DNA of 64,000 bases from Croceivirga lutea (lineage in GTDB: Bacteria; Bacteroidota; Bacteroidia; Flavobacteriales; Flavobacteriaceae): assembly GCF_014235875.1 (NCBI RefSeq), contig NZ_JACJUK010000002.1, positions 310,001-374,000 of the forward strand. Direction: 5' to 3'. Each line of letters starts with the position of its first letter. Position 1 is the first letter of the stretch. This document shows positions 1 to 64,000 of the stretch, in pieces. The notes beneath the pieces are model-generated. The model did not search any database and had not been told where the DNA came from. It saw only the letters and a list, made by a program, of their open reading frames with translations. The translations under genes were made by a program, and so were the position numbers.

Positions 1-342
1 TTTAACCGCCCTTTTAGGTTTAACCACATTTGTTAAATCAACTACACTATTATCAATTCCGTGAAAAGGCGATGGTACATAAGAATCTGCGGCATCGTCA
101 TTAAACCAAGTAAAATCTAAGTTTACATACCTAAATTCATATTTACTACCATTTTTTAAAGTTACCTTTCTAACATAAGAACCCCTTTTCTTTTCCATTT
201 TAAAATCTTCATCTGCCATTCTCCAATTATTGAAGTCTCCAATTAGGAATATATCTGATTCTGACGGAATGTTATTTGGGTCTAGCTTAAAGGTAACCTC
301 AGTATGTTTACCATCTTTAGTAATATTTTTTTTAAGTGCCAT
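1..342 (-). CDS. CBM48/isoamylase N-terminal-like small protein (3' end outside window)
   Basis: The reading frame begins at the ATG complementary to 340-342 and is still open at base 1, giving at least 114 residues. The stretch with DIFLIGDFNNW, followed by GSYVRKVTL and YEFRYVN, is the pattern of the early-set carbohydrate-binding domain CBM48 found at the N-terminus of glycogen branching and debranching enzymes. Flavobacteria often encode it as a small stand-alone protein of roughly 100-120 residues, so this gene is probably nearly complete. A glycogen-related binding role is inferred from the fold only. A promoter-like element lies just upstream at 365-392. Confidence 0.7.
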   Translation of the reverse strand, partial: MALKKNITKDGKHTEVTFKLDPNNIPSESDIFLIGDFNNWRMADEDFKMEKKRGSYVRKVTLKNGSKYEFRYVNLDFTWFNDDAADSYVPSPFHGIDNSVVDLTNVVKPKRAVK

Positions 343-364
343 AATATGTGGATTAGATTACAAA

Positions 365-392
365 CAAAAGTACTATTACAATTAACACGCAA
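365..392 (-). promoter_or_regulatory. Bacteroidetes-type promoter of the CBM48 gene
   Basis: Reading the minus strand, TTG (390-392) is followed after 17 bases by TACTTTTG (365-372), which fits TTG-N17-23-TANNTTTG. It points at the gene starting at 342. Confidence 0.5.
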
Positions 393-405
393 TCAACTAT
401 TTGAG

Positions 406-431
406 TAAAATAATTGTAAGCTTTTACAATT
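406..431 (-). terminator. Probable terminator after pckA
   Basis: An 8-bp perfect stem, AATTGTAA (412-419) with TTACAATT (424-431) and a 4-base loop, lies 20 bases past the pckA stop. On the minus strand it is followed only by ATTTTA, so the U-tract is weak. Confidence 0.45.
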
Positions 432-450
432 CCACACAACTCAAATAATA

Positions 451-2067
451 CTAAAAAGCGTATCGCTGCGGACCTCCTCGTCTTATTTCTTCACTAGCGT
501 AGGCCTCAAACTTTTTAAAATTATTTCTAAACGCATTAGATAACTTAAATGCCGTTGTGTAATACGCTTGGTCATCATTCCAAGTAGCTCTTGGACTTAA
601 TACCTTCGTAGGCACACCCGGACATTCTCTTGGTTGTGCTACCCCAAAAACTGAATGTATGTGATAATTATCGTAGCTATACAGACCTAATTCACCACTT
701 AACGCTGCGCTTATCATTGCTCTGGTGTATTTAAGTTCCATACGCGTACCAACTCCATAAGGTCCACCGGTCCAACCAGTATTAATTAACCATACATCAA
801 CCCCAGATTTTTTCATCTTCTTGCTTAACATTTCAGCATAAACCGTAGGATGCAATGGCATAAATGGTGCACCAAAACATGCTGAAAAAGAGGGTTGCGG
901 CTCTACAACACCTGCTTCTGTACCTGCAACTTTTGCAGTATACCCAGAAATAAAATGGTATGCCGCCTGTGATGGCGTTAATTTTGAAATTGGAGGTAGC
1001 ACACCAAATGCATCTGCTGTTAAAAAGAAAATATTTTTTACGTTTTCACCAATCGAAGGTTCTTGAATATTTTCTATATGATAGATGGGATAGCTAACTC
1101 GCGTATTCTGAGTTATAGAAGTATCTGCAAAATTTACATTACCACTATCATCCATAATCACATTTTCTAAAATGGCCCCTTTTTTAATTGCGCCATAGAT
1201 TTCTGGTTCTTTTTCTGCAGATAGGTTAATTACTTTGGCATAGCAACCACCTTCAAAATTAAAAACAGAATTATCTGGTGTCCAACCATGTTCATCATCT
1301 CCAATCAGCTTTCTATTTGGGTCTGTAGAAAGTGTGGTTTTACCTGTACCTGAAAGCCCAAAGAATATAGCGGTATCACCATCTTCGCCTACATTGGCAG
1401 AACAATGCATAGGCAATACATTCTTAAATGTTGGTAAAATAAAGTTTAAAGCTGAAAAAATACCTTTCTTAATTTCACCGGTATAGCCAGTTCCACCAAT
1501 AAGCGCAATTTTTCTAGTAAAGTTCAAAATGGCAAAATTGTGTTGTCTAGTGCCATCTTCTTCTGCATTAGCCATAAAACCAGGAGCGTTAACCACCGTC
1601 CATTCGGGTTCAAAATTGTCTAGTTCAGCTTCGGTAGGTCTTAAAAACATGTTGTATGCAAACATATTTGACCATGGGTATTCATTGATTACCCTTAGAT
1701 TCAATTTATAGTTTGCATCAGCGCATGCATAAGCATCTCTAACGTATAATTCTTTATTGTTTAAATAAGAAATTACCTTATCATATAACTTATCAAACGC
1801 TTCTGGTTCAAAAGGTATATTAATATCTCCCCACCAAATTTTCTCCTTAGTTATTGCATCTTTTACAATAAATCGGTCTTTAGGAGAACGACCGGTAAAT
1901 TCTCCTGTATTGATAGCAATTGCACCAAGAGAAGACTCTTTTCCTAAGTCTTTATCGAGTATTTCTTGATGTAGTTCGTTTGAGGTTAATTGGTATTTAA
2001 TGTTTTCGTGAGTAATTCCGTAAGTTTTTAACGAAATCGTTTTCGAAGTCTGGGCAGAATTTGCCAT
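451..2067 (-). CDS. pckA: Phosphoenolpyruvate carboxykinase (ATP)
   Basis: Converts oxaloacetate plus ATP to PEP, CO2 and ADP, the entry step of gluconeogenesis in the cytoplasm. The 538 residues match the ATP-dependent family length. Visible signatures are RSPKDRF (60-66), GYTGEIKKGIFS (about 194-205), the P-loop GLSGTGKTT (237-245) and the metal-binding GDDEHGW that follows (257-262). The ATG start at 2067 gives a normal N-terminus. A possible -7 element TAGTTTTG (2097-2104, minus strand) lies 30 bases upstream, without a clear -33 partner. It is transcribed alone, with a possible terminator at 406-431. Confidence 0.97.
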   Translation of the reverse strand: MANSAQTSKTISLKTYGITHENIKYQLTSNELHQEILDKDLGKESSLGAIAINTGEFTGRSPKDRFIVKDAITKEKIWWGDINIPFEPEAFDKLYDKVISYLNNKELYVRDAYACADANYKLNLRVINEYPWSNMFAYNMFLRPTEAELDNFEPEWTVVNAPGFMANAEEDGTRQHNFAILNFTRKIALIGGTGYTGEIKKGIFSALNFILPTFKNVLPMHCSANVGEDGDTAIFFGLSGTGKTTLSTDPNRKLIGDDEHGWTPDNSVFNFEGGCYAKVINLSAEKEPEIYGAIKKGAILENVIMDDSGNVNFADTSITQNTRVSYPIYHIENIQEPSIGENVKNIFFLTADAFGVLPPISKLTPSQAAYHFISGYTAKVAGTEAGVVEPQPSFSACFGAPFMPLHPTVYAEMLSKKMKKSGVDVWLINTGWTGGPYGVGTRMELKYTRAMISAALSGELGLYSYDNYHIHSVFGVAQPRECPGVPTKVLSPRATWNDDQAYYTTAFKLSNAFRNNFKKFEAYASEEIRRGGPQRYAF

Positions 2068-2147
2068 GTAAAATATAATTTGAAGTTTAGTTACTACAAA
2101 ACTATAGATTTTTAACAGTACAGCCCTTTAATTTTGGATTTATAACA

Positions 2148-2528
2148 TTAATTATTGGTTAAAATGCGAAATAGTAAATAACCCCATCCTCCTATTAACA
2201 TTGTACCACCTATTGGAGTGATAATTCCGATTTTTCTAAAATCAAAGGCAGTTAAATTGTTGGTTGCTAGTAGATAAATTGAAAAAGAAAACAAGATTAC
2301 ACCTAAAGTTATAAGAATATAAACTGGCTTTTTAGCTACTTCATTTAAAGTTAATACACTTAAAAAAATTAAAAATAAAGCATGATACATTTGATACTTT
2401 ACCCCTGTCTCAAAGGTGTTTAATTCTTCTGGTGATAGTACTTTTTTGAGTCCGTGTGCTCCAAAAGCACCCAAAACCACAGCAAGTATGCCAAAGACTA
2501 ATCCTGTAATTAAAATTGTTTTATTCAT
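2148..2528 (-). CDS. DUF423 family small membrane protein
   Basis: A 126-residue inner membrane protein with about four hydrophobic helices. The conserved N-terminal stretch FGAHGLKKVL, followed by FETGVKYQMYHALFL, is the DUF423 (YgdD-like) signature. The biochemical function of the family is unknown. It is divergent from the saccharopine dehydrogenase gene, with 73 bases between the two starts, and is followed by pckA on the same strand. Confidence 0.88.
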   Translation of the reverse strand: MNKTILITGLVFGILAVVLGAFGAHGLKKVLSPEELNTFETGVKYQMYHALFLIFLSVLTLNEVAKKPVYILITLGVILFSFSIYLLATNNLTAFDFRKIGIITPIGGTMLIGGWGYLLFRILTNN

Positions 2529-2601
2529 AACTTTTTATCGTCTTTTTATTAGAAAATATAACAAGTTGCTATTTTAGAACTCTGAAAACAAAAATACACC
2601 T

Positions 2602-3975
2602 ATGTCTAGAAATATATTAGTTATTGGAGCTGGTAAATCTACTGCTCATTTACTTGATTACTTTTTTGATAAATCAGAAGAGGAGCAACTTTACATTACC
2701 ATAGCTGATTTAAACCCAGACAACCTGCCTGAACATATTAGAAATCATAAAAATTGTAATCCTGTTAAACTAGATATTACAGATGTTAATGCCAGAAATA
2801 TTTGCATTGAAAAGGCGGACATTGTGGTTTCTATGCTTCCTGCCCGTATGCATTTAATAGTAGCACAAGATTGTTTAACATTTAATAAAAACCTCATAAC
2901 CGCTTCTTATGTAAGCAATGATCTCTTAAAACTAGATGAGGAAGTTAAAAAGAAAGGTCTTGTTTTTATGAATGAAATTGGTCTTGACCCTGGTATTGAC
3001 CATATGAGTGCCATGGAAGTTATTGATAGAATACGTGCTAAAGGCGGTAAAATACTGCTTTTTGAATCTTTTACAGGTGGATTAGTAGCACCTGAAAATG
3101 ATAATAACCTATGGAATTATAAATTTACATGGAATCCAAGAAATGTGGTGTTAGCCGGTCAGGGCGGTGCTGCAAAATTTATACAAGAGGGTACTTATAA
3201 ATACATTCCTTACCACAAACTATTCAGACGTACAGAATTTTTAGATATAGCTGGGTATGGAAAATTTGAAGGCTATGCTAACAGAGACTCATTAAAGTAT
3301 AGAGAAGCTTATGGGTTAACTAATGCGTTAACTCTTTATAGAGGCACTATGCGTAGAGTAGGATTTTCAAAAGCATGGAATATGTTTGTACAATTAGGAA
3401 TGACAGATGATTCTTATCAGATTGAGAATACAAACGGTATGTCTTACAGAGAATTTGTAAATCTGTTTTTACCATACTCCCCTACAGATTCTGTTGAATT
3501 AAAACTAAGACATTACCTTAAAATTGATCAAGATGATATTATGTGGGAAAAATTAGAAGAACTCGATTTGTTCAGCCCTTCTAAAAAAATTACCATTGAA
3601 AACGCTACACCTGCACAATGTTTACAAACTATTTTGGAAAATAGCTGGACACTTGGTAGCAATGAAAAAGACATGATTGTGATGTACCATAAATTTGGTT
3701 ATGAACTAAACGGAGTAAAGAAACAAATAGATGCCAACATGGTGGTTTTAGGCGAAAATAAATCTCATACTGCTATGTCTAAAACTGTTGGGTTACCCGT
3801 TGCTATAGCCACCCTGCAAATACTCAATAAAAAAATTACCAAACCTGGCGTTCAAATACCTATTACCAAAGAAGTGTATGAACCTATTCTCAATGAACTT
3901 AAAAAGTACGATATCATTTTTAATGAGTTCGAAGTACCGTATTTAGGTTATAATCCTGACTCAGTAGCAAGTTAA
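2602..3975 (+). CDS. Saccharopine dehydrogenase family protein
   Basis: A 457-residue cytoplasmic oxidoreductase. The N-terminus NILVIGAGKSTAHLLDYF is a Rossmann dinucleotide-binding motif, followed by an aspartate-rich second strand (IADLNPDN). The middle FMNEIGLDPGIDHMSAM is a strong mark of saccharopine dehydrogenase and lysine-ketoglutarate reductase-like enzymes. It probably works in lysine catabolism through saccharopine, although other family members act on different amino acid adducts. An Lrp/AsnC regulator gene starts 47 bases downstream on the same strand, which fits amino acid-responsive control. Confidence 0.88.
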   Translation: MSRNILVIGAGKSTAHLLDYFFDKSEEEQLYITIADLNPDNLPEHIRNHKNCNPVKLDITDVNARNICIEKADIVVSMLPARMHLIVAQDCLTFNKNLITASYVSNDLLKLDEEVKKKGLVFMNEIGLDPGIDHMSAMEVIDRIRAKGGKILLFESFTGGLVAPENDNNLWNYKFTWNPRNVVLAGQGGAAKFIQEGTYKYIPYHKLFRRTEFLDIAGYGKFEGYANRDSLKYREAYGLTNALTLYRGTMRRVGFSKAWNMFVQLGMTDDSYQIENTNGMSYREFVNLFLPYSPTDSVELKLRHYLKIDQDDIMWEKLEELDLFSPSKKITIENATPAQCLQTILENSWTLGSNEKDMIVMYHKFGYELNGVKKQIDANMVVLGENKSHTAMSKTVGLPVAIATLQILNKKITKPGVQIPITKEVYEPILNELKKYDIIFNEFEVPYLGYNPDSVAS

Positions 3976-4022
3976 CAATTGATTGTAGTTTGCTATCTTT
4001 AGTTATAATTTGAAAGCTAAAG

Positions 4023-4493
4023 ATGAAATCTTCGAACACAACAATAAAAATAGACGGAATCGACAAGAAAATTCTAAGATACTTAATGGATGATGCCAGA
4101 AAACCAATCTTAGAAATTGCCCGAAACATTGGAATTTCTGGTGCTGCTATTCATCAACGTTTACGAAAATTAGAATCTTCTGGTCTAATTGCAGGCTCCA
4201 AATTTGTGGTGAATCCTAGAGTTCTTGGATATTCAACCATGGCTTATATTGGCATTTATTTAGATAGAGCAATGAGTAACCCAAAAGCCGTAAAGGCATT
4301 AGAAAAAATCCCCGAGGTATTAGAGTGTCATTATACTACAGGTAACTGGTCTATTTTAATAAAAGTGTTATGTAAAGATAACGAGCACCTTATGCATGTC
4401 TTAAACAAAAAGATTCAACAAATTGAAGGGGTATCAAGAACTGAAACCTTTATTTCTTTAAACCAACAAATAGACCGACAAATTGAAATTTAA
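4023..4493 (+). CDS. Lrp/AsnC family transcriptional regulator
   Basis: 156 residues. The N-terminal winged helix-turn-helix (roughly 12-60) contains ILRYLMDDARKPILEIA and the recognition helix region SGAAIHQRLRKLESSGLI. The C-terminal RAM ligand-binding domain includes VLECHYTTGNWSILIKV. Such proteins form octamers and respond to amino acids. Its position just after a saccharopine dehydrogenase gene suggests control of lysine or related amino acid metabolism, which is inference. The start ATG gives a typical N-terminus. Confidence 0.93.
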   Translation: MKSSNTTIKIDGIDKKILRYLMDDARKPILEIARNIGISGAAIHQRLRKLESSGLIAGSKFVVNPRVLGYSTMAYIGIYLDRAMSNPKAVKALEKIPEVLECHYTTGNWSILIKVLCKDNEHLMHVLNKKIQQIEGVSRTETFISLNQQIDRQIEI

Positions 4494-4494
4494 C

Positions 4495-4524
4495 TTGATT
4501 CAGTCTAAATAAGCATTATATTTG
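4495..4524 (+). promoter_or_regulatory. Consensus Bacteroidetes promoter, nearly leaderless
   Basis: TTG (4495-4497), 19 bases, then TATATTTG (4517-4524) is a full match to the flavobacterial consensus. The ATG of the next gene is at 4530, so the transcript should start at or within a few bases of the start codon. Confidence 0.7.
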
Positions 4525-4529
4525 CGTTC

Positions 4530-4850
4530 ATGCTTTTATTAGAAAAGTCAACATATTATTCGGTTCATCAATCTGAAACTAAACGTTTGTTTCATGTAGA
4601 TTTTGGACAAAAAGTTGTTAAGCTCAACTTTTGTCAAATGCTTGCACTTAGAGAAAAAGTGAATGCCATTCAGTTAGATTTACTTTTTGATAGCGAAGTA
4701 AACAAGCATGGTTTACATATGTTAACCCTTTGCAACAACGAACACCTTTTTGTTCTTAGCATTGAACAGGTGATAGATTTAGTAAGATTAGTGCACAATA
4801 GTTTTGCCGCTATGGGACTTTCACAAAAATACGTTCCCGTTTCGTTATAA
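4530..4850 (+). CDS. Conserved-looking hypothetical protein
   Basis: A 106-residue soluble protein that I do not recognise. It has no signal peptide or membrane segment, two cysteines (FCQ, LCN) and a C-terminal helix (SIEQVIDLVRLVHNSFAA). It has its own consensus promoter and starts almost at the predicted transcription start. It lies between the Lrp regulator and ferritin on the same strand. A function cannot be given. Confidence 0.7.
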   Translation: MLLLEKSTYYSVHQSETKRLFHVDFGQKVVKLNFCQMLALREKVNAIQLDLLFDSEVNKHGLHMLTLCNNEHLFVLSIEQVIDLVRLVHNSFAAMGLSQKYVPVSL

Positions 4851-4903
4851 TTAATTTATATTAAGTCTTAAATCATTTACAAAGTAGAACCCGTAGTACT
4901 TTT

Positions 4904-4933
4904 TTGGGTTTGCATTTTGTATTTTTATATTTC
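4904..4933 (+). promoter_or_regulatory. Probable ferritin promoter
   Basis: TTG (4904-4906), 19 bases, then TATATTTC (4926-4933), one mismatch from TANNTTTG. It lies 13 bases upstream of the ATG at 4947 and rules out a start at the upstream TTG codon at 4917. Confidence 0.5.
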
Positions 4934-4946
4934 AAAATTGGAAACA

Positions 4947-5465
4947 ATGAAAGATATTGCAAGACAACAGTTAAGCATACAAGTTGAGTCTATGGATTTG
5001 CTTAACAACCAAATAAAAATGGAGGCACACGCCTCTGCCACATACTTAGCCATGGCATCTTGGTGTGAACAAAATGGTTTTTTTACCAGCGCTAAATTCT
5101 TTTTTAAACAATCAGAAGAAGAACGTGAGCACATGATGAAGATTTTTCATTTTTTGGTAGATGTAGGTGGTAATCCTATTTCGCCAGAAGTAACAGGAAT
5201 TAATCATGAATTTTCTTCAATTTTAGAAGTATTTGAATCTGCCTTAGAACATGAAGTTAAGGTTACAGAATCTATAAAGAACATTGTCAAAAAAGCTAGA
5301 CAATCTCTAGATATTACAACAGAACGCTTTTTAGATTGGTTTATATTAGAGCAAGTAGAAGAAGAAAATACGGTTCGTGATATTGTTGACATGATTGAAC
5401 TTACTGGCATGGAAGGTGTTGGCAAACAAATGATAGATGATAAAGTAGCTGATTGGATTGAATAG
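4947..5465 (+). CDS. ftnA: Ferritin (non-haem, FtnA-like)
   Basis: Iron storage protein of the four-helix ferritin fold, 172 residues from the ATG at 4947. An upstream in-frame TTG at 4917 would add ten residues but lies before the likely promoter. Ferroxidase ligands are visible: Glu in KMEAHASATYLAMASW, EEEREHMMK in the second helix, the Glu in LEHEVKVTESI and the Gln/Glu of ILEQVEEE. It should form a 24-mer that oxidises Fe(II) and stores Fe(III). A strong hairpin-plus-T-tract follows at 5494-5537. Confidence 0.95.
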   Translation: MKDIARQQLSIQVESMDLLNNQIKMEAHASATYLAMASWCEQNGFFTSAKFFFKQSEEEREHMMKIFHFLVDVGGNPISPEVTGINHEFSSILEVFESALEHEVKVTESIKNIVKKARQSLDITTERFLDWFILEQVEEENTVRDIVDMIELTGMEGVGKQMIDDKVADWIE

Positions 5466-6435
5466 TTCTATTCCAAAAAGTTTACAAATTAGGGTAAGCA
5501 GTTATGAATATAAAACCATAACTGCTTACCTTTTTTTATGTCTTTTTTTCTTTCAATTCAATATTTACGGCCAATTAACCTATCCTGAAAAACAATATAA
5601 AAATCAAATAGAAATTGGTCATGACAATGACTTTTTTGTAGTTACAGACCGGTATTATTCTTCTGGCTTGTTTTTAACCTACAGAAAACTTCTTAAGAAT
5701 ACACTAGTTACTCCAGCAGAACAACTAGAATTTAGTTTAGCTCAAGAAATGTATACGCCGAAATATACACTTTCAACTGATGTTAACGATTTTGATAGAC
5801 CCTATGCTGGTTTTCTCGGGGTTACCACTAAATGGTCTGCACCATTTAAAAATCAGATGAGCAACGTAGCTGTTTTAGTAGGTTTAGCTGGACCCGCTAG
5901 TGGAGCTGGTCAACTTCAAAAGTGGTATCATAAGGCCGTGGCTATTTCTGATTCTCCATTATGGATAGATGAACTCAACAACTCGTTTCACTTAAATATC
6001 TATTACCAACATGTTTTTGAATGGAAGATAGCCCCAAACCCATTTGGAATATTTATGGCGTTTACACCTAAACTTGCTGCTGGCTCAAGAGACATCTACA
6101 TTCAACCGGAAGGTGTTTTCTATTTTGGTCGACGTAACGAACTCAAAAATAGTATTGCCTATAATCGATTGGGTAGTAATAATCGTGAAATTTACTTTTC
6201 ACTTCGTTTTGCTTATCGGAGTGTTTTCTACAATGGTTTAATTCAAGGCAATGGATTCAACACAACCTCTAGCTTTACCACTGAAAGCGCCAAATATCTC
6301 TTCATTGGTGGATTTGACTTTAATCATCGTTTTAATAAAAATGATTTTAAAGTAGGTATTCGCTATAATACCAAAGAAACACCGCTAGCAGACAAACACA
6401 TCTATTTTAAACTTGGCTATGCTTTAGCTTTTTAA
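5458..6435 (+). CDS. LpxR-like (DUF2219) outer membrane protein, start uncertain
   Basis: About 325 residues if the TTG at 5458, overlapping the ferritin stop, is used. After a hydrophobic signal-like stretch (about 22-39, YLFLCLFFFQFNIYG) comes EIGHDNDFFVVTDRYYSSG (52-70), the N-terminal signature of the LpxR lipid A 3'-O-deacylase family, whose Asn and Asp residues there bind calcium. The remainder alternates in the manner of a beta-barrel and ends in an aromatic residue (ALAF). It may trim lipid A at the cell surface. No ATG exists before the signature; TTG, ATT or ATA are the only candidates. The ferritin terminator hairpin lies inside this 5' region, so expression may be low or need read-through. 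Confidence 0.72.
   Translation: MNSSIPKSLQIRVSSYEYKTITAYLFLCLFFFQFNIYGQLTYPEKQYKNQIEIGHDNDFFVVTDRYYSSGLFLTYRKLLKNTLVTPAEQLEFSLAQEMYTPKYTLSTDVNDFDRPYAGFLGVTTKWSAPFKNQMSNVAVLVGLAGPASGAGQLQKWYHKAVAISDSPLWIDELNNSFHLNIYYQHVFEWKIAPNPFGIFMAFTPKLAAGSRDIYIQPEGVFYFGRRNELKNSIAYNRLGSNNREIYFSLRFAYRSVFYNGLIQGNGFNTTSSFTTESAKYLFIGGFDFNHRFNKNDFKVGIRYNTKETPLADKHIYFKLGYALAF
5494..5537 (+). terminator. Strong terminator hairpin inside the 5' end of the LpxR-like ORF
   Basis: A perfect 13-bp stem, GTAAGCAGTTATG (5494-5506) with CATAACTGCTTAC (5517-5529), a 10-base loop and seven T from 5531. It reads as the ferritin terminator but is also translated in the following gene. Confidence 0.85.
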
Positions 6436-6466
6436 TAAAAAAAGCCAGTATCCAAAACATACCGGC
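6436..6466 (-). terminator. Terminator after the zinc protease gene
   Basis: On the minus strand GCCGGTAT pairs with ATACTGGC (arms 6459-6466 and 6444-6451, one G-T wobble) and is followed by TTTTTTT. It begins directly after the LpxR-like stop on the other strand. Confidence 0.7.
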
Positions 6467-6493
6467 CATAATTTTTAAGGGAACTAAAAGTAA

Positions 6494-7189
6494 TTAGTCT
6501 CTACCCCCTAATACTTGTAAGCCCCAATATACCAAGGTAGCTAAAGACCCTATTGCAGCAACTAAATATGTTCTAGCTGCCCATTTTAATGCGTCTTCTG
6601 AACCTTTATATTCTTGTTGGGTCACCATATTTTTTTGCTGTAACCAGACTAAGGCTCTTTTACTAGCATCATATTCTACAGGTAAAGTAATAAAACTAAA
6701 TAGTGTTGCAGCTGCCATCATTACTAAACCAGCAACAGCTATCCAATAGCCCATTCCTACTCCTGCAGCTGCCCCTAAGGCAAGTCCGCCAAATACTACC
6801 CAGGTAGACATACCAGAAGTAACGCTAACAACCGGTACTAATTTTGAACGCATGGTTAACCATTCATATGCTTGTGCATGCTGTACAGCGTGACCAACCT
6901 CGTGAGCTGCCACAGCTGCTGCAGCTGCGTTTCTTTGACTGTAAACAGCTTCACTTAAGTTTACCGTTTTGTTTTTAGGATTATAATGGTCAGTTAATCT
7001 ACCAGGTGTAGAAATAACCTTTACATCTCGTATACCATGGTCGTCTAACATTTTTTGAGCTATCTCAGCTCCGCTCATTCCGTTTTGTAAATGAACCTTT
7101 GAATAATGCTTGAACTTACTTTTTAATCGTGAACTAACTAACCAGCTTATTAGCGCTATTGCACCGATTAATATATAATATCCTGTCAT
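6494..7189 (-). CDS. Zinc-dependent membrane protease, YugP/DUF2248 family
   Basis: 231 residues with an N-terminal membrane helix (about 3-20), then HEVGH at 96-100 inside AAVAAHEVGHAVQHAQ, the gluzincin zinc site. Two further hydrophobic segments follow (about 118-170), and PVEYDASKRA near 172-181 probably supplies the third ligand. The Bacillus homologue is YugP; substrates are not well known. The ATG start at 7189 keeps the first helix complete. It is monocistronic, with a terminator at 6436-6466 and the ald terminator upstream. Confidence 0.9.
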   Translation of the reverse strand: MTGYYILIGAIALISWLVSSRLKSKFKHYSKVHLQNGMSGAEIAQKMLDDHGIRDVKVISTPGRLTDHYNPKNKTVNLSEAVYSQRNAAAAAVAAHEVGHAVQHAQAYEWLTMRSKLVPVVSVTSGMSTWVVFGGLALGAAAGVGMGYWIAVAGLVMMAAATLFSFITLPVEYDASKRALVWLQQKNMVTQQEYKGSEDALKWAARTYLVAAIGSLATLVYWGLQVLGGRD

Positions 7190-7281
7190 AGTGTTTAATT
7201 TTTACCTTTTAAATATACTATTATATAACAAAAATCTAGCCAATTCTTTTTTTAACTGAAATCTGACAAAAAGACAACTGT

Positions 7282-7311
7282 AAAAAAAAGGCCCATGAAT
7301 TAACATGGGCC
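7282..7311 (-). terminator. Terminator after ald
   Basis: GGCCCATG (7290-7297) pairs with CATGGGCC (7304-7311) around a six-base loop; on the minus strand it is followed by eight T. Confidence 0.85.
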
Positions 7312-7352
7312 CCTTTTGACTGAATTAACTATAAAACTAAACCGAAAATCTT

Positions 7353-8456
7353 CTATACCAATACGGGCTCATTCCAATTAAAAGCCTCTATAATTTCTTT
7401 ATATATTATTTTACCCTCTACAACATTTAAACCTTTTTCTAAAGACTTATCTTGCCTACATGCTGCTTGCCAACCTTGATTTGCCAATTTTAAAACATAT
7501 GGTAAGGTTACATTTGTCAACGCTATAGTAGAGGTATATGGCACTGCTCCTGGCATGTTTGCCACACAATAGTGAACTACATCATCTATTACATAAACAG
7601 GCTCTTGATGCGTTGTTGCTCTTGTAGTTTCTACACACCCACCTTGATCTACAGCAACATCTACAATCACTGTACCTGGACGCATTTCTTTTAACATGTC
7701 ACGAGTAATTAGGTTAGGTGCTTTTTTACCTTTGAGTAGTACACCACCTATAATTAAATCGTGTGTTTTAATATGATTTCTTATACTAAGTTCTGTAGAG
7801 TAATCTGTAACTACATGATTAGGCATTACATCATTAACATAACGCAACCTTTTCATGTTAACATCCATAATAGTTACATGAGCTCCAAGTCCTGCCGCCA
7901 TTTTAGCGGCCTGAATACCTACAGTACCCGCACCTAATACTAACACTTTACCAGGAGCAACTCCTGGCACCCCGCCCAATAATACACCACGACCTTTTTC
8001 TGGTTTTTCTAAATATTTAGCACCTTGCTGAATTGCCATTCTACCTGCAACCTCAGACATTGGTGTTAATAAAGGTAAAGACCCATCTTCATCTTCAACC
8101 GTTTCATAAGCTATACAGATGGATTTGCTGTCAATCATAGCTTTGGTCAAGGGTTCACTCGAGGCAAAATGAAAATAAGTAAAAACCACTTGTCCTTTTT
8201 TTATGAGACCATACTCTTCGTCGATGGGTTCTTTAACCTTTACAATCATATCACTTATAGCATATATCTGACCTATAGTATCTAGAATCTGAGCACCTGC
8301 TTCTTGATAATCTTTGTCAAAAAATCCACTTCCCTCACCCGCGCTTGCTTGCACATACACTGTATGGTTGTTTTTTACCAATTCAAAAACGCCAGAGGGA
8401 GTCATACCCACTCTGCTTTCATTGTTCTTTATTTCTTTTGGAACACCTACTATCAT
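7353..8456 (-). CDS. ald: Alanine dehydrogenase
   Basis: Oxidative deamination of L-alanine to pyruvate and ammonium with NAD+, as a cytoplasmic hexamer. From the ATG at 8456 the protein begins MIVGVPKEIKNNESRVGMTP, the family N-terminus, and is 367 residues long, the usual length. The catalytic His lies in VFTYFHFASSEPLT, and the NAD-binding motif is VLVLGAGTVGIQAAKMAAGL. In-frame codons up to 8546 would add 30 residues, but the likely promoter at 8492-8524 lies inside that extension. Transcription ends at 7282-7311. Confidence 0.96.
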   Translation of the reverse strand: MIVGVPKEIKNNESRVGMTPSGVFELVKNNHTVYVQASAGEGSGFFDKDYQEAGAQILDTIGQIYAISDMIVKVKEPIDEEYGLIKKGQVVFTYFHFASSEPLTKAMIDSKSICIAYETVEDEDGSLPLLTPMSEVAGRMAIQQGAKYLEKPEKGRGVLLGGVPGVAPGKVLVLGAGTVGIQAAKMAAGLGAHVTIMDVNMKRLRYVNDVMPNHVVTDYSTELSIRNHIKTHDLIIGGVLLKGKKAPNLITRDMLKEMRPGTVIVDVAVDQGGCVETTRATTHQEPVYVIDDVVHYCVANMPGAVPYTSTIALTNVTLPYVLKLANQGWQAACRQDKSLEKGLNVVEGKIIYKEIIEAFNWNEPVLV

Positions 8457-8491
8457 TTCGTTTTGTTTTTGTTTGTGCATCAAAACTGGTT

Positions 8492-8524
8492 CAAAAATAA
8501 ACTTTAAAACAATATACTCGACAA
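8492..8524 (-). promoter_or_regulatory. Probable ald promoter
   Basis: Minus strand TTG (8522-8524), 22 bases, TATTTTTG (8492-8499). This predicts a leader of about 30 bases to the ATG at 8456 and supports that start. Confidence 0.5.
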
Positions 8525-8713
8525 AATGTAGGGTAAAAATCGACAAAAAGATGTTTTTTTATTTTTTACCCCCTTTTTTATAGGGGTATAAAATTATTAT
8601 TAATATATTTTTTAGAATAAACCTGTGTTTTTAAAGGGTAAAATCTTTTTAGGCTAACAAATAATTATTTTTAGCAATAATTAGTAGTATTTGTTTCTGT
8701 TTTAGCAGTTATA

Positions 8714-8749
8714 ACAAAAAACCCTTGCTATCTGAAGACAACAAGGATT
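8714..8749 (-). terminator. Terminator after leuS
   Basis: Minus strand AATCCTTG (8742-8749) pairs with CAAGGGTT (8720-8727) with one T-G pair, followed by TTTTTTG. The loop has further partial pairing. Confidence 0.7.
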
Positions 8750-8775
8750 TAAAATTGTAAAAGGTTCTTTTGGCG

Positions 8776-11598
8776 TTAGCCTACAATATTTACGATTTTT
8801 CCAGGGACTACAATTACCTTTTTGGGAGTTCTACCATCTAGGTACTTTATTGTTTGTTCGTGAGCCATCACGGTTTCTTCTATTTCTTCTTTAGTTAAGT
8901 CTAAAGGTAGCTCAATGGTAAACCTCATTTTACCATTAAAGGATATAGGATATTGCTTAGTGCTTTCAATTAGAAACTTTTCTTCAAATTTTGGAAAAGC
9001 TGCATTAGCTATAGATTCTGTATTACCTAACTTCTCCCATAGCTCTTCTGCAATATGGGGTGCGTAGGGCGAAACTAAAATAGCTAACGGACCTAACACT
9101 TTTTTACTTGTACACTTTTGTGCCGTTAGCTCATTTACACATATCATAAACGTAGAGACTGACGTATTAAAGCTAAAGTTTTCAATATCTTCTTCTACTT
9201 TTTTTATGGTCTTATGTAAGGTTTTAAGATTATCAGCGGTGGGTTCACTGTCATTTTGCGTTAAGTATAATTTCCAAAGCTTCTTTAAAAATCCATGAAC
9301 CCCTGTAATACCAGCCGTGTTCCACGGTTTTGATTGCTCTAAAGGCCCAAGGAACATTTCATACAATCGTAAACTATCTGCTCCATACTCTTCACAAATA
9401 TTGTCGGGGTTTACGACATTATATTTCGATTTGGACATTTTTTCAACTTCTCTACTCACAATATATTTTCCATCTTCTAGGATAAACTCTGCTTCTGCCA
9501 AATCTGGCCTCCACCGCTTAAATGCCTCAATATCCAATTCATCTGAAGCATTAACCAAAGAAACATCTGCATGAACTGGATTAACCTTTTTATCACCAAC
9601 TACCCCTTTTGAATACACTTTGTTTTCTTCAACATCTTTATATACAAAAGCACTGGTGCCAGTTATCATTCCTTGATTGATGAGTTTTTTGGCAAACTCT
9701 TGTTTAGGAGCAACACCTCTATCAAATAAGAATTTTTGCCAAAAACGAGAATACAATAAATGCCCCGTGGCGTGTTCACTTCCACCTATGTACAAATCAA
9801 CATCTTCCCAATAATTAATAGCTTCATCTGAATAAATAGCTTCAGTGTTACGCGGGTCCATATATCTATTAAAATATTGAGAACTACCTGCCCAACCTGG
9901 CATGGTATTAAGTTCTAATGGTCCTCCTATTTTACCTACCGGATTTGCATTCGTAAATTCTTCTTTGGTTACCACTTTTCCTTCGTCACCATATTGTAAC
10001 CAATGCCAAGCTTTGGCATTACCTAAAGGAGGTTCACCGGTTTCTGTTGGTAAGTATTTATCAACTTCAGGTAATTCTAAGGGTAAAAATTGTTGTGCTA
10101 ACATTTGTGGCAGTCCATCTTGGTTGTAATATACCGGAAATGGCTCTCCCCAATAACGCTGTCGACTAAAAACCGCATCGCGTAAGCGGTAGTTTATTTT
10201 ACCTTTTCCTTGACCTAATTTCTCCAACTCTGCTATAGCTTTTGTCACGGCATCTTTATAAGGCAACCCGTTTAAAAAGTCAGAATTAGCTATTACCGTA
10301 TTGGCTTTATCAGCAAATGCTTCTTCTGAAATATCAACACCCTCAAAAATATTTGGAATAGCGATATTAAAATGTTTAGCAAAATCATAATCGCGCTGAT
10401 CACCACAAGGCACTGCCATAACAGCCCCTGTACCATAACTTGCTAGTACATAATCACCAATCCAAATTGGAACTGGTTCTTTAGTAAACGGATGTTCTGC
10501 ATACGCTCCTGTAAATACCCCAGAAATTGTTTTAACATCTGCCATACGCTCCCGTTCGGAACGTTTTGCAGTAGCTTCTACGTAGGCTTCAACAGCTTCT
10601 TTTTGTGCTGGTGTGGTAATTTTTGACACCAATTCGTGTTCTGGTGCTAGCGTCATAAAAGATACACCAAATATGGTATCTGGCCTTGTGGTAAAAACTT
10701 CTATTTCACCTTCAACATCTTTTATTTTAAAGGTAACCGATGCTCCTTCTGAACGACCAATCCAATTGGTTTGAGAATCTTTTAACGGCTGTGGCCAGTC
10801 AATGGTATCTAAGCCATCTAACAAACGCTGTGCATAGGCAGTAATACGCATCATCCATTGGGTCATTTTCTTACGAATTACGGTATGACCACCACGTTCA
10901 GAAACGCCATTAACTATTTCATCATTAGCTAAAACAGTTCCTAAAGCAGGGCACCAATTAACCTCAGCATCTGCCAAATACGTTAAACGGTACTTTAATA
11001 AAATTTCTTGCTTTTCTTTATCCGAAAAATTAGTCCATTCCTCAGCAGAAAATTGTGCAACATCTTCGTCACAAACTGCCGCTATAGTTGTATTTCCGTC
11101 TTGTTCAAATTGCGCAATAAGCGTCTCAATTTCTTCGGCTTTGTCTGTTTTTTTATTATACCATGAACCAAAAAGTTGAATAAAAACCCATTGTGTCCAT
11201 TTATAGTAGTCGGGATTAGATGTGCGAACCTCTCTACTCCAATCAAAAGAAAATCCAATTTGATCTAGCTGCTCTCGGTATCTATTAATATTAACTTCTG
11301 TAGTAATTGCTGGGTGCTGCCCAGTTTGTATAGCGTACTGCTCAGCCGGAAGACCAAAAGAATCGTAACCCATTGGGTGCAATACATTAAAACCTTTATG
11401 TCTTTTATAACGGGCATAAATATCACCTGCTATATACCCTAACGGATGCCCAACATGTAAACCTGCCCCAGAAGGATAAGGAAACATAGACAACACGTAG
11501 TATTTAGGCTTATCAGAATTATTTTCAGCTTTAAAAGTTTGATTTTTTGACCAATAGTCTTGCCACTTCTTCTCTATCTGTTGAAAATTGTATTGCAT
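8776..11598 (-). CDS. leuS: Leucyl-tRNA synthetase
   Basis: Class I aminoacyl-tRNA synthetase charging tRNA-Leu. 940 residues from the ATG at 11598, where the protein begins MQYNFQQIEKKWQDYW; an extension to 11625 would cover the likely -7 element. The HIGH motif appears as HVGHPLGY near residue 48, the editing domain has TTRPDTIFGV, and the KMSKS loop is EKMSKSKYN. It is clearly longer than the roughly 860-residue E. coli enzyme. Extra sequence lies around residues 140-200, after FGSWYNKKTDKAEEI, and before KMSKS; such insertions are usual in Bacteroidetes as far as I know. Single gene, terminator at 8714-8749. Confidence 0.98.
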   Translation of the reverse strand: MQYNFQQIEKKWQDYWSKNQTFKAENNSDKPKYYVLSMFPYPSGAGLHVGHPLGYIAGDIYARYKRHKGFNVLHPMGYDSFGLPAEQYAIQTGQHPAITTEVNINRYREQLDQIGFSFDWSREVRTSNPDYYKWTQWVFIQLFGSWYNKKTDKAEEIETLIAQFEQDGNTTIAAVCDEDVAQFSAEEWTNFSDKEKQEILLKYRLTYLADAEVNWCPALGTVLANDEIVNGVSERGGHTVIRKKMTQWMMRITAYAQRLLDGLDTIDWPQPLKDSQTNWIGRSEGASVTFKIKDVEGEIEVFTTRPDTIFGVSFMTLAPEHELVSKITTPAQKEAVEAYVEATAKRSERERMADVKTISGVFTGAYAEHPFTKEPVPIWIGDYVLASYGTGAVMAVPCGDQRDYDFAKHFNIAIPNIFEGVDISEEAFADKANTVIANSDFLNGLPYKDAVTKAIAELEKLGQGKGKINYRLRDAVFSRQRYWGEPFPVYYNQDGLPQMLAQQFLPLELPEVDKYLPTETGEPPLGNAKAWHWLQYGDEGKVVTKEEFTNANPVGKIGGPLELNTMPGWAGSSQYFNRYMDPRNTEAIYSDEAINYWEDVDLYIGGSEHATGHLLYSRFWQKFLFDRGVAPKQEFAKKLINQGMITGTSAFVYKDVEENKVYSKGVVGDKKVNPVHADVSLVNASDELDIEAFKRWRPDLAEAEFILEDGKYIVSREVEKMSKSKYNVVNPDNICEEYGADSLRLYEMFLGPLEQSKPWNTAGITGVHGFLKKLWKLYLTQNDSEPTADNLKTLHKTIKKVEEDIENFSFNTSVSTFMICVNELTAQKCTSKKVLGPLAILVSPYAPHIAEELWEKLGNTESIANAAFPKFEEKFLIESTKQYPISFNGKMRFTIELPLDLTKEEIEETVMAHEQTIKYLDGRTPKKVIVVPGKIVNIVG

Positions 11599-11622
11599 TG
11601 CAAATTTCTTCTTTTGAAAGGG

Positions 11623-11630
11623 CAAAAATA
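11623..11630 (-). promoter_or_regulatory. -7 element of leuS
   Basis: TATTTTTG on the minus strand, 24 bases before the leuS ATG at 11598. No -33 TTG at standard spacing is seen, so this is a half match. Confidence 0.35.
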
Positions 11631-11687
11631 GGGCTTATCCACACAATACCGATTTACTTTTCTATTTTTACATTTACAAAGAGCACT

Positions 11688-12566
11688 ATGGCGAAGTATA
11701 TTGAACGATACCAAAAGCGAAGACTTATTTCTTCTTACTTTTCTGTTGCGCTAAGCATTGGCTTGGTGCTTTTTTTATTGGGAGTATTTGGACTTTTGGT
11801 TTTAAACACTAAAAAACTTGCAGACCACTTTAAGGAACAAATTACCATATCTGTTTTCTTAAAAGATTCTGCAAAGCCTTCTGAAATTGAACAATTGCAA
11901 AAAAGTTTATTGTTAGCTGAACACACCAAATCTGCCAGTTACATTTCTAAAGAAGATGCGGCAGACCAGTTTAGTGAAGATATTGGCGAAAATTTTCAGG
12001 AGTTTTTAGGCTATAACCCCTTAAAAAATGCCATCGACGTAAAATTAAAAGCAAATTTTGTGACACCTACTCAGGTCGCTGAAATTGCTGACAACTTAGC
12101 CACCAAAAGTTATGTTGAAGAAGTTAGTTATGATAAACCTCTACTTTCTTTATTAAATGATAATGTTAGAAGAATAAGTTTTTGGATTCTGGTTGCCAGT
12201 GGAATATTTACTTTAATTGCCGTATTACTCATTAATAGTTCTATAAGACTCAGCATTTACTCTAAACGTTTTATAATTAAAACCATGCAAATGGTGGGAG
12301 CCACCAAAAAATTTATCCGTAGACCTTTTATCTGGACGAATATTAAATTGGGTATGGTAGGCGCTTTACTAGCTCTTTTAGCTTTAGGTGGTTTTCTATT
12401 CTATATTAATGATACTTTTCCTGAGCTTAACTTGTTTGAAGATGCAGTTATGTTAGTTTCGCTCTTTGCAGGTATTTTTCTCTTAGGGATAATCATTTCG
12501 TACATAAGCACTTATTTTGCTACCCAACGCTTTTTGAATGTGCGCACCAATGATCTTTATTATTAA
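11688..12566 (+). CDS. ftsX: Cell division ABC transporter permease FtsX
   Basis: 292 residues from the ATG at 11688 (MAKYIERYQKRR); the longer in-frame extension upstream runs into the leuS promoter area and is unlikely. One N-terminal membrane helix (about 22-42), a periplasmic domain (about 45-165) and three C-terminal helices, with the conserved MVGATKKFIRRPF loop after helix 2. FtsX works with the ATPase FtsE to control peptidoglycan hydrolases at the septum; ftsE is not in this window, as is usual in this group. It leads the forward run ftsX, DUF3098, uppP, truB. Confidence 0.94.
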   Translation: MAKYIERYQKRRLISSYFSVALSIGLVLFLLGVFGLLVLNTKKLADHFKEQITISVFLKDSAKPSEIEQLQKSLLLAEHTKSASYISKEDAADQFSEDIGENFQEFLGYNPLKNAIDVKLKANFVTPTQVAEIADNLATKSYVEEVSYDKPLLSLLNDNVRRISFWILVASGIFTLIAVLLINSSIRLSIYSKRFIIKTMQMVGATKKFIRRPFIWTNIKLGMVGALLALLALGGFLFYINDTFPELNLFEDAVMLVSLFAGIFLLGIIISYISTYFATQRFLNVRTNDLYY

Positions 12567-12575
12567 ATTTGCGCC

Positions 12576-12839
12576 ATGGGTAAAAAAAATCAAAAGGTTA
12601 AAGAGCCTTCAAAGCAATTTATCTTTAAAAAGAAGAATTATATTTTTCTATTTATTGGGCTTGCCTTTATTTCTCTGGGATTTATTTTAATGACAGGTGG
12701 TGGTAGTAATGACCCAAATTATTTTAATCCAGATATCTACAATTTTAGACGAATTCGCCTTGCACCAACGTTAGTGCTTATTGGATTAGGAATTCAGGTA
12801 TACGCTATATTGTTAAATCCTGACAAAAAGAAAGACTAA
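12576..12839 (+). CDS. DUF3098 family small membrane protein
   Basis: 87 residues, with a basic N-terminus (KKNQKVKEPSKQF) and two hydrophobic helices (about 25-45 and 65-80). This family sits between ftsX and uppP in many flavobacteria; its function is unknown. A perfect TANNTTTG match, TAAATTTG (12564-12571), lies four bases before the ATG, so a transcript could begin almost at the start codon. Its stop codon TAA directly abuts the TTG start of uppP. Confidence 0.9.
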   Translation: MGKKNQKVKEPSKQFIFKKKNYIFLFIGLAFISLGFILMTGGGSNDPNYFNPDIYNFRRIRLAPTLVLIGLGIQVYAILLNPDKKKD

Positions 12840-13634
12840 TTGGAAGTTATTGATGCTATAATTCTTGGTATTATTCAAGGATTAACAGAGTTTTTGCCTG
12901 TTTCATCTAGTGGGCATTTAGAATTGGGTAAAGCCATTTTAGGTGATAATTCTATCCCTGAAGAGAGTTTATTGTTTACTGTAGTGCTACATTTTGCCAC
13001 CGCGCTAAGTACCCTTGTGGTTTTTAGAAAAGACGTGTTTGATATTATCAAAGGTCTTTTTCAATTTAAATGGAATGAAGAAACTGAGTTTTCTTTGAAA
13101 ATTATCATTTCTATGATTCCTGCTGCGTTAGTTGGTTTTTTCTTAGAAGACTTTATGGAAGTTTTCTTTGATGGCGCCATAGTAATTGTTGGTATAATGC
13201 TAATTGTTACTGCTTTTTTACTGTATCTGGCAGATATGGCTAAAACCACTGAGAAAGGGGTTACGTTTAAAGGCGCTTTTATTATAGGCTTAGCACAAAT
13301 GGTAGCTATGTTACCTGGTATATCTAGAAGTGGCGCTACTATTTCAACTGCAGTTTTACTTGGGGTAGATAAAAGTAAATCTGCTCGTTTTTCATTTTTA
13401 ATGGTAGTACCCTTAATTATAGGTAAAGTGGCGAAAGATTTATTAGGTGGTGAAATTAGTTTTGAAAGTTCACAAATGACAGCTATGGGAGCTGGCTTTG
13501 CAGCCGCTTTTATTGCGGGTCTTGCCGCTTGTACTTGGATGATTAAAATAGTTCGCCAAAGTAAATTAAGCTACTTTGCTTTGTACTGTTTGATAGTTGG
13601 CCTTATTGCCATTGCTTGGAGTATTTGGGGGTAA
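12840..13634 (+). CDS. uppP: Undecaprenyl-diphosphate phosphatase
   Basis: Integral membrane enzyme that dephosphorylates undecaprenyl diphosphate to recycle the cell wall lipid carrier; family members also give bacitracin resistance. 264 residues, about eight membrane helices. Catalytic signatures are IIQGLTEFLPVSSSGHLELG near the N-terminus and LPGISRSGATIST in the middle (Arg/Ser). The start is a TTG at 12840-12842, directly after the TAA of the previous gene. MEVIDAIILGIIQGLTEF is the normal family beginning and there is no closer ATG, so translation is probably coupled. Confidence 0.96.
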   Translation: MEVIDAIILGIIQGLTEFLPVSSSGHLELGKAILGDNSIPEESLLFTVVLHFATALSTLVVFRKDVFDIIKGLFQFKWNEETEFSLKIIISMIPAALVGFFLEDFMEVFFDGAIVIVGIMLIVTAFLLYLADMAKTTEKGVTFKGAFIIGLAQMVAMLPGISRSGATISTAVLLGVDKSKSARFSFLMVVPLIIGKVAKDLLGGEISFESSQMTAMGAGFAAAFIAGLAACTWMIKIVRQSKLSYFALYCLIVGLIAIAWSIWG

Positions 13635-13639
13635 ATAAA

Positions 13640-14335
13640 ATGGATAGCCTTACAAAAGACGACTTTCTTAACGGACAAACCCTTTTAATTGATAAGCCGC
13701 TGAACTGGACATCGTTTCAAGCGGTAAATAAACTCAAATGGGCTATTCGTAAAAAGTTCGACTTAGGTAAAAAATTCAAAATTGGTCATGCCGGCACCTT
13801 AGACCCTTTAGCAACGGGTCTACTAATAATTTGTACTGGTAAAGCAACCAAAACCATTCCAGCTATTCAAGGTCAACAAAAAGAATACACTGGGGTTATA
13901 ACATTAGGTGCCACAACACCTTCTTATGATTTAGAAAGCGAAATCGACCAAGAGTTTTCTACCAGCCACATTACGGCAGAACTCATTGCTGAAACCAAGC
14001 AACAATTTTTAGGAGAAATTGAACAAATTCCGCCCATATTTTCAGCCGTTAAAAAAGATGGTAAAAGAGCATATGAGCTTGCTCGAAAAGGTGAAGAAGT
14101 ACAACTTAATAGCCGACGAATTACAATTTCAGCTTTTGAAATTTCTACAGTGCAATTTCCGAATTTGCATTTTAAGGTAAGCTGCAGTAAAGGAACATAT
14201 ATACGTTCTTTAGCACATGATTTTGGAAAAGCCTTAAATTCTGGCGCTCACCTTTCTGCCCTTAGAAGAACCAAAATAGGTGAATTTCACGTAGATAATA
14301 GTGTGAGCCCAGAAGATTTTACGGCTAATCTCTAG
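13640..14335 (+). CDS. truB: tRNA pseudouridine(55) synthase
   Basis: Makes pseudouridine 55 in the T-loop of tRNAs. 231 residues from the ATG at 13640, five bases after the uppP stop. The catalytic aspartate lies in GHAGTLDPLATGLLI, and KPLNWTSFQAVNKLK and SCSKGTYIRSLAHDFG are further family motifs. The usual C-terminal PUA domain is short or absent, as in many Bacteroidetes versions. An in-frame TTG at 13616 overlaps uppP and is less likely. Last clear member of the ftsX-uppP-truB run. Confidence 0.97.
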   Translation: MDSLTKDDFLNGQTLLIDKPLNWTSFQAVNKLKWAIRKKFDLGKKFKIGHAGTLDPLATGLLIICTGKATKTIPAIQGQQKEYTGVITLGATTPSYDLESEIDQEFSTSHITAELIAETKQQFLGEIEQIPPIFSAVKKDGKRAYELARKGEEVQLNSRRITISAFEISTVQFPNLHFKVSCSKGTYIRSLAHDFGKALNSGAHLSALRRTKIGEFHVDNSVSPEDFTANL

Positions 14336-14405
14336 CTAGAAAACACCTGAAAATCCTTTATGGGGAAATGAAATAATTCTAAAAAAAATTGGTTATAATA
14401 GCACT

Positions 14406-15122
14406 ATGAACTTGACCCGAAAGCAGTTATCATTATTGATTACCGTCTTTACTATGGCCAATGTTGTGCTATTATCATACAACATTCACCTTGGTGCTAA
14501 AGAAGAAGATGAGTATGTTATTGAAATGAGCCTCGCTGAAGAAGACTTGGAGGAGTTATTTGAAGAGAAAGAAAAATTAGAAGAGCTTGCTCAGAATAAC
14601 AGCCCTATTGAAAGTCATACCGCCTATAATGAAGCTGCCAAATCATCTTATGGTAACCCAGAACCTCTTAAGACTCTTGACGAACTCTTAGAAGAACGCG
14701 AAGCTACTAATCAGCAAGAATTATTAAGTAACGACAACGGTTTTGCTGCTAATTTAAAAGAGCTTGCTAAAAAACGGGAAGAGCGTAAACGTGAGTTAGG
14801 TGAAAAAAACGCAGATAAAAAAGAATACACCAATAACTTAAAAGATAAGCGTACCACAATTACCTATTCTTTAGTTGACCGTTCTGCTTACCATATTCCT
14901 CCACCTATTTATACCTGTATTGAAGGAGGTAAAGTTGTAATTAATATACAAGTTGATGAATTAGGTAATGTATTCGAAGCTAGTTTTAATGCCAAAAGCT
15001 CTACCACTTCTAACGGTTGTTTAGTGGAAAATGCAATTGCTTATGCGTATAAGGCTTCTTTTAACTCTTCAAAAAAACAAATGCAAAAAGGAACAATTAC
15101 CTATCAGTTTCAAGGTAAGTAA
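14406..15122 (+). CDS. TonB-like C-terminal domain membrane protein
   Basis: 238 residues. One N-terminal membrane helix (about 9-30, LLITVFTMANVVLLSYNI), a long acidic then charged segment rich in Glu and Lys (about 34-150, probably helical or extended), and a C-terminal region of about 85 residues with GGKVVINIQVDELGNV, then the cysteine pair TCIEGG and NGCLVENA, then TYQF. This resembles flavobacterial TonB C-terminal domains, so it may span the periplasm and contact outer membrane proteins. No ExbB/ExbD genes are nearby. It overlaps the thioredoxin-like gene tail to tail by 26 bases. Confidence 0.72.
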   Translation: MNLTRKQLSLLITVFTMANVVLLSYNIHLGAKEEDEYVIEMSLAEEDLEELFEEKEKLEELAQNNSPIESHTAYNEAAKSSYGNPEPLKTLDELLEEREATNQQELLSNDNGFAANLKELAKKREERKRELGEKNADKKEYTNNLKDKRTTITYSLVDRSAYHIPPPIYTCIEGGKVVINIQVDELGNVFEASFNAKSSTTSNGCLVENAIAYAYKASFNSSKKQMQKGTITYQFQGK

Positions 15123-15729
15123 GCAGTACTACCAAATCATTTAATATATCTTTTCCTTTGTCTTTGTTATACCACTTTTGAAGGTCTTGCTTAAATTCTG
15201 CCGTTAACTTACCATGTTCTTTTTTATAGTCTTCTACCATTTTGGTAGCTACAAATGACCTTGGACCCCACTCACCTATTACTGCATTAGTTTCTTGTTC
15301 TAACATAATTAACTTTGGTATTGAACGAGCACCATTAGTAAGAAAAGCATCCATTAGTTCGAGGTTTTCATCTCTAAGAACTATTTTCAAATTAATATTT
15401 GGAGCCAATTCAGCAATTTTATTCATTACTGGTAGACTAGGAGAAGCATCTCCACACCAACTTTCAGTTAATACTAACCATGTTACTTTATCTTTAAATG
15501 AATTTATTTTTTGGGTAGCGTCAACATCTAACTTTAATGTTTTATCCCAACGGTTCATTCGTTTATCATTAAGCTGGGTATAATTAGCTAAGCTTTCAGT
15601 TTTTTCTGGACCTGTATTGGAATTTTGCTCGGCCAATAATTTAACCATAGCCCTATAATCACTATAACTTATACTTTTTACTAAAGCTTCATTTAATATT
15701 TCTGCTGACACTTTCTGAATTGTTTCCAT
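15097..15729 (-). CDS. Thioredoxin-fold protein with single active-site cysteine
   Basis: 210 residues, no signal peptide. The region VTWLVLTESWCGDASPSLPVM (83-103 in part) matches a thioredoxin-fold active site, but the second cysteine of CxxC is replaced: the motif reads CGDA with Cys92 only. That rules out a standard dithiol mechanism and suggests a monothiol or binding role. NLKIVLRDENLELMDAFLTNGARSIPKLI supplies the strand and cis-proline loop. The family is common in Bacteroidetes (thioredoxin family protein). Overlaps the 3' end of the TonB-like gene. Confidence 0.85.
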   Translation of the reverse strand: METIQKVSAEILNEALVKSISYSDYRAMVKLLAEQNSNTGPEKTESLANYTQLNDKRMNRWDKTLKLDVDATQKINSFKDKVTWLVLTESWCGDASPSLPVMNKIAELAPNINLKIVLRDENLELMDAFLTNGARSIPKLIMLEQETNAVIGEWGPRSFVATKMVEDYKKEHGKLTAEFKQDLQKWYNKDKGKDILNDLVVLLTYLETDR

Positions 15730-15791
15730 ACATTAAAACTAAAGTTCAAAATTAGTATCGTTTTTTATTCCAAAACCTAACAAAAATCATG

Positions 15792-15815
15792 AAAAAACCA
15801 CCTATTTAGGTGGTT
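15792..15815 (-). terminator. Terminator after the exporter operon
   Basis: AACCACC and GGTGGTT pair (15796-15802 and 15809-15815, with more pairing inward); on the minus strand the stem is followed by TTTT and a C. It lies 24 bases after the TolC stop. Confidence 0.75.
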
Positions 15816-15838
15816 GTTGTTATTCATTTTATTAGAAT

Positions 15839-17233
15839 TTATAGCGCTTCTGGGTTTATTGCTAAGCTTTTAAATAGGTTAGCCTTTGCTCCCAAAAACT
15901 TATTTTGAACTTCAATCTTTTTTAATTGGGCGTCTATAAGTTTACTCTCTCTAGAGTTTATTAAGAATAAAGAACTTTCTCCAAAACTAAACTTACGTTC
16001 TTCAGCTGCTAACAGTTGCGAATAATTATTTACTATTTGCCCTATTAAGCCTGTTTGCTCTTGATACGAATCAATTTCTGTATACACTGCCAATATTTTA
16101 TTTCTAATAGATACCTCAGCATTATCTCTATCAAATTGAGCATCTTGCAATTTAAATTTTGCCAATTTTAAATCCCCTCTCTCTTTTCGTAAAAACAATG
16201 GAAAATATAAACTTACCCCGGCCTTGTAATTATCTGTTACCAAAGAATTTAATTGATCATAGCTTTGAGTTAAAAAGTTATACTCCACATCTAATTGAGG
16301 AAGTAATTTATTGGCTTTAAGGTTTCTATCTACTCGTAAGCCATCAACCTTATAATTTAACGACCTTAGCTTTGGATGATTCTCTATAGAAAAACTATCT
16401 AAGGGTTTTCCTAAAATTTCTAAGGTAAAATCAACACTGTTTTCGGGCTCTATTTCTGGAATTACATCAGGCTGCAACTCCACTGGAACATTATTAATCC
16501 ATAGGAAATTAGAAAGCTCTAACGATTTTTTTGCCAAGTTTAATTTGGCTTGTTCTAAGCCTAATCTTCTATTTTCGACAGCAATTTTTGCTTCAACCGT
16601 ATCTATAATAGCTATATCACCTAGTAGCGCACTTTGTTTTACACCCTCAAATCTGGTAGAAGCATTTATTAGAAAATCTCTGTAAATATCGGCTTCGTTA
16701 TACGCCTTTAACCAATCAAAATAAGCTAAAGATGCATCATACAAAACCTGGTTCACCAACAAATCTTGGTCTGCTTTTGCCTGCTCTCTAAAAAATTTAG
16801 CTTTGCGTAGGGTTGCCATTCGCTCATTAATCCAAGAGCCTCTTAATAATGAAGCTGAAACACCAACGGAATATAAACCATCTTCTGGCAAAGTTTCATC
16901 AGGATTTATAAAGTCTCCTTCATCCTGTTCAAAATTTCCCTTAATTTCTATACCGTAATAAGTTGGTATTTTAAAGGTGGCATTTAATCGATTCCAATAC
17001 TCGCTACCTTTAAATTCTTTACGGTTATAGTCAACTTCAATTTTTGGGTCAAAGCCTCCACGCGCTTTCATAAGGTTTGCTTGCCCTATAGAAACAGTTA
17101 GCTGAGCTTGCTTTGCTATAGGATGATACCTTTTTACATACCCCAAGTACTCATTAAATGTAAGTACCATATCATCTTGGGCAAAGCCAAAATTGAAGAA
17201 TATCAGAATTAAACCTAATACCAGACGCTTCAT
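15839..17233 (-). CDS. TolC family outer membrane efflux protein
   Basis: 464 residues with a signal peptide (MKRLVLGLILIFFNFGFA, cleaved before Q). It contains the long alpha-helical repeats typical of TolC-type proteins, including the central region with SIENHPKLRSLNYKVDGLRVDRN and YFPLFLRKERGDLKLAKFKL. It would form the trimeric outer membrane channel of the exporter. Its ATG overlaps the HlyD stop by four bases (ATGA), so it is the last gene of the tetR-ABC-HlyD-TolC operon. Confidence 0.92.
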   Translation of the reverse strand: MKRLVLGLILIFFNFGFAQDDMVLTFNEYLGYVKRYHPIAKQAQLTVSIGQANLMKARGGFDPKIEVDYNRKEFKGSEYWNRLNATFKIPTYYGIEIKGNFEQDEGDFINPDETLPEDGLYSVGVSASLLRGSWINERMATLRKAKFFREQAKADQDLLVNQVLYDASLAYFDWLKAYNEADIYRDFLINASTRFEGVKQSALLGDIAIIDTVEAKIAVENRRLGLEQAKLNLAKKSLELSNFLWINNVPVELQPDVIPEIEPENSVDFTLEILGKPLDSFSIENHPKLRSLNYKVDGLRVDRNLKANKLLPQLDVEYNFLTQSYDQLNSLVTDNYKAGVSLYFPLFLRKERGDLKLAKFKLQDAQFDRDNAEVSIRNKILAVYTEIDSYQEQTGLIGQIVNNYSQLLAAEERKFSFGESSLFLINSRESKLIDAQLKKIEVQNKFLGAKANLFKSLAINPEAL

Positions 17234-18588
17234 TTTTTTGCGGTTTTAGATGAAGAACCAGAGGTTTCTGGCTGATAATAATTTGGTGGGAAACCATTTA
17301 ATTGTCGCCATAATTCGAACCAAATTTGCACATCGTCTAGAAGGGCTAATGTGTTTGCGCCTGAACCAACCCTTAAATCTTTTGGCCACTCTTCTGCTGT
17401 TGGGTCTGGTGCCACCAAAACCCTATACTTTCCATTTGGGCTTATAAATGTTTCAATTGCCACTATTTCACCTCCGTAGGTACCATAAGATGCATTTGGC
17501 CAACCATTAAATACTATTGCGGGCCAACCATCAAACTGTATTCTTATTTTTTCACCAATATGCACTAAAGGCAAATCAATGGGGTCAACAAAAGTTTCAA
17601 CGGCCATATCATAATTAGCCGGCATAATTCCCACCAATCTATCGCCTTCCTTAAAGGTTTCACCTATACCTGCTTGTAATGCTTTATTGATAAAGCCATC
17701 TTGCGGGGCTCGAATGTAATGTAGCTGACTACGCATTTCGTAGTTGGTATATTCATTCTCTAGCTTTGTTACTTGGGCTTCAGAATCAAATTGATTAGAC
17801 TGAGCCGTCATCATCTCACTACGTGCTTTTGAGATTTTATCAGTGTATTCTGCTTGAACACGCCCAATTTCAACTTGAGCATTAATTACATCATTCTTAC
17901 TTGCTAAAAGCTTATTTTCTTGTGATATTAATTTTGCCTGAGTTTCTTGTAATTTAAGGCGTTTTTCTTCTGTATCTGTCATTGCCTTTAGCCCTTCTGA
18001 TTGTAGTTGAACTACACGATCATATTGCCGTTGCGCAATTGTAATATTAGTTTTAGCAGCCTCTAAATCAATACTATCACTTTGTACCTTTAACTTAGAT
18101 TGCAAGAGCTTATTTTTTGCTTGCTGTAATTTTAAACCTCTTTCTTGGTTTAAAGCACTAATTTGAGTGTTCAACGCTTTTACTTTTTCTTGGTATGAGG
18201 TAACAGACATTTCTTTTGCCTTTAATTGCATGCCTGTTCGTTCTACTAACCTAGGGTCAAAATATTCGTTTTTAACCTCTGAAATAAACAGAATTGTATC
18301 TCCCTTTTTAACAAAATCACCCTCTCTTACAAACCACTTTTCTATTCTACCAGGTATTGGTGACTGTATAGTTTGTGGTCTTTGATCAGGGGTTAAAGTG
18401 GTTAAATAACCTTTACCAGATATGGTTTGGGTCCAAGGCAAAAACAGTATGATTAGTACGATAATGGAAAATGCTAATAAGAACTGATTAAACCTTTTAT
18501 AGTGTCTTTTATGAAAGACTCTTTCTCCGGCTTTGTACTTAGACAAATCAACCGTTCTATTCAATTTATTTGGTGATATGTTAAGCAT
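17230..18588 (-). CDS. HlyD-type membrane fusion protein
   Basis: 452 residues. One membrane helix near 35-52 (FLLAFSIIVLIILFLPW), a barrel/lipoyl half motif (SPIPGRIEKWFVREGDFVKKGD, about 76-97), a long coiled coil (about 125-290) and the second lipoyl half with IRAPQDGFINKAL, then a beta-barrel domain. It bridges the inner membrane ABC subunit and TolC. Its start overlaps the ABC gene end by eight bases, showing tight coupling. Confidence 0.93.
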   Translation of the reverse strand: MLNISPNKLNRTVDLSKYKAGERVFHKRHYKRFNQFLLAFSIIVLIILFLPWTQTISGKGYLTTLTPDQRPQTIQSPIPGRIEKWFVREGDFVKKGDTILFISEVKNEYFDPRLVERTGMQLKAKEMSVTSYQEKVKALNTQISALNQERGLKLQQAKNKLLQSKLKVQSDSIDLEAAKTNITIAQRQYDRVVQLQSEGLKAMTDTEEKRLKLQETQAKLISQENKLLASKNDVINAQVEIGRVQAEYTDKISKARSEMMTAQSNQFDSEAQVTKLENEYTNYEMRSQLHYIRAPQDGFINKALQAGIGETFKEGDRLVGIMPANYDMAVETFVDPIDLPLVHIGEKIRIQFDGWPAIVFNGWPNASYGTYGGEIVAIETFISPNGKYRVLVAPDPTAEEWPKDLRVGSGANTLALLDDVQIWFELWRQLNGFPPNYYQPETSGSSSKTAKK

Positions 18589-20263
18589 TGTTATTCTTTT
18601 TTTCGTTTAAGATTTTACCATATTCCATGGTGATTATTCGGTCACAATGATTTAACCATTTGGTGTTTTCACTAACGATGACTAAGGCCCAACCATTAGC
18701 AGGGTCTGTAATAAATTTCATCAACTCATCTGCCTCTTCTTTGTAAAATTGATCTAATGGATCTTTAAGCAATAATAATTTTGGCTTATTAATAATACTA
18801 CGCGCCAATACTATTTTCTTAGAAACGATATAGGGAATTTGTTTTCCTTCAGGATACAAAATGGTATGTATGCCCAAAGGTTGTTCTTTAACCCACTCTG
18901 TTAATTTGGTTTTTTCTAATACCCAATAAACTTGTTCTTGAGAAATATCTGGGTTACCAAAAGTGATGTTGTTTAGTAAGGTTCCTTCAAAGGGTGTTTC
19001 ATCACTTAATGAATGCCCTAAATGTGAACGATAATAATTGAGATGAACGCCTTTAAGCGAAACGTTATTTACATAAATACTACCATTATTTGGCTCTAAA
19101 ATACCTGCAATTAAACGTAAAAGGGTAGATCTACCAGAGCCTGCCTTTCCTTGTAATAAGATTCGACATTCTGGAGAAATGGTAAGCGAAACATTGTCGA
19201 TAATAGTTTTGTCTCTTTGAGGAACATTGAAAGAAACATCTTTAAGTTCTACCGTAAAACCTTCTGATTCTCTAAAAGGTTTTTCTCCTTCTTGTGACTC
19301 TAGTTCTTTATCTACAACTTGTCCTAGCTTTTCTAGTGAAGTAAGAATATCGTAGAAATTTTCTAGACCTAATATTAGCTTCTCAACTGAGCTAATAACT
19401 AATAAAATGATGATTTCTGCAGCTACAAATTGTCCGATATTCATTTCTTGATTAAGCACTAAAAGTCCGCCGATAAGCAATAAACCAGCAGTTACTAGCA
19501 CTTTAAAGCCAATCATTTGAATAAACTGAATTACTAATATTTTGAAGTGACTTTCTCTGGCATCTAAATAGTTAGCTACCAAGGTGTCATTTTTATCAAT
19601 TGCATGAGACGTTTTACCAGATAGTTTAAAACTTATAATACTACGAGCAACTTCTTGTATCCAGTGTGCTACTAGATATTTGTTTTTAGATTCTTGCAAA
19701 CTAGTATCTAAACCACGTTGAGCGGTAAATCTAAAAACAATGTAAATCAATAATAACAGTAGTAGACCGTAAATAATGAAAAAGGGGTGGTAGAAAGACA
19801 GCAGTATTAACCCAAAAATAATCTGAAGTAATGCCGCTGGAAAATCAATAAGAATTTTAGACAATCCTTTTTGAATGGTTAACGTATCAAAAAATCTATT
19901 TGCCAATTCTGGCGGATAAAAATTACGTAACTCACTCATTTTAATCTTCGGAAAACGATACGAAAATTCAAATGAAGAACGTGTAAATATTTTTTGCTGA
20001 ACGTTTTCTATAATACGTATCTGCATTAACTGTAAAAGTCCAACAAATGCTACGCCTAAAGTAACTAGAACAACTAACACTATCCAAGACGTACTCACTT
20101 GTGCACCTTGAATTAAGTTAATTATAGCCTGAATACCTAAGGGCAACGATAAGTTTACCAAACCTGCAAATATTGCATAGTAAAAGACCTGAAATATATC
20201 TTTCTTGTCTAACGAGAGTAGCCCAACAAAACGTTGCCAAGCTGTTAATATGTCTTTAGTCAT
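18581..20263 (-). CDS. ABC exporter subunit with degenerate ATPase domain
   Basis: 560 residues: a type I exporter membrane domain (about 25-310, six helices) and a nucleotide-binding domain (about 335-555) of the LapB/RtxB type. The ATPase motifs are eroded. Walker A is GKAGSGRST (372-380) with Arg378 in place of the lysine. The position of LSGGQ reads IPYIV (476-480). Walker B ends LLLLKDP, with Lys500-Asp501 where Asp-Glu is expected. The switch histidine is Glu532 (IVSENTKW), and the Q-loop glutamine is missing. The flanking sequence still aligns (VLARSI, CDRIITMEYGKI). The domain probably has little or no ATPase activity. The operon holds no second ATPase. Confidence 0.88.
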   Translation of the reverse strand: MTKDILTAWQRFVGLLSLDKKDIFQVFYYAIFAGLVNLSLPLGIQAIINLIQGAQVSTSWIVLVVLVTLGVAFVGLLQLMQIRIIENVQQKIFTRSSFEFSYRFPKIKMSELRNFYPPELANRFFDTLTIQKGLSKILIDFPAALLQIIFGLILLSFYHPFFIIYGLLLLLLIYIVFRFTAQRGLDTSLQESKNKYLVAHWIQEVARSIISFKLSGKTSHAIDKNDTLVANYLDARESHFKILVIQFIQMIGFKVLVTAGLLLIGGLLVLNQEMNIGQFVAAEIIILLVISSVEKLILGLENFYDILTSLEKLGQVVDKELESQEGEKPFRESEGFTVELKDVSFNVPQRDKTIIDNVSLTISPECRILLQGKAGSGRSTLLRLIAGILEPNNGSIYVNNVSLKGVHLNYYRSHLGHSLSDETPFEGTLLNNITFGNPDISQEQVYWVLEKTKLTEWVKEQPLGIHTILYPEGKQIPYIVSKKIVLARSIINKPKLLLLKDPLDQFYKEEADELMKFITDPANGWALVIVSENTKWLNHCDRIITMEYGKILNEKKNNNA

Positions 20264-20933
20264 TGTTGAGTGTTTTTTTGACCATGTTTAGTAAAAATGC
20301 ACTAGGCTGCTTGTTTTCACTACAATTAGTCAAGGTAGGAAAGTGATCTTTTAAAAAGTGTTGATGTAAATTGGCTTCCATTATGGTGCTAGCCAAACTC
20401 GTAGGATAGCTATAATTTGAATCTACCGCAGCTATCATTGTAGATAGCCTGTTAACCATTCTTTTGTAAATTTCAAAGTATCCACTTTTGTTTTCGCCAT
20501 CAACCTCTTTGGTTAAATACGACTTAGATGACTCTTTAATCACAATTCTACCTAACACTACCTCATTAATATGATTAAATGTAGAATCTTCTTCAATGGT
20601 TTTTGTTACTATCTCAATGGCCTTCTCTAGTTTTTCCCAAGGATTAGAAATGCTGTTTGTAGCAAACACCAATTTGTATTCTACCCAACCCCAATACCAA
20701 CTGGTTAAATACACCAATAATTTGTGCTTGTTTTCAAAATACCGGTAAATAGAACTTTCGTTGGAGCCAATTTTAGCGCCTAACTTTTTAAAGGTAAATG
20801 CTTCAAAACCTATCTCATCTATCATTAAAATACTATGAGAAACTATTTTCTTTCCTAAACCAGAAGACTCTGGGTCCTTTAAATAGATTTTATGATTAAT
20901 AGAGATTTTGACCGAGTTTAATAACTGATCCAT
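20256..20933 (-). CDS. TetR family transcriptional regulator
   Basis: 225 residues. The helix-turn-helix lies at about 40-70: IGFEAFTFKKLGAKIGSNESSIYRYFENKHKLLVYL, a classic TetR pattern. The C-terminal ligand domain has no recognisable specificity. It is the first gene of the exporter operon and overlaps the ABC gene by eight bases, so it probably represses its own operon from the repeat-rich site at 20955-20986. Confidence 0.92.
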   Translation of the reverse strand: MDQLLNSVKISINHKIYLKDPESSGLGKKIVSHSILMIDEIGFEAFTFKKLGAKIGSNESSIYRYFENKHKLLVYLTSWYWGWVEYKLVFATNSISNPWEKLEKAIEIVTKTIEEDSTFNHINEVVLGRIVIKESSKSYLTKEVDGENKSGYFEIYKRMVNRLSTMIAAVDSNYSYPTSLASTIMEANLHQHFLKDHFPTLTNCSENKQPSAFLLNMVKKTLNND

Positions 20934-20949
20934 GTTAACAATTTTTTGT

Positions 20950-20986
20950 CAAAAATAATAGTTTTACTATCATAGTATAATAGTTT
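20950..20986. promoter_or_regulatory. Candidate TetR operator overlapping the tetR promoter
   Basis: Two identical copies of ATAATAGTTT (20955-20964 and 20977-20986, 22 bases apart) flank the perfect palindrome ACTAT-C-ATAGT (20966-20976). A -7 element TATTTTTG (minus strand, 20950-20957) overlaps the first copy. The layout suits autoregulation by the adjacent TetR protein. Confidence 0.5.
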
Positions 20987-21032
20987 AACATTTTTTAACG
21001 GTAGCTTTACTGTATTCTGTTTTTACATATTG

Positions 21033-21040
21033 TATTTTTG
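21033..21040 (+). promoter_or_regulatory. -7 element of the small secreted protein gene
   Basis: TATTTTTG matches TANNTTTG and lies about 50 bases before the ATG at 21093. The -33 element is not clear. Confidence 0.35.
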
Positions 21041-21092
21041 AGGATACAATAAAAACATATAACAACAATTAATAATCTAAAAATTTAGATAT

Positions 21093-21482
21093 ATGAAAAG
21101 AGGCAAAATACTATTCGTACTTTTTGGTTTATTAGCAGGTATTGTTAGTGCTCAAGAGAAATTTGATGACATGGTAACAGTTGGTGACACGCTATACATT
21201 GGGGAACCTTCTCAAAATACTTATGAATACATCGACATTCCACGTAAAAATTTCATTATTAAGAAAGGTGGAATAGCCAATATTTCTAGTATTAACAATA
21301 CTACAGTTACTGTTACTAATATTAAGAAATCAAAATCTGGAGAAACAATTGTTACGTTCAAAAAAGCTGACGGTAACAAATTCTTTAAAGCGTATAGAAA
21401 ATTAAGCGCAAATTTAAATGGAGCAATTAATGCTGGAGAGCTTAATTTTCCAAATAATGAGGAAAATGATTTAGCAAAATAA
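21093..21482 (+). CDS. Small secreted hypothetical protein
   Basis: 129 residues with a clean signal peptide (MKRGKILFVLFGLLAGIVSA, cleaved before Q21). The mature part is rich in Lys, Thr and Asn, with NNTTVTVTNIKKSKSGETI suggesting a beta-sandwich or beta-strand-rich fold. I do not recognise a family. It is divergent from the exporter operon and might be controlled from the same region. A very strong terminator follows. Confidence 0.75.
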   Translation: MKRGKILFVLFGLLAGIVSAQEKFDDMVTVGDTLYIGEPSQNTYEYIDIPRKNFIIKKGGIANISSINNTTVTVTNIKKSKSGETIVTFKKADGNKFFKAYRKLSANLNGAINAGELNFPNNEENDLAK

Positions 21483-21505
21483 CATAGGTTAGTTAGTTTA
21501 AAATT

Positions 21506-21543
21506 AAGCCCTATCTATTTCTCATAATAGATAGGGCTTTTTA
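21506..21543 (+). terminator. Strong bidirectional terminator
   Basis: Perfect 14-bp stem, AAGCCCTATCTATT (21506-21519) with AATAGATAGGGCTT (21526-21539), six-base loop, then TTTT. It separates the small secreted protein gene from the convergent LysR gene. Confidence 0.88.
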
Positions 21544-21546
21544 CTT

Positions 21547-22479
21547 TTAATTACTTTGATATTCTTGTAACCATTCAAATTGTTCTATTACAATCTTATC
21601 TTTTGCTTCTTCTAAATACGCAAGTAACGCATTGGCAACAGGACTCAGTTTTTTATTTTTTAACCAAACTAAATTCCACGTGGTTTTTATTGGCAGTTTT
21701 CGCTGTGATACTATAGATAAATCTCCTTGTTGTAATTCATTTTTTAATCCAATAATTGGCATAATAGAACAACCTAAGCCTGCTATTACCGCTTGTTTTA
21801 CCGCTTCATTTGATGTTAACTCAATTTTCTTTTCGGTTTGTATTCCTTCTTTCTTTAAGTAGTTTTCCATTGCTGCTCGGGTAGCTGAACCGTTTTCTCT
21901 AAATATTAATGGCACCGTCTCCGTATTTGATTTCTTGGCCAACTTTACCTTTTTAAAATAATTTTGATTAGCTACCAACTGCAAAACATTGGGTAGAAGC
22001 GGTAATGCATTTAACTTTAAATGTTCTGGCAATACAGAGACTAACGCAAAGTCTACACTGTTAGCCTCTAAATTTTCTACAACATTAAGTTTGTTAGTTA
22101 CATCCATAACCAAATCAACTCCTGGATGAATCTTCATAAAATCTGATAAGAAGTAGGGCATTACATATTTACCAGTAGATACTACACCCAATTTTAAATT
22201 TCCTGCTAATTGTCCACCTAAAGCTCTGGTTCTATAATTTATTTCGTTAGCTGCTGTTAAGACTTCTTGAGCGGTTTTAGCAATTTCTCTTCCAAACTCT
22301 GTTATATAAAGTTTTCTACCAATTACCTCAAATAGTGGCACAGGAAACTGATTTTGAAAATTTTTTAATTGTATAGACACCGCAGGTTGGGTTAAAAATA
22401 ACTCCTCAGCCGCCTTTGTAATACTTTGATAATGAGAGACTCTCTCAAATATCTGCAATTGATGCAGCGTATAATTCAT
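21547..22479 (-). CDS. LysR family regulator, CbbR/CmpR-like
   Basis: 310 residues. The N-terminal helix-turn-helix is QSITKAAEELFLTQPAVSIQLKNF (about 18-41) followed by PLFEVIGRKLYITEFG. The wording LTQPAVSIQLKNF is close to CbbR/CmpR/RbcR regulators of carbon assimilation, from memory of the family. The substrate domain spans about 92-300. It is divergent from an operon ending in an SbtA-type bicarbonate permease, which supports a role in inorganic carbon sensing. Confidence 0.9.
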   Translation of the reverse strand: MNYTLHQLQIFERVSHYQSITKAAEELFLTQPAVSIQLKNFQNQFPVPLFEVIGRKLYITEFGREIAKTAQEVLTAANEINYRTRALGGQLAGNLKLGVVSTGKYVMPYFLSDFMKIHPGVDLVMDVTNKLNVVENLEANSVDFALVSVLPEHLKLNALPLLPNVLQLVANQNYFKKVKLAKKSNTETVPLIFRENGSATRAAMENYLKKEGIQTEKKIELTSNEAVKQAVIAGLGCSIMPIIGLKNELQQGDLSIVSQRKLPIKTTWNLVWLKNKKLSPVANALLAYLEEAKDKIVIEQFEWLQEYQSN

Positions 22480-22482
22480 AAA

Positions 22483-22512
22483 TTATATTTATGTATTGAA
22501 TAATAAATATAA
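22483..22512. promoter_or_regulatory. Candidate LysR operator
   Basis: A perfect 10-bp inverted repeat, TTATATTTAT (22483-22492) and ATAAATATAA (22503-22512), with a 10-base spacer, lies directly upstream of the LysR start and 48 bases from the divergent gene. The size fits a LysR recognition site, but the region is very AT-rich. Confidence 0.4.
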
Positions 22513-22559
22513 ATATTATTTAATGAATTTGTCGCTACATCTTTGCAAAAAGAAACATT

Positions 22560-22796
22560 ATGGAACTTAAAACTATTTCTGAACAAGATGCATCTAAAAA
22601 TAGTCGAGTAAAACAACATGGTTTATACAAAAATCCTCTACTACTAACCTTTATTGGTTTCATTTTTGGTGGTATGCTAACACTTTCTGCCACAAACGGA
22701 TTTCTTCATTTTGGGTATTTGGCTATGGGTTCAACAATTGTTTTTGCCTTAATTGGAATACATGTTTTAGGTTCTCAACAAACAAAAAGAAATTAA
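22560..22796 (+). CDS. Small two-helix membrane protein
   Basis: 78 residues. A polar N-terminus of about 20 residues (SEQDASKNSRVKQHG), then two hydrophobic helices (about 27-45 LLLTFIGFIFGGMLTLSA and 49-68 LHFGYLAMGSTIVFALIGI). I do not recognise a family. It is the first gene of the operon that ends in the SbtA-type permease, two bases before the next gene, so it may assist or regulate that transporter. Confidence 0.72.
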   Translation: MELKTISEQDASKNSRVKQHGLYKNPLLLTFIGFIFGGMLTLSATNGFLHFGYLAMGSTIVFALIGIHVLGSQQTKRN

Positions 22797-22798
22797 AA

Positions 22799-23101
22799 AT
22801 GACAACAACAGAAACAAGAACTACGCAAAAAATTAATTTGGTAGAAGGTGAGTTTTCAGCTTCAGAAGCTTTAGATGTGGTACAATCATTATTAAACGAA
22901 AAAATCAACTTTCATAAACTACAACGTTTGTCTTGGTCTGAAGGTTGTTCAACCGCAGACACGGCATATCCTGATAGTAGAATTCAAGAATTAGAAAACG
23001 AAAAGAAAATTCTTAAAGATTTTATTGCCCAGATAAGACAACACGGAAATAAATTAAGAATTCACGGCACCCTCAACATTTCTCTTGTTGAAGAAAACTA
23101 A
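22799..23101 (+). CDS. Small soluble hypothetical protein
   Basis: 100 residues, cytoplasmic. A predicted amphipathic C-terminal helix (SRIQELENEKKILKDFIAQI) follows a region with one cysteine (EGCSTADT) and ends in a strand-like IHGTLNISLVEEN. It does not resemble the PII-like SbtB that controls cyanobacterial SbtA. It lies two bases after the small membrane protein and six bases before the permease, so all three are likely co-translated. Function unknown. Confidence 0.72.
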   Translation: MTTTETRTTQKINLVEGEFSASEALDVVQSLLNEKINFHKLQRLSWSEGCSTADTAYPDSRIQELENEKKILKDFIAQIRQHGNKLRIHGTLNISLVEEN

Positions 23102-23107
23102 TTCATA

Positions 23108-24070
23108 GTGGACATACATCTTTTAGTAGATAACCTTACTAACCCTGCACTGTTATTTTTCTTTCTTGGCATCATAGCAGTGCAGTTAAAAAGTGATTTA
23201 GAAATACCCCCTAACTCTTCAAAATTTATATCTCTTTACTTACTATTTTCTATAGGATTTAAGGGTGGCCAAGAATTGGCTCATAGCACTATTGATGGTG
23301 AACTAATTTGGTCCCTGTTATTCGGAATATTTCTTGCATTAGTGGTTCCATTTTACAGCTACTTTATTCTAAGGCGTAAGTTTTCAATTGAAAATTCTGG
23401 AGCAATTGCTGCCGCATATGGCTCTGTAAGTGCGGTAACTTTTGTAACCGCAGTTTCATTTCTAGAGATTGAAAACATATCTTTTGGGGGTCATATGGTT
23501 GCCGTAATGGCACTTATGGAGGCCCCTTCCATAATAATTGGAGTACTTCTAATGGCCATGTTTACTAAGAAAAAACCTAAAAATGGTGAATTAAAAAAAG
23601 TTGTTCATCATTCTTTTACAAACGGTAGTGTTTTATTAATTCTAGGTAGTTTGATTATTGGTTACTTAGCCAGCGAACACCAAGCTCAGGGTATAGCCCC
23701 ATTCACCACTGATATTTTTAAAGGTTTCTTAGCTGTATTCTTGTTGGATATGGGAATAACTAGCGGTAAAAAACTAAACGATTTTTTGAAAAAAGGATGG
23801 TTTGCCTTGTGTTTTGCAATAGTTATTCCGGTGTTTAACGGTATTGTTGTTGCATATACTAGTCAGTTTATTACATCTGAGATTGGCAATCGTTTTTTAT
23901 TCGCAATTTTAGCAGCAAGTGCGTCATACATTGCAGTACCTGCAGCAATGAGATTAGCTGCACCTAAGGCCAATGCCAGTCTTTATTTACCAATGGCCTT
24001 AGCTATTACATTCCCTTTTAACATAACCCTAGGCATGCCTCTTTATATGTATATTGTGCAAAACTTTTAG
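23108..24070 (+). CDS. Sodium-dependent bicarbonate transport family permease (SbtA-like)
   Basis: 320 residues, about ten membrane helices. Motifs ALLFFFLGIIAVQLKSDLEIPP at the N-terminus and IGFKGGQEL are typical of the SbtA family (formerly DUF897). A second repeat half begins near ILGSLIIGYLASEH. The start is GTG at 23108; no ATG fits the N-terminus. It probably imports bicarbonate with sodium for anaplerotic carboxylation, since no RuBisCO or carboxysome genes are present. The LysR regulator stands divergently upstream. Confidence 0.88.
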   Translation: MDIHLLVDNLTNPALLFFFLGIIAVQLKSDLEIPPNSSKFISLYLLFSIGFKGGQELAHSTIDGELIWSLLFGIFLALVVPFYSYFILRRKFSIENSGAIAAAYGSVSAVTFVTAVSFLEIENISFGGHMVAVMALMEAPSIIIGVLLMAMFTKKKPKNGELKKVVHHSFTNGSVLLILGSLIIGYLASEHQAQGIAPFTTDIFKGFLAVFLLDMGITSGKKLNDFLKKGWFALCFAIVIPVFNGIVVAYTSQFITSEIGNRFLFAILAASASYIAVPAAMRLAAPKANASLYLPMALAITFPFNITLGMPLYMYIVQNF

Positions 24071-24079
24071 CATAATAAA

Positions 24080-24640
24080 ATGAAGAAAAAATGTGGTTGG
24101 TGTTTAGGAGACGAGCTTTATGAAGCTTACCATGATAATGAATGGGGAGTTCCTGTTTATGATGATAAAACATTTTTTGAATTCATTATTCTAGAAACAT
24201 TTCAGGCAGGGTTAAGCTGGATTACTATTTTAAGAAAGCGAGAAAACTTTAGGGCAGCATTTGATGATTTTGATTATAAAAAAGTAGCTAATTACCCACC
24301 TTCTAAACTAACAGCTTTACAGCAAAATGCTGGTATCATAAGAAACAAACTCAAAATAAATTCAGCTGTCAGCAATGCAAATGCTTTTTTAAAAATACAG
24401 GAAGAGTTTGGAAGTTTTAGTCAATATATTTGGGCTTTTGTTGATGGAAAACCTATTAAAAGTTCTTACCTTAATTACAAAGATGCTCCTGCAACCACGC
24501 CTTTGTCAGACAAGATTAGTAAAGACCTTAAAAAAAGAGGCTTCAAATTTGTTGGCAGTACCGTGGTCTATGCTTTTTTACAAGCTACTGGCATTGTTGA
24601 TGACCATGAAACAAGTTGCTTTAAGTTTTCAAATAACTAA
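24080..24640 (+). CDS. tag: DNA-3-methyladenine glycosylase I
   Basis: 186 residues. Removes 3-methyladenine from alkylated DNA. The N-terminus KKKCGWCLGDELYEAYHDNEWGVP contains the zinc-binding Cys and the family signature; TFQAGLSWITILRKRENFR carries the catalytic Glu/Trp area. The C-terminal DDHETSCF gives the remaining zinc ligands. It follows the SbtA gene by nine bases and overlaps the aat gene tail to tail by 20 bases. Confidence 0.96.
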   Translation: MKKKCGWCLGDELYEAYHDNEWGVPVYDDKTFFEFIILETFQAGLSWITILRKRENFRAAFDDFDYKKVANYPPSKLTALQQNAGIIRNKLKINSAVSNANAFLKIQEEFGSFSQYIWAFVDGKPIKSSYLNYKDAPATTPLSDKISKDLKKRGFKFVGSTVVYAFLQATGIVDDHETSCFKFSNN

Positions 24641-25283
24641 TAAAAACTTCTCTAGCAATTTCTTCTGCACCTAAACTTTTTAAATGATTAGTGTAGACTT
24701 GGCAATCAATTAACTTGTATTTCTTTTTTTCTAACTCTTGCGATAGTTTAATAAAAGCAAATTTAGAGGCATTAGAGACTAAACTAAACATGCTTTCTCC
24801 GCAAAAGACTGTTCCTAAATCTATACCATACAAGCCTCCTACAAGTTTATCTTTCTGCCAAACTTCATAAGATTTAGCGAACCCCATTTCATGCAATTGG
24901 GTATAGGCATTGAGCATATCTTTTGTAATCCAAGTTCCCTCTTGGTCTTTTCGCTCAACCTTAGAACAATGTTTAACTACCTCAGAAAAGCATTGATTTT
25001 TTGTTAACGTGAATTCATCGTTTTTCAAGACCTTTCGCATAGATTTTGAAATTTTTAACTTCTCTGGAAACAACACCATTCTTGGGTCAGGACTCCACCA
25101 CAAAATCAACGAATCATCATTAAACCAGGGAAAAATTCCGCTACGATAGGCCAATAATAAACGTTCTGGGGATAAGTTGCCCCCAACTGCTAATAAGCCT
25201 TCGGCATTAGCGGTTTCTAAAGGAGGAAATTCTAACCGATCATTCAACACAAACAAAGGATGTTGTCTTTGTTGACCGTTCAT
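24621..25283 (-). CDS. aat: Leucyl/phenylalanyl-tRNA-protein transferase
   Basis: 220 residues. Adds Leu or Phe from aminoacyl-tRNA to proteins with N-terminal Lys or Arg, feeding the N-end rule pathway of ClpS/ClpAP. Signatures are FPPLETANAEGLLAVGGNLSPERLLLAYRSGIFPW (in part), WWSPDPRMVLFPEKLKISKSMRK and the GGLYGIDLGTVFCGESMFS region. The ATG start at 25283 gives a typical short N-terminus. Overlaps tag at the 3' ends. Confidence 0.96.
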   Translation of the reverse strand: MNGQQRQHPLFVLNDRLEFPPLETANAEGLLAVGGNLSPERLLLAYRSGIFPWFNDDSLILWWSPDPRMVLFPEKLKISKSMRKVLKNDEFTLTKNQCFSEVVKHCSKVERKDQEGTWITKDMLNAYTQLHEMGFAKSYEVWQKDKLVGGLYGIDLGTVFCGESMFSLVSNASKFAFIKLSQELEKKKYKLIDCQVYTNHLKSLGAEEIAREVFISYLKT

Positions 25284-25349
25284 AGTTTTTATTTCAAAAT
25301 TTATGAAATAACACCCAAAAAATCAAGTTCTAAAAGCTTAGATTGCCTT

Positions 25350-25730
25350 TTAAAATGGCAAATCATCATGATCTTCTTCTTTTAAATCGTCTGCCGGTTC
25401 AAAAGCGTCCATTGGTGGAACGGGAGGTATATTTGAATTTTCTTGAGAAGCTGTCTCCAAATTTTCAACTCTCCAACCTTGTATTGAATTAAAGTACTTG
25501 GTTTCACCCTGAGGATTTACCCACTCTCTACCTCTAATATTAATGCTAACCTTTACCATTTGACCAACTTGAAAATTATCTAACAAATTAGTTTTGTCTT
25601 GTACAAATTCTACCAAAATATGTTGAGGATATTGCTCTTCTGTAGTAATTACCAACTCTCTCTTACGAAAACCATTGTTACCATAAGTTTTGGTGTCATC
25701 AACCATTTTGATTCTTCCCTGTATTTCCAT
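25350..25730 (-). CDS. DUF3127 family protein
   Basis: 126 residues from the ATG at 25730 (MEIQGRIKM); an ATG codon directly before it at 25733 is equally possible. The motif FRKRELVITTEEQYPQ followed by GREWVNPQGETKYFNSIQGW marks DUF3127, a single-strand DNA-binding-like OB fold small protein of Bacteroidetes with an acidic tail (DDLKEEDHDDLPF, similar to SSB tails). The DDLPF end suggests contacts with SSB partners. A -7 element TACATTTG (25751-25758) lies about 20 bases upstream and excludes a start at 25763. Confidence 0.9.
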   Translation of the reverse strand: MEIQGRIKMVDDTKTYGNNGFRKRELVITTEEQYPQHILVEFVQDKTNLLDNFQVGQMVKVSINIRGREWVNPQGETKYFNSIQGWRVENLETASQENSNIPPVPPMDAFEPADDLKEEDHDDLPF

Positions 25731-25750
25731 CATTCTATTTTTAGCAAATT

Positions 25751-25758
25751 CAAATGTA
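25751..25758 (-). promoter_or_regulatory. -7 element of the DUF3127 gene
   Basis: TACATTTG on the minus strand, a full TANNTTTG match, 20 bases before the start. The -33 box is not clear. Confidence 0.35.
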
Positions 25759-25851
25759 AACAAATAGTATACTAATCTTACCTTTTTTTAGTTTGGGTTT
25801 TCAACAGCTTTTTTACAAATAGTGTATCTTTAATAAACAATTATTTCCTAC

Positions 25852-27000
25852 ATGGACTTCACTCCTAAAAGAAGGACTACCAACATAATTTTATTAATAT
25901 CAGCCTTTGTTATTGTTAGTCTTATTCTTTGGAACACTAATGTGTTTTTTGACCAGTTTAAAGATGAAGAACGCAAGAAAGTAGAAATTTGGGCTAATGC
26001 TTTAAAAGAAGTTCAACAGTCTTCTGTTGATGAAGAATTAGGCAACTTACCTTTAGTTGTAATCGCCAACAACACTTCAACTCCAATGATTTTGGTAAAT
26101 GATGATGGCACCCTAAAAACCCATAATATTAAAGATGAAATAGCCGCTGATTCTACCAAAATTGTAACGCTAATTAAGAAATTCTCTAGTGAAAATGAAC
26201 CTATAGAAATTGTTTCTGAAGGTGATATTTTACAAGTGCTCTACTACGGTAATTCTGAAGTTTTAAATAAACTAAAATTTTATCCAATAGCCCTTTTACT
26301 CATTATACTTTTATTTGGTACCGTGATTTATTACATCTTCAAATCTAACCGTATAGCTGAGCAAAACAAGCTTTGGGCAGGTATGGCCAAAGAAACTGCA
26401 CACCAAATAGGAACACCATTAACCTCTTTAATGGGATGGAGTGAATTATTAAAAACCGAAAACATAAATGAAGAAATAACAGTTGAAATACAAAAAGACA
26501 TCTCAAGGCTTGAAACTATTACAGAGCGTTTTTCTAAAATTGGTTCTATACCCGAACTTAAAGCACATAATATTGTAGCTGAAACTAATATGGCTTTTGA
26601 GTACCTTAAAAGAAGAAGTTCAAAATTGGTGCATTTTTCGTTTGAAACAGATTTTGATGAAATACCTGTGTTACTTAATACACCGCTTTATAACTGGAGT
26701 ATTGAGAACTTAGTTAAAAACGGAATTGACGCCATGAAGGGTAAAGGAAATATTGGAATACAAATAGAAAAAAAAGGTGCCAATGTGCTTATTCTAATAT
26801 CAGATACTGGTCATGGTATTGCCAAAACAGATTTCAATGATATCTTTACACCAGGATATACCACCAAAAAAAGAGGTTGGGGCTTAGGTCTTTCTTTAGT
26901 AAAAAGGATTATTGAAGAATATCATAATGGGAAAATTCGAGTACTTTCGTCTAGTAAGGAAGGTACTATTATGCAAATTTCCTTAAAGATCATTAAGTAG
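25852..27000 (+). CDS. Sensor histidine kinase
   Basis: 382 residues. Membrane helices at about 10-28 and 144-163 bracket a periplasmic sensor domain of about 115 residues. The H-box is MAKETAHQIGTPLTSLMGW with His184. The ATPase domain has ENLVKNGIDAMKGKG (N-box), ISDTGHGI (G1) and TTKKRGWGLGLSLVKRI (G2). There is no HAMP domain. No response regulator gene is adjacent, so it is an orphan kinase here. The next gene starts one base after its stop. Confidence 0.95.
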   Translation: MDFTPKRRTTNIILLISAFVIVSLILWNTNVFFDQFKDEERKKVEIWANALKEVQQSSVDEELGNLPLVVIANNTSTPMILVNDDGTLKTHNIKDEIAADSTKIVTLIKKFSSENEPIEIVSEGDILQVLYYGNSEVLNKLKFYPIALLLIILLFGTVIYYIFKSNRIAEQNKLWAGMAKETAHQIGTPLTSLMGWSELLKTENINEEITVEIQKDISRLETITERFSKIGSIPELKAHNIVAETNMAFEYLKRRSSKLVHFSFETDFDEIPVLLNTPLYNWSIENLVKNGIDAMKGKGNIGIQIEKKGANVLILISDTGHGIAKTDFNDIFTPGYTTKKRGWGLGLSLVKRIIEEYHNGKIRVLSSSKEGTIMQISLKIIK

Positions 27001-27001
27001 T

Positions 27002-27352
27002 ATGGTTAAAGAGAAACAGATTAAAATAAAAGAGGCTGAGATAACAAATAATTGTCCTGTTTGTTTTAATCAAGAATTAATGCTCACTTTCTACCAAAAG
27101 CATAAATACACCGCTTTTTACCAAAAAACTACAGACGTAGTAACTAATGAAATTAAATGCAAAAAATGTAGTTCTGTTATTTATCCTGTTGATTGGACCA
27201 CGGATATTGAACGTGTATACGAGTACTACAACAAACTGGTACAACCAGATAAAACTTCTATAAGATTTACAACACTATTTTTTGTGCTACTATTAATTTT
27301 GCTGGCAGCAATTGCTGGTGGTATATATGTGTATCTTGAAGGTATTATTTAA
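27002..27352 (+). CDS. Zinc-ribbon membrane protein, hypothetical
   Basis: 116 residues. Two CxxC pairs (CPVC near 18-21 and CKKC near 53-56) form a likely zinc ribbon, and a single C-terminal membrane helix (about 93-112) anchors it. The stop of the histidine kinase is one base upstream, so it is probably co-translated and may act with the kinase. Overlaps the HIT gene tail to tail by eight bases. Family not recognised. Confidence 0.8.
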   Translation: MVKEKQIKIKEAEITNNCPVCFNQELMLTFYQKHKYTAFYQKTTDVVTNEIKCKKCSSVIYPVDWTTDIERVYEYYNKLVQPDKTSIRFTTLFFVLLLILLAAIAGGIYVYLEGII

Positions 27353-27737
27353 CCTCAGCTCGAATTCTTTCTGCCAAATTTTCAAACTCCACTGGAGATA
27401 GCTTTTGCTTTGTTTGAAAAGTGGCATCAGCCATAGCGTTTAATGGAATTAAATGCACATGAACATGAGGAACCTCTAAACCTATAACGCTCATACCAAC
27501 CCTTTTACAATCCACAACCTTTTTTAAGGCGAGAGCAATTTTTCTTGAGAACTGCATCAAACCAATGTAAGTTTCTTCGTCTAAATCAAAAATTTTATCA
27601 ACCTCCTTTTTAGGAATACAAAGAGTGTGACCTATTGCATTTGGATTAATATCTAAAAATGCATAAAAATTGTCATCTTCCGCAATTTTATAAGAGGGTA
27701 TTTCTCCGTTTATAATTTTGGTAAAAATGCTAGCCAT
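27345..27737 (-). CDS. HIT family nucleotide hydrolase
   Basis: 130 residues from the ATG at 27737 (MASIFTKIINGEIPSYKIAE), the classic HINT-family start; an in-frame extension to 27776 overlaps the greA terminator. The histidine triad is HVHVHLIP near the C-terminus. Such enzymes hydrolyse purine phosphoramidates. Possibly co-transcribed with greA, although a terminator lies between them. Confidence 0.95.
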   Translation of the reverse strand: MASIFTKIINGEIPSYKIAEDDNFYAFLDINPNAIGHTLCIPKKEVDKIFDLDEETYIGLMQFSRKIALALKKVVDCKRVGMSVIGLEVPHVHVHLIPLNAMADATFQTKQKLSPVEFENLAERIRAEVK

Positions 27738-27752
27738 AGTTCTAAATAGTTC

Positions 27753-27783
27753 AAAAAAAATCCCATTGACAATCAACGGGATT
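27753..27783 (-). terminator. Terminator after greA
   Basis: Minus strand AATCCC-G-TTGA pairs with TCAA-T-GGGATT (one G-T pair) over 27759-27783, then eight T. Confidence 0.75.
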
Positions 27784-27812
27784 AAATTAATAGATTTAAA
27801 GTAAAATTGAGC

Positions 27813-28289
27813 CTAATTTCGAGTAATCTCTAAGATTTCAAGCTTCATAACTCCATTTGGCACGGTTACCTCAGCAATATCACCAACAGATTTACCTAAG
27901 AGGCCTTTGCCAATTGGAGAATTTACAGATATTTTACCCTGTTTTAAATTAGCTTCGCTTTCAGCTACCAAAGTATATGTCATCACCATATTGTTAGCTG
28001 GGTTTTTAATTTTAACTGTAGATAATACCAGAACTTTTGAAGTATCTAATTGCGACTCATCTATTACTCTAGCGCTAGCTAAAGTCTCCTCCATTTTTGC
28101 AATCTTCATTTCTAGTAATCCTTGAGCTTCTTTAGCAGCATCGTATTCTGCATTTTCAGATAAATCTCCTTTATCTCTTGCCTCAGCAATTGCTTGTGAA
28201 GCCTTTGGTCTTTCTACATCTCTTAGATAATCTAACTCTTTTCTGAGCTTTTTCAATCCTTCTTCTGTGTAGTATGAAACTTTACTCAT
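27813..28289 (-). CDS. greA: Transcription elongation factor GreA
   Basis: 158 residues from the ATG at 28289 (MSKVSYYTEEGLKKLRKEL). Rescues backtracked RNA polymerase by stimulating transcript cleavage. The coiled coil carries the acidic tip SENAEYDAAKEAQ, and the C-terminal FKBP-like domain has VNSPIGKGLLGKSVGD. An in-frame ATG at 28307 would add MSKNIV, which is less typical. Its leader of about 120 bases contains a structured element (28370-28412). Confidence 0.97.
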   Translation of the reverse strand: MSKVSYYTEEGLKKLRKELDYLRDVERPKASQAIAEARDKGDLSENAEYDAAKEAQGLLEMKIAKMEETLASARVIDESQLDTSKVLVLSTVKIKNPANNMVMTYTLVAESEANLKQGKISVNSPIGKGLLGKSVGDIAEVTVPNGVMKLEILEITRN

Positions 28290-28369
28290 AACTATATTTT
28301 TAGACAAAAAGACACCGTAGAAAACCTTTATTTTGGGCTCTCTCGATGCGCTTTGGTTTTATAAATGAA

Positions 28370-28424
28370 AAATCCCCAACTTGGGCCACTAAAGGGCTTT
28401 TAGCGAGGATTTAACGCAAATATA
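28370..28424 (-). ncRNA. Structured 5' leader of greA with promoter
   Basis: A perfect TATATTTG (minus strand, 28417-28424), with TTTG 23 bases further up, should start a transcript right at a three-way-junction-like fold. The closing stem AAATCC/GGATTT (28407-28412 with 28370-28375) encloses CTAAA-5-TTTAG (28389-28403) and a short CCA/TGG hairpin; TTTTT follows on the minus strand. It could be a leader or attenuator of greA. It is predicted by eye only. Confidence 0.35.
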
Positions 28425-28460
28425 TATAATTTTTGTTCATTTTTACTCAAATTTTAAGTG

Positions 28461-28898
28461 ATGAGAAATCTATTCTTACTGATAATCACTCTTTTAGTAT
28501 TTTCTTGTGATGACGATAGCGCTAACCGAAATCCGTTCTTACAAGAAACCAATTTTAGCTTTGATTTAAATCTTAGCCTACCCCTTTATAACAATTTAAA
28601 TAATATTGGAAATCCTGTTTACGTAGGTCTTGATGGTGTGGGTATACGAGGAATTTTTGTTATGCAAGTTAGCCCAGACCAATTTTTTGCTTTTGAAGCA
28701 AGTTGCCCTAACCATGCTCCTAATAGTTGCTCTACCATGATTTTAGATGGTCAAAATGTTCGTTGCTCTTGTGATGACTTTGAATACAATTTATTTAACG
28801 GACAGTTTTTGAATAGACCAGACGATGGTCAACAGTACTATGATTTACTTTTTTACAGAACTTCTTACAATGGTAATTCTGTTTTTGTGTCTAATTAA
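28461..28898 (+). CDS. Lipoprotein with degenerate Rieske-like domain
   Basis: 145 residues from the ATG at 28461. Signal peptide with lipobox LLVFSC (Cys at about 17) followed by acidic DDDS. The C-terminal half (ASCPNHAPNSCSTM and VRCSCDDFEYNLFNGQ) resembles a Rieske [2Fe-2S] domain, but the ligand pattern is CxxH plus CxC-Asp rather than CxH plus CxxH. It probably cannot bind a standard Rieske cluster. Overlaps the oxidoreductase gene tail to tail. Confidence 0.75.
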   Translation: MRNLFLLIITLLVFSCDDDSANRNPFLQETNFSFDLNLSLPLYNNLNNIGNPVYVGLDGVGIRGIFVMQVSPDQFFAFEASCPNHAPNSCSTMILDGQNVRCSCDDFEYNLFNGQFLNRPDDGQQYYDLLFYRTSYNGNSVFVSN

Positions 28899-29874
28899 TT
28901 ACCCCTAAAATTTTATCCATTACCCAACTCGTATGTAGTCCAGATTCTCCTGTAGAAGGGTGTACAGCTTCTCCAAACAAATGCTTTTTAATATTAAGAA
29001 CATGAAATTCTTGCACATGTTTAGGATGTGGAATTGTTAGCATCAGTCTTTCATTTTTGTTAACCAAAGTAACTGGTGCTTCATCTAATACTGAAAAGGT
29101 TATTTCTCCCTTATCACCCGTAATAACCACCTCATCTTTTGGCTCATGGCTACCAAAGTTCCAAGTACCTGTACCAATAATTCCGTTTTTATGCATCCAA
29201 GAACCCGTTATTGCATCGTTGGCAGAATATAAACCTAATTGATTTGTAGCAATACCGGTAGCTTCTTTGACTTCACCTAATAAAAAACAAAATAAATCTA
29301 AACCATGGCTTGCTAAATCATCAAAATATCCGCCTGGTGCTATGGCCGAATCTGTCCTCCAATGGTAAGTTCCACTTAAATCTATTGGACTAGCGGTTCT
29401 AGTTTTAAGCCAACTTAAGTGCCGAACCTCTCCTATTTTATGGTCATCTAACCATTCTTTTATTTTTAAAAAACGAGGGAGTGACCGTCTGTAATAAGCT
29501 ATAAACAGAGGAATATTTTGACTCTTAAAAGCTTCATATATAGCTAAACTATCTTTATAGCAAGGAGCCATTGGTTTTTCTACACAACATGGTTTTTTGG
29601 CTTGAGCAACTTTTAGGGCATAAAACTTATGAGTATCTGGTGGTGTAGCAATGTAAATAGCGTCAATTTCTGGGTTATTAATAAGTTCATCAGCATCTGT
29701 AGTATAGTAGGGAACCTGATGTCTTAAAGCGTAGTCTTTTACTTTTGCTTTGTTTCTACGCATAACCATTTTTAACTCAAAATCTGGAGTTAGTTGGTAT
29801 GGTGGTCCACTTTTAAGTTCGGTTACATTTCCGCAACCAATAATTCCCCAACGAATAGGTTTTTTAAATTGCAT
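28891..29874 (-). CDS. Gfo/Idh/MocA family oxidoreductase
   Basis: 327 residues. N-terminal Rossmann motif IRWGIIGCGNVTELKSGP (8-25), AIYIATPPDTH and CVEKPMAPCY are the family signatures; Lys of EKP is the conserved active-site residue. The C-terminal domain has APGGYFDDLASHGLDLF with the catalytic His. Substrate is probably a sugar or inositol-like polyol with NAD(P), but cannot be told. No sugar genes are adjacent. Confidence 0.93.
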   Translation of the reverse strand: MQFKKPIRWGIIGCGNVTELKSGPPYQLTPDFELKMVMRRNKAKVKDYALRHQVPYYTTDADELINNPEIDAIYIATPPDTHKFYALKVAQAKKPCCVEKPMAPCYKDSLAIYEAFKSQNIPLFIAYYRRSLPRFLKIKEWLDDHKIGEVRHLSWLKTRTASPIDLSGTYHWRTDSAIAPGGYFDDLASHGLDLFCFLLGEVKEATGIATNQLGLYSANDAITGSWMHKNGIIGTGTWNFGSHEPKDEVVITGDKGEITFSVLDEAPVTLVNKNERLMLTIPHPKHVQEFHVLNIKKHLFGEAVHPSTGESGLHTSWVMDKILGVIN

Positions 29875-29885
29875 AGCTCAAATAA

Positions 29886-29917
29886 CAAAAAAAGCGTGGA
29901 AATTTCACTCCACGCTT
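29886..29917 (-). terminator. Terminator of the TPP-controlled operon
   Basis: AAGCGTGGA (29892-29900) pairs with TCCACGCTT (29909-29917) around an eight-base loop; on the minus strand it is followed by seven T. Confidence 0.85.
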
Positions 29918-29939
29918 CTTAAAATATTGTCTTATTCTA

Positions 29940-30845
29940 TTAAATCAAATTTGGATAAACTAAATCATCAAAATTTAATTTGGTTGTTTCCAATTCATTT
30001 AAATTAAGCCAATTAATAAAATCTTGTACTCGTTTTTTACTCATAACTCCCCAACTATCCTCATTTTCTAAGGCTGAAGCAGAAATTTTTAATGAATCTA
30101 TTAAATCTATTTGTCTGTCTTTTTTAGGTAAAAACGGTTTTAAAATCTCAGCCGCTTCATTAGGATAATCTTTACTAAATAAAAACCCCTTCTTTGTTGC
30201 GCTTAGAAAATTAGCATAGACTTCTTTAGACTTAGCTACTCTTGTTCTAGAACCCATTATTATTGGAGAATAGCTATAAGGAATTCCGAAATCTGACAGT
30301 TTAAAGCTTCGTAAAACTAGACCCTTAGACGTAGCTTCTACGCCTTCCCAGTTCATAAAAACCCATGTGGCGTCATAGGTTGTATTTTCTATGGTTTGCC
30401 AAATACCTAATTTTTGTGGATAAACTACCCGAATGCTTCCTTCACCTCCATCATTCTTAATCATTTGTTTTACAATTTCATCTTCATAACGAGCTTTGTA
30501 AGAAGCATAACTGCAATTATCTAAGTCTTTAGGGCTTTTAATGTTTGAATCTTTTCTAACCACTATGGCGCTTAAATCTTCTTGAAAAACAGTGGCAATG
30601 GCAACCGCATCAAACGTAACAGCTTTGGTTTGATAACTGATAACGCTTTCAAAAGGACATAACGCTAAATCTGCATTGCCTAATTCTACTTTTTTGGCTG
30701 GAGTTCTAGCATAATTATCTAACGCCGGATTAATTATTTCAAAAGCTATTTCAACATCAGCATAAAAGCCCTTCTCTTGAGCCACAAAGAATCCAATATG
30801 ATTGCTATTGGGAGTCCAGTCTAAAGCCAATCGTAATTTTTTCAA
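29940..30845 (-). CDS. NMT1/ThiY-like substrate-binding protein without signal peptide
   Basis: 301 residues. The N-terminus MKKLRLALDWTPNSNHIGFFVAQEKG is typical of the NMT1/THI5/ThiY family that binds thiamine pyrimidine precursors. It starts directly without a signal peptide, so it would be cytoplasmic. The start is TTG at 30845, two bases after the TonB receptor stop. The positions of the yeast Thi5 active-site Lys and His read Cys and Ser here (ADLALCPFESVIS), so Thi5 chemistry is unlikely. A terminator follows and no permease or ATPase gene is in the operon. Confidence 0.85.
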   Translation of the reverse strand: MKKLRLALDWTPNSNHIGFFVAQEKGFYADVEIAFEIINPALDNYARTPAKKVELGNADLALCPFESVISYQTKAVTFDAVAIATVFQEDLSAIVVRKDSNIKSPKDLDNCSYASYKARYEDEIVKQMIKNDGGEGSIRVVYPQKLGIWQTIENTTYDATWVFMNWEGVEATSKGLVLRSFKLSDFGIPYSYSPIIMGSRTRVAKSKEVYANFLSATKKGFLFSKDYPNEAAEILKPFLPKKDRQIDLIDSLKISASALENEDSWGVMSKKRVQDFINWLNLNELETTKLNFDDLVYPNLI

Positions 30846-30847
30846 CT

Positions 30848-33052
30848 TTAAAAATTTAGAGTTGCACCTAATAAAAAGTTAGTTCCTGCTTGGGGGTAAA
30901 AACCAGCTCCTTCAACTGTAGTAATTACTCCAGGCTGAGAAAAATCATCATCAAATGTGTAGAAATATCCATTAGAAATAATGTCTTGATTGAATATGTT
31001 ATTTACTAAACCAGATAAAACAATACTTTTTACAAACCCATTTACAGGAAGTGTATACTGTACATTAAAATCGGTTTGTGAATACGCATCTAAAGCAGAA
31101 CTTTCTGAATCTATGTTACCCATAAATTGTTTACCAACATATTTAGACAGTAATGAAATTTGCCAATCTTGATTCGGCATAAATCCTATGATATTACCGG
31201 CAACAACATCTGGCGAAAATGCAATATTAGTATTACCTAAGTTTTGTATTACGCCGTCTCTCTGAAATACAAAATCGATATTTTTATTACTACTTAAAGC
31301 AATATTTGGTCTAATAACCCACTTATTTCCTAAAGCAACTGTTGCATCTATCTCTAAACCAAATCTATAACTATCTCCTACATTTGCGCGTAAAGGTGCT
31401 CCAACATCATTAAGTTCTCCCGTTAAAACTAGCTGGTCTTTGTATCTCATGTAATACACATTGGTATTTACTTGAACAGACGGATTTATATACCGCCAAC
31501 CTAATTCAAAATCATTTAACTTTTCTGGTCTAGGGTTACCGTTTTCATAATCGTTTCTGTTAGGTTCTCTGTTAGCTCTAGCATAAGAGAAATAAAAATT
31601 ATTATTTGAATTTAAATCAAAGGTTAATCCTGCCTTAGGATTGAAAAAATTAAAACTATCATCTACAATACCTGTATCTTCTCCTTCAGCTTCATAAGTA
31701 ACCCCTCGGTATTGTAAATCACCAAACAAACTCCACTTATCATTTAGATTATAAATTGCCTTTGCATAGGTATTAAAATCGGTTTTTGTAGAAGTATCAT
31801 CGTAATAACGGTCTCTGTAATCACTATTACTCGCAAAACGAGCCCAGATTACTTCGCCAAAGTGGTCTCCTTTATATTGGTTATAACCACCGCCTAATAT
31901 TAATTGTAAGTTTTCACTTTTATAATTTATAGAAGCCACCACACCATAAAAATCATTATCTAACCATCTTCTTCTAATTAAATCAGTGGTGTTAATTTCT
32001 TCACCATCTACCGTTAATGGCTGAAAACCATAGGTTTCAAAGTCATCATCTTCTCTAAATTGCTCAAAAAAGCCTCTGCCTCTAGTATAATGTAATGCAA
32101 TATTGGAGTTCCAGTTGCTATTTAGTTGCTCATTCCAATGCAACTGAAAATGGTCTTGCTTATAATTATCCACTTCATTTTCATAAAATTGAATATTACC
32201 TGCATCATCAAAATAAACGCCAGCTACGTTAAAAGTTCTGTTTTCTTCAATATTCGGATTTTCTCCTAATGCTTCAACATAAGCAGGTTCAAAACCATAC
32301 CAAGATTGATAGGTAATTTCATGCCCCCCAAATAACAAAGCTTTTATTAATGTATTGTCATCTTTATAAGCACCTTGTAAAAAGTAGGACTCTAATTTAG
32401 ACGAAGCTCTATCTATATATCCGTCAGAGGTAATTCTAGAAAGTCTACCAGATATTTCTATGTGGTTATTTAATAAACCTGTACTGAACTTGATATTGTT
32501 TCTTAATGTATTAAAGCTACCTATAGAACTAGAGATTTGGCCGTATGCCTCTTCAGAAAAAGCATCTGTAAGTAGATTTAAGCTAGCTCCAAATGCACCT
32601 GCCCCGTTTGTTGATGTACCCACACCTCTCTGTAATTGCAAGCTTTGCGTGGATGATGCAAAGTCTGGCATGTTTACCCAAAATGTTCCTTGAGATTCCG
32701 CATCATTATACGGTATACCATTTATAGTTACGTTAACTCTAGTAGCATCACTACCTCTTACCCTAATGCCCGTATAACCTACACCGGCACCGGCATCTGA
32801 AGTGGTGACTACACCAGGTAAAAAATTCATTAAAATTGGAATGTCCTGACCTAAGTTACGAGGCGCAATCTCTTCTTTGTTTAAATTAGAAAACGTTACC
32901 GGAGATTCTTTAGTAACACGCACTGCTTGCACTAGAACTTCATCTAACACTACTTGTTTACCTTGAGTGGTATCTTGTTGTTGATTTTGCTGTGCATTTA
33001 TCGATAACGAGAGGCCACACAGTGCCATGATTGTGAAAATAGATTTTTTCAT
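30848..33052 (-). CDS. TonB-dependent receptor, TPP riboswitch-controlled
   Basis: 734 residues with a signal peptide (KSIFTIMALCGLSLSINAQ). The plug domain has VLVQAVRVTKESPVTFSNLNKEEI and VTTSDAGAGVGYTGIRVRGSDATR; the barrel ends FLLGATLNF. The TPP riboswitch upstream (33190-33266) means it probably imports thiamine or its precursors (inference from the riboswitch). It is the first gene of an operon with the NMT1-like protein. No Cys-lipobox; classic outer membrane protein. Confidence 0.93.
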   Translation of the reverse strand: MKKSIFTIMALCGLSLSINAQQNQQQDTTQGKQVVLDEVLVQAVRVTKESPVTFSNLNKEEIAPRNLGQDIPILMNFLPGVVTTSDAGAGVGYTGIRVRGSDATRVNVTINGIPYNDAESQGTFWVNMPDFASSTQSLQLQRGVGTSTNGAGAFGASLNLLTDAFSEEAYGQISSSIGSFNTLRNNIKFSTGLLNNHIEISGRLSRITSDGYIDRASSKLESYFLQGAYKDDNTLIKALLFGGHEITYQSWYGFEPAYVEALGENPNIEENRTFNVAGVYFDDAGNIQFYENEVDNYKQDHFQLHWNEQLNSNWNSNIALHYTRGRGFFEQFREDDDFETYGFQPLTVDGEEINTTDLIRRRWLDNDFYGVVASINYKSENLQLILGGGYNQYKGDHFGEVIWARFASNSDYRDRYYDDTSTKTDFNTYAKAIYNLNDKWSLFGDLQYRGVTYEAEGEDTGIVDDSFNFFNPKAGLTFDLNSNNNFYFSYARANREPNRNDYENGNPRPEKLNDFELGWRYINPSVQVNTNVYYMRYKDQLVLTGELNDVGAPLRANVGDSYRFGLEIDATVALGNKWVIRPNIALSSNKNIDFVFQRDGVIQNLGNTNIAFSPDVVAGNIIGFMPNQDWQISLLSKYVGKQFMGNIDSESSALDAYSQTDFNVQYTLPVNGFVKSIVLSGLVNNIFNQDIISNGYFYTFDDDFSQPGVITTVEGAGFYPQAGTNFLLGATLNF

Positions 33053-33161
33053 CCGTAAATAGTTTACGAATAAAAGGGGCTATTATTCTGGTTAAAAATG
33101 ATTTTTATTTGAGCGACCCAATGCAAGGTTTTTTTGACAGCTTACTAGCTAGTTTCTTGCT

Positions 33162-33184
33162 AAAAATATCTAGAAGATATTTTT
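33162..33184 (-). other. Hairpin between riboswitch and receptor start
   Basis: AAAAATATCT and AGATATTTTT pair (33162-33171 and 33175-33184) with a 3-base loop, directly after the TPP aptamer on the minus strand. It could be part of the expression platform. A second palindrome ACTAGCTAGT lies further on. Confidence 0.45.
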
Positions 33185-33189
33185 AAACG

Positions 33190-33266
33190 CTCTGTCCCTT
33201 AGCAGCATTACCTGCCCAGGTTCAATGGGTATAATCTCAGCCTCTAATGAAGCACCCCTTTGAGAT
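33190..33266 (-). promoter_or_regulatory. TPP riboswitch (Thi box)
   Basis: On the minus strand the aptamer reads AAAGGGGTGCTT, then GGCTGAGATTATACCC, then GAACCTGGGCAGGTAATGC, ending CTAAGGGA. CTGAGA, ACCC, ACCTG and the closing AGGGA are all conserved THI-element blocks. Transcription should begin at its first base. It sits about 140 bases before the TonB receptor ATG; the intervening hairpin may be the switch. Confidence 0.92.
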
Positions 33267-33271
33267 GGCTG

Positions 33272-33301
33272 CAAATGTAAGCGCTAAAATTTTAATAACA
33301 A
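33272..33301 (-). promoter_or_regulatory. Promoter of the TPP riboswitch transcript
   Basis: TTG (33299-33301), exactly 19 bases, TACATTTG (33272-33279) on the minus strand. The -33 box overlaps the T-tract of the upstream terminator. Confidence 0.72.
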
Positions 33302-33324
33302 AAAAAGACCGCCTTAGCGGTCTT
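33298..33324 (-). terminator. Terminator of the small-peptide transcript
   Basis: AAGACCGC (33305-33312) pairs with GCGGTCTT (33317-33324), four-base loop; the minus strand then reads TTTTTT. Confidence 0.88.
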
Positions 33325-33506
33325 AACCTTTTGCAAGGTTTTGGCAATGCATGGTTAGTGTGCATAGCATCGCCCAATCATCGGGGCGTTAATGGGGGAT
33401 TTAGTATAGTGTTTCTTTCTTCTTTTGTTTCTTTTTAAGAAGGGCCGTATCGAATGCTCTTTACGGCCCAATCAATCAACCAACCAAAAATCCGAGACCT
33501 TGCGGC
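33325..33506 (-). ncRNA. Structured untranslated region after the 53-residue ORF
   Basis: No coding frame is convincing here. Hairpins in order on the minus strand: GGGCCGT/ACGGCCC (33442-33469, 14-base loop), CGCCC/GGGCG (33371-33388) and AACCTT-GCAA-AAGGTT (33325-33340), ending in the terminator at 33298-33324. The 180-base stretch is richer in G and C than nearby spacers. It could be a 3' UTR, a processed small RNA, or an independent RNA gene. No known RNA family is recognised. Confidence 0.4.
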
Positions 33507-33668
33507 CTATTCGGAGTATGTATATTTAACTTTATTGTCTTCTAGTTCTTCTTCTGAAGGCATTTCTTCTTTAGTATCTTGCTCTGCTGCATTAAGTAGT
33601 GGTGCTGTAATTGTTAATGTTGCTACCAATACTAATCCTAAGATTGCCGATTTAAAGAATGCTTCCAT
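33507..33668 (-). CDS. Small secreted peptide (53 residues), unknown
   Basis: An ATG at 33668 opens a 53-residue frame ending at TAG (33507-33509). The product has a good signal peptide (AFFKSAILGLVLVATLTITA, cleaved around LLNAA) and a short very acidic mature part (EQDTKEEMPSEEELEDNKV and KYTYSE). Ends of signal-peptide-like and acidic segments follow codon use typical of the window. It is transcribed on the minus strand between the DUF4301 terminator and its own hairpin-rich tail. No family is recognised. Confidence 0.6.
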   Translation of the reverse strand: MEAFFKSAILGLVLVATLTITAPLLNAAEQDTKEEMPSEEELEDNKVKYTYSE

Positions 33669-33726
33669 TGTTTGTTAGTGTTTTACATTTATAAGACACC
33701 ACATTTTTGAAAAGGTCACAATTGGG

Positions 33727-33757
33727 CAAAAAAAATTCCTGAAAATTTTCAGGAATT
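33727..33757 (-). terminator. Terminator after the NadR-DUF4301 operon
   Basis: A 24-bp perfect palindrome (33734-33757, half-site AATTCCTGAAAA) is followed on the minus strand by TTTTTTTT. Confidence 0.85.
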
Positions 33758-33783
33758 ATTTTAACTCTTTGTTTTTTAGGTTA

Positions 33784-35880
33784 TTACGATTGGTGAGAAG
33801 GCTTTAATAAATCGTTTACCGTTTTAACCGGATTAAAGGTTACCAATGGAACTTCCACAAAAATTGTATTCCAGAAAGCCATTGCGCCATTCCATAATCC
33901 AGGCAATTCTAATGCCTTTAATTCTTTTCCATTCTTGGTTTTACCAGTTATAAAACCTTGTTTATGGTCAACATAATTCATTAAGTCAAATTTTTCTCCT
34001 TTATAATTTTTGACACCACAAACTAAATCAACAGGGTTAAAATGTGTTGAATTTCTAAGAATTGAAACTTGCTGCTCATTAGCCACATCTATTTGGGCTG
34101 ACTCAATTATTTGAAGTGAGATAGCCCCTTCTGAATCTTTTATAAAAAACGGTCCGCCACCTGGTTCCCCTTCATTTTTAACCATACCGCAAATTCTAAT
34201 TGGACGATTGAGCTTTTCTTTTATTAAATCTATTTTTTCAGTTATTGATAGGGAACTAAAATTTTCTGGCAACACAATATTTAATTGATTTTGGGCAAAT
34301 TCAACTATTTTATTGAGTTTATCCGCTTCAATAGAAGCATCCAACATTTTTAAATACTCAAAAGTTTGTTGTTGATTCTTTAGTAACAAGCCACCTAACA
34401 TTTTTTTGCTTTTACCAACAGCTTCTAAATTTTCATCAATAACAACGTTATCTATATTTTTTATGAAGATTACATCAGCATTTTGTTCATTTAAATTTTC
34501 AATCAAAGCACCATGCCCTCCTGGTCTAAATACTATTGACCCATCTTCTTCTCTAAACGGAGTATTATCTAGGTTCACAGCCAAAGTATCTGTTGATGGT
34601 TTTTGATAAGAATAGCCAATTGTAAATTTTGTATCTGTCTTTTGAGAAATTCTAGGAGCAGAAATGCTTTCTTCTTCTTTAAACATAGCATCGTGCTGTG
34701 GCGAAATGGTAAAATGTAAGTTAGCTTTACCATTAGACTTTGCATATAATGCGGCTTCTTTTAAATGCTCTTTAAAAGGTGTAGCGTTACCTCTTTTACA
34801 AACGTGAAAAGGCAATAATCCTTTTGGGTAAAATCCAAAGTTTAAACCATCTTCTGCAAGCATTGTTTTTACAAATGCATGTGCTTTTTCACCCTCATTC
34901 GTATACTGCCCTTCAATTTTTTCGAGCAAACTGTTGTAAAACGGAAATTTTTCCATTCCCTCAACAAATTGCTTTACTGCCTTGTCTCCTGTTTTGCTTA
35001 GATAATCTTCTAAACTTTCTTTAGATGGATTATAATCATCGATAAAATTGAACATTGCCTTAAACATTCTAGAAGCAGCACCAGAAGCAGGAACAAATTT
35101 TAAAATGGTTAAATCAGCACTCTTTTCTTCATAATATGCAATTAGGTCTTCTTGCTCTTGCGAACCTACACTAACAATACCTTCTCCAACAACTGCAGCT
35201 TTTTCTAAATTCACAAATGGTATACCTTCTTTAAAAGTGGTTATTTGCTGAGCTACCTTTTCTTTTGTAATATTTTTTTCTTCTAATTGTTTTAAGTCTT
35301 TAGCTGTAAAGTCTGTCATAGTAAATAAGGTATTGTCTATATAGTTAATTGCGGTTTGTAAACGTTCTTCTTTGGTACCACTTAAGATAGTAAATCTACG
35401 TTGATATTTCTCCAAACTTGTTTTGAAAAGGTTAAACATTTCTTCTCGTTGGTCTGGCCTATCTCTTAAGTCATCTTGCACCCAAGGAATGTCAATATCG
35501 GTCAAAAAATAATGGTCGTATTGATTTTTTAATGCCCATTTTTCTAGAATTGGGTCGCAATACCCATTATAATAAGCTTCAGAATACACCTTTGTTTCTA
35601 AAATATCAGTATCACAAATAAGTATTTTAGTTGCTGTTTTGGTAAGTTTATTTTCTAAACGTATTTGACCCTCTGCAATAGGTATTAAATCTTGCAATTC
35701 ACACACTTTTTGTTCTCTATTCCATTTTTCTTGCAAATAATCACGTGCAAATTCTGGAACCCAATGCGTTTTATAATGCTTAGCCAACATTTTAGCCAAG
35801 GTTGTTTTACCAGTAGATTCTGGCCCGTAGAGTACTACTTTAACAATACTTGAGGGCTCTTGCCTAAGTTTTTCTTCCAT
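33784..35880 (-). CDS. Fusion of NadR-type nucleoside kinase domain and DUF4301
   Basis: 698 residues in one frame. Residues 1-186 are a NadR C-terminal-like P-loop kinase (YGPESTGKTTLAKML 18-32, PEFARDYL, CDTDILETKVYS, DDLRDRPDQRE), known in NadR to phosphorylate nicotinamide riboside. From Met188 (ATG at 35317-35319) it continues as DUF4301 (LKFVPASGAASRMFKAM, FRPGGHGALIENLNEQNADVIFIKNIDNV), a nucleotidyltransferase-like fold of unknown activity. The two parts touch with no linker, in reading frame, with no stop between; in many relatives I believe they are separate genes. It overlaps pnuC by 46 bases. Confidence 0.82.
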   Translation of the reverse strand: MEEKLRQEPSSIVKVVLYGPESTGKTTLAKMLAKHYKTHWVPEFARDYLQEKWNREQKVCELQDLIPIAEGQIRLENKLTKTATKILICDTDILETKVYSEAYYNGYCDPILEKWALKNQYDHYFLTDIDIPWVQDDLRDRPDQREEMFNLFKTSLEKYQRRFTILSGTKEERLQTAINYIDNTLFTMTDFTAKDLKQLEEKNITKEKVAQQITTFKEGIPFVNLEKAAVVGEGIVSVGSQEQEDLIAYYEEKSADLTILKFVPASGAASRMFKAMFNFIDDYNPSKESLEDYLSKTGDKAVKQFVEGMEKFPFYNSLLEKIEGQYTNEGEKAHAFVKTMLAEDGLNFGFYPKGLLPFHVCKRGNATPFKEHLKEAALYAKSNGKANLHFTISPQHDAMFKEEESISAPRISQKTDTKFTIGYSYQKPSTDTLAVNLDNTPFREEDGSIVFRPGGHGALIENLNEQNADVIFIKNIDNVVIDENLEAVGKSKKMLGGLLLKNQQQTFEYLKMLDASIEADKLNKIVEFAQNQLNIVLPENFSSLSITEKIDLIKEKLNRPIRICGMVKNEGEPGGGPFFIKDSEGAISLQIIESAQIDVANEQQVSILRNSTHFNPVDLVCGVKNYKGEKFDLMNYVDHKQGFITGKTKNGKELKALELPGLWNGAMAFWNTIFVEVPLVTFNPVKTVNDLLKPSHQS

Positions 35881-36473
35881 GCTTGGTAGCCATAAATGGC
35901 AATTATGGTAAATAATAGGTATTGAAATGATGAAAAAACCAATCCTTTATAAAGATACAAGGGTACCGAAATTAAATCACCAATAATCCAAAAAGTCCAG
36001 TTTTCTAGCTTTTTCTTTGCCATTAACCACATACCTACAAAAAATATTGCTGTAGTTAAAATATCTACCCAAGCAACCCAAGAGTCTAGTTTACCAAAGA
36101 AAAAATATACGCCTAAAACAAATGCTATACTTATGAAAAAAAGAGACGAAGCTTTTCGTTTTTCTTCACCGCTCATTACCGTAATTGGTATAAAATGGGT
36201 GTCGTCAATCTTACGAGTCCAAAACCACCAACCGTATATACTCATTGAAAAATAATAAGCATTGATAAGCATATCACCCAATAGTTGATACACCAATAAA
36301 ATATATACAAAAATTGCTGTGCTAATGATACCCGTTGGGTAAACAAGAATATTTTCTCTTTTGGAAAACCAAACGCTTAAAAATCCGAAAATAACAGCAA
36401 TAAATTCTAATACAATTAGGTGGGTTGGAACACCCTCATATTGAGAAAAAAACCAATCAAAAATGGGGTTCAT
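35835..36473 (-). CDS. pnuC: PnuC-type vitamin precursor transporter
   Basis: 212 residues, about seven membrane helices. MSIYGWWFWTRK has the WxxW motif of PnuC, and AIYGYQAWKK mirrors it near the C-terminus. PnuC takes up nicotinamide riboside; the close relative PnuT carries thiamine. The kinase next to it argues for nicotinamide riboside, while the neighbouring thiamine-binding-like gene leaves room for thiamine. ATG at 36473 overlaps the preceding gene by 17 bases. Confidence 0.88.
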   Translation of the reverse strand: MNPIFDWFFSQYEGVPTHLIVLEFIAVIFGFLSVWFSKRENILVYPTGIISTAIFVYILLVYQLLGDMLINAYYFSMSIYGWWFWTRKIDDTHFIPITVMSGEEKRKASSLFFISIAFVLGVYFFFGKLDSWVAWVDILTTAIFFVGMWLMAKKKLENWTFWIIGDLISVPLYLYKGLVFSSFQYLLFTIIAIYGYQAWKKNLGKSPQVLLK

Positions 36474-36717
36474 ACTCGCTTCGGTCAGATTTTACAATTT
36501 TCATGTACAACAAGCCTCTATCAATGAACTCAAAAGCTTCTTTTATTTCATTTTGCAACAATTCCATAACAGCATCATAATCTCCATAAACTTGGGTGCT
36601 TAAAGGATTCTCAATTATAGTTAAACCCGAAGCTCTAAGCTTTCTGATAAAATTAATTATGGCTGGTTCAAAATCGTCTTGTAAGGGCGTTAAGGTTAGC
36701 TCTACAGATATATTCAT
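36457..36717 (-). CDS. Thiamine-binding-like small protein (MTH1187/YkoF, DUF77)
   Basis: 86 residues. The ferredoxin-like alpha/beta pattern NISVELTLTPLQDDFEPAIINFI, LRASGLTIIENPLSTQVYGDYDAVMELL matches the DUF77/MTH1187 family, of which some members bind thiamine or its pyrimidine. It is cytoplasmic, overlaps pnuC and follows the phosphopantetheinyl transferase by 16 bases. A ligand-sensing or carrier role near PnuC is an inference. Confidence 0.82.
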   Translation of the reverse strand: MNISVELTLTPLQDDFEPAIINFIRKLRASGLTIIENPLSTQVYGDYDAVMELLQNEIKEAFEFIDRGLLYMKIVKSDRSEYEPHF

Positions 36718-36733
36718 TTGTTTACTATAAAAA

Positions 36734-37378
36734 TTAGTTTTGATTAGTATTTAAAGTTGAAGCATAGCCTAAAGAAAAACCTTCAAAATTATCGAAAGTT
36801 ACACTATACATAGAGCTTTGACCTTCATAAAGAATTTCGGCGACTGTTGAATCATCTTCAAAAGCAAAATCTTTAACAATAATATGTTTTAAGAAGCTTA
36901 GACCCGGTGTGGCATAAATTTTATACAGTGCTTCTTTAGCACACCAAACCTGGGTAAGTTTTTGTATTAATGCCTCAGCATTGGCAATAGTTCTATATTC
37001 TTCTATTGGTGTGAATTTATGCGCAATTCGTAATATTTTATCACGATGTTTTTCTAAATCTATACCAACTTCACAAGTACCACTCAAAATAATTCCAGTA
37101 AAATTATGTGAATGCGAAATGGAAATATGAGTGCCATCTTTTAAATGCGGTTTACCAAATTGGTTATAAATTAGGTCACTATCTTGATAACCTTCTAACC
37201 CCAGTAAATGCCTTATACTTAAAAATGCTCTTCTATGCATTTCTGATTTCATACCCAGCATTCTCTTTTGACAATGTGTGGTTAATGTTATACCATTAGC
37301 TAGGGCAACTTCTGTTTCAGTTACTTTCCATATGAGCACTTTGCTTTGAGAATCTGTTAGGGTTTTGTAAAGTGGCAC
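36734..37378 (-). CDS. 4'-phosphopantetheinyl transferase
   Basis: 214 residues. Transfers phosphopantetheine from CoA to a Ser of carrier proteins. Sfp-type signatures: ISISHSHNFTGIILS, VGIDLEKHRDKILRIAHKF (Asp for magnesium) and VWCAKEALYKIYATPG. The start is GTG at 37376-37378 (VPLYKTL read as M); no ATG lies close by. First gene of the operon to thiamine-binding-like, pnuC and NadR-DUF4301. It may serve fatty acid ACP or a polyketide/flexirubin-type pathway elsewhere. Confidence 0.92.
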   Translation of the reverse strand: MPLYKTLTDSQSKVLIWKVTETEVALANGITLTTHCQKRMLGMKSEMHRRAFLSIRHLLGLEGYQDSDLIYNQFGKPHLKDGTHISISHSHNFTGIILSGTCEVGIDLEKHRDKILRIAHKFTPIEEYRTIANAEALIQKLTQVWCAKEALYKIYATPGLSFLKHIIVKDFAFEDDSTVAEILYEGQSSMYSVTFDNFEGFSLGYASTLNTNQN

Positions 37379-37398
37379 TTTTTAGCTTTGTGAATTTG

Positions 37399-37406
37399 TA
37401 TCTTTG
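37399..37406 (+). promoter_or_regulatory. -7 element of ahcY
   Basis: TATCTTTG is a full TANNTTTG match, predicting a leader of about 85 bases before the ahcY ATG. A TTG at proper distance is not clear. No SAH or SAM riboswitch signature was seen in the leader. Confidence 0.4.
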
Positions 37407-37495
37407 TATGCTCTCTACCAATTTTTAGTTTTGGTATAAACCGTTTAATTGGAGAGGATTTTAATAAAAACGAAGCTACAAAAAGAAAACACAAA

Positions 37496-38812
37496 ATGAG
37501 TACACAAGCAGTTGATTACATTCCTTACAAGGTTAAAGACATTTCATTGGCAGAATGGGGCCGAAAAGAAATTGAACTCGCTGAGGCTGAAATGCCTGGT
37601 TTAATGGCATTACGTGAAGAGTATAAAAATGAACAACCTTTAAAAGGTGCTAGAATCGCTGGTTGTTTACATATGACCATACAAACCGCAGTGCTGATAG
37701 AAACTTTAGTTGCTCTAGGTGCAGATGTAACTTGGAGTTCTTGTAATATATTCTCTACCCAAGACCATGCCGCTGCTGCAATTGCCGCTGCTGGCATACC
37801 AGTTTATGCTTGGAAGGGTATGAATGAAGAAGAGTTTGATTGGTGTATTGAGCAAACGCTATTTTTTGGTGAGGACAGACAACCTTTAAACATGATTTTA
37901 GATGATGGTGGCGATTTAACTAATATGGTATTAGATAAATATCCTGAACTAGCTGCTGGGGTAAAAGGATTGTCAGAAGAAACTACAACTGGTGTTCACC
38001 GTTTATATGAGCGCGTAAAAAATGGAACTTTACCAATGCCCGCTATTAATGTTAACGACTCTGTTACCAAGTCAAAGTTTGATAACAAATACGGTTGTAA
38101 AGAAAGTGCGGTAGATGCAATTAGAAGAGCAACAGATACTATGCTTGCAGGTAAACGTGTTACCGTATGTGGTTATGGTGATGTAGGTAAAGGTACTGCA
38201 GCTTCTTTCCGTGGCGCTGGAGCTATAGTAACGGTTACCGAAATTGACCCTATTTGTGCGTTACAAGCCTGTATGGATGGTTTTGAAGTAAAGAAATTAG
38301 AAACTGTTGTTGGTAAGTCTGATATCGTAATTACAACAACAGGAAATAAAGATATTGTTCGTGGTGAACATTTTGAAGCCATGAAAGACAAAACCATTGT
38401 TTGTAATATTGGTCATTTTGATAATGAAATTGATATGGCTTGGTTGAACGGTAACTACGGTGACTCAAGAGATGAAATTAAACCGCAAGTAGACAAATAC
38501 ACGGTAAATGGCAAAGATGTTATTGTACTTGCAGAAGGTAGATTAGTTAACTTAGGCTGTGCTACTGGTCACCCAAGTTTTGTGATGAGTAATAGTTTTA
38601 CCAATCAAACCCTTGCGCAAATTGAGCTTTGGAATAATAGTGAAAACTATAAAAATGAAGTTTATATGTTGCCTAAACACTTAGATGAAAAAGTAGCTGC
38701 TTTGCATTTATCTAGATTAGGTGCTGAACTAACAGAACTTAAGCAAGAGCAGGCCGAATATATTGGCGTAACTGTAGAAGGCCCCTATAAACCGGAGTAT
38801 TACAGATATTAA
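37496..38812 (+). CDS. ahcY: Adenosylhomocysteinase
   Basis: 438 residues. Cleaves S-adenosylhomocysteine to adenosine and homocysteine with bound NAD+. Signatures: [49 protein letters not shown] with the catalytic Lys/Asp, the NAD motif [20 protein letters not shown], and the C-terminal [15 protein letters not shown] and PYKPEYYRY. The ATG at 37496 gives [13 protein letters not shown], the usual beginning. Divergent from the PPTase operon; strong terminator downstream. Confidence 0.98.
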
Positions 38813-38834
38813 AATTGAAAAGATAGAAACACAT

Positions 38835-38862
38835 AAGCCTCAACATAGTTGAGGCTTTTTTT
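38835..38862 (+). terminator. Terminator after ahcY
   Basis: AAGCCTCAA (38835-38843) pairs with TTGAGGCTT (38849-38857), five-base loop, then seven T. Confidence 0.88.
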
Positions 38863-39034
38863 ATGTTCAAAGACCGCCCTACTTACCTGAAATTGTAGTT
38901 GGACGGCCTTTATAAACTCTTGATTCTATTTTTTAAACTTTAGGGTTAATACCCTTAAAAATACATTTCTATTGTTTGTGAAAATTAACACTTAAATCTG
39001 CATTGAATTTAACCAAACCGTTACCAGTAGGTTA
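38863..39034. other. Spacer between two terminators
   Basis: 172 bases with no coding frame or recognised RNA. An imperfect dyad (AGACCGCCCTAC ... GTAG with GGACGGCCT) lies at about 38868-38911. Nothing else was identified. Confidence 0.5.
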
Positions 39035-39069
39035 AATAAAAAACCCTTACCGATTTCTCGATAAGGGTT
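39035..39069 (-). terminator. Terminator after rpmA
   Basis: AACCCTTA (39042-39049) pairs with TAAGGGTT (39062-39069), with CGA/TCG extending the stem inward; six T follow on the minus strand. Confidence 0.88.
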
Positions 39070-39093
39070 GTAAAATATCTTAATTGAAAGCTA

Positions 39094-39357
39094 CTAAGCT
39101 TCTGCTTCTGGTACAATTGATACAAAAGACTTACCGCCAGATTTTTTTTCAAACTTTACGGTACCATCTACTCTTGCATGAAGCGTGTGGTCTTTACCCA
39201 AGTAAACATTATCACCAGCATTGTGTCTTGTACCACGTTGACGTACAATAATGTTACCAGCAATTGCCTTTTGGCCACCAAAAATCTTAACGCCTAATCG
39301 TTTCGATTCTGATTCTCTACCGTTCTTAGAACTACCTACACCTTTTTTGTGAGCCAT
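39094..39357 (-). CDS. rpmA: Large-subunit ribosomal protein bL27
   Basis: 87 residues. [29 protein letters not shown] and [30 protein letters not shown] are the family pattern; the N-terminus reaches the peptidyl transferase centre. No extra N-terminal cleavage peptide is present. It follows rplU by 27 bases and shares its promoter. Confidence 0.98.
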
Positions 39358-39384
39358 TTTAAATAAATTTTAGTTCTTTAATAA

Positions 39385-40053
39385 TTATGCTTTACCGCCG
39401 TCTAATTCGTCTTGCCACTTTTTTAACTCATCCCACTTACCTTCAGCCGCTAATTCAGCTTGCTTTGGCCAAGTATCAGTTACGTGGTTTCCTCTTACCT
39501 CAGCGATAATCTCAGAAATCTTAGCCGCATCTGTGCTAGCTAATTTCGCAAAAGTATCTACACCTGCTTCTACTAATGTAGCGGCAATTTTTGGTCCAAT
39601 ACCTTCAATCTTTTTAAGGTCGTCAGCTTTAGCTTTGGTCTTAGCTGGTGCTTTTTTAGGAGCTTCCGCTTTTGCAGCAGGTGTTGCTACGGGCGCAGCT
39701 TTCTTTTCAGCTTTTTTAGCTGGAGCAGCCTTTTTAGCACCTTTAGCAACAATACTTTCTACAACAATTTCTGTTAAGTATTGTCTGTGACCATTCTTTT
39801 TTCTGTAACCTTTTCTACGTTTTTTCTTAAAAACGATTACTTTATCGCCTTTTAAGTGCTTTACGATTTTTGCCTCTACGGCTGCACCTTCTATGACTGG
39901 GGCGCCTACAGTTACGCTACCGTTATCATCTAAAAGTAAAACCTTGTCAAAAACAACTTTTTTACCTTCTTCTTCTTGTAAACGGTGTACGTACACTTTT
40001 TGGTCTTTTGCAACTTTAAATTGCTGCCCTGCCATCTCTACAATTGCGTACAT
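39385..40053 (-). CDS. rplU: Large-subunit ribosomal protein bL21 with helix-hairpin-helix extension
   Basis: 222 residues, about twice the usual bL21. Residues 1-103 are normal bL21 ([14 protein letters not shown] ... [17 protein letters not shown]). A linker rich in Ala, Lys and Pro (about 105-145) leads to a helix-hairpin-helix region ([24 protein letters not shown], about 147-170) and a C-terminal [15 protein letters not shown]. Such extended bL21 proteins occur in flavobacteria. The HhH could contact rRNA or DNA. First gene of the rplU-rpmA operon, with a consensus promoter at 40117-40146. Confidence 0.95.
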
Positions 40054-40116
40054 AGTTATTTGTTTTGTTTTTCAAATACCAAGTTGAAAAATACGCTGAT
40101 TTTCACTTTGGGGCTG

Positions 40117-40146
40117 CAAATATACTGCTAAATCCCTAATCTACAA
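40117..40146 (-). promoter_or_regulatory. Consensus promoter of rplU-rpmA
   Basis: TTG (40144-40146), exactly 19 bases, TATATTTG (40117-40124) on the minus strand. Predicted leader of about 60 bases. Confidence 0.75.
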
Positions 40147-40174
40147 GAAGAAAATGCAACTTAAGCAATTATTT

Positions 40175-40615
40175 TTATTTAGAATTAGATGACTTAAATA
40201 GTTGCATAAATGCTAAAGTTAATACTACCGTTGTAGCAAAACCCATTATAGCTACTGTGAAATACACAATAGCCTTAAAATTGGTATAATCACTTGCCCA
40301 TTTTTCAGACAACTGGATTAAAAAATCAGGGTTCCACTCTGTTGTATATACTGAAAAGAAAATGGTAAAAAGTATTGTAGCCAAAAAACCGGTTACCAAG
40401 CCATTGGTAAAACCCATTCTATAATTGAAGCTATTGGTGTTTTGAATTCTAGTGTATTTGATGACTTCATAGATAGCAAACCCAACAATAACCCCATTAA
40501 ATAAACTGTAAAATACATTAGAATGCAATCCCATTAAAGATAACACCAAAAAATAGGCTATTAATGCAGCACAAGCTACAATTCCAAAACGGATAGGTAA
40601 TGTAAAGTTTTTCAT
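40175..40615 (-). CDS. DUF4199 family membrane protein
   Basis: 146 residues from the ATG at 40615 (MKNFTLPIRFGIVACAAL); an upstream in-frame start at 40717 would add 34 non-hydrophobic residues and is unlikely. Four hydrophobic helices (about 8-26, 33-50, 70-88, 112-135). Matches the DUF4199 pattern with FNYRMGFTNGLVTGF. Function unknown. It is divergent from the M16 peptidase pair. Confidence 0.85.
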   Translation of the reverse strand: MKNFTLPIRFGIVACAALIAYFLVLSLMGLHSNVFYSLFNGVIVGFAIYEVIKYTRIQNTNSFNYRMGFTNGLVTGFLATILFTIFFSVYTTEWNPDFLIQLSEKWASDYTNFKAIVYFTVAIMGFATTVVLTLAFMQLFKSSNSK

Positions 40616-40770
40616 TAAAGTTTTTCTTTTAATATAAGAAATATTTAGCTGTAAGAAAATTACAACTTCATAACTAGAATTTACTTCGAGATAATTATTT
40701 TCAATACCTTGTAACAAAAGGCCTAAAAGCTATACTAACAACAAGAAAAAGAATTTTTAAACACTAAAGA

Positions 40771-42093
40771 ATGAAAAAACCCTTAGCATTTTTTTCACTT
40801 TTAATTTCCGCTATCACCTTTAGCACAGCGCAAGAAGTGAAATTTGAAGAGTACGACTTAGACAATGGTATGCATGTTATTTTACATCAAGATAATGGCG
40901 CACCAGTGGTAACTACATCTGTAATGTATCATGTAGGTGGTAAAGATGAAGACCCAAGTAAAACCGGATTTGCACACTTTTTTGAACACCTTCTTTTTGA
41001 AGGCACAAAAAATATTGAAAGAGGCGAATGGTTTAAAATTGTTTCTTCTAATGGTGGTAACAATAATGCCAACACAACAATGGATAGAACTTACTACTAT
41101 GAAACCTTTCCTTCAAACAATTTAAAACTTGGACTTTGGTTAGAGTCTGAACGTTTAATGCACCCTATAATAAATCAAATTGGTGTTGACACTCAAAAAG
41201 AAGTTGTACAAGAAGAAAAACGTTTACGTGTAGACAATTCTCCTTACGGTAGAGTTTTTGAGCAGGTTTCTAAAAATCTCTTTAAAAATCATCCATACCG
41301 TTGGCAAACCATAGGTTCATTAGACCATTTGGCAAGTGCAACTCTTGAAGACTTTCAACGATTTAATGAGATTTATTACGTGCCTAACAATGCCGTTTTA
41401 GTTGTAGCTGGTGATATTGATATTACAGAAACAAAAAAAATGATTCAAGATTATTTTGGTCCTATTCCGAAAGGGGCACCTATTGAAAGAAAAACGTATT
41501 CAGAAGAACCAATCAAGGAAACCATGAATGCTACGTTTAACGACCCAAATATTCAAATACCATTGATTCTTTTAGCCTACAGAACACCTGCCCAGACTGA
41601 AAGAGATGCCTATGTTTTAGATATGATATCAACTTATTTAAGTGATGGCCCTAGTTCTAAGCTTTACAAAAAAATGGTCGACGACAAAAAAATGGCTTTA
41701 CAAGTATTGGCATTTAATGTAGCACAAGAAGACTACAGTACGTACATTGTTGGTGCACTTCCAGTTGGTGAAAATAGTCTTGCTAACCTTAAAACTGAGA
41801 TTGATGAAGAAATTGAAAAAATTAAAACAGATTTAATTTCTGAAAAAGACCATCAAAAACTCATTAATAAATTTGAAAACGACTTTGTCAACAGCAACAG
41901 CAGCGTTGAAGGTATAGCCAACTCTCTAGCTAGATATTATATGTTATACGATGATGTAAATCTTATTAATAATCAAATTGATATTTACCGTTCAATAACG
42001 AGAGAAGAAATTAAAGAAGTTGCTACTAAATATTTAAATACCAATCAGAGATTGGAACTTGAATATTTGCCTGAATCTAAAAACGCTCAATAA
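40771..42093 (+). CDS. M16 family zinc peptidase, active subunit
   Basis: 440 residues with a signal peptide (PLAFFSLLISAITFSTAQ). The inverted zinc motif HxxEH is HFFEH at 69-73, with the further Glu in KEVVQEEKRLRVD. It is a single M16 pair of domains, probably periplasmic. The next gene starts eight bases later and encodes an M16 homologue without the zinc motif; together they resemble the active/inactive heterodimer of mitochondrial processing peptidase-type enzymes. Confidence 0.94.
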   Translation: MKKPLAFFSLLISAITFSTAQEVKFEEYDLDNGMHVILHQDNGAPVVTTSVMYHVGGKDEDPSKTGFAHFFEHLLFEGTKNIERGEWFKIVSSNGGNNNANTTMDRTYYYETFPSNNLKLGLWLESERLMHPIINQIGVDTQKEVVQEEKRLRVDNSPYGRVFEQVSKNLFKNHPYRWQTIGSLDHLASATLEDFQRFNEIYYVPNNAVLVVAGDIDITETKKMIQDYFGPIPKGAPIERKTYSEEPIKETMNATFNDPNIQIPLILLAYRTPAQTERDAYVLDMISTYLSDGPSSKLYKKMVDDKKMALQVLAFNVAQEDYSTYIVGALPVGENSLANLKTEIDEEIEKIKTDLISEKDHQKLINKFENDFVNSNSSVEGIANSLARYYMLYDDVNLINNQIDIYRSITREEIKEVATKYLNTNQRLELEYLPESKNAQ

Positions 42094-42101
42094 GAAAGAA
42101 A

Positions 42102-44174
42102 ATGAAAAAAATACTATTATCCACCATATTGTGTCTATCCGTAGCATTTTCATTTGCACAAATAGACCGAAGCAAACAACCTGAACCAGGTCCTGCTCCA
42201 GAAATAAATCTACAAGAAGCTAAAAAGTTTACCCTCAACAATGGGTTAACAGTAATGGTTGTTGAAAATCATAAACTGCCTCGGGTTTCTATTCAACTTA
42301 ATTTAGATAATCCACCAATTTTTGAAGGTCAAAAAGCTGGGGTTCAAAGTTTAACTGGTAGCCTTATGGGTAAAGGTTCTACAAATATTCCTAAAGATGA
42401 ATTCAACGAAGAGGTTGATTTTTTAGGAGCTACCCTTAGTATTGGAGCACAAAGCGCCTATGCTAGTTGTTTGTCTAAATATTTTCCAAGAATATTAGAA
42501 TTAATGGCAGACGCTGCACTTAACCCAAATTTTACTGAAGAAGAATTTGAAAAAGAGCGCGATATTCTTTTAACCGCAATTAAAACAGAAGAAAGTGACG
42601 TTTCTGCAATAGCTAGTAGAGTACAAGATGTACTTGCATATGGTAAAAATCATCCAAGAGGTGAATATTTAACAGAAGAAACTATCAATACTGTTAGACT
42701 TATTGATGTTGAACAATTCTATAGAGACTATTTTGTGCCTGCGAACGCCTATTTAATTGTTATTGGTGATGTTGATTTTGAAACTACTAAAGCGTTAGTT
42801 ACAACCGCTTTTACACCATGGACAAAAGCCACTCCGCCAAGTTTAGATTACTCTAATCCGGCTCAAGCGCAGTACACGCAAATTAATTTTGTTGATATGC
42901 CGAATGCAGTTCAATCAGAAATATCAGTTCAAAATCTTGTTGATTTAAAAATGAAAAATGACGACTATCTAGATGCACTTTTAGCTAACCGTATTTTAGG
43001 CGGGGGTGCGCAAGCTCGTTTGTTTTTAAATTTAAGAGAAGACAAAGGTTATACCTATGGTTCTTACTCAGGTATTGGCAATAACAAATGGGGGCCTTCA
43101 ACATTTAGAGCAACAGCAAGTGTTCGTAATGCGGTAACAGATAGTTCTGTTGTAGAAATTCTTAAAGAGGTAGACAAGATTATAGATACACCTGTTACCC
43201 AAGAAGAACTTGATCAGGCCAAAGCAAAATACGTTGGTAATTTTGTTATGGCTTTAGAGCGTCCACAAACCATTGCTAACTATGCTTATAACATTGAAAC
43301 CGAGGGTCTTTCTGATGATTTCTACAAGACTTATTTAGAGCGTATTAATGCAATTACTATAGAAGATGTGCAACAGGCTGCCAAAAAATATTTTAGCGCT
43401 AATAACTCTAGGGTTGTTGTTGTTGGCAAGGGTAGTGATGTTATTGAAAACTTAGAAAAAGTTGAATTTAATGGCAAAAAAGTTCCCGTATTATACTACG
43501 ACAAAACAGGTGACAAAACAGAAAAACCTAATTACGATGCCGCTATTCCAGAAGGAATTTCTGCTGAAGATATTTTAAACAATTACATTGAAGCTATTGG
43601 TGGTAAAGATAAATTAGAAGCTGTACAGTCTTATGCTTTAACTGCAGAAGCAAGTATGCAAGGCCAAACTTTAGAGTTGGTAATGAAGAAGAGCGAAAAT
43701 GAAAAATTTTTACAAGATGTTAGAATGATGGGTAACTCTGTTCAAAAACAAGTAATTGATGGCGACAAGGGCTATACGATGCAAATGGGGCAACGTAAAG
43801 ATTTAACCAAAGAGGAGCTAGATATGATGAAGGAAGAAGCTACCACTTTCCCAGAATTAAATTACCTTTTAGCTGGTGACGTTGCGATTGAAGGAGTAGA
43901 AACCATTGGTGATAAAAAAGCTTATAAGCTTAAAATCTCAGATTCTAAAACAGCTTTTTATGATGTTGAAAGCGGATTAAAAATACAAGAGGTTACCGTA
44001 CAAGAGGCTCAAGGCCAAACTATGCAAGCAACCGTTAAATTTGAAGAATATAAAGAAGTTTCTGGAATTAAATTTCCGTTCAAATTGTTACAATCTGCAG
44101 GTCCAATGAATTTTGAATTTACTGTGAAAGATATTAAAGTAAATGAAGGAGTTTCTGATGCTGATTTTGAATAA
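42102..44174 (+). CDS. M16 family peptidase homologue, inactive, with C-terminal lipoprotein-like domain
   Basis: 690 residues, signal peptide (ILLSTILCLSVAFSFAQ). The position of HxxEH reads QSLTG (GVQSLTGSLMGKGS), so zinc binding is lost, as expected for the non-catalytic partner. The glycine-rich RILGGGAQARLFLNLREDKGYTYG loop is kept. Residues after about 480 (EGISAEDILNNYIEAIGGKDKLEAVQ onward) form an extra domain resembling LolA-like/outer membrane lipoprotein-sorting folds. Probably works with the preceding peptidase. Terminator at 44194-44222. Confidence 0.9.
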   Translation: MKKILLSTILCLSVAFSFAQIDRSKQPEPGPAPEINLQEAKKFTLNNGLTVMVVENHKLPRVSIQLNLDNPPIFEGQKAGVQSLTGSLMGKGSTNIPKDEFNEEVDFLGATLSIGAQSAYASCLSKYFPRILELMADAALNPNFTEEEFEKERDILLTAIKTEESDVSAIASRVQDVLAYGKNHPRGEYLTEETINTVRLIDVEQFYRDYFVPANAYLIVIGDVDFETTKALVTTAFTPWTKATPPSLDYSNPAQAQYTQINFVDMPNAVQSEISVQNLVDLKMKNDDYLDALLANRILGGGAQARLFLNLREDKGYTYGSYSGIGNNKWGPSTFRATASVRNAVTDSSVVEILKEVDKIIDTPVTQEELDQAKAKYVGNFVMALERPQTIANYAYNIETEGLSDDFYKTYLERINAITIEDVQQAAKKYFSANNSRVVVVGKGSDVIENLEKVEFNGKKVPVLYYDKTGDKTEKPNYDAAIPEGISAEDILNNYIEAIGGKDKLEAVQSYALTAEASMQGQTLELVMKKSENEKFLQDVRMMGNSVQKQVIDGDKGYTMQMGQRKDLTKEELDMMKEEATTFPELNYLLAGDVAIEGVETIGDKKAYKLKISDSKTAFYDVESGLKIQEVTVQEAQGQTMQATVKFEEYKEVSGIKFPFKLLQSAGPMNFEFTVKDIKVNEGVSDADFE

Positions 44175-44193
44175 TCAAAACAAACAATAAATT

Positions 44194-44222
44194 AAAAGGC
44201 CGGTTTTCACCGGCCTTTTTTA
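44194..44222 (+). terminator. Bidirectional terminator after the M16 pair
   Basis: AAGGCCGGT (44196-44204) pairs with ACCGGCCTT (44209-44217), four-base loop, with A and T tracts on either side; it serves the convergent copper-receptor operon as well. Confidence 0.88.
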
Positions 44223-46331
44223 TTAGAATGAATATTGTACAAAAACAGATAAATTTCTTCCTGGGTCATTAATGGGCACCCTACCAAAATTAGCCTGATT
44301 TGTGAAAGAAAAATTTAGGTGATTGTTATAAGCTACATCAAATAGATTTAAAGCAGCTAAACCAACATCTAAATGTTTAAAAGGCTGACCACCTAGTCTT
44401 AGATTTACTAAACCATAACCATTAGTTACACTTTCTCCAAAAGAAGGTGCTATTTCATCTTGTTCAGATACTAAGACATAAATAGCTTTAGCCCAAAATT
44501 TTTCTTTTTCAAACGCTAAATGAAACCGTGTGGTTAATGGCGGTGTTAACGGAAGAGATTCATCCAAGTCTTCATTTCTAGTGTATACATAGGCCATTTC
44601 AGCAGTAACATTAAGATTGGTCAAAAAATCTATGCCTGAACTCACCTCAAAACCTGTTTTGTATGCGTTATCAATATTTACAAAACGCTTAACAGCAGTT
44701 GGCTCTGATGCCGGCATATATTTCTTAGCCAGTGATTCGTCTATTAAAGGTGCTATATAATCATTATAATCCGCATAATACGCTGATGCACTGTAACTCC
44801 ATTTATCAAGAAAAGTAGTTTCAAAAACCGAATACCCTTTTAAACCCAATTCAAATTGATGATTTACCTCTGCTTTTAAATTAGGATTCCCAACATGTTC
44901 AAACGGGTCTTGACCAACTGTAAAGTGATTTATAAAACGTTCAATCATATTGGCAGACCTTACACCTCTTCCAAAAGCCAATTCAACCATAAGGTTTTCT
45001 TTAGCTGCATATTTTAAAGTAGTTGTACCACTGAAATTATGTTCAATTCTTGAATCTAAATCTGGATAATACGCTAAAAAATCGTCAGCTGGGTCGTTAC
45101 TTTTAGCATTTACTAAATCATATCTACCGCCTACTTTTAACAACCAAGAATTTGATAGTGAGATATTGCTTTCTGCAAATACGCCATAATCAGTTATTCT
45201 AGAATCTTGCCAAATTTTATCAGTAAACTCCATTGGATTGGCCAAATTTTGACCCATCATATTTTGTTTCATAACACGGTCTCTAAAACCATCTCTAGAA
45301 ATATGAACTGCATCGAGCCCCGTATACAATTCATGGGTACCTAGAAAATTCCATACAAATTCCAGTTTACCACCAACAGTAGTTGCATCAACTGTAGATT
45401 GAGCTTCTACTCTTGAAAATGACGGCCTCATTGTGTTTGTCATTAGATGGTCAACATAAGAGTAATATGCTTTGGCATTAACCTCTTGTAATTTTTTTGA
45501 AGATACTTCATACTTATAATCTACAGACGCAATTGAACTGTTATCTTCCTCAGTATCCATAGGTAAACCAGCATGTAATACATCTCTTCCAAAAGACTGT
45601 CTAAATCCGAGTTGTAGACGCTGATTTGAATTAAAAGTATATCCTAATTGTATACCATAATCTGTACTTTTAAAAGAGGCTGGTATTTCATTGCCATTAC
45701 CATCTTCATAATTACCAAAATCTCGATATCCAAAATTAACTGCAGCATCAAAATTTTCTTGATTGTATTTAATGTTAGCCATTGTAGTAATTGAATTGCC
45801 GTTACTTTCATCACCAAAACTTAGCTTTCCTTGATAGCCCTGTTTTTCGTTAGTACTTTTATAGGTCACTAGATTTATAATGCCCCCAAAAGTGGCTCCA
45901 TACCTTACAGAATATGGCCCTTTTATCACCTCTATTTTTTGAATTTCTTCTGGAACAACATGAGTGGTAATAGGGTCCATACGGTTAGGGCAAGCATGCA
46001 TGACCTTTGTACCCCCATTAAACTGAATGTTTAATTGTTCATACTGAGCACCCCTTAATTGAGGGTCTATTGCATAATTCCCCCTTTTTATTAGTGCAAA
46101 ACCATTAACATCTTCAAAAAGGTCTGCAACATTTTTTGGTTGCACAACACGTTTAGCGTTTTCTGTGTTTACAAAACTAGAGGCAGGATTTGTTCTTTTA
46201 TCTGCATTTAAAATAACTTCGTTTAGTTGTATTGTTGTATGTGTTGTTGTGTCTTGTTTTTGTTCTTGTGCTCTACTAATATTTGCACCCAATAAGGCTG
46301 CAACGCAAAATGCGCTTAAGTGAAATTTCAT
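44223..46331 (-). CDS. TonB-dependent copper receptor, OprC/NosA type
   Basis: 702 residues, signal peptide then HTTIQLNEVIL TonB-box region. The plug contains MHACPNRMDPITTHVVPEE, the motif of OprC/NosA-type receptors (GCPNRMDPPT in relatives), with Met and Cys residues thought to bind copper. It ends VFVQYSF, a typical barrel end. A role in copper import is inferred from that motif. The small cysteine-containing gene precedes it by 60 bases. Confidence 0.88.
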   Translation of the reverse strand: MKFHLSAFCVAALLGANISRAQEQKQDTTTHTTIQLNEVILNADKRTNPASSFVNTENAKRVVQPKNVADLFEDVNGFALIKRGNYAIDPQLRGAQYEQLNIQFNGGTKVMHACPNRMDPITTHVVPEEIQKIEVIKGPYSVRYGATFGGIINLVTYKSTNEKQGYQGKLSFGDESNGNSITTMANIKYNQENFDAAVNFGYRDFGNYEDGNGNEIPASFKSTDYGIQLGYTFNSNQRLQLGFRQSFGRDVLHAGLPMDTEEDNSSIASVDYKYEVSSKKLQEVNAKAYYSYVDHLMTNTMRPSFSRVEAQSTVDATTVGGKLEFVWNFLGTHELYTGLDAVHISRDGFRDRVMKQNMMGQNLANPMEFTDKIWQDSRITDYGVFAESNISLSNSWLLKVGGRYDLVNAKSNDPADDFLAYYPDLDSRIEHNFSGTTTLKYAAKENLMVELAFGRGVRSANMIERFINHFTVGQDPFEHVGNPNLKAEVNHQFELGLKGYSVFETTFLDKWSYSASAYYADYNDYIAPLIDESLAKKYMPASEPTAVKRFVNIDNAYKTGFEVSSGIDFLTNLNVTAEMAYVYTRNEDLDESLPLTPPLTTRFHLAFEKEKFWAKAIYVLVSEQDEIAPSFGESVTNGYGLVNLRLGGQPFKHLDVGLAALNLFDVAYNNHLNFSFTNQANFGRVPINDPGRNLSVFVQYSF

Positions 46332-46391
46332 TTCATTAGTAATTATAAGATTTATATGTAGAATTTTGGCAATTAGCCCTGTTGGTAAATC

Positions 46392-46760
46392 TTATACTTG
46401 TGGTGGTTGACCTAAAGTCTTACTTGTTTGAAATTTATAGAAATTGTATTGTGTATTGCAATTACTATTTTTCAAATTATGAGCCTTAAAAGAAATTTCT
46501 TCTACTGGATTTAAGAAGAAAACCACTTGCTCCCAGCCAATTTGAGGCAAAGGTTCTTTGTCATTATTAGTGTCTGCTTGCAACATTTTTGATAAGGCGC
46601 ATTTACCATCGCAGTTTAACTCTGGCCGATTTTTATTTTCACAAAGACGCTCAATAAAATCTTCTTTTGCTATACCATAATACACATACATACTTGAAAA
46701 CCGAAGATTGCTGAGCATAATGACTGTAACTAAAATATAAACACTAAAATGTTTACCCAT
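46392..46760 (-). CDS. Small cysteine-containing membrane-anchored protein of the copper-receptor operon
   Basis: 122 residues. An N-terminal hydrophobic segment (FSVYILVTVIMLSNL) is followed by YGIAKEDFIERLCENKNRPELNCDGKCALSKM, with three cysteines in C-x(9)-C-x(3)-C order, then a Gln- and Pro-rich tail. This motif occurs in small flavobacterial proteins next to copper-type receptors, as I recall; a metal-handling role is inferred. It is the first gene of the operon, behind the palindrome at 46806-46827. Confidence 0.75.
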   Translation of the reverse strand: MGKHFSVYILVTVIMLSNLRFSSMYVYYGIAKEDFIERLCENKNRPELNCDGKCALSKMLQADTNNDKEPLPQIGWEQVVFFLNPVEEISFKAHNLKNSNCNTQYNFYKFQTSKTLGQPPQV

Positions 46761-46779
46761 GGTATGCGTAAAATTAGGA

Positions 46780-46827
46780 TAAATGTAATTTTATAATTCA
46801 ATTTATTTAGTGACTTAAGTCACTAAA
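46780..46827 (-). promoter_or_regulatory. Promoter and 22-bp palindromic operator of the copper-receptor operon
   Basis: A perfect 22-bp palindrome (46806-46827, half-site TTTAGTGACTT, core GTGAC-N4-GTCAC) of Crp/Fnr-like form. A near -7 element TACATTTA (46780-46787) places the transcription start near 46774, so the palindrome centres about 42 bases upstream, the class II activator position. Confidence 0.5.
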
Positions 46828-46914
46828 ATTGCCTTTTTTTTCAAATTTATTTGTCTAATACTAATAGGTCTAGAATATGTATTTTTGTGTAATTCTTTAC
46901 TATAATCTTCGCCC

Positions 46915-47331
46915 ATGAAAAATTTTATTTTCCTTTCAATCTTAGCTCTTTTAGTTTCTTGCAAACAGGAAAAACAACCTACTGAAGGTCAAGCTCAAAT
47001 GAAGAAAGTTATGGCTATACATGATGAAATTATGCCCAAAATGGGAGAATTAGCCAGTTTAACTGCAGAATTAAAAGCAAAAGTTGATACCACTGAAACT
47101 GGTATGAAATATGAAGCTGCTATGAAAGACCTACAAAATGCAAATTCTGCAATGATGGATTGGATGGGTGACTTTGGCAAGCGCTTTGACTATAAAGAAA
47201 TTATGGAAGGAGAACCCCTGAGTACTGAAAAACAAGAGTGGCTTAAAGAAGAAGAACAGAAAGTTTTAAAACTACAAGAACAGTTTACCACAGGTATTGC
47301 AAACGCAAAAGAACTTTTAGGTAAAGAATAA
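46915..47331 (+). CDS. Methionine-rich lipoprotein, hypothetical
   Basis: 138 residues. Lipobox LLVSC with Cys at about 16, then a helical, coiled-coil-like body with many methionines (MKKVMAIHDEIMPKMG, NSAMMDWMGDFGKRF) and a His. It is divergent from the copper-receptor operon with the 22-bp palindrome between them, so a metal-related role is possible but not shown. A TATTTTTG (46880-46887) lies upstream. I do not recognise a family. Confidence 0.78.
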   Translation: MKNFIFLSILALLVSCKQEKQPTEGQAQMKKVMAIHDEIMPKMGELASLTAELKAKVDTTETGMKYEAAMKDLQNANSAMMDWMGDFGKRFDYKEIMEGEPLSTEKQEWLKEEEQKVLKLQEQFTTGIANAKELLGKE

Positions 47332-47339
47332 ATTAAAAT

Positions 47340-47897
47340 TTATTCTTTCCATTGTAATGACTCCATAATTTTTCTAATATCTTGTTGCAAGTAAATTGCA
47401 GCCGGATATATAGAATCATAGTTGGGTTTTGCGTAGAAATATAATGACCCGGTAACAAAATGATGAATACTATCTGTTACATAAAACTGTGATTGTGAAG
47501 CAGCATTACCGCTTACTTCATAAAACATACCATAAACATTATCCTCACTATTTATAAAAGGTTGTTCTACAATATTGTCTGCTTTAACCACGTGCTCGTA
47601 AGATAGTTTTTGAGCATCTGTAAGTAATTTTTCTAAATTATTAGTAATGGGTTTATACGTTATGTACACAGAACCTTTCATTTCTGGATAATCTAATACC
47701 AGATTACAATTGCCTTTAGTATCTGGAGTCGCCATTACATTTTTTGAAAATTCGTAATTACAAACATTTTTATAGGTTACATATTCCCCTTGAGGAAATT
47801 CTAGCCTTAACATGGCCTTTGGTTTTGGAAGCGCATCATTCTTACAAGAACAAAATACTATGCCCACTACAACCAAAAATAGCTTACAAATCTTCAT
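47340..47897 (-). CDS. gldD: Gliding motility lipoprotein GldD
   Basis: 185 residues. Lipobox VFCSC near 18, then DALPKPKAMLRLEFPQGEY, typical of GldD, a lipoprotein essential for flavobacterial gliding and for stability of the type IX secretion system. Its ATG overlaps the gldE 3' end by 14 bases. Order ssb-gldE-gldD is conserved in the group. Confidence 0.93.
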   Translation of the reverse strand: MKICKLFLVVVGIVFCSCKNDALPKPKAMLRLEFPQGEYVTYKNVCNYEFSKNVMATPDTKGNCNLVLDYPEMKGSVYITYKPITNNLEKLLTDAQKLSYEHVVKADNIVEQPFINSEDNVYGMFYEVSGNAASQSQFYVTDSIHHFVTGSLYFYAKPNYDSIYPAAIYLQQDIRKIMESLQWKE

Positions 47898-49212
47898 TAG
47901 GTAATATTACTTTTATCTGTTTCAACCTCTTTTTATCTAGACTTTCAATTACGAATTGATACGCATTAAACATTACTTTTTCACCTCTTTTAGGAAACGC
48001 GCCAGAAATCTCTAAAACAAAGCCAGCTAGAGTTTCAGATTCACCTTTTGAGGCTTCAAACTCATCTTCATTTGTAATTTTTGTTACACGATAGAAATCT
48101 TTAAGATTGGTTTTGCCTTCAAAAACAAAAGTGCGGTCATCTAATTTAGAGAATATTAAATCTTCATCGTCAAATTCATCACTAATATCACCTACAATTT
48201 CTTCAATAATATCCTCTAAGGTGACAATACCAGAGGTACCCCCATATTCATCAACTACAATTGCTAAGTGCTTTTTTTGCTCTTGAAATTCTAATAAAAG
48301 ATCATCTAACTTTTTATTCTCAGGTACAAAATAAGGTTCCCGAATTAGTTTCATCCATGCAAAAGTTTTACGCTCCAAGTATGGCAATAAATCTTTTACG
48401 TAAAGTACTCCTAAAACATTATCCATATTCTCAGAAAAAACAGGAATTCTTGAGTATCCGTTTTTTTTAATCTCGTCTAAAACTTCCTGAAACTTCATTT
48501 GCTCGTTAAGGGCAAATATGTCTATGCGCGGTCGCATAACTTGTTTAGTATCAGTATTACCAAAGGTTACAATACCCTTTAAAATTTTTTGCTCTTCTTT
48601 AGTTGTATCACCCTCAGAAGTTAATTCTAAGGCCTGAGAAAGATGGTCAACACCAAAATTTGATTTTTTACGACCTAATTTATCTTGTAAAAACAACATT
48701 GCAGAACGCATTGGACTGCTTAAGGGTGTAAAAATATAATCAAGAAATTTTAAAGGTTTTGCCATGAAAAGTGCGAAATTTCCATTATTTCTGCTGGCAT
48801 AAATTTTTGGTAATATTTCACCAAACATCAATATTAGAAAGGTTGCAACAATAACTTCTAACAAAAAGCGAACTGATACCGTTTGAAATAGTACTTGATT
48901 AACATTAGAGAATAAAGTGTCCCCAATTTTACTAAATAATAGCACTATAGCAATATTAATGGCATTGTTTGCAATTAATATGGTTGCTAGTAGTTTTTTA
49001 GGTTTATCTAAAAGTTTAACTACAATTTTACCATCTGTAGTATCTTCTTCGCTTAGCTCATTGACCTTTGTTACTGAGAGTCCAAAAAGAGCAACTTCTG
49101 CACCAGAAATTAAGGCTGAACACAATAATAGGGCTACGAGAATAATACAATTAATGGCGAAAATTCCATCAAAAGCTAATAAAATAACCAAACCATGGGG
49201 CTCTGGGTCCAA
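47884..49212 (-). CDS. gldE: Gliding motility-associated protein GldE (CNNM/CBS/CorC domains)
   Basis: 442 residues. An N-terminal membrane domain (CNNM/DUF21, about 10-190), then two CBS motifs (VMRPRIDIFAL, GYSRIPVFSENMDNVLGVLYVKDL, HLAIVVDEYGGTSGIVTLEDIIEEIVGDI) and a C-terminal CorC/HlyC domain. Related to CorC-type ion transport proteins and paired with GldD. The start is TTG at 49210-49212, giving MDPEP as in other GldE proteins. It follows ssb by 17 bases. Confidence 0.93.
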   Translation of the reverse strand: MDPEPHGLVILLAFDGIFAINCIILVALLLCSALISGAEVALFGLSVTKVNELSEEDTTDGKIVVKLLDKPKKLLATILIANNAINIAIVLLFSKIGDTLFSNVNQVLFQTVSVRFLLEVIVATFLILMFGEILPKIYASRNNGNFALFMAKPLKFLDYIFTPLSSPMRSAMLFLQDKLGRKKSNFGVDHLSQALELTSEGDTTKEEQKILKGIVTFGNTDTKQVMRPRIDIFALNEQMKFQEVLDEIKKNGYSRIPVFSENMDNVLGVLYVKDLLPYLERKTFAWMKLIREPYFVPENKKLDDLLLEFQEQKKHLAIVVDEYGGTSGIVTLEDIIEEIVGDISDEFDDEDLIFSKLDDRTFVFEGKTNLKDFYRVTKITNEDEFEASKGESETLAGFVLEISGAFPKRGEKVMFNAYQFVIESLDKKRLKQIKVILPNEDL

Positions 49213-49229
49213 TTGAGATATATTTAGTT

Positions 49230-49685
49230 TTAGAATGGTAAATCATCATCTGCATCGGGTTCTGAAACCGTGTTCGCAGGTTTAGCACTTTCTGGAGTAC
49301 TTGCTTGTTGATTTCCTGGCTGTGCCGTATTCATGGTGCCACTTTCTGTTTTGGTATTTAAGAACGTGAAATCTTGAACATGAACCTCTGTGGTATAACG
49401 CATATTACCGTCTTCTCCCTGCCATTGTCTATTCTTTAACCGGCCTTCAACATAAACCTTATCTCCCTTTTTTAAATACTTTTCACAAATTTCAGCAGCT
49501 TTATTTCTCACAACTACATTGTGCCAATCTGTATTGGTTACTTTTTCTCCTGTTTGCTTGTTTGTATAGGTCTCGTTTGTTGCAATTGGAAATCTACCTA
49601 TTGCTCCACCACCTTCAAAATAATGTACTTTGACCTCGTCTCCTAAATGACCTATCAAAATAACTTTGTTAACTGTTCCACTCAT
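49230..49685 (-). CDS. ssb: Single-stranded DNA-binding protein
   Basis: 151 residues from the ATG at 49685 (MSGTVNKVILIGHLGDEVK). OB-fold core with GGGAIGRFPIATNETYTNKQTGE and WHNVVVRNKAAEICEKYL; acidic tail ending DDDLPF as in SSB proteins that recruit repair factors. An extension to 49733 lies before the promoter at 49694-49721. Confidence 0.97.
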   Translation of the reverse strand: MSGTVNKVILIGHLGDEVKVHYFEGGGAIGRFPIATNETYTNKQTGEKVTNTDWHNVVVRNKAAEICEKYLKKGDKVYVEGRLKNRQWQGEDGNMRYTTEVHVQDFTFLNTKTESGTMNTAQPGNQQASTPESAKPANTVSEPDADDDLPF

Positions 49686-49693
49686 AGTAAAGT

Positions 49694-49721
49694 CAAAAGT
49701 ACTAAAAATTGAAGGTTTCAA
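49694..49721 (-). promoter_or_regulatory. Promoter of ssb-gldE-gldD inside mutY
   Basis: TTG (49719-49721), 17 bases, TACTTTTG (49694-49701) on the minus strand, nine bases before the ssb ATG. It lies in the 3' end of mutY. Confidence 0.55.
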
Positions 49722-50730
49722 TAAATTCTGCAATTAAAACCGGAACTGGATAATTCTTTAAATCTTCTACATTAACATACTCACCCTCAATACGTTTTGT
49801 TTCAATTATCCAAAAGTTAGTGTATAAATGTTGATGAGATAGTTTATGAATAATTGGTTTATGGTTATATAAGGTTACCTTTTGGTAGTCTTTGTTAATT
49901 TTTTGAAGGTGCTTTTCTAGCATCTCATGTGATGCAACACTAGCTGTTTCATATAGCGGAAATTGAAATAGATTTTGCCAAATACCCTTACCTTTTCGCT
50001 GCTCAAGAATCGTATTTTTTCCATCTATAAACACCAAATAATTAAAATATCGATTTCGAATTTTAGTCTTTTTAAGTTTTTTTGGTAAATCTAAGACCCG
50101 GTTTTCAGAAATTGCTTTACAACTATCTTTTAAAGGACAATACAGACATAATGGTTTTTTAGGAGAACACTGTATAGCGCCAAACTCCATAATACCCTGG
50201 TTATAGTCACGAATATCTTTTGCACTCATAACTTGTTCAGCAAGGTTTTTAAAATATTTTATCCCATCAGTGCTATTTATTGGAGTTTCCACACCAAAAT
50301 ATCTAGCCAAGACTCGATACACATTACCATCAACAACCGGCACCAGTTCTCCAAAACAAATGGAGGCTATTGCACTTGCTGTGTAATCACCTATGCCTTT
50401 AAGCTTTAAAAGTTCTTTATACGTGTTTGGAAATTTGCCACCATACTCATTTACCACTTGTTTTGCAGTAAAATGCATGTTTCTAGCCCTAGAATAATAG
50501 CCCAGACCTTGCCATAACTTCAAAATTTTTTCTTCTGAAGCAGAAGCTAAATCAAAAACTGTAGGAAATTCTTCAACAAACCTTTCATAGTATGGTAGTC
50601 CTTGAGCTACTCTAGTTTGTTGTAACATAATTTCTGAAAGCCATATTTTATAAGGGTTTACGGTGCTACGCCATGGTAATTCTCTTTTGTTTTCAGAATA
50701 CCAGTCTAATATTATTTGAGAAAATTGCAT
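49702..50730 (-). CDS. mutY: A/G-specific adenine glycosylase
   Basis: 342 residues. Removes adenine opposite 8-oxoguanine. HhH-GPD motif LLKLKGIGDYTASAIASICFGE with the catalytic Asp in VVDGNVYRVLARYFG. The iron-sulfur cluster cysteines are in CSPKKPLCLYCPLKDSC (C-x6-C-x2-C-x5-C). The C-terminal NUDIX-like domain reads 8-oxoG. Its 3' end overlaps the ssb promoter. Confidence 0.97.
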   Translation of the reverse strand: MQFSQIILDWYSENKRELPWRSTVNPYKIWLSEIMLQQTRVAQGLPYYERFVEEFPTVFDLASASEEKILKLWQGLGYYSRARNMHFTAKQVVNEYGGKFPNTYKELLKLKGIGDYTASAIASICFGELVPVVDGNVYRVLARYFGVETPINSTDGIKYFKNLAEQVMSAKDIRDYNQGIMEFGAIQCSPKKPLCLYCPLKDSCKAISENRVLDLPKKLKKTKIRNRYFNYLVFIDGKNTILEQRKGKGIWQNLFQFPLYETASVASHEMLEKHLQKINKDYQKVTLYNHKPIIHKLSHQHLYTNFWIIETKRIEGEYVNVEDLKNYPVPVLIAEFIETFNF

Positions 50731-50801
50731 GTAAGAAAATACTATCTATAAGTTGTTCTAGTTTATATACCTAAACTTTAGTGCTTTATATAAAACATTT
50801 A

Positions 50802-50809
50802 TATATTTG
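50802..50809 (+). promoter_or_regulatory. -7 element of the HU gene
   Basis: TATATTTG, a full TANNTTTG match, about 36 bases before the ATG at 50845; no clear TTG box at standard spacing. Confidence 0.45.
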
Positions 50810-50844
50810 CAAGCCGATTTAAAAACCCAAATTAATAAGGAAAA

Positions 50845-51135
50845 ATGACGAAAGCGGATATTGTATCAAAAATCTCAGAGAAGCTTGGGATTGAAAAAGG
50901 TGATGTACAGGCGACGATTGAATCGTTTATGGATGAGGTTAAAGCTTCATTAGAGAATGGCGATAATGTCTATTTAAGAGGTTTCGGAAGTTTTATCATT
51001 AAAACTAGAGCCGAAAAAACAGGAAGAAATATTTCCAAAAACACAACTATCAAAATTCCTGCACATAACATACCAGCTTTTAAACCAGCTAAAGTGTTTG
51101 TTGAAGGTGTTAAAAGTAATGTACAAGTAAAATAA
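50845..51135 (+). CDS. HU/IHF-family DNA-binding protein
   Basis: 96 residues. MTKADIVSKISEKLGIEKGDVQATIESFMDEV and VYLRGFGSFIIKTRAEKTGRNISKNT with KIPAHNIPAFKPAK are HU/IHF signatures; the latter is the DNA-bending beta arm. In flavobacteria this gene is often called himD. It precedes the 29-residue basic protein by 15 bases. Confidence 0.95.
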   Translation: MTKADIVSKISEKLGIEKGDVQATIESFMDEVKASLENGDNVYLRGFGSFIIKTRAEKTGRNISKNTTIKIPAHNIPAFKPAKVFVEGVKSNVQVK

Positions 51136-51150
51136 TTTAAAGGAGAACCT

Positions 51151-51240
51151 ATGCCGAGCGGTAAAAAAAGAAAAAGACATAAGGTGGCCACGCACAAGCG
51201 TAAGAAACGTAGAAGAGCCAACAGACACAAGAAAAAGTAG
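51151..51240 (+). CDS. 29-residue very basic ribosomal-type protein
   Basis: MPSGKKRKRHKVATHKRKKR, then RRANRHKKK: 29 residues, mostly Lys, Arg and His. It resembles the short basic AURKAIP1/COX24-type and bS22-like ribosomal proteins, and is conserved in Bacteroidetes as far as I recall, so it is probably a ribosomal component. A true Shine-Dalgarno (AAAGGAG, 51139-51145) precedes the ATG by five bases, which is rare here. A terminator overlaps its stop codon. It follows HU in what looks like one transcript. Confidence 0.78.
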   Translation: MPSGKKRKRHKVATHKRKKRRRANRHKKK

Positions 51241-51258
51241 TCGCAGCGACTACTTTTT
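51232..51258 (+). terminator. Terminator overlapping the stop codon of the 29-residue gene
   Basis: AAAAAGTAGTC and GACTACTTTTT pair around GCAGC (51232-51258); the TAG stop is inside the stem. Confidence 0.8.
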
Positions 51259-51307
51259 CTTTTTAGACAATACGTTCTTTGACATTTTAGGATTGCCAAA
51301 AATTTAA

Positions 51308-51326
51308 GTCGTCAATACTTGACGAC
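51308..51326. promoter_or_regulatory. Inverted repeat upstream of the RNase E/G gene
   Basis: GTCGTCAA (51308-51315), three bases, TTGACGAC (51319-51326): a perfect 8-bp dyad, 58 bases before the rng start. It could be an operator, a leader hairpin for autoregulation, or a weak second terminator. Confidence 0.45.
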
Positions 51327-51383
51327 ACTTAATATTTTTTATTTCTACGTAATAGTTGAAATAATAATTAAAATCGAAAACAA

Positions 51384-52931
51384 GTGAACAGAGAATTAAT
51401 AATTAGATCTGGTTCTACTGCTGTCGATTTTGCCTTACTAAAAGATGGAAAGTTAATTGAACTCCATAAAGAGGAGTACGACAATTCTTTTCAGGTAGGA
51501 GATATCTTTTTAGCCAAAATCAGAAAACCCGTTAAAGGCCTTAATGCGGCTTTTGTTAATGTGGGTTATGAAAAAGATGCGTTTTTGCATTATCATGATC
51601 TTGGACCACAGCTCTCTACCTTACTAAAGTATGTTAAGAAAGCAAGAACTGGAAAAATGAAAGATTTTTCCTTAAAAAACTTTCCGTTTGATAAAGATAT
51701 TGACAAGAATGGCGCAATTACAGATGTAATTAAAGCCAATCAGTCCCTATTGGTTCAAATAGTAAAAGAACCAATCTCAACAAAAGGCCCCCGTATAAGT
51801 TCTGAACTTTCTATTGCAGGGCGCTATTTAGTAATGGTTCCTTTTTCTGACCGCGTATCTGTTTCACAGAAGATATCTAGCAGAGAAGAAAAAGACCGTT
51901 TAAAACGTTTAGTTACCAGCATTAAACCTAAAGGTTTTGGAGTAATTATACGTACAGTTGCAGAAGGCAAAAAAGTAGCAGAGTTAGACAAAGATTTACA
52001 GAACTTGCTGAATAAATGGTCAGCAATGTGCGGTACTTTGCATAAAGCAGAACATCCTTCAAAAGTTTTGGTTGAAATGAACAGAGCATCCTCTATACTT
52101 AGAGATGTTTTTAACGATTCATTCACCGGAATACATGTAGATGATGAAGAGCTTTATGAAAACATCAAAGAATACCTACAAGAAATAGCTCCTGGAAAGG
52201 AGTCTATTGTTAAACAATACAACAATCAGACACCGATTTTTGAAAAATTCGGTATCGAACGCCAAATCAAAACATCATTTGGTAGAACGGCATCAATGAG
52301 CAAAGGTGCCTATTTAATTATAGAGCACACAGAAGCTTTGCACGTTATAGATGTAAATAGCGGTAACCGTTCTAACAAAGCCAAAAATCAAGAAGATACT
52401 GCACTAGAGGTAAATCTTCTTGCCGCAACAGAAATTGCTAGGCAATTACGCTTACGCGATATGGGTGGTATAATAGTGGTTGATTTTATTGACATGACCA
52501 AAGGTGAACATCGAAGAAAACTCTTTGACCACCTTAGAGAAGAAATGAAAGATGACCGCGCCAAACACAAAATTTTACCGCCAAGTAAATTTGGTTTAAT
52601 TCAAATTACTAGGCAACGTGTACGCCCAGAATTAAAAATTAAAACTAGTGAAGTTAACCCGAACGGTGTTGGAGGTGAAATCGAGGCACCTATTGTTTTG
52701 GTTGACAAAATAAATCACGATTTAGAACGCATTTTTAATGGGCCCAATAAGGACAAAAAGTTAACACTTAACATTCATCCTTTTATTGCGGCGTATTTAA
52801 CAAAGGGATTTCCATCTATACGCTCAAAATGGTATTTAGAGTATAAAAAATGGATTAAAATTCAACCTCGAGATGCCTACACTTATCTAGAATATAGATT
52901 TAAAGATAAAGAAGGCAAAACCATACGATAA
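51384..52931 (+). CDS. rng: RNase E/G family ribonuclease
   Basis: 515 residues, the size of RNase G rather than RNase E. Start GTG at 51384 (MNRELIIRSGSTAVDFALLKDGKLIEL). S1-like RNA-binding region IFLAKIRKPVKGLNAAFVNVGYEKDAFLHYHDL, then the DNase I-like catalytic core with IDVNSGNRS and GGIIVVDFIDMTKGEHRR carrying the metal-binding aspartates. It processes rRNA and mRNA 5'-end-dependently. Monocistronic, with a terminator at 52935-52967. Confidence 0.95.
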   Translation: MNRELIIRSGSTAVDFALLKDGKLIELHKEEYDNSFQVGDIFLAKIRKPVKGLNAAFVNVGYEKDAFLHYHDLGPQLSTLLKYVKKARTGKMKDFSLKNFPFDKDIDKNGAITDVIKANQSLLVQIVKEPISTKGPRISSELSIAGRYLVMVPFSDRVSVSQKISSREEKDRLKRLVTSIKPKGFGVIIRTVAEGKKVAELDKDLQNLLNKWSAMCGTLHKAEHPSKVLVEMNRASSILRDVFNDSFTGIHVDDEELYENIKEYLQEIAPGKESIVKQYNNQTPIFEKFGIERQIKTSFGRTASMSKGAYLIIEHTEALHVIDVNSGNRSNKAKNQEDTALEVNLLAATEIARQLRLRDMGGIIVVDFIDMTKGEHRRKLFDHLREEMKDDRAKHKILPPSKFGLIQITRQRVRPELKIKTSEVNPNGVGGEIEAPIVLVDKINHDLERIFNGPNKDKKLTLNIHPFIAAYLTKGFPSIRSKWYLEYKKWIKIQPRDAYTYLEYRFKDKEGKTIR

Positions 52932-52934
52932 GAG

Positions 52935-52967
52935 AAAGCGATGTAATTAATTTTACATCGCTTTTTT
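52935..52967 (+). terminator. Terminator after rng
   Basis: AAGCGATGTAA (52936-52946) pairs with TTACATCGCTT (52953-52963), loop of six, then T-tract. Confidence 0.88.
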
Positions 52968-53013
52968 GTTTTATAAGATATCGGTACTTTTAAGTTTATT
53001 CATTTGAAATATC

Positions 53014-55380
53014 ATGAAAAATATACTATCCCTATTACTTCTTTTTGTGTTATTAGGATGTATTAAAGAATCTACTACAAAAAAGGTTTCTACAATTTTA
53101 GAAGATTCTCCCGCTATTACAGGAAAACAAAATTATTTAAACTCCCCATATGTAACCGCTGGTAACCGTGTGTATATGGTTGGTTACCAAGACGGAACAT
53201 TTCCAGAACTTGGGTGGCACATTAAAGGAGAAATGGGAGGCATTTGGAATCACCCAATTAAACTTATGGATGGTTTTGAGGTGGATATCATAATTGCTGA
53301 AGATACACTTAAACTGAACCAAGCTGATAGTTTTGTTAATTATCCAATGGCCAATAAACACATATTTAAGTTCCCATTAAAAAATCTGGTTGTTGAAAGA
53401 TGGCAATTTATACCTGATAATAAACAAGGCATTTTTGTGCAATTTGTTTTAAAAAACAAAGCATCTACTCCTGTAGATATTCGGTTTAGATTACAAGGCC
53501 ATACTGATCTTAGACCTACATGGTTGGGCGAGCAATCGCAAATGATAGATGGGCAAGATAATGCCGAATTTTCAAAAGACAAATGGGTAATAAAAGATGA
53601 AAACAATAATTGGTTTGCTGTCTTTGGAGCAAATTTACAACCACAAAGTAACTCAGTTTTACCTAATACTACTACTAATACTGTTTCTACAGATTTAGAG
53701 TACGCTCTAACCTTAACAGAAAATACAGAAACTTTAGTAAATACCGTATTTAGTGGGTCATATCAATCTAAAGAAATTGCTTTGAAAGAATATGATGATA
53801 TCCACGCTAATTATCTAGAATTTGCCGAAGATAAAAGAATTAGATATGCTGCTTTAGCAGAACAATCAAAACTTACTATTGACGATAAAAACCTACAACA
53901 AACCTTTGAGTGGTTAAAGTATAATTGTGATTGGTTGGTACGAACAATACCTGAAATTGGTACAGGCATTGGAGCAGGAATACCTGATTACCCATGGTTT
54001 TTTGGCGTAGATAGTGAATACGCCTTAAAAGGTTATATGGCCGTAGGCCAAGAAAACACCGTGAACAAAACCATTAAGCTATTAGATAGCGTGTCTATGG
54101 CTTTAAACGGTAATGGTAGAATTATACATGAAATGTCTACTAACGGAGTGGTTTTTAATCCTGGCAACATTAATGAAACCCCTCAATTTGCTTCACTCAT
54201 TTGGGAAATTTACCAGTGGAATGGTAATCAAGAATTTTTACGAAACTATTATCCAACTATTGAAAAAGGACTTTCATGGCTTTTAGAAGCTAATGATGAA
54301 AACAAAAATTTATTTCCAGACGGCTTTGGTATGATGGAAATTCATGGATTGGATAGCGAAATGATTGATGTTGCCACCTACACTCAACGGGCCTTTTTAG
54401 ATGCTTCTAAAATTGCAACCGAACTTAATAAAAAAGAAGATGCGAAAAAGTTTTCGGATCTAGCTCAAACCTTAAAAGAGAAGATTAACTCTGATTTTTG
54501 GGCTGAGGAATATAATTCTTTTGCTGACTTTTTAGGTACCAACCAGCAAGCTCTTCATTTAATTGAAGACGCTCTAGTTAGAGCAGACACCCTTGACAAA
54601 CCTTGGGCAATAGAGGAATTAGAAGCAACAAAAAAACAAATTTTGGCCAGTAGTAATAACCAACTCAAACCTTTCGTTTTACACCATAACTGGGTGGTAA
54701 ATACCCCAATGGAGATGGCAATTGCGGACTCCGTAAAAGCTATTAATGCTTTAAATACCGCTAAAAAATTTACCAATCCGTTTGGTGTTTTTGTTACTGG
54801 TATTGATAGAGATGAATCTGCTGGTTCTAATGATGGAGCTTATAAAGCCCCTCCTATCTTTACCTACACAGGAGCCGTAATGACTTTACCCACAGGAGTT
54901 CAAGCGGTTGCTGAGAATAACTATGGTAGACCAGATGAAGCACTCGATTATTTAAATAGAATGACTAGGTCTTTTAGTTATGCACTCCCAGGCAGTATGT
55001 ACGAGGTTTCACCAGATTTTGGTATGATGACTCAAGCTTGGAATATCTATGCTTTTGCTGTACCCATTGTACAACAGTTTTTTGGAGTTCAGCCACAGGC
55101 TCAAAACAAAACAGTTATTATTAAACCTCAAATGCCAAGCACGTGGAAAAACGCCTCCTTAGAAAATATTAAAGTAGCAGATAACGAAATATCTATCTAT
55201 TATAAAAAGGTTGACAAACAGTTGGCAATTGAAGTAAAACAAACCAATGATAGCTGGACGATACAATTAGAATTACCAAAAAATATCTACCAAGTCACTG
55301 GAGACTCAGAAGAAAAAACAATTGAGAACACTTCTATTTTTAGTACCCAAAGCCAACAAATACGTATTACTACCAAGTAA
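53014..55380 (+). CDS. Lipoprotein, (alpha/alpha)6-barrel glycosidase-like
   Basis: 788 residues with lipobox VLLGC (Cys at about 16). The first 270 residues look like a beta-sandwich (TFPELGWHIKGEMGGIW). The second part carries the six-hairpin glycosidase pattern: GIGAGIPDYPWFFGVDSEYALKGYMAVGQ, GRIIHEMSTNGVV, NETPQFASLIWEIYQWNGNQ and HHNWVVNTPMEMAIADS. It resembles amylo-alpha-1,6-glucosidase/glycogen debranching-like proteins; the exact GH family cannot be fixed. It may act on surface or periplasmic alpha-glucans. Single gene. Confidence 0.82.
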   Translation: MKNILSLLLLFVLLGCIKESTTKKVSTILEDSPAITGKQNYLNSPYVTAGNRVYMVGYQDGTFPELGWHIKGEMGGIWNHPIKLMDGFEVDIIIAEDTLKLNQADSFVNYPMANKHIFKFPLKNLVVERWQFIPDNKQGIFVQFVLKNKASTPVDIRFRLQGHTDLRPTWLGEQSQMIDGQDNAEFSKDKWVIKDENNNWFAVFGANLQPQSNSVLPNTTTNTVSTDLEYALTLTENTETLVNTVFSGSYQSKEIALKEYDDIHANYLEFAEDKRIRYAALAEQSKLTIDDKNLQQTFEWLKYNCDWLVRTIPEIGTGIGAGIPDYPWFFGVDSEYALKGYMAVGQENTVNKTIKLLDSVSMALNGNGRIIHEMSTNGVVFNPGNINETPQFASLIWEIYQWNGNQEFLRNYYPTIEKGLSWLLEANDENKNLFPDGFGMMEIHGLDSEMIDVATYTQRAFLDASKIATELNKKEDAKKFSDLAQTLKEKINSDFWAEEYNSFADFLGTNQQALHLIEDALVRADTLDKPWAIEELEATKKQILASSNNQLKPFVLHHNWVVNTPMEMAIADSVKAINALNTAKKFTNPFGVFVTGIDRDESAGSNDGAYKAPPIFTYTGAVMTLPTGVQAVAENNYGRPDEALDYLNRMTRSFSYALPGSMYEVSPDFGMMTQAWNIYAFAVPIVQQFFGVQPQAQNKTVIIKPQMPSTWKNASLENIKVADNEISIYYKKVDKQLAIEVKQTNDSWTIQLELPKNIYQVTGDSEEKTIENTSIFSTQSQQIRITTK

Positions 55381-55414
55381 TTAAGCTACCAACGGTAACT
55401 TATTATATTAGCCA

Positions 55415-56209
55415 ATGAACTGTAAAAATTGTACTCATCCTATTAACGCTGAAGCAAATTACTGCGAAAAATGTGGAGGTAAAATTGTTTTATCACGCAT
55501 AAACGTAAAATCACTACTAACGCAGGCTGCATCTAACATTTTTGGTTGGGATAATAGATATTTTGCAACGATAAGAGGCCTATTAACAAAACCCGGAAAA
55601 ACACTTTATGCCTATATAGATGGAACCAGAAATAGATATATGAATCCGTTTTCATTTCTATTAATTGGGTTAACCCTTTGTGTATTTGTTTTTAAATTTT
55701 ACAGTCAAGATTATTTAGCAATTTCTGAAGAAGCTAATAAACAACAGTTGGTTTGGATGGCTGACACCTTTGGAGGAATCTACGCCGATGAGGCTTATCA
55801 AAAACAATCTCTAGAGCTAAATTCTAAGATGCAAAACTTCATCTTAAAGTATTTTAACTTGGTTTCTTTCTTATTAATACCAGTATACACCCTTTTTACA
55901 TGGCTAATATTTAGAAAACCATTTAATTATGGAGAACACTTAGTAATTAATTCGTATTTACAAGGTGTTGGATTTCATTTTACAACAATATTTTTTCTAC
56001 TTACTGTTTTTGTACATCCGTCATTTTTTCTTGTGGCTTCTTTGGGAACCTTTACACTGTATTGTATCAGCTTAAAGCTGTTGTATAAATTATCTTGGGC
56101 TGAGTTAATATTAAAAATCTTACTGTTTATTGGCTTAGGAATTCTAACGGTAATTGTATTAGGGGTTTTACTGTTTATTGGAGGTTTTTTGTTTGGTAAG
56201 TATTTCTAG
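55415..56209 (+). CDS. DUF3667 family membrane protein
   Basis: 264 residues. N-terminal zinc ribbon CKNCTHPINAEANYCEKCGGK (3-23) then GWDNRYFATIRGLLTKPGKTLYAYIDG, the DUF3667 signature, and four to five membrane helices. Function unknown. recX starts two bases after its stop. Confidence 0.9.
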   Translation: MNCKNCTHPINAEANYCEKCGGKIVLSRINVKSLLTQAASNIFGWDNRYFATIRGLLTKPGKTLYAYIDGTRNRYMNPFSFLLIGLTLCVFVFKFYSQDYLAISEEANKQQLVWMADTFGGIYADEAYQKQSLELNSKMQNFILKYFNLVSFLLIPVYTLFTWLIFRKPFNYGEHLVINSYLQGVGFHFTTIFFLLTVFVHPSFFLVASLGTFTLYCISLKLLYKLSWAELILKILLFIGLGILTVIVLGVLLFIGGFLFGKYF

Positions 56210-56211
56210 AA

Positions 56212-56673
56212 ATGACACTACAAGAAGCCACAAAAAAACTAGAATACTATTGCGCCTATCAAGACCGGTGTCATAAAGATGTAATTAACAAATTAAAAGG
56301 TATGCGCATGATACCTGCAGCTATTGACCAAATAGTAACTCATTTAATTCAAGAAAATTATTTAAATGAAGAACGTTTTGCTATAAGTTTTGCTAGAGGA
56401 AAATTCAATCACAAAAAATGGGGTAATGTTAGAATTAAAAATGAATTGAAACTTAGAAATATTTCGGTTTACAATATTAAAAGCGCTTTAAACGAAATTG
56501 AATCAGACTACTTAAATGTATTTAATGAAGTTGCAGAAAAAAAATGGAACAGTACAAAAGCATTACCACTATTAAAACGAAAACGAAAAGTACTAGATTA
56601 TTTGGCTTACCGAGGCTGGGAAACGCATCTGATTTATGAAAAACTAAATGAATTAAGTAAATCAGCAAACTAA
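56212..56673 (+). CDS. recX: RecX family regulator
   Basis: 153 residues. Modulates RecA filament assembly. The three-helix repeat pattern LEYYCAYQDRCHKDVINKLKG, LIQENYLNEERFAISFARGKFNHKKWGNVRIKNELK, and VLDYLAYRGWETHLIYEKL matches RecX. It is co-transcribed with DUF3667; recA is not in the window. Confidence 0.92.
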   Translation: MTLQEATKKLEYYCAYQDRCHKDVINKLKGMRMIPAAIDQIVTHLIQENYLNEERFAISFARGKFNHKKWGNVRIKNELKLRNISVYNIKSALNEIESDYLNVFNEVAEKKWNSTKALPLLKRKRKVLDYLAYRGWETHLIYEKLNELSKSAN

Positions 56674-56712
56674 CTTTATTTACAAATAGCTGTATTTATT
56701 TTAGGGAATAAA

Positions 56713-56734
56713 AAAATCCCCTAAAAGGGGATTT
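56713..56734 (+). terminator. Bidirectional terminator after recX
   Basis: AAAATCCCC (56713-56721) pairs with GGGGATTTT (56726-56734), loop TAAAA region, between two convergent genes. Confidence 0.75.
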
Positions 56735-56755
56735 TAAAGTTTTTTATTCTACTAC

Positions 56756-57247
56756 TTAGAGGTTAAAAGATGCCCCAACTGAAACATTAAACTGATTGAA
56801 ATATTCCTCCGCAGGTGTTAAGTCAGATTTATATTTAGCTATTGGTGTATTTGCTTCAAAAAACAAACCAAAACCATCCGCGAAAAAATAACGAACACCA
56901 AGATGCGCCCCAAAATTTTTAAGTCCTAAATCAAGACCAGGATAAATATCCATTTCATCACCTAATTCTAAAACGCTACCTAAATGCGCATTAAATCGAG
57001 CTTTTAAATCAAAACGTTCAGAAAAGTCGGCATCAAAAGCCTCTTCAACTCCTAAAAGATAGGCCCCTGCTACACCCAAAGAAATATTTTCGCCAACACC
57101 CTTATCAAGAGTGGCTACAATACCTGAACCATCACTTTGTAGGTTGGCTCCAACTTGAAATTTAAAATCTCCTTCACCGTAATACGCCTGTGCGTTTACC
57201 GTATAAACGGCTAATGTTAGTATAAAAATTAAAACTGTATTCTTCAT
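56756..57247 (-). CDS. Outer membrane beta-barrel protein (DUF6646-like)
   Basis: 163 residues from the ATG at 57247 (MKNTVLIFILTLAVYTVNAQ), with a clear signal peptide; an in-frame extension to 57277 adds ten residues before the signal and is unlikely. Amphipathic strands alternate through FKFQVGANLQSDGSGIVATL and FGAHLGVRYFFADGFGLFFEANTP, ending FNVSVGASFNL. It is a small porin-like barrel of unknown role. Confidence 0.82.
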   Translation of the reverse strand: MKNTVLIFILTLAVYTVNAQAYYGEGDFKFQVGANLQSDGSGIVATLDKGVGENISLGVAGAYLLGVEEAFDADFSERFDLKARFNAHLGSVLELGDEMDIYPGLDLGLKNFGAHLGVRYFFADGFGLFFEANTPIAKYKSDLTPAEEYFNQFNVSVGASFNL

Positions 57248-57335
57248 AATTCTAGGTTTGTTGTCAAAAGTATTCAATAATTGATATTCTTCTATATAAA
57301 ATTGATTTTGTACATAAATTTCTCTTACTAGAAAA

Positions 57336-58199
57336 TTAGGTAGTTACCCGTTTTGAGGTTCTTAGTATAGCTTGCTCATTTTTGTAATCTATCCATTTTT
57401 GACCTTTCCATTTACGCATAGAATTATCAAAATGGCGCATGATAAATATATTATAAAGTGCTTTTGCAAAGTTTTTAGGCTTTCTAGCCACTGCCCGTAA
57501 ACTCATACTAAAACCAGGTGTAATGTATTTCATGTGGTGCCAGTAACCCTCGGGAATATATAATACGTTGCCGTGGTTAAGTTCCGCTACATGGCCTTTT
57601 GCATTTTTTAAAGCTGGCCATTTTTCAAGATTTGGGTTGTTAAAATCTATATCCTCTCTTGTAATTAAAGAGTGTGGAATTTTGTACAAGTGCTTAGTTT
57701 CGCTTTGCGAAAATAATATGCATTGTTTTTTACCTTCAAAATGAAAATGGAAAATATTGGCTAAATCAATATCATAATGCATAAAAGTGTGCGCGTTTTT
57801 TCCACCAAAAAAAAGCATAGGTAAGCCTTTCATTAAACGAATACCAAAATCAGGAAAAGTAAAGTCTTTTTGAAGCTCAGGAACCTCTTTTAAAACATTC
57901 CAGAGAAAGATTCTGTATTTAGTTGGTTTGGCTTTTAAAAGTTCTATATAATCAGCCATTTTCATTTTAGCATGAGGCTCGTTAAAACCCTCATCATGCT
58001 TAACGGGTCTATCATCATACAACGGCACTTCTTTATCTCCCACCACTTGTTTTATATAGTCTAAATTCCATTTGTGGTAGGCAGGCCAATCTTCTATAAA
58101 ATTTTCTATTACTACTGGTTTTTGGGGCCTGAAGTAATCGCGTAAAAAGGCTTCTTTACTAAGCGTTTTTACCCTAGGTATTTGTTCAAGGTTAAGCAT
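57336..58199 (-). CDS. JmjC/cupin-like Fe(II)/2-oxoglutarate oxygenase
   Basis: 287 residues. Cupin_8 pattern: PVVIENFIEDWPAYHKW, then HxD at 141-143 (HTFMHYDIDLANIF), the distal ligand in IPEGYWHHMKY (His221 or 222) and GFSMSLRAVARKPKN. These ligands bind Fe(II) with 2-oxoglutarate, and relatives hydroxylate proteins or RNA-associated targets. Substrate unknown. It is alone, with no recognisable partner beside it. Confidence 0.88.
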   Translation of the reverse strand: MLNLEQIPRVKTLSKEAFLRDYFRPQKPVVIENFIEDWPAYHKWNLDYIKQVVGDKEVPLYDDRPVKHDEGFNEPHAKMKMADYIELLKAKPTKYRIFLWNVLKEVPELQKDFTFPDFGIRLMKGLPMLFFGGKNAHTFMHYDIDLANIFHFHFEGKKQCILFSQSETKHLYKIPHSLITREDIDFNNPNLEKWPALKNAKGHVAELNHGNVLYIPEGYWHHMKYITPGFSMSLRAVARKPKNFAKALYNIFIMRHFDNSMRKWKGQKWIDYKNEQAILRTSKRVTT

Positions 58200-58396
58200 T
58201 AAAACGCTAATTAATGAATCGGCTAAGGTAGTAAAAAAGTGATAGTAGCTTTAAACCTAAGGTTCATTAGCAACACTGTAAATTTCTGTTTCATAATTAT
58301 AGCCTATCCTTATTAAAAACAAAAACAGCTTTTCTAAGGATTACTTAGATTACAGCCGTCTGTTATAAAAATTACTTAGTTGAATGCAGATAATTA
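58200..58396. other. Spacer upstream of the JmjC gene
   Basis: 197 bases without coding frames. ATTACTTAG occurs twice (58340-58348, 58371-58379), the first as part of a CTAAG/CTTAG dyad (58334-58348). No terminator for the TonB receptor gene is seen. Confidence 0.45.
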
Positions 58397-60226
58397 TTAT
58401 TGGAAACTATAGCGTAAACCAAATAATACATTACTTGGTGGCATAGGTACAAAACCGGTTTCAATATAATCTTCATCAAAAATATTGCTTGCCGTAATTG
58501 TAAACTCAGCTTGTTTCATCTTTATTGCCAAAGAAGCATCCCATACATTATACGTTTGACCTGTAGTACGTTCTGCGTATTTATATACTATGTTTTGACG
58601 TACATTTTTCAGAAACTGCGTACTAAAACGCGTGGTATATTGATGCTTAAAGGTATTTAGTGAATAGCGAGATAATTCTTCGTTTTGATCTAAAATATTA
58701 TCATCTAAAAAAGCATAACCCACACTCAAGGTTTGGGTGTAATCTAGTATGTTAAAGTTATACCCCGCATCTAACTCTAAACCTTTTGTATTAACTTCTG
58801 TAATATTAGTAGCGGCAAATACATCTTCAGAAACATCATTTCTTATATAATCAATTAAGTTATTAGCATCTCTGTTAAAAACAGCAATGGTAGCATTAAA
58901 TTTTGGAGATACGTATTTAAAACCAAGTTCTTGTGCAAATGCTTCTTCTGGCTCTAAATTTTCATTACCACTAGTAACAGGGTCGTTATAAAATAAATCT
59001 GTGTAGGTAGGAACACGGTAGGTATACCCAATATTACCGTAGATTTTAAAATTATTAGTAATATCATAACCCAAGTCTAAGCCTGGAAAAGCATGAAATT
59101 TAAAATCAGAAAAATAGGTTAACGCCACCCCAGGTGTAATGTCTAATTTATTATCTAGAACACTAAAACGATGCTCTAAAAACACATTGGTCATAAAACG
59201 ATCTCTTGTACCCAAATTATTACTTCTTAAATAAATTTGCGATACATCTACTCCAAAACCTGTAATACCCAGTTTTGAGGCATAAGAAGCATTAGCTTCT
59301 ACTCCTATTTTGTTTGAAATATGCATATTTCTGTAAAAACTTGGGTCGTTTCTTCTTAAAAGGAATACATCTTGATTACGTTTCCAGTACACTCTAGGTT
59401 GTACTTTAAGTGCATTTTTTTGAAAAGTGGTAGAAAAGGCCAATAAACTATTCTGTGTCTCTTCATACTCGTTAAACGTAGGATTATTGGTGTAAAAATT
59501 CTCTGCGCCAAATTTGCGTTCTAAGAATGTAGCTGTCATTTCTATGGGTTGCGCATTCTTATTAAAAATGCTTTTTAAATAGTAATTAGCATTGTCATAA
59601 TCTGTATTATTTCTATAACCTTCAGAGGTTACTCTACCTACATGGACAATATGAGTTGAATTTTGTTTTTCTATACCAGCAGTTACATTACCATTTAATT
59701 GTCCAAAAGAGCCAGCCTCAACATTTAAAGAAACAGAGTTGTTCAAATTCTTTTTAGTAATAATGTTTATGGCCCCAGTGAAAGCATTTTGTCCGAAAAC
59801 TCTTGCCGCCGGACCTTTTATAATTTCAATACGTTCAATAACTTCTAATGGCAAAGCAGCATTCATTGTATGGTGCCCTGTTTGCGCATCATCCATTTTA
59901 ATACCATCAATTAATAGTAGTGTTTGGTCAAAGCCACCTCCTCTAATATACAAGTCTGCTTGGCTGCCACCAGTACCACGTCTTCTAATATCAACTCCTG
60001 CCACTTGCTGCAACAGGTCAGCAACATTAACTGCAGCGCTATTTTTAATATCGTTAGCCGTAACAATATTTATTGTTCTTGAATTTTCTTTAAAGGGTAA
60101 ATTAATTCGGTTCGCAGTAACCACAACTTCACTGAGCGAATCAATTTTCAATACAGGCTGGTCTTGCTGTGCATTCAATTCAAATACACTTATTGCTATT
60201 ACAAATAGTACGACTAATTTTTTCAT
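58397..60226 (-). CDS. TonB-dependent receptor, BtuB-like
   Basis: 609 residues. Signal peptide MKKLVVLFVIAISVFELNAQ, then LSEVVVTANRI TonB box and plug (QQVAGVDIRRRGTGGSQADLYIRGGGFDQTLLLIDG), then a barrel ending FGLRYSFQ. The plug is BtuB-like, but no cobalamin riboswitch was found. It is divergent from a MocR-type regulator over a shared operator region, which suggests a vitamin or amine-like nutrient controlled by that regulator. Confidence 0.92.
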   Translation of the reverse strand: MKKLVVLFVIAISVFELNAQQDQPVLKIDSLSEVVVTANRINLPFKENSRTINIVTANDIKNSAAVNVADLLQQVAGVDIRRRGTGGSQADLYIRGGGFDQTLLLIDGIKMDDAQTGHHTMNAALPLEVIERIEIIKGPAARVFGQNAFTGAINIITKKNLNNSVSLNVEAGSFGQLNGNVTAGIEKQNSTHIVHVGRVTSEGYRNNTDYDNANYYLKSIFNKNAQPIEMTATFLERKFGAENFYTNNPTFNEYEETQNSLLAFSTTFQKNALKVQPRVYWKRNQDVFLLRRNDPSFYRNMHISNKIGVEANASYASKLGITGFGVDVSQIYLRSNNLGTRDRFMTNVFLEHRFSVLDNKLDITPGVALTYFSDFKFHAFPGLDLGYDITNNFKIYGNIGYTYRVPTYTDLFYNDPVTSGNENLEPEEAFAQELGFKYVSPKFNATIAVFNRDANNLIDYIRNDVSEDVFAATNITEVNTKGLELDAGYNFNILDYTQTLSVGYAFLDDNILDQNEELSRYSLNTFKHQYTTRFSTQFLKNVRQNIVYKYAERTTGQTYNVWDASLAIKMKQAEFTITASNIFDEDYIETGFVPMPPSNVLFGLRYSFQ

Positions 60227-60279
60227 TTTTTTATTTTGTACTTGTCTTATGTAAACTAAGGTGCAAAAATCATAACTTT

Positions 60280-60324
60280 CCGGACGATTAAACTAGTCCA
60301 GTTCTAAAACAATGAATAGTCCGG
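60280..60324. promoter_or_regulatory. Three-site operator between the TonB receptor and the MocR-type gene
   Basis: Three similar 10-mers: AATCGTCCGG on the minus strand (60280-60289), ACTAGTCCAG (60292-60301) and AATAGTCCGG (60315-60324) on the plus strand. The last two are direct repeats 23 bases apart and the third overlaps codons 2-5 of the MocR gene. Direct plus inverted sites are usual for MocR/PdxR. Confidence 0.55.
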
Positions 60325-61808
60325 TTGTAGATGTACTAAAACAACTAATTACATACGACAAATCTATTGTACAACCCGTTTATATACAGGTGGCACAGCA
60401 AATTATTAATGCCATACAACGTGGGTATTTAGAAAAAGGAAGTAAATTACCTGGTTCAAGAATACTAAGCGAATTACTAAACGTTCATAGAAATACTGCG
60501 GTATCTATTTATGATGAATTGGCTTCGCAAGGCTGGGTAGACATAAAGCCAAACAAAGGTACGTTTGTTCTAGTACCGCAAGAATCCGAAGTAAAAATTA
60601 AAGCTGCTACGCAGCATATAAACCAAGCCTATTCGTATCCTAAATCTGTGGGTTTTGAGTTTCAAGAATCTTTTCATTTAGCATCAACTTTAGAAGAAAC
60701 TACTGCTACTTATTCTTTAAGTGATGGTAGTCCGGATTTACGTTTACACCCGGTTCACCAATTTTCTAGATGGTATAGTGCAGCCATGAAACGCAAACCC
60801 CTAATAAGTAAATGGAATAGAACTAGTGCTATACTACCCTCTGCTTTTAAAACACAACTTTGTAATTACCTCAATGCTACGAGAGGTTTTCATATTTCAC
60901 CTGAAAATTTGATAAATACACGTAGTACTGAAATGAGCCTTTACATTGTTTCGCAATTGCTTCTTAAAAAAGGGGATTTGGTACTTGTAGGACAACTAAG
61001 TAATTACGCGGCTAATATGATATTTCAACAGGCTGGGGCTAAATTTAAAACCGTTCCTGTAGATGATGAAGGTTTAGATGTTGCATACATTGAAGCCCAT
61101 TTTAGCCAAGAAAATATTCGCTGTGTTTATGTATGTTCTAATAGAGATTACCCAACAACGGCAACCCTAAGCGCAAAAAGAAGGTTACACCTTTTACAAT
61201 TAGCCAAAACTTACAAATTTGCCATTATTGAAGATGATTACGATTATGACTTTCAGTTTAATGGGTCAGCAATGTTACCTATGGCTAGTGCAGACGCTAA
61301 TGGTAATGTTATTTATCTTGGAAAATTAGGGCAGTCTTTATTTCCTAGTTTTCATACGGGTTTTGTGGTTGCACCTAAAAACCTAATCTCAGAAGCCAAA
61401 AATTATTTGCAGTTGTTAGATAGACATGGTGATTTAATTCAAGAGCAAATGCTTACAGAGCTTATTGTTGAAGGTGAAATATACCGATTAAAGAAAAAAA
61501 ATATAGTTACCTACAAACAAAGATGTAACCAATTGCATCAATGTTTAAAAGAAAATTTTAGCGCTATTGCAAAATGGTGTTTGCCTACGGGCGGACTAGC
61601 AATTTGGGTTCAATTTATAGAACAAATATCCTTGATTAAACTCGCTAAAGAAGCCAGAGAATTAGATTTGTTTTTGCCAAAAACTATACTGTACCAAGAC
61701 AAAAACACTTGTGCCATTCGTTTTGGATTTGGCCATTTAAATGAAAAAGAAATTGAAATTGTTGTTAAGAAATTGAAACAAGCCTACTTCAAGGTTATTA
61801 ATGCTTAA
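60312..61808 (+). CDS. MocR-type GntR regulator with aminotransferase-like domain lacking PLP lysine
   Basis: 498 residues. N-terminal GntR helix-turn-helix (about 15-85: YIQVAQQIINAIQRGYLEKGSKLPGSRIL, then LNVHRNTAVSIYDELASQGWV). The aminotransferase domain keeps EDDYD (307-311), but the lysine that binds PLP in the motif GTFSK is replaced: the region reads LGKLGQSLFPSFHTG with Gln341 at that place, and the phosphate-binding Arg is His348. It therefore probably does not form the usual internal aldimine. It lies divergent to a TonB receptor and probably controls it and itself. Bidirectional terminator follows. Confidence 0.9.
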   Translation: MNSPVVDVLKQLITYDKSIVQPVYIQVAQQIINAIQRGYLEKGSKLPGSRILSELLNVHRNTAVSIYDELASQGWVDIKPNKGTFVLVPQESEVKIKAATQHINQAYSYPKSVGFEFQESFHLASTLEETTATYSLSDGSPDLRLHPVHQFSRWYSAAMKRKPLISKWNRTSAILPSAFKTQLCNYLNATRGFHISPENLINTRSTEMSLYIVSQLLLKKGDLVLVGQLSNYAANMIFQQAGAKFKTVPVDDEGLDVAYIEAHFSQENIRCVYVCSNRDYPTTATLSAKRRLHLLQLAKTYKFAIIEDDYDYDFQFNGSAMLPMASADANGNVIYLGKLGQSLFPSFHTGFVVAPKNLISEAKNYLQLLDRHGDLIQEQMLTELIVEGEIYRLKKKNIVTYKQRCNQLHQCLKENFSAIAKWCLPTGGLAIWVQFIEQISLIKLAKEARELDLFLPKTILYQDKNTCAIRFGFGHLNEKEIEIVVKKLKQAYFKVINA

Positions 61809-61843
61809 TTTAACATTTGCACCAATTATTATGCTAATTAGAT

Positions 61844-61878
61844 AAAAAAGGCTGCTTTAAAAGCAGCCTTTTTTTTTT
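61844..61878 (+). terminator. Bidirectional terminator
   Basis: AAGGCTGCTT (61848-61857) pairs with AAGCAGCCTT (61861-61870), three-base loop, with A and T tracts on both sides. Confidence 0.88.
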
Positions 61879-61896
61879 AAAACATAGTTTATTTAA

Positions 61897-63321
61897 CTAT
61901 TCTTTTTCTTTAGTATCTGAAGATTCACTTTTGTTAGTTTCACCTTCAACAGAAACGTCTTTACCCTTTAAGTACTCAGGCAATTGCATACCTGCCATAT
62001 TAAACATTTCTTGCAATGGCGGAACCGACTTGTACATACCAGAAATAAAGTTGGCTGTAGAATTTTTACCATCTTCTGATTTTGCTCCAGAGTCCCAAAC
62101 AGTGACTTTATCAATTTTAATATTCTTAATTGCTTCCGCCTGAGTTTTAACCAATTCTGGCAGTTTATCTGCTACTAATAACAAAACTGCATCTTTAGGA
62201 CTATCGCCTGCAGCCTTCACAATTTTATCAAGACCTTCGGCTTGTTTTGTTAAGACTTCAAAAATACCTTTTGCCTCAGCCTGGGCTTTAAAGAGAATTG
62301 CATCTGCTTCACCCTTTGCTTTTCTACGTATCATTTCTGCTTCAGCCTCAGCATCAATTTCAACCTTCTGTTTATCAATTTCCGCAGGAACTACGATATC
62401 GGCCATTTGAGAACTACGTTCGCGTTCCGCTCTAGCTAATTCCGCATCTTTTTCCGCGGCGTAAGATTCTTCTAATGCCTTAGCTGCTTGAACTTTTTCT
62501 GCAGCAATTGCCGTTCGCTCTGCTTCCGCTTCTCGTTGCCTACGTAATGAGTCAGAGTTCGCAACGTTAATTTTTGCAATGTTTTCTCCTTCAACGGCTT
62601 TTGCATTAGCTGCAGCAACTTGAGTACGTTGATCTTGCACTGCATTAGCTTCTCCAATAGAACCATCTCTATTTTTTTCTGCAACTGATTTACGAGCCGC
62701 ATTAATTGCATGCGCTGCTGCCTCTTTACCTAAAGCCTCTATATAGCCAGATTCATCAACAATATCAGTAATATTTACGTTGATTAATTTAAGTCCAACT
62801 TTCTTTAATTCTGACTCAACACTCTGTGAAATATTTGTCAAAAACTTATCTCTATCTGAGTTAATTTCTTCAATATCCATTGATGCAACCACCAAACGTA
62901 ATTGACCGAAAATAATTTCTTTGGCTAAGTCTTGTACCTCTTGCATCCCTAAACCTAAAAGACGTTCGGCTGCATTTTGCATTACTCCGGGCTCGGTAGA
63001 AATACCAATGGTAAATCGAGACGGAACGTTAACTCTAATATTTTGTCTACTCAATGCATTGGCCAAATCAACTTCAATGGAAATTGGAGTTAAATCTAAA
63101 AATTCATAATCTTGAATTACAGGCCAAATAAAAGCTGCTCCCCCATGTATACATTTTGCACTATTGCCGGTACCAACTTTACCGTATACTACTAGAATTC
63201 TGTCAGAAGGACATCTTTTATATCTTCTAATGAAAGAGATTATTATAATAAAGAAGAATAGTATAGCAAAACCGATGGCTATTAAAGACGCTCCCCCGCC
63301 CAATTGTAATGGTATAATCAT
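61897..63321 (-). CDS. floA: Flotillin family (SPFH) membrane protein
   Basis: 474 residues. An N-terminal hydrophobic segment (about 7-28, ASLIAIGFAILFFFIIIISF), an SPFH domain (about 35-205), then a long Ala/Glu-rich coiled coil (about 215-400, AEREAEAERTAIAAEKVQAAKALEESYAAEK). Forms membrane microdomain scaffolds. It follows the NfeD gene by four bases, the typical pairing with NfeD. The gene symbol is given by family analogy. Confidence 0.9.
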   Translation of the reverse strand: MIIPLQLGGGASLIAIGFAILFFFIIIISFIRRYKRCPSDRILVVYGKVGTGNSAKCIHGGAAFIWPVIQDYEFLDLTPISIEVDLANALSRQNIRVNVPSRFTIGISTEPGVMQNAAERLLGLGMQEVQDLAKEIIFGQLRLVVASMDIEEINSDRDKFLTNISQSVESELKKVGLKLINVNITDIVDESGYIEALGKEAAAHAINAARKSVAEKNRDGSIGEANAVQDQRTQVAAANAKAVEGENIAKINVANSDSLRRQREAEAERTAIAAEKVQAAKALEESYAAEKDAELARAERERSSQMADIVVPAEIDKQKVEIDAEAEAEMIRRKAKGEADAILFKAQAEAKGIFEVLTKQAEGLDKIVKAAGDSPKDAVLLLVADKLPELVKTQAEAIKNIKIDKVTVWDSGAKSEDGKNSTANFISGMYKSVPPLQEMFNMAGMQLPEYLKGKDVSVEGETNKSESSDTKEKE

Positions 63322-63325
63322 ATGT

Positions 63326-63904
63326 TTATTTATTTAAAAGTTGAACAATTAAAATTCCGTTATCAGTTACTTCTTTGACCTTAACTACATTACCTTGTGT
63401 TAAATCATCTTTTTCATCAGTAAGTGCCTCCAATTCACGAAGTGTTCCTTGTACACTAATACTAACTTTTCCAATACTAGATCTATTCGCACCTATAGTC
63501 AAATACACTTCACCTATTTGATGTAAAGCATTCTTAAGTTTTAATGTTCCACTACTTTGAAGCTTAGCCAAGTAATAAAATAACGCAGCCATAGCGATCA
63601 TCATGATTAACCCACAAATAACTGAAATAAATACTGTTAAACCAGTTGAAAGGCCATTATCTAAACAAGAAATCCCAGACCACCCAAAAATGGTAAAAAA
63701 GCCCATTAAGTTCTTGAAAGATAAAAACTGAAAACCGATACCTCCATCACCCTCTACTTCGGCATCAACATCACCTCCCATATCATCAGCATCTCCGCCG
63801 ATTAATGTCATTACCATAAGCACTAATAAAAAGCCAGAACCAACTATTGCTACAATCCAGTAAATTTTCTCAAAAAGCGTTAAAGCAGCGAACCAGTTTT
63901 CCAT
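63326..63904 (-). CDS. NfeD-like membrane protein
   Basis: 192 residues. Three to four membrane helices (about 12-38, 68-80, 85-115) with an acidic, Asp/Gly-rich loop (GGDADDMGGDVDAEVEG), then a C-terminal OB-fold NfeD domain (HQIGEVYLTIGANRSSIGKVSISVQGTLRELEALTDEKDDLTQG, in part). NfeD proteins pair with flotillins in membrane domains. It lies four bases upstream of the flotillin gene. Start ATG at 63904. Confidence 0.88.
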   Translation of the reverse strand: MENWFAALTLFEKIYWIVAIVGSGFLLVLMVMTLIGGDADDMGGDVDAEVEGDGGIGFQFLSFKNLMGFFTIFGWSGISCLDNGLSTGLTVFISVICGLIMMIAMAALFYYLAKLQSSGTLKLKNALHQIGEVYLTIGANRSSIGKVSISVQGTLRELEALTDEKDDLTQGNVVKVKEVTDNGILIVQLLNK

Positions 63905-64000
63905 GGTTAAAAATTTTAAATGTTGAATTAAAAGTTTAAGATAAGACTTTGTTAGGATTTACAATCGTCTTATTATGAATCAAAACAAAAGCATTCTAAA

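Follow-up and report, generated by a model that had tools for sequence, protein, structure and literature searches.

An ABC exporter subunit with lost ATPase motifs in a TetR-ABC-HlyD-TolC operon of Croceivirga lutea and its relatives

The ABC protein encoded at 18581..20263 (minus strand, 560 aa) of the window, the whole stretch of 64,000 nucleotides of Croceivirga lutea DNA analysed here, is a pseudo-ATPase exporter subunit and belongs to a large, selected and operon-bound family in which the ATPase motifs have been lost. ATP hydrolysis is the defining feature of ABC transporters. Judged from its sequence, this subunit very probably does not hydrolyse ATP, and something other than an ATPase of its own probably powers the pump. 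The reading that we put forward, and to which we give about even chances, is that the protein works without ATP hydrolysis as the inner-membrane component of a tripartite exporter linked to TolC. Its nucleotide-binding domain (NBD) would be a repurposed pseudo-ATPase, and we propose an ion gradient as the drive of the exporter.

The ABC protein and its operon in Croceivirga lutea

The reading frame is uninterrupted from ATG to stop, and Pfam matched the two domains expected of a functional type IV ABC exporter, ABC_membrane with 36.5 bits (cut-off 28) and ABC_tran with 56.9 bits (cut-off 25). The initial annotation, which had described membrane domain and nucleotide-binding fold as intact and in frame, was right in this respect. 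The transmembrane domain (TMD) comprises residues 1-335 (19259..20263, minus strand) and includes TM6, placed by hydropathy at residues 277-300 (19364..19435, minus strand), with Glu283, Glu294 and Lys295 within the hydrophobic stretch. In the NBD, Walker A reads GKAGSGRST with Arg378 in place of the Lys (19124..19150; tblastn and MAFFT readings). The alignment further shows Ser420 for the Q-loop Gln (19004..19006), IPYIV for LSGGQ at signature position 476-480 (18824..18838), LLLLKD with Lys500-Asp501 for the Walker B Asp-Glu (18761..18778) and Glu532 for the switch His (18668..18670), all on the minus strand. The protein therefore has none of these five catalytic features, as initially annotated, and that description even understates the case. 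The loss of motifs throughout the family and the members without an NBD go beyond it.

The control exporters L002, L003 and L004 of the same genome (a further full-length exporter, C17:74728, was left out) showed the canonical Walker A, LSGGQ and switch-His pattern, with DE at Walker B in L002 and L004 and DD in L003. An alignment artefact is unlikely, since tblastn and MAFFT concur and these other exporters align canonically. Chance can be dismissed as the origin of the replacements in the window protein, because comparison of the changed positions across relatives revealed similar replacements throughout the family. The AlphaFold model was mostly good for the NBD and of poor confidence for the TMD, and for the latter reason we make no atomic claim from it. 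The closest Foldseek match of the protein was HlyB (8dck, E 1.2e-24), and the TMD alone gave no match at E 0.01 against PDB sequences. The window protein has no N-terminal domain. Some long family members carry an extra N-terminal region, which gave nothing above the Pfam cut-off in three long members and, for L154, nothing convincing against the PDB (best E 0.51).

The TetR-type regulator (20256..20933, 225 aa) is the first gene of the operon, and the HlyD-type periplasmic adaptor (17230..18588, 452 aa) and the TolC-type outer-membrane channel (15839..17233, 464 aa) complete it, all on the minus strand. The overlaps amount to 8 bp for TetR/ABC, 8 bp for ABC/HlyD and 4 bp for HlyD/TolC, and ORFs and Pfam revealed no second ATPase gene among the four genes, so that the tight operon without a second ATPase, as first described, is borne out. 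Neither an ATPase gene in the relatives' operons read nor a partner half-transporter in any of the operons read was found, and no substrate gene was recognised beside the ABC gene among the ORFs examined at the window locus. At the named loci the ABC gene is adjoined by HlyD in 78/80, TolC in 77/80 and TetR in 78/80 cases; HlyD was found in 10/10 carrier genomes versus 0/20 non-carriers.

Spread, motif census and tree of the family

Of 397 genomes sampled from the same bacterial family, 232 matched the ABC protein at E 1e-60 and 165 did not; the operon occurs in Bacteroidota and on sphingomonad plasmids. As far as sequences can tell, the protein family is old and widespread, and its ATP engine is defective in most of the members examined and absent from some. 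Our census covers 197 distinct sequences including that of the window (208 rows minus 11 identical repeats), of which 157 have an NBD without the Walker B 'DE', 12 have 'DE', 27 are NBD-less and one is ended by a contig edge. L207 and L263 (G901), which look TMD-only and are ended by a contig edge, were dropped, as was L264 (G906), a truncated relic from another bacterial family with neither HlyD nor TolC nearby. The 12 'DE' sequences, among 169 distinct NBD-bearing ones, are all distant and stem from genomes outside the class. A search for intact copies among close relatives found none in the sequences read.

In every one of the 157 non-'DE' sequences, at least two of the residues K, D, E and H are gone. 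The Walker A Lys is kept in 142 of them and replaced by Arg in the window protein and 13 others, and Walker B reads KD in 104 and ED in 32. The second signature Gly and the switch His were each present in one sequence. Gln at the Q-loop column persists in nine, and in L177 and L180 an LSGG string lies six residues ahead of the aligned signature position, so that the loss of motifs is graded rather than uniform. In a divergent set of 26 weaker-scoring genomes of the same bacterial family, chosen from the matches (E 1e-142 to 3e-226), none of the 24 proteins reaching Walker B had 'DE', and the P-loop was destroyed in 6 of the 25 that reach it. The same holds for the P-loop of L150, L234 and three sphingomonad rows. 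For some members, such as L232 and L234, which are devoid of ATP-binding or ATP-burning motifs, the annotation 'ABC transporter ATP-binding protein' is misleading.

The 27 distinct NBD-less members have 330-339 aa and consist of the membrane domain only, the TMD being the only part retained. HlyD comes after them in 6/6 long and 24/24 short loci, and so does TolC in 6/6 of the long ones. These sequences show one large clade that tolerates complete loss of the NBD. Generic ABC proteins are plentiful in the six TMD-only genomes.

In the rooted TMD tree, from which the sphingomonad rows and the three 'DE' rows L148, L160 and L161 were left out, there is one change of 'DE' and one loss of the whole NBD, besides four further losses of the P-loop and two places where Lys turns into Arg. 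Such trees count changes without direction and 'loss' depends on the root at the 'DE' side. The same root is suggested when other exporters serve as the outgroup, albeit one with a very long branch. An independent second loss may have occurred in the sphingomonads, tentatively, because their branch is very long (3.89), their composition odd and their rows outside the tree. The living members would present the supposed stages of the change: an NBD with 'DE', a dead NBD, an NBD without P-loop, and no NBD.

Constraint on the protein and candidate sources of energy

Among 17 close pairs, of which 15 are different, the TMD had a median dN/dS of 0.016 and the NBD one of 0.036; the median did not exceed 0.042 for any of TMD, NBD, HlyD, TolC and TetR. 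The NBD is under purifying selection, yet more loosely than the TMD. Between the window-type protein and 10 orthologues, identity was 88% in the TMD and 69% in the NBD, whereas two other exporters from the same genomes showed no such gap (84/85% with 7 orthologues, 80/79% with 10). The TMD is thus the most constrained part of the family. Absence of a match in 165 of the 397 genomes and the one truncated relic L264 might point to an operon being lost, with the frame open by chance. Given the low dN/dS of all five parts and the conservation of the overlapping operon, we regard such decay as next to impossible; a decaying copy is ruled out by dN/dS together with breadth (232/397 genomes), and the initial view that the gene is no pseudogene stands.

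Within the membrane, Glu283 is found in 196/196 sequences, a basic residue at 254 in 195 and an acidic one at 294 in 195. These TM5/TM6 charges also occur in the 12 'DE' proteins, which are perhaps still ATPases, and are therefore not specific to the ATPase-free state. On the cytosolic side, the loop residues N122, R123, Q131, K132, K136, E191, K195, R236 and H239 are near invariant, also in TMD-only members, with exceptions among the 12 'DE' rows (E191 in 9, R236 in 10).

The ancestor of the protein would have been a type 1 secretion or peptide-exporter ABC protein. With its ATPase motifs gone, the subunit would have stopped hydrolysing ATP, while the TMD dimer would still pass substrate via HlyD and TolC. 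An ion (proton) gradient could act on Lys/Arg254, Glu283, Glu294 and Lys295 of TM5/TM6, a drive resembling that of the NBD-less ABC-fold transporter SbmA, and the leftover NBD may serve as a structural, docking or regulatory domain. That the exporter is still active without any ATPase we consider rather likely. An ion gradient, by analogy the likeliest but unproven energy source, we advance with somewhat less than even confidence.

The subunit could instead merely join HlyD and TolC or form a passive gated conduit on the NBD as a structural base, and the substrate would be pushed along by a gradient of its own or by some other pump. The dispensability of the catalytic motifs, and of the NBD itself, fits this, and a structural role of ABC dimers in HlyB/HlyD-like rings is conceivable, three HlyB dimers and six HlyD having been reported in one complex (PMC11026475). 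A passive frame, however, seems to need less than the extreme constraint observed on the TMD, in-membrane charges included, and we judge this explanation unlikely, albeit worth keeping in mind. Gating by nucleotide held at the retained Walker A, without hydrolysis, would follow the degenerate sites of heterodimeric exporters, which hold ATP tightly without hydrolysing it (PMC7756269). Since the NBD is under purifying selection and the Lys is kept in 142/157 sequences, binding of nucleotide may be important to many of the members; as the general explanation it is improbable in view of the Arg of the window protein and 13 others, the P-loops destroyed in six divergent proteins as well as in L150, L234 and the three sphingomonad ones, and the 27 members without NBD.

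An ATPase borrowed in trans, a separate NBD protein docking on the conserved loops, is equally improbable in our estimate. The loop residues that would contact an NBD are almost unchanged in TMD-only members as well, which leaves room for a recruited NBD, and any generic ABC protein of the TMD-only genomes could in principle be lent. In NBD-bearing members, however, their own NBD would fill the docking site, no cognate detached NBD was found among the matches listed in the six TMD-only genomes, and the operons read hold no ATPase gene. Even paired with an intact NBD in a heterodimer, the ABC protein would leave every composite site incomplete, because it lacks both Walker B and signature; this logic, together with the members that have no NBD, speaks against an intact partner in a heterodimer. 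Of the three options initially offered, a different energy source and an NBD retained as a scaffold are both compatible with the data and perhaps both true, and the borrowed ATPase is disfavoured.

Comparison with known systems

Like the ABC proteins of type 1 secretion and peptide export (HlyB, LssB/LapB, NHLM, PCAT), the protein is a TMD-NBD half-transporter with HlyD and TolC in its operon, and its top NCBIfam matches were TIGR03375 and TIGR03796/97. The scores fell far short of the type 1 secretion ATPase cut-offs (TIGR03375, 181.1 of 693.1 bits; TIGR01846, 141.4 of 725.55 bits). The extra N-terminal region has a counterpart in long family members and none in the window protein. Unlike type 1 secretion ABC proteins, the family has lost the ATPase motifs and includes an NBD-less clade, and no substrate gene was recognised among the ORFs examined at the window locus. 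Heterodimeric exporters with one degenerate site (TmrAB, TM287/288, MRP1) likewise keep a degenerate NBD by selection, but they retain one complete composite site, whereas here both contributions of the ABC protein are lost and its operon has no partner half-transporter.

Our searches of the open PMC library brought up no description of an ABC-HlyD-TolC pseudo-ATPase family, which does not imply its absence from print. SbmA is reported to be proton-driven, probably descended from an ABC exporter and without coupling helices, so that in the view of its authors an ABC membrane domain has turned into a secondary transporter; the same paper describes some cases of TMD and NBD encoded by separate genes and nowhere uses the word 'degenerate' (PMC13316013). 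With the SbmA/BacA-type SLiPT the family would share an ABC-exporter TMD working without ATPase, as we propose for the ABC family. The conserved Glu283 and Glu294 might form an in-membrane acidic ladder for proton coupling like that of SLiPT, but they are present in 'DE' members too. In contrast to SLiPT, adaptor and TolC are present, most members seen, including that of the window, have a pseudo-NBD, and the cytosolic-loop residues are near invariant in each group, so that coupling helices do not appear to be lost. Neither the window protein nor three TMD-only proteins matched SbmA_BacA in Pfam, and SbmA imports, whereas the ABC-HlyD-TolC operon has the anatomy of an exporter. The family would be a further one beside SbmA, to which it has no recognised sequence kinship, and in its living members the supposed stages from ABC transporter to another drive coexist, which makes it a testable question how a primary pump becomes something else and what role an NBD unable to burn ATP has.

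The proton-motive-force-driven tripartite pumps (EmrAB-TolC, RND pumps) likewise arrange an adaptor and TolC around a membrane transporter. Their inner-membrane component is an MFS or RND protein, versus an ABC exporter fold here. If an ABC-exporter fold has turned into an ion-gradient transporter while still coupled to HlyD and TolC, it would add to the known ways in which tripartite envelope pumps are energised, a possibility that we raise tentatively.

The exporter protein and its operon

The 560-residue ABC protein at 18581-20263 on the minus strand was encoded by an uninterrupted frame from ATG to stop and matched both the ABC exporter membrane domain and the ABC ATPase domain in Pfam. 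Its top NCBIfam models were type 1 secretion and peptide-export ABC proteins, the best of which scored 181.1 bits, far below the cut-off of 693.1. The gene is the second of four, preceded by the TetR gene (20256-20933) and followed by genes for the adaptor HlyD (17230-18588) and the outer-membrane channel TolC (15839-17233). Overlaps of 8 bp (TetR/ABC), 8 bp (ABC/HlyD) and 4 bp (HlyD/TolC) bear out the tightly packed operon described in the initial annotation. The same annotation had reported altered ATPase motifs, and the motif reading agreed: Walker A carried Arg378, the Q-loop position was Ser420, IPYIV stood at 476-480 where LSGGQ is expected, Walker B read Lys500-Asp501 and the H-switch position was Glu532. 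No close paralogue was present in the same genome, the next relatives sharing about 23% identity. Three such exporters (L002, L003 and L004) had canonical Walker A, LSGGQ and switch His; the Walker B pair was Asp-Glu (DE) in two of them, L002 and L004, but DD in L003, where the catalytic Glu is replaced by Asp beside an intact LSGGQ.

The AlphaFold model (69 rows) had a mean pLDDT of 66.9 and a pTM of 0.46, with ten-residue blocks at 64-88 from residue 331 on and 31-73 ahead of it. The top Foldseek match was HlyB, the ABC protein of the HlyB/D complex (E 1.2e-24, TM-score 0.46). On the strength of the block confidence and this match, the fold of the nucleotide-binding domain (NBD) is predicted to be kept. 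The open frame and the two Pfam domains accord with the earlier claim that membrane domain and nucleotide-binding fold are both in frame.

Scanning of named genome contigs yielded 565 relatives, the best 80 of which were retained. HlyD accompanied the ABC gene in 78 of these 80 loci, TolC in 77 and TetR in 78, and the 8-bp TetR-ABC overlap was the commonest junction (49 of the 78 with TetR). The corresponding counts in 40 further loci, some cut by contig ends, were 38, 37 and 13. In a set of 30 genomes from the same family, a search at E 1e-20 detected this type of HlyD in 10/10 carriers of the ABC gene and 0/20 non-carriers. By gene content, the ABC/HlyD/TolC machine is gained and lost as a whole. 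Next to the operon, at 14406-15729, lie genes for a small TonB-like protein, named by eye, and a thioredoxin-like protein; of the 80 named loci, some on short contigs, 56 retain the first nearby and 59 the second. L236, a Riemerella sequence deposited as a plasmid, carries the operon beside ordinary cell-wall and rRNA-methylation genes and may for that reason be a piece of chromosome.

Spread of the degenerate state and loss of the domain

In a sample of 397 genomes, taken as Flavobacteriaceae from the named loci, 232 matched the protein at E 1e-60 or better, spanning 156 of 237 genera with one match per genome where listed. The best 80 of the 565 relatives included Allomuricauda, Flagellimonas, Maribacter, Aquimarina, Croceitalea, Eudoraea and Robiginitalea. 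A first motif reading of 110 rows was extended to 208 rows (197 distinct sequences), the window's own copy being counted in both. These comprised 157 with an NBD lacking the Walker B DE, 12 with DE and 28 scored as NBD-less; one of the latter (L207) is cut by its contig, leaving 27. In the 157, a class defined by the missing DE so that this count holds by construction and the other positions are independent, Walker B read KD in 104, ED in 32 and EE in 7, with other pairs in the remaining 14. The second signature Gly and the switch His were each kept in a single sequence (the His in L027), Gln occupied the Q-loop column in nine, and the Walker A residue was Lys in 142, Arg in 14 and Val in one. 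At most two of the four K, D, E and H residues were retained in any of them. In L177 and L180 an LSGG string precedes the aligned signature position by six residues. Since all 12 DE rows lack the Q-loop Gln, these members too may be non-standard ATPases.

To offset the bias of the collections towards close relatives, 26 weaker-scoring same-family genomes were picked by hand from the 232. None of the 24 proteins reaching Walker B had DE, and the P-loop was gone in 6 of the 25 reaching Walker A (L254, L255, L259 to L262). Across the sequences read, which include a minority of the 232 same-family matches, motif loss appears as a family-wide state: similar replacements recurred at the changed positions, less often at the Walker A Lys, and the intact copies that the initial annotation had named as counter-evidence were absent from those 24 divergent proteins.

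Some members consist of the transmembrane domain (TMD) only. In a phylum-wide sample, 99 of 392 genomes matched at E 1e-45, six of them TMD-only; these proteins have 332-339 residues, and in all six loci the HlyD and TolC genes come directly after. With the NBD of the nearest NBD-bearing relative as query, the stronger matches listed in these six genomes were the TMD itself and generic ABC proteins, and no detached cognate NBD was seen among them. In another family (151 genomes, TMD-only query) 66 genomes matched and the gene was TMD-only in 24, the query included, at 62-100% identity to it and with an adjoining HlyD gene in 24/24. In family f3, genus codes g252, g254 and g241 each include both TMD-only and NBD-bearing versions, found in separate species with a single match in each genome, a pattern suggestive of horizontal exchange or of the sorting of ancient copies. 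At 2350-3165 of L264 (genome G906) there is a truncated TMD relic, with HlyD and TolC absent among the adjacent ORFs listed.

Selection and evolutionary history

Values of dN/dS were taken from 17 close pairs among 110 sequences; as L013 and L043 are a single gene, 15 of the pairs are different, and they are not independent of one another. The medians were 0.016 (TMD), 0.036 (NBD), 0.027 (HlyD), 0.028 (TolC, 14 pairs) and 0.042 (TetR, 13 pairs). Constraint was weaker in the pair that had diverged most (TMD 0.067, NBD 0.184). Mean identity to ten orthologues was 88% in the TMD versus 69% in the NBD; the controls from the same ten genomes gave 84/85% for L002 (7 orthologues, a split copy left out) and 80/79% for L003 (10 orthologues). 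In genome G150 the relative of L002 is divided between two overlapping frames (L219 and L220), so the gene is broken there or the sequence is in error. By these rates the NBD is under selection yet loosened relative to the TMD. Low dN/dS in all parts, with the wide distribution across genomes, supports the view of the initial annotation that selection holds the frame open and that this is probably no pseudogene. Distinctive residues mark the degenerate NBD: Trp536 (136/157) and Cys540 (139/157), neither present in any of the 12 DE rows, together with a Tyr-Pro-Glu-Gly stretch at 470-473. For this reason it looks like a repurposed rather than a decaying domain.

In a maximum-likelihood TMD tree of 77 selected rows, sphingomonads and three DE rows being left out, a 100/100 branch separated nine DE rows from 68 others. 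Parsimony, counted without direction, gave one change for DE, four for the P-loop and one for NBD presence; Walker A Lys was replaced by Arg in two places. The DE rows were also deepest in a tree rooted with other exporters, whose branches are very long, and the changes are on this basis read as losses. The TMD-only clade nested with proteins of 724-732 residues whose Walker B is already ND or TD, so the ATPase had died before the NBD was lost. Three sphingomonad plasmid rows (L231, L232, L235) lack P-loop and Walker B and fell inside the DE side in a tree including them; as their branch measures 3.89 changes per column, a second independent loss is tentative. All three have the same ABC-HlyD-TolC order, and two are annotated as 'ABC transporter transmembrane domain-containing protein'.

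The best family models of three DE members were NHLM peptide exporters and a type 1 secretion ATPase, far below cut-off. Some long members (L154, L158, L177 and other ABC proteins of 679-832 residues) have an extra N-terminal region, located where HlyB-type proteins carry a C39-like domain. In L154, L158 and L177 this region gave nothing above cut-off in Pfam, and that of L154 no convincing match to PDB sequences.

Energy source of the exporter

Each ATP site of an ABC dimer combines Walker A and B of one NBD with the signature of the other. Because the window protein lacks both Walker B and signature, a complete site would be absent from a homodimer and from a heterodimer with an intact partner. 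Given this, the P-loop loss in several lineages and the NBD loss in one, the subunit itself very probably does not hydrolyse ATP. The protein is a member of a conserved family of HlyD/TolC exporter subunits with an ABC fold, apparently ATPase-dead and sometimes NBD-less. The initial observation is confirmed, and its interpretation is supported and widened to a family-wide state with NBD-less members. No description of this family was found in the portions searched of the open-access literature, including PMC13316013, PMC8277102, PMC7756269, PMC11026475 and PMC12003926; in the part consulted, a review of degenerate sites covers exporters having one such site (PMC7756269).

The TMD is almost frozen in sequence. 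In 196 sequences (12 DE, 157 degenerate, 27 TMD-only) Glu283 in TM6 was invariant, an acidic residue stood at 294 in 195, and basic residues stood at 295 in 194 and at 254, in TM5, in 195, all four positions lying in hydrophobic stretches. In a loose alignment this pattern was missing from three other exporters of the genome, although in L003 a Glu lies one column from 283. The same charges occur in the DE members and may for that reason serve folding or substrate handling. A recruited ATPase docking on the TMD is a further possibility, since the cytosolic-loop residues Asn122-Arg123, Gln131-Lys132, Lys136, Glu191 and Lys195 are kept even where the protein has no NBD of its own. By analogy we propose that an ion gradient would drive export through the conserved in-membrane charges, as in SbmA, which has an ABC fold without an NBD and is proton-driven through a glutamate ladder (PMC13316013, in the part consulted).
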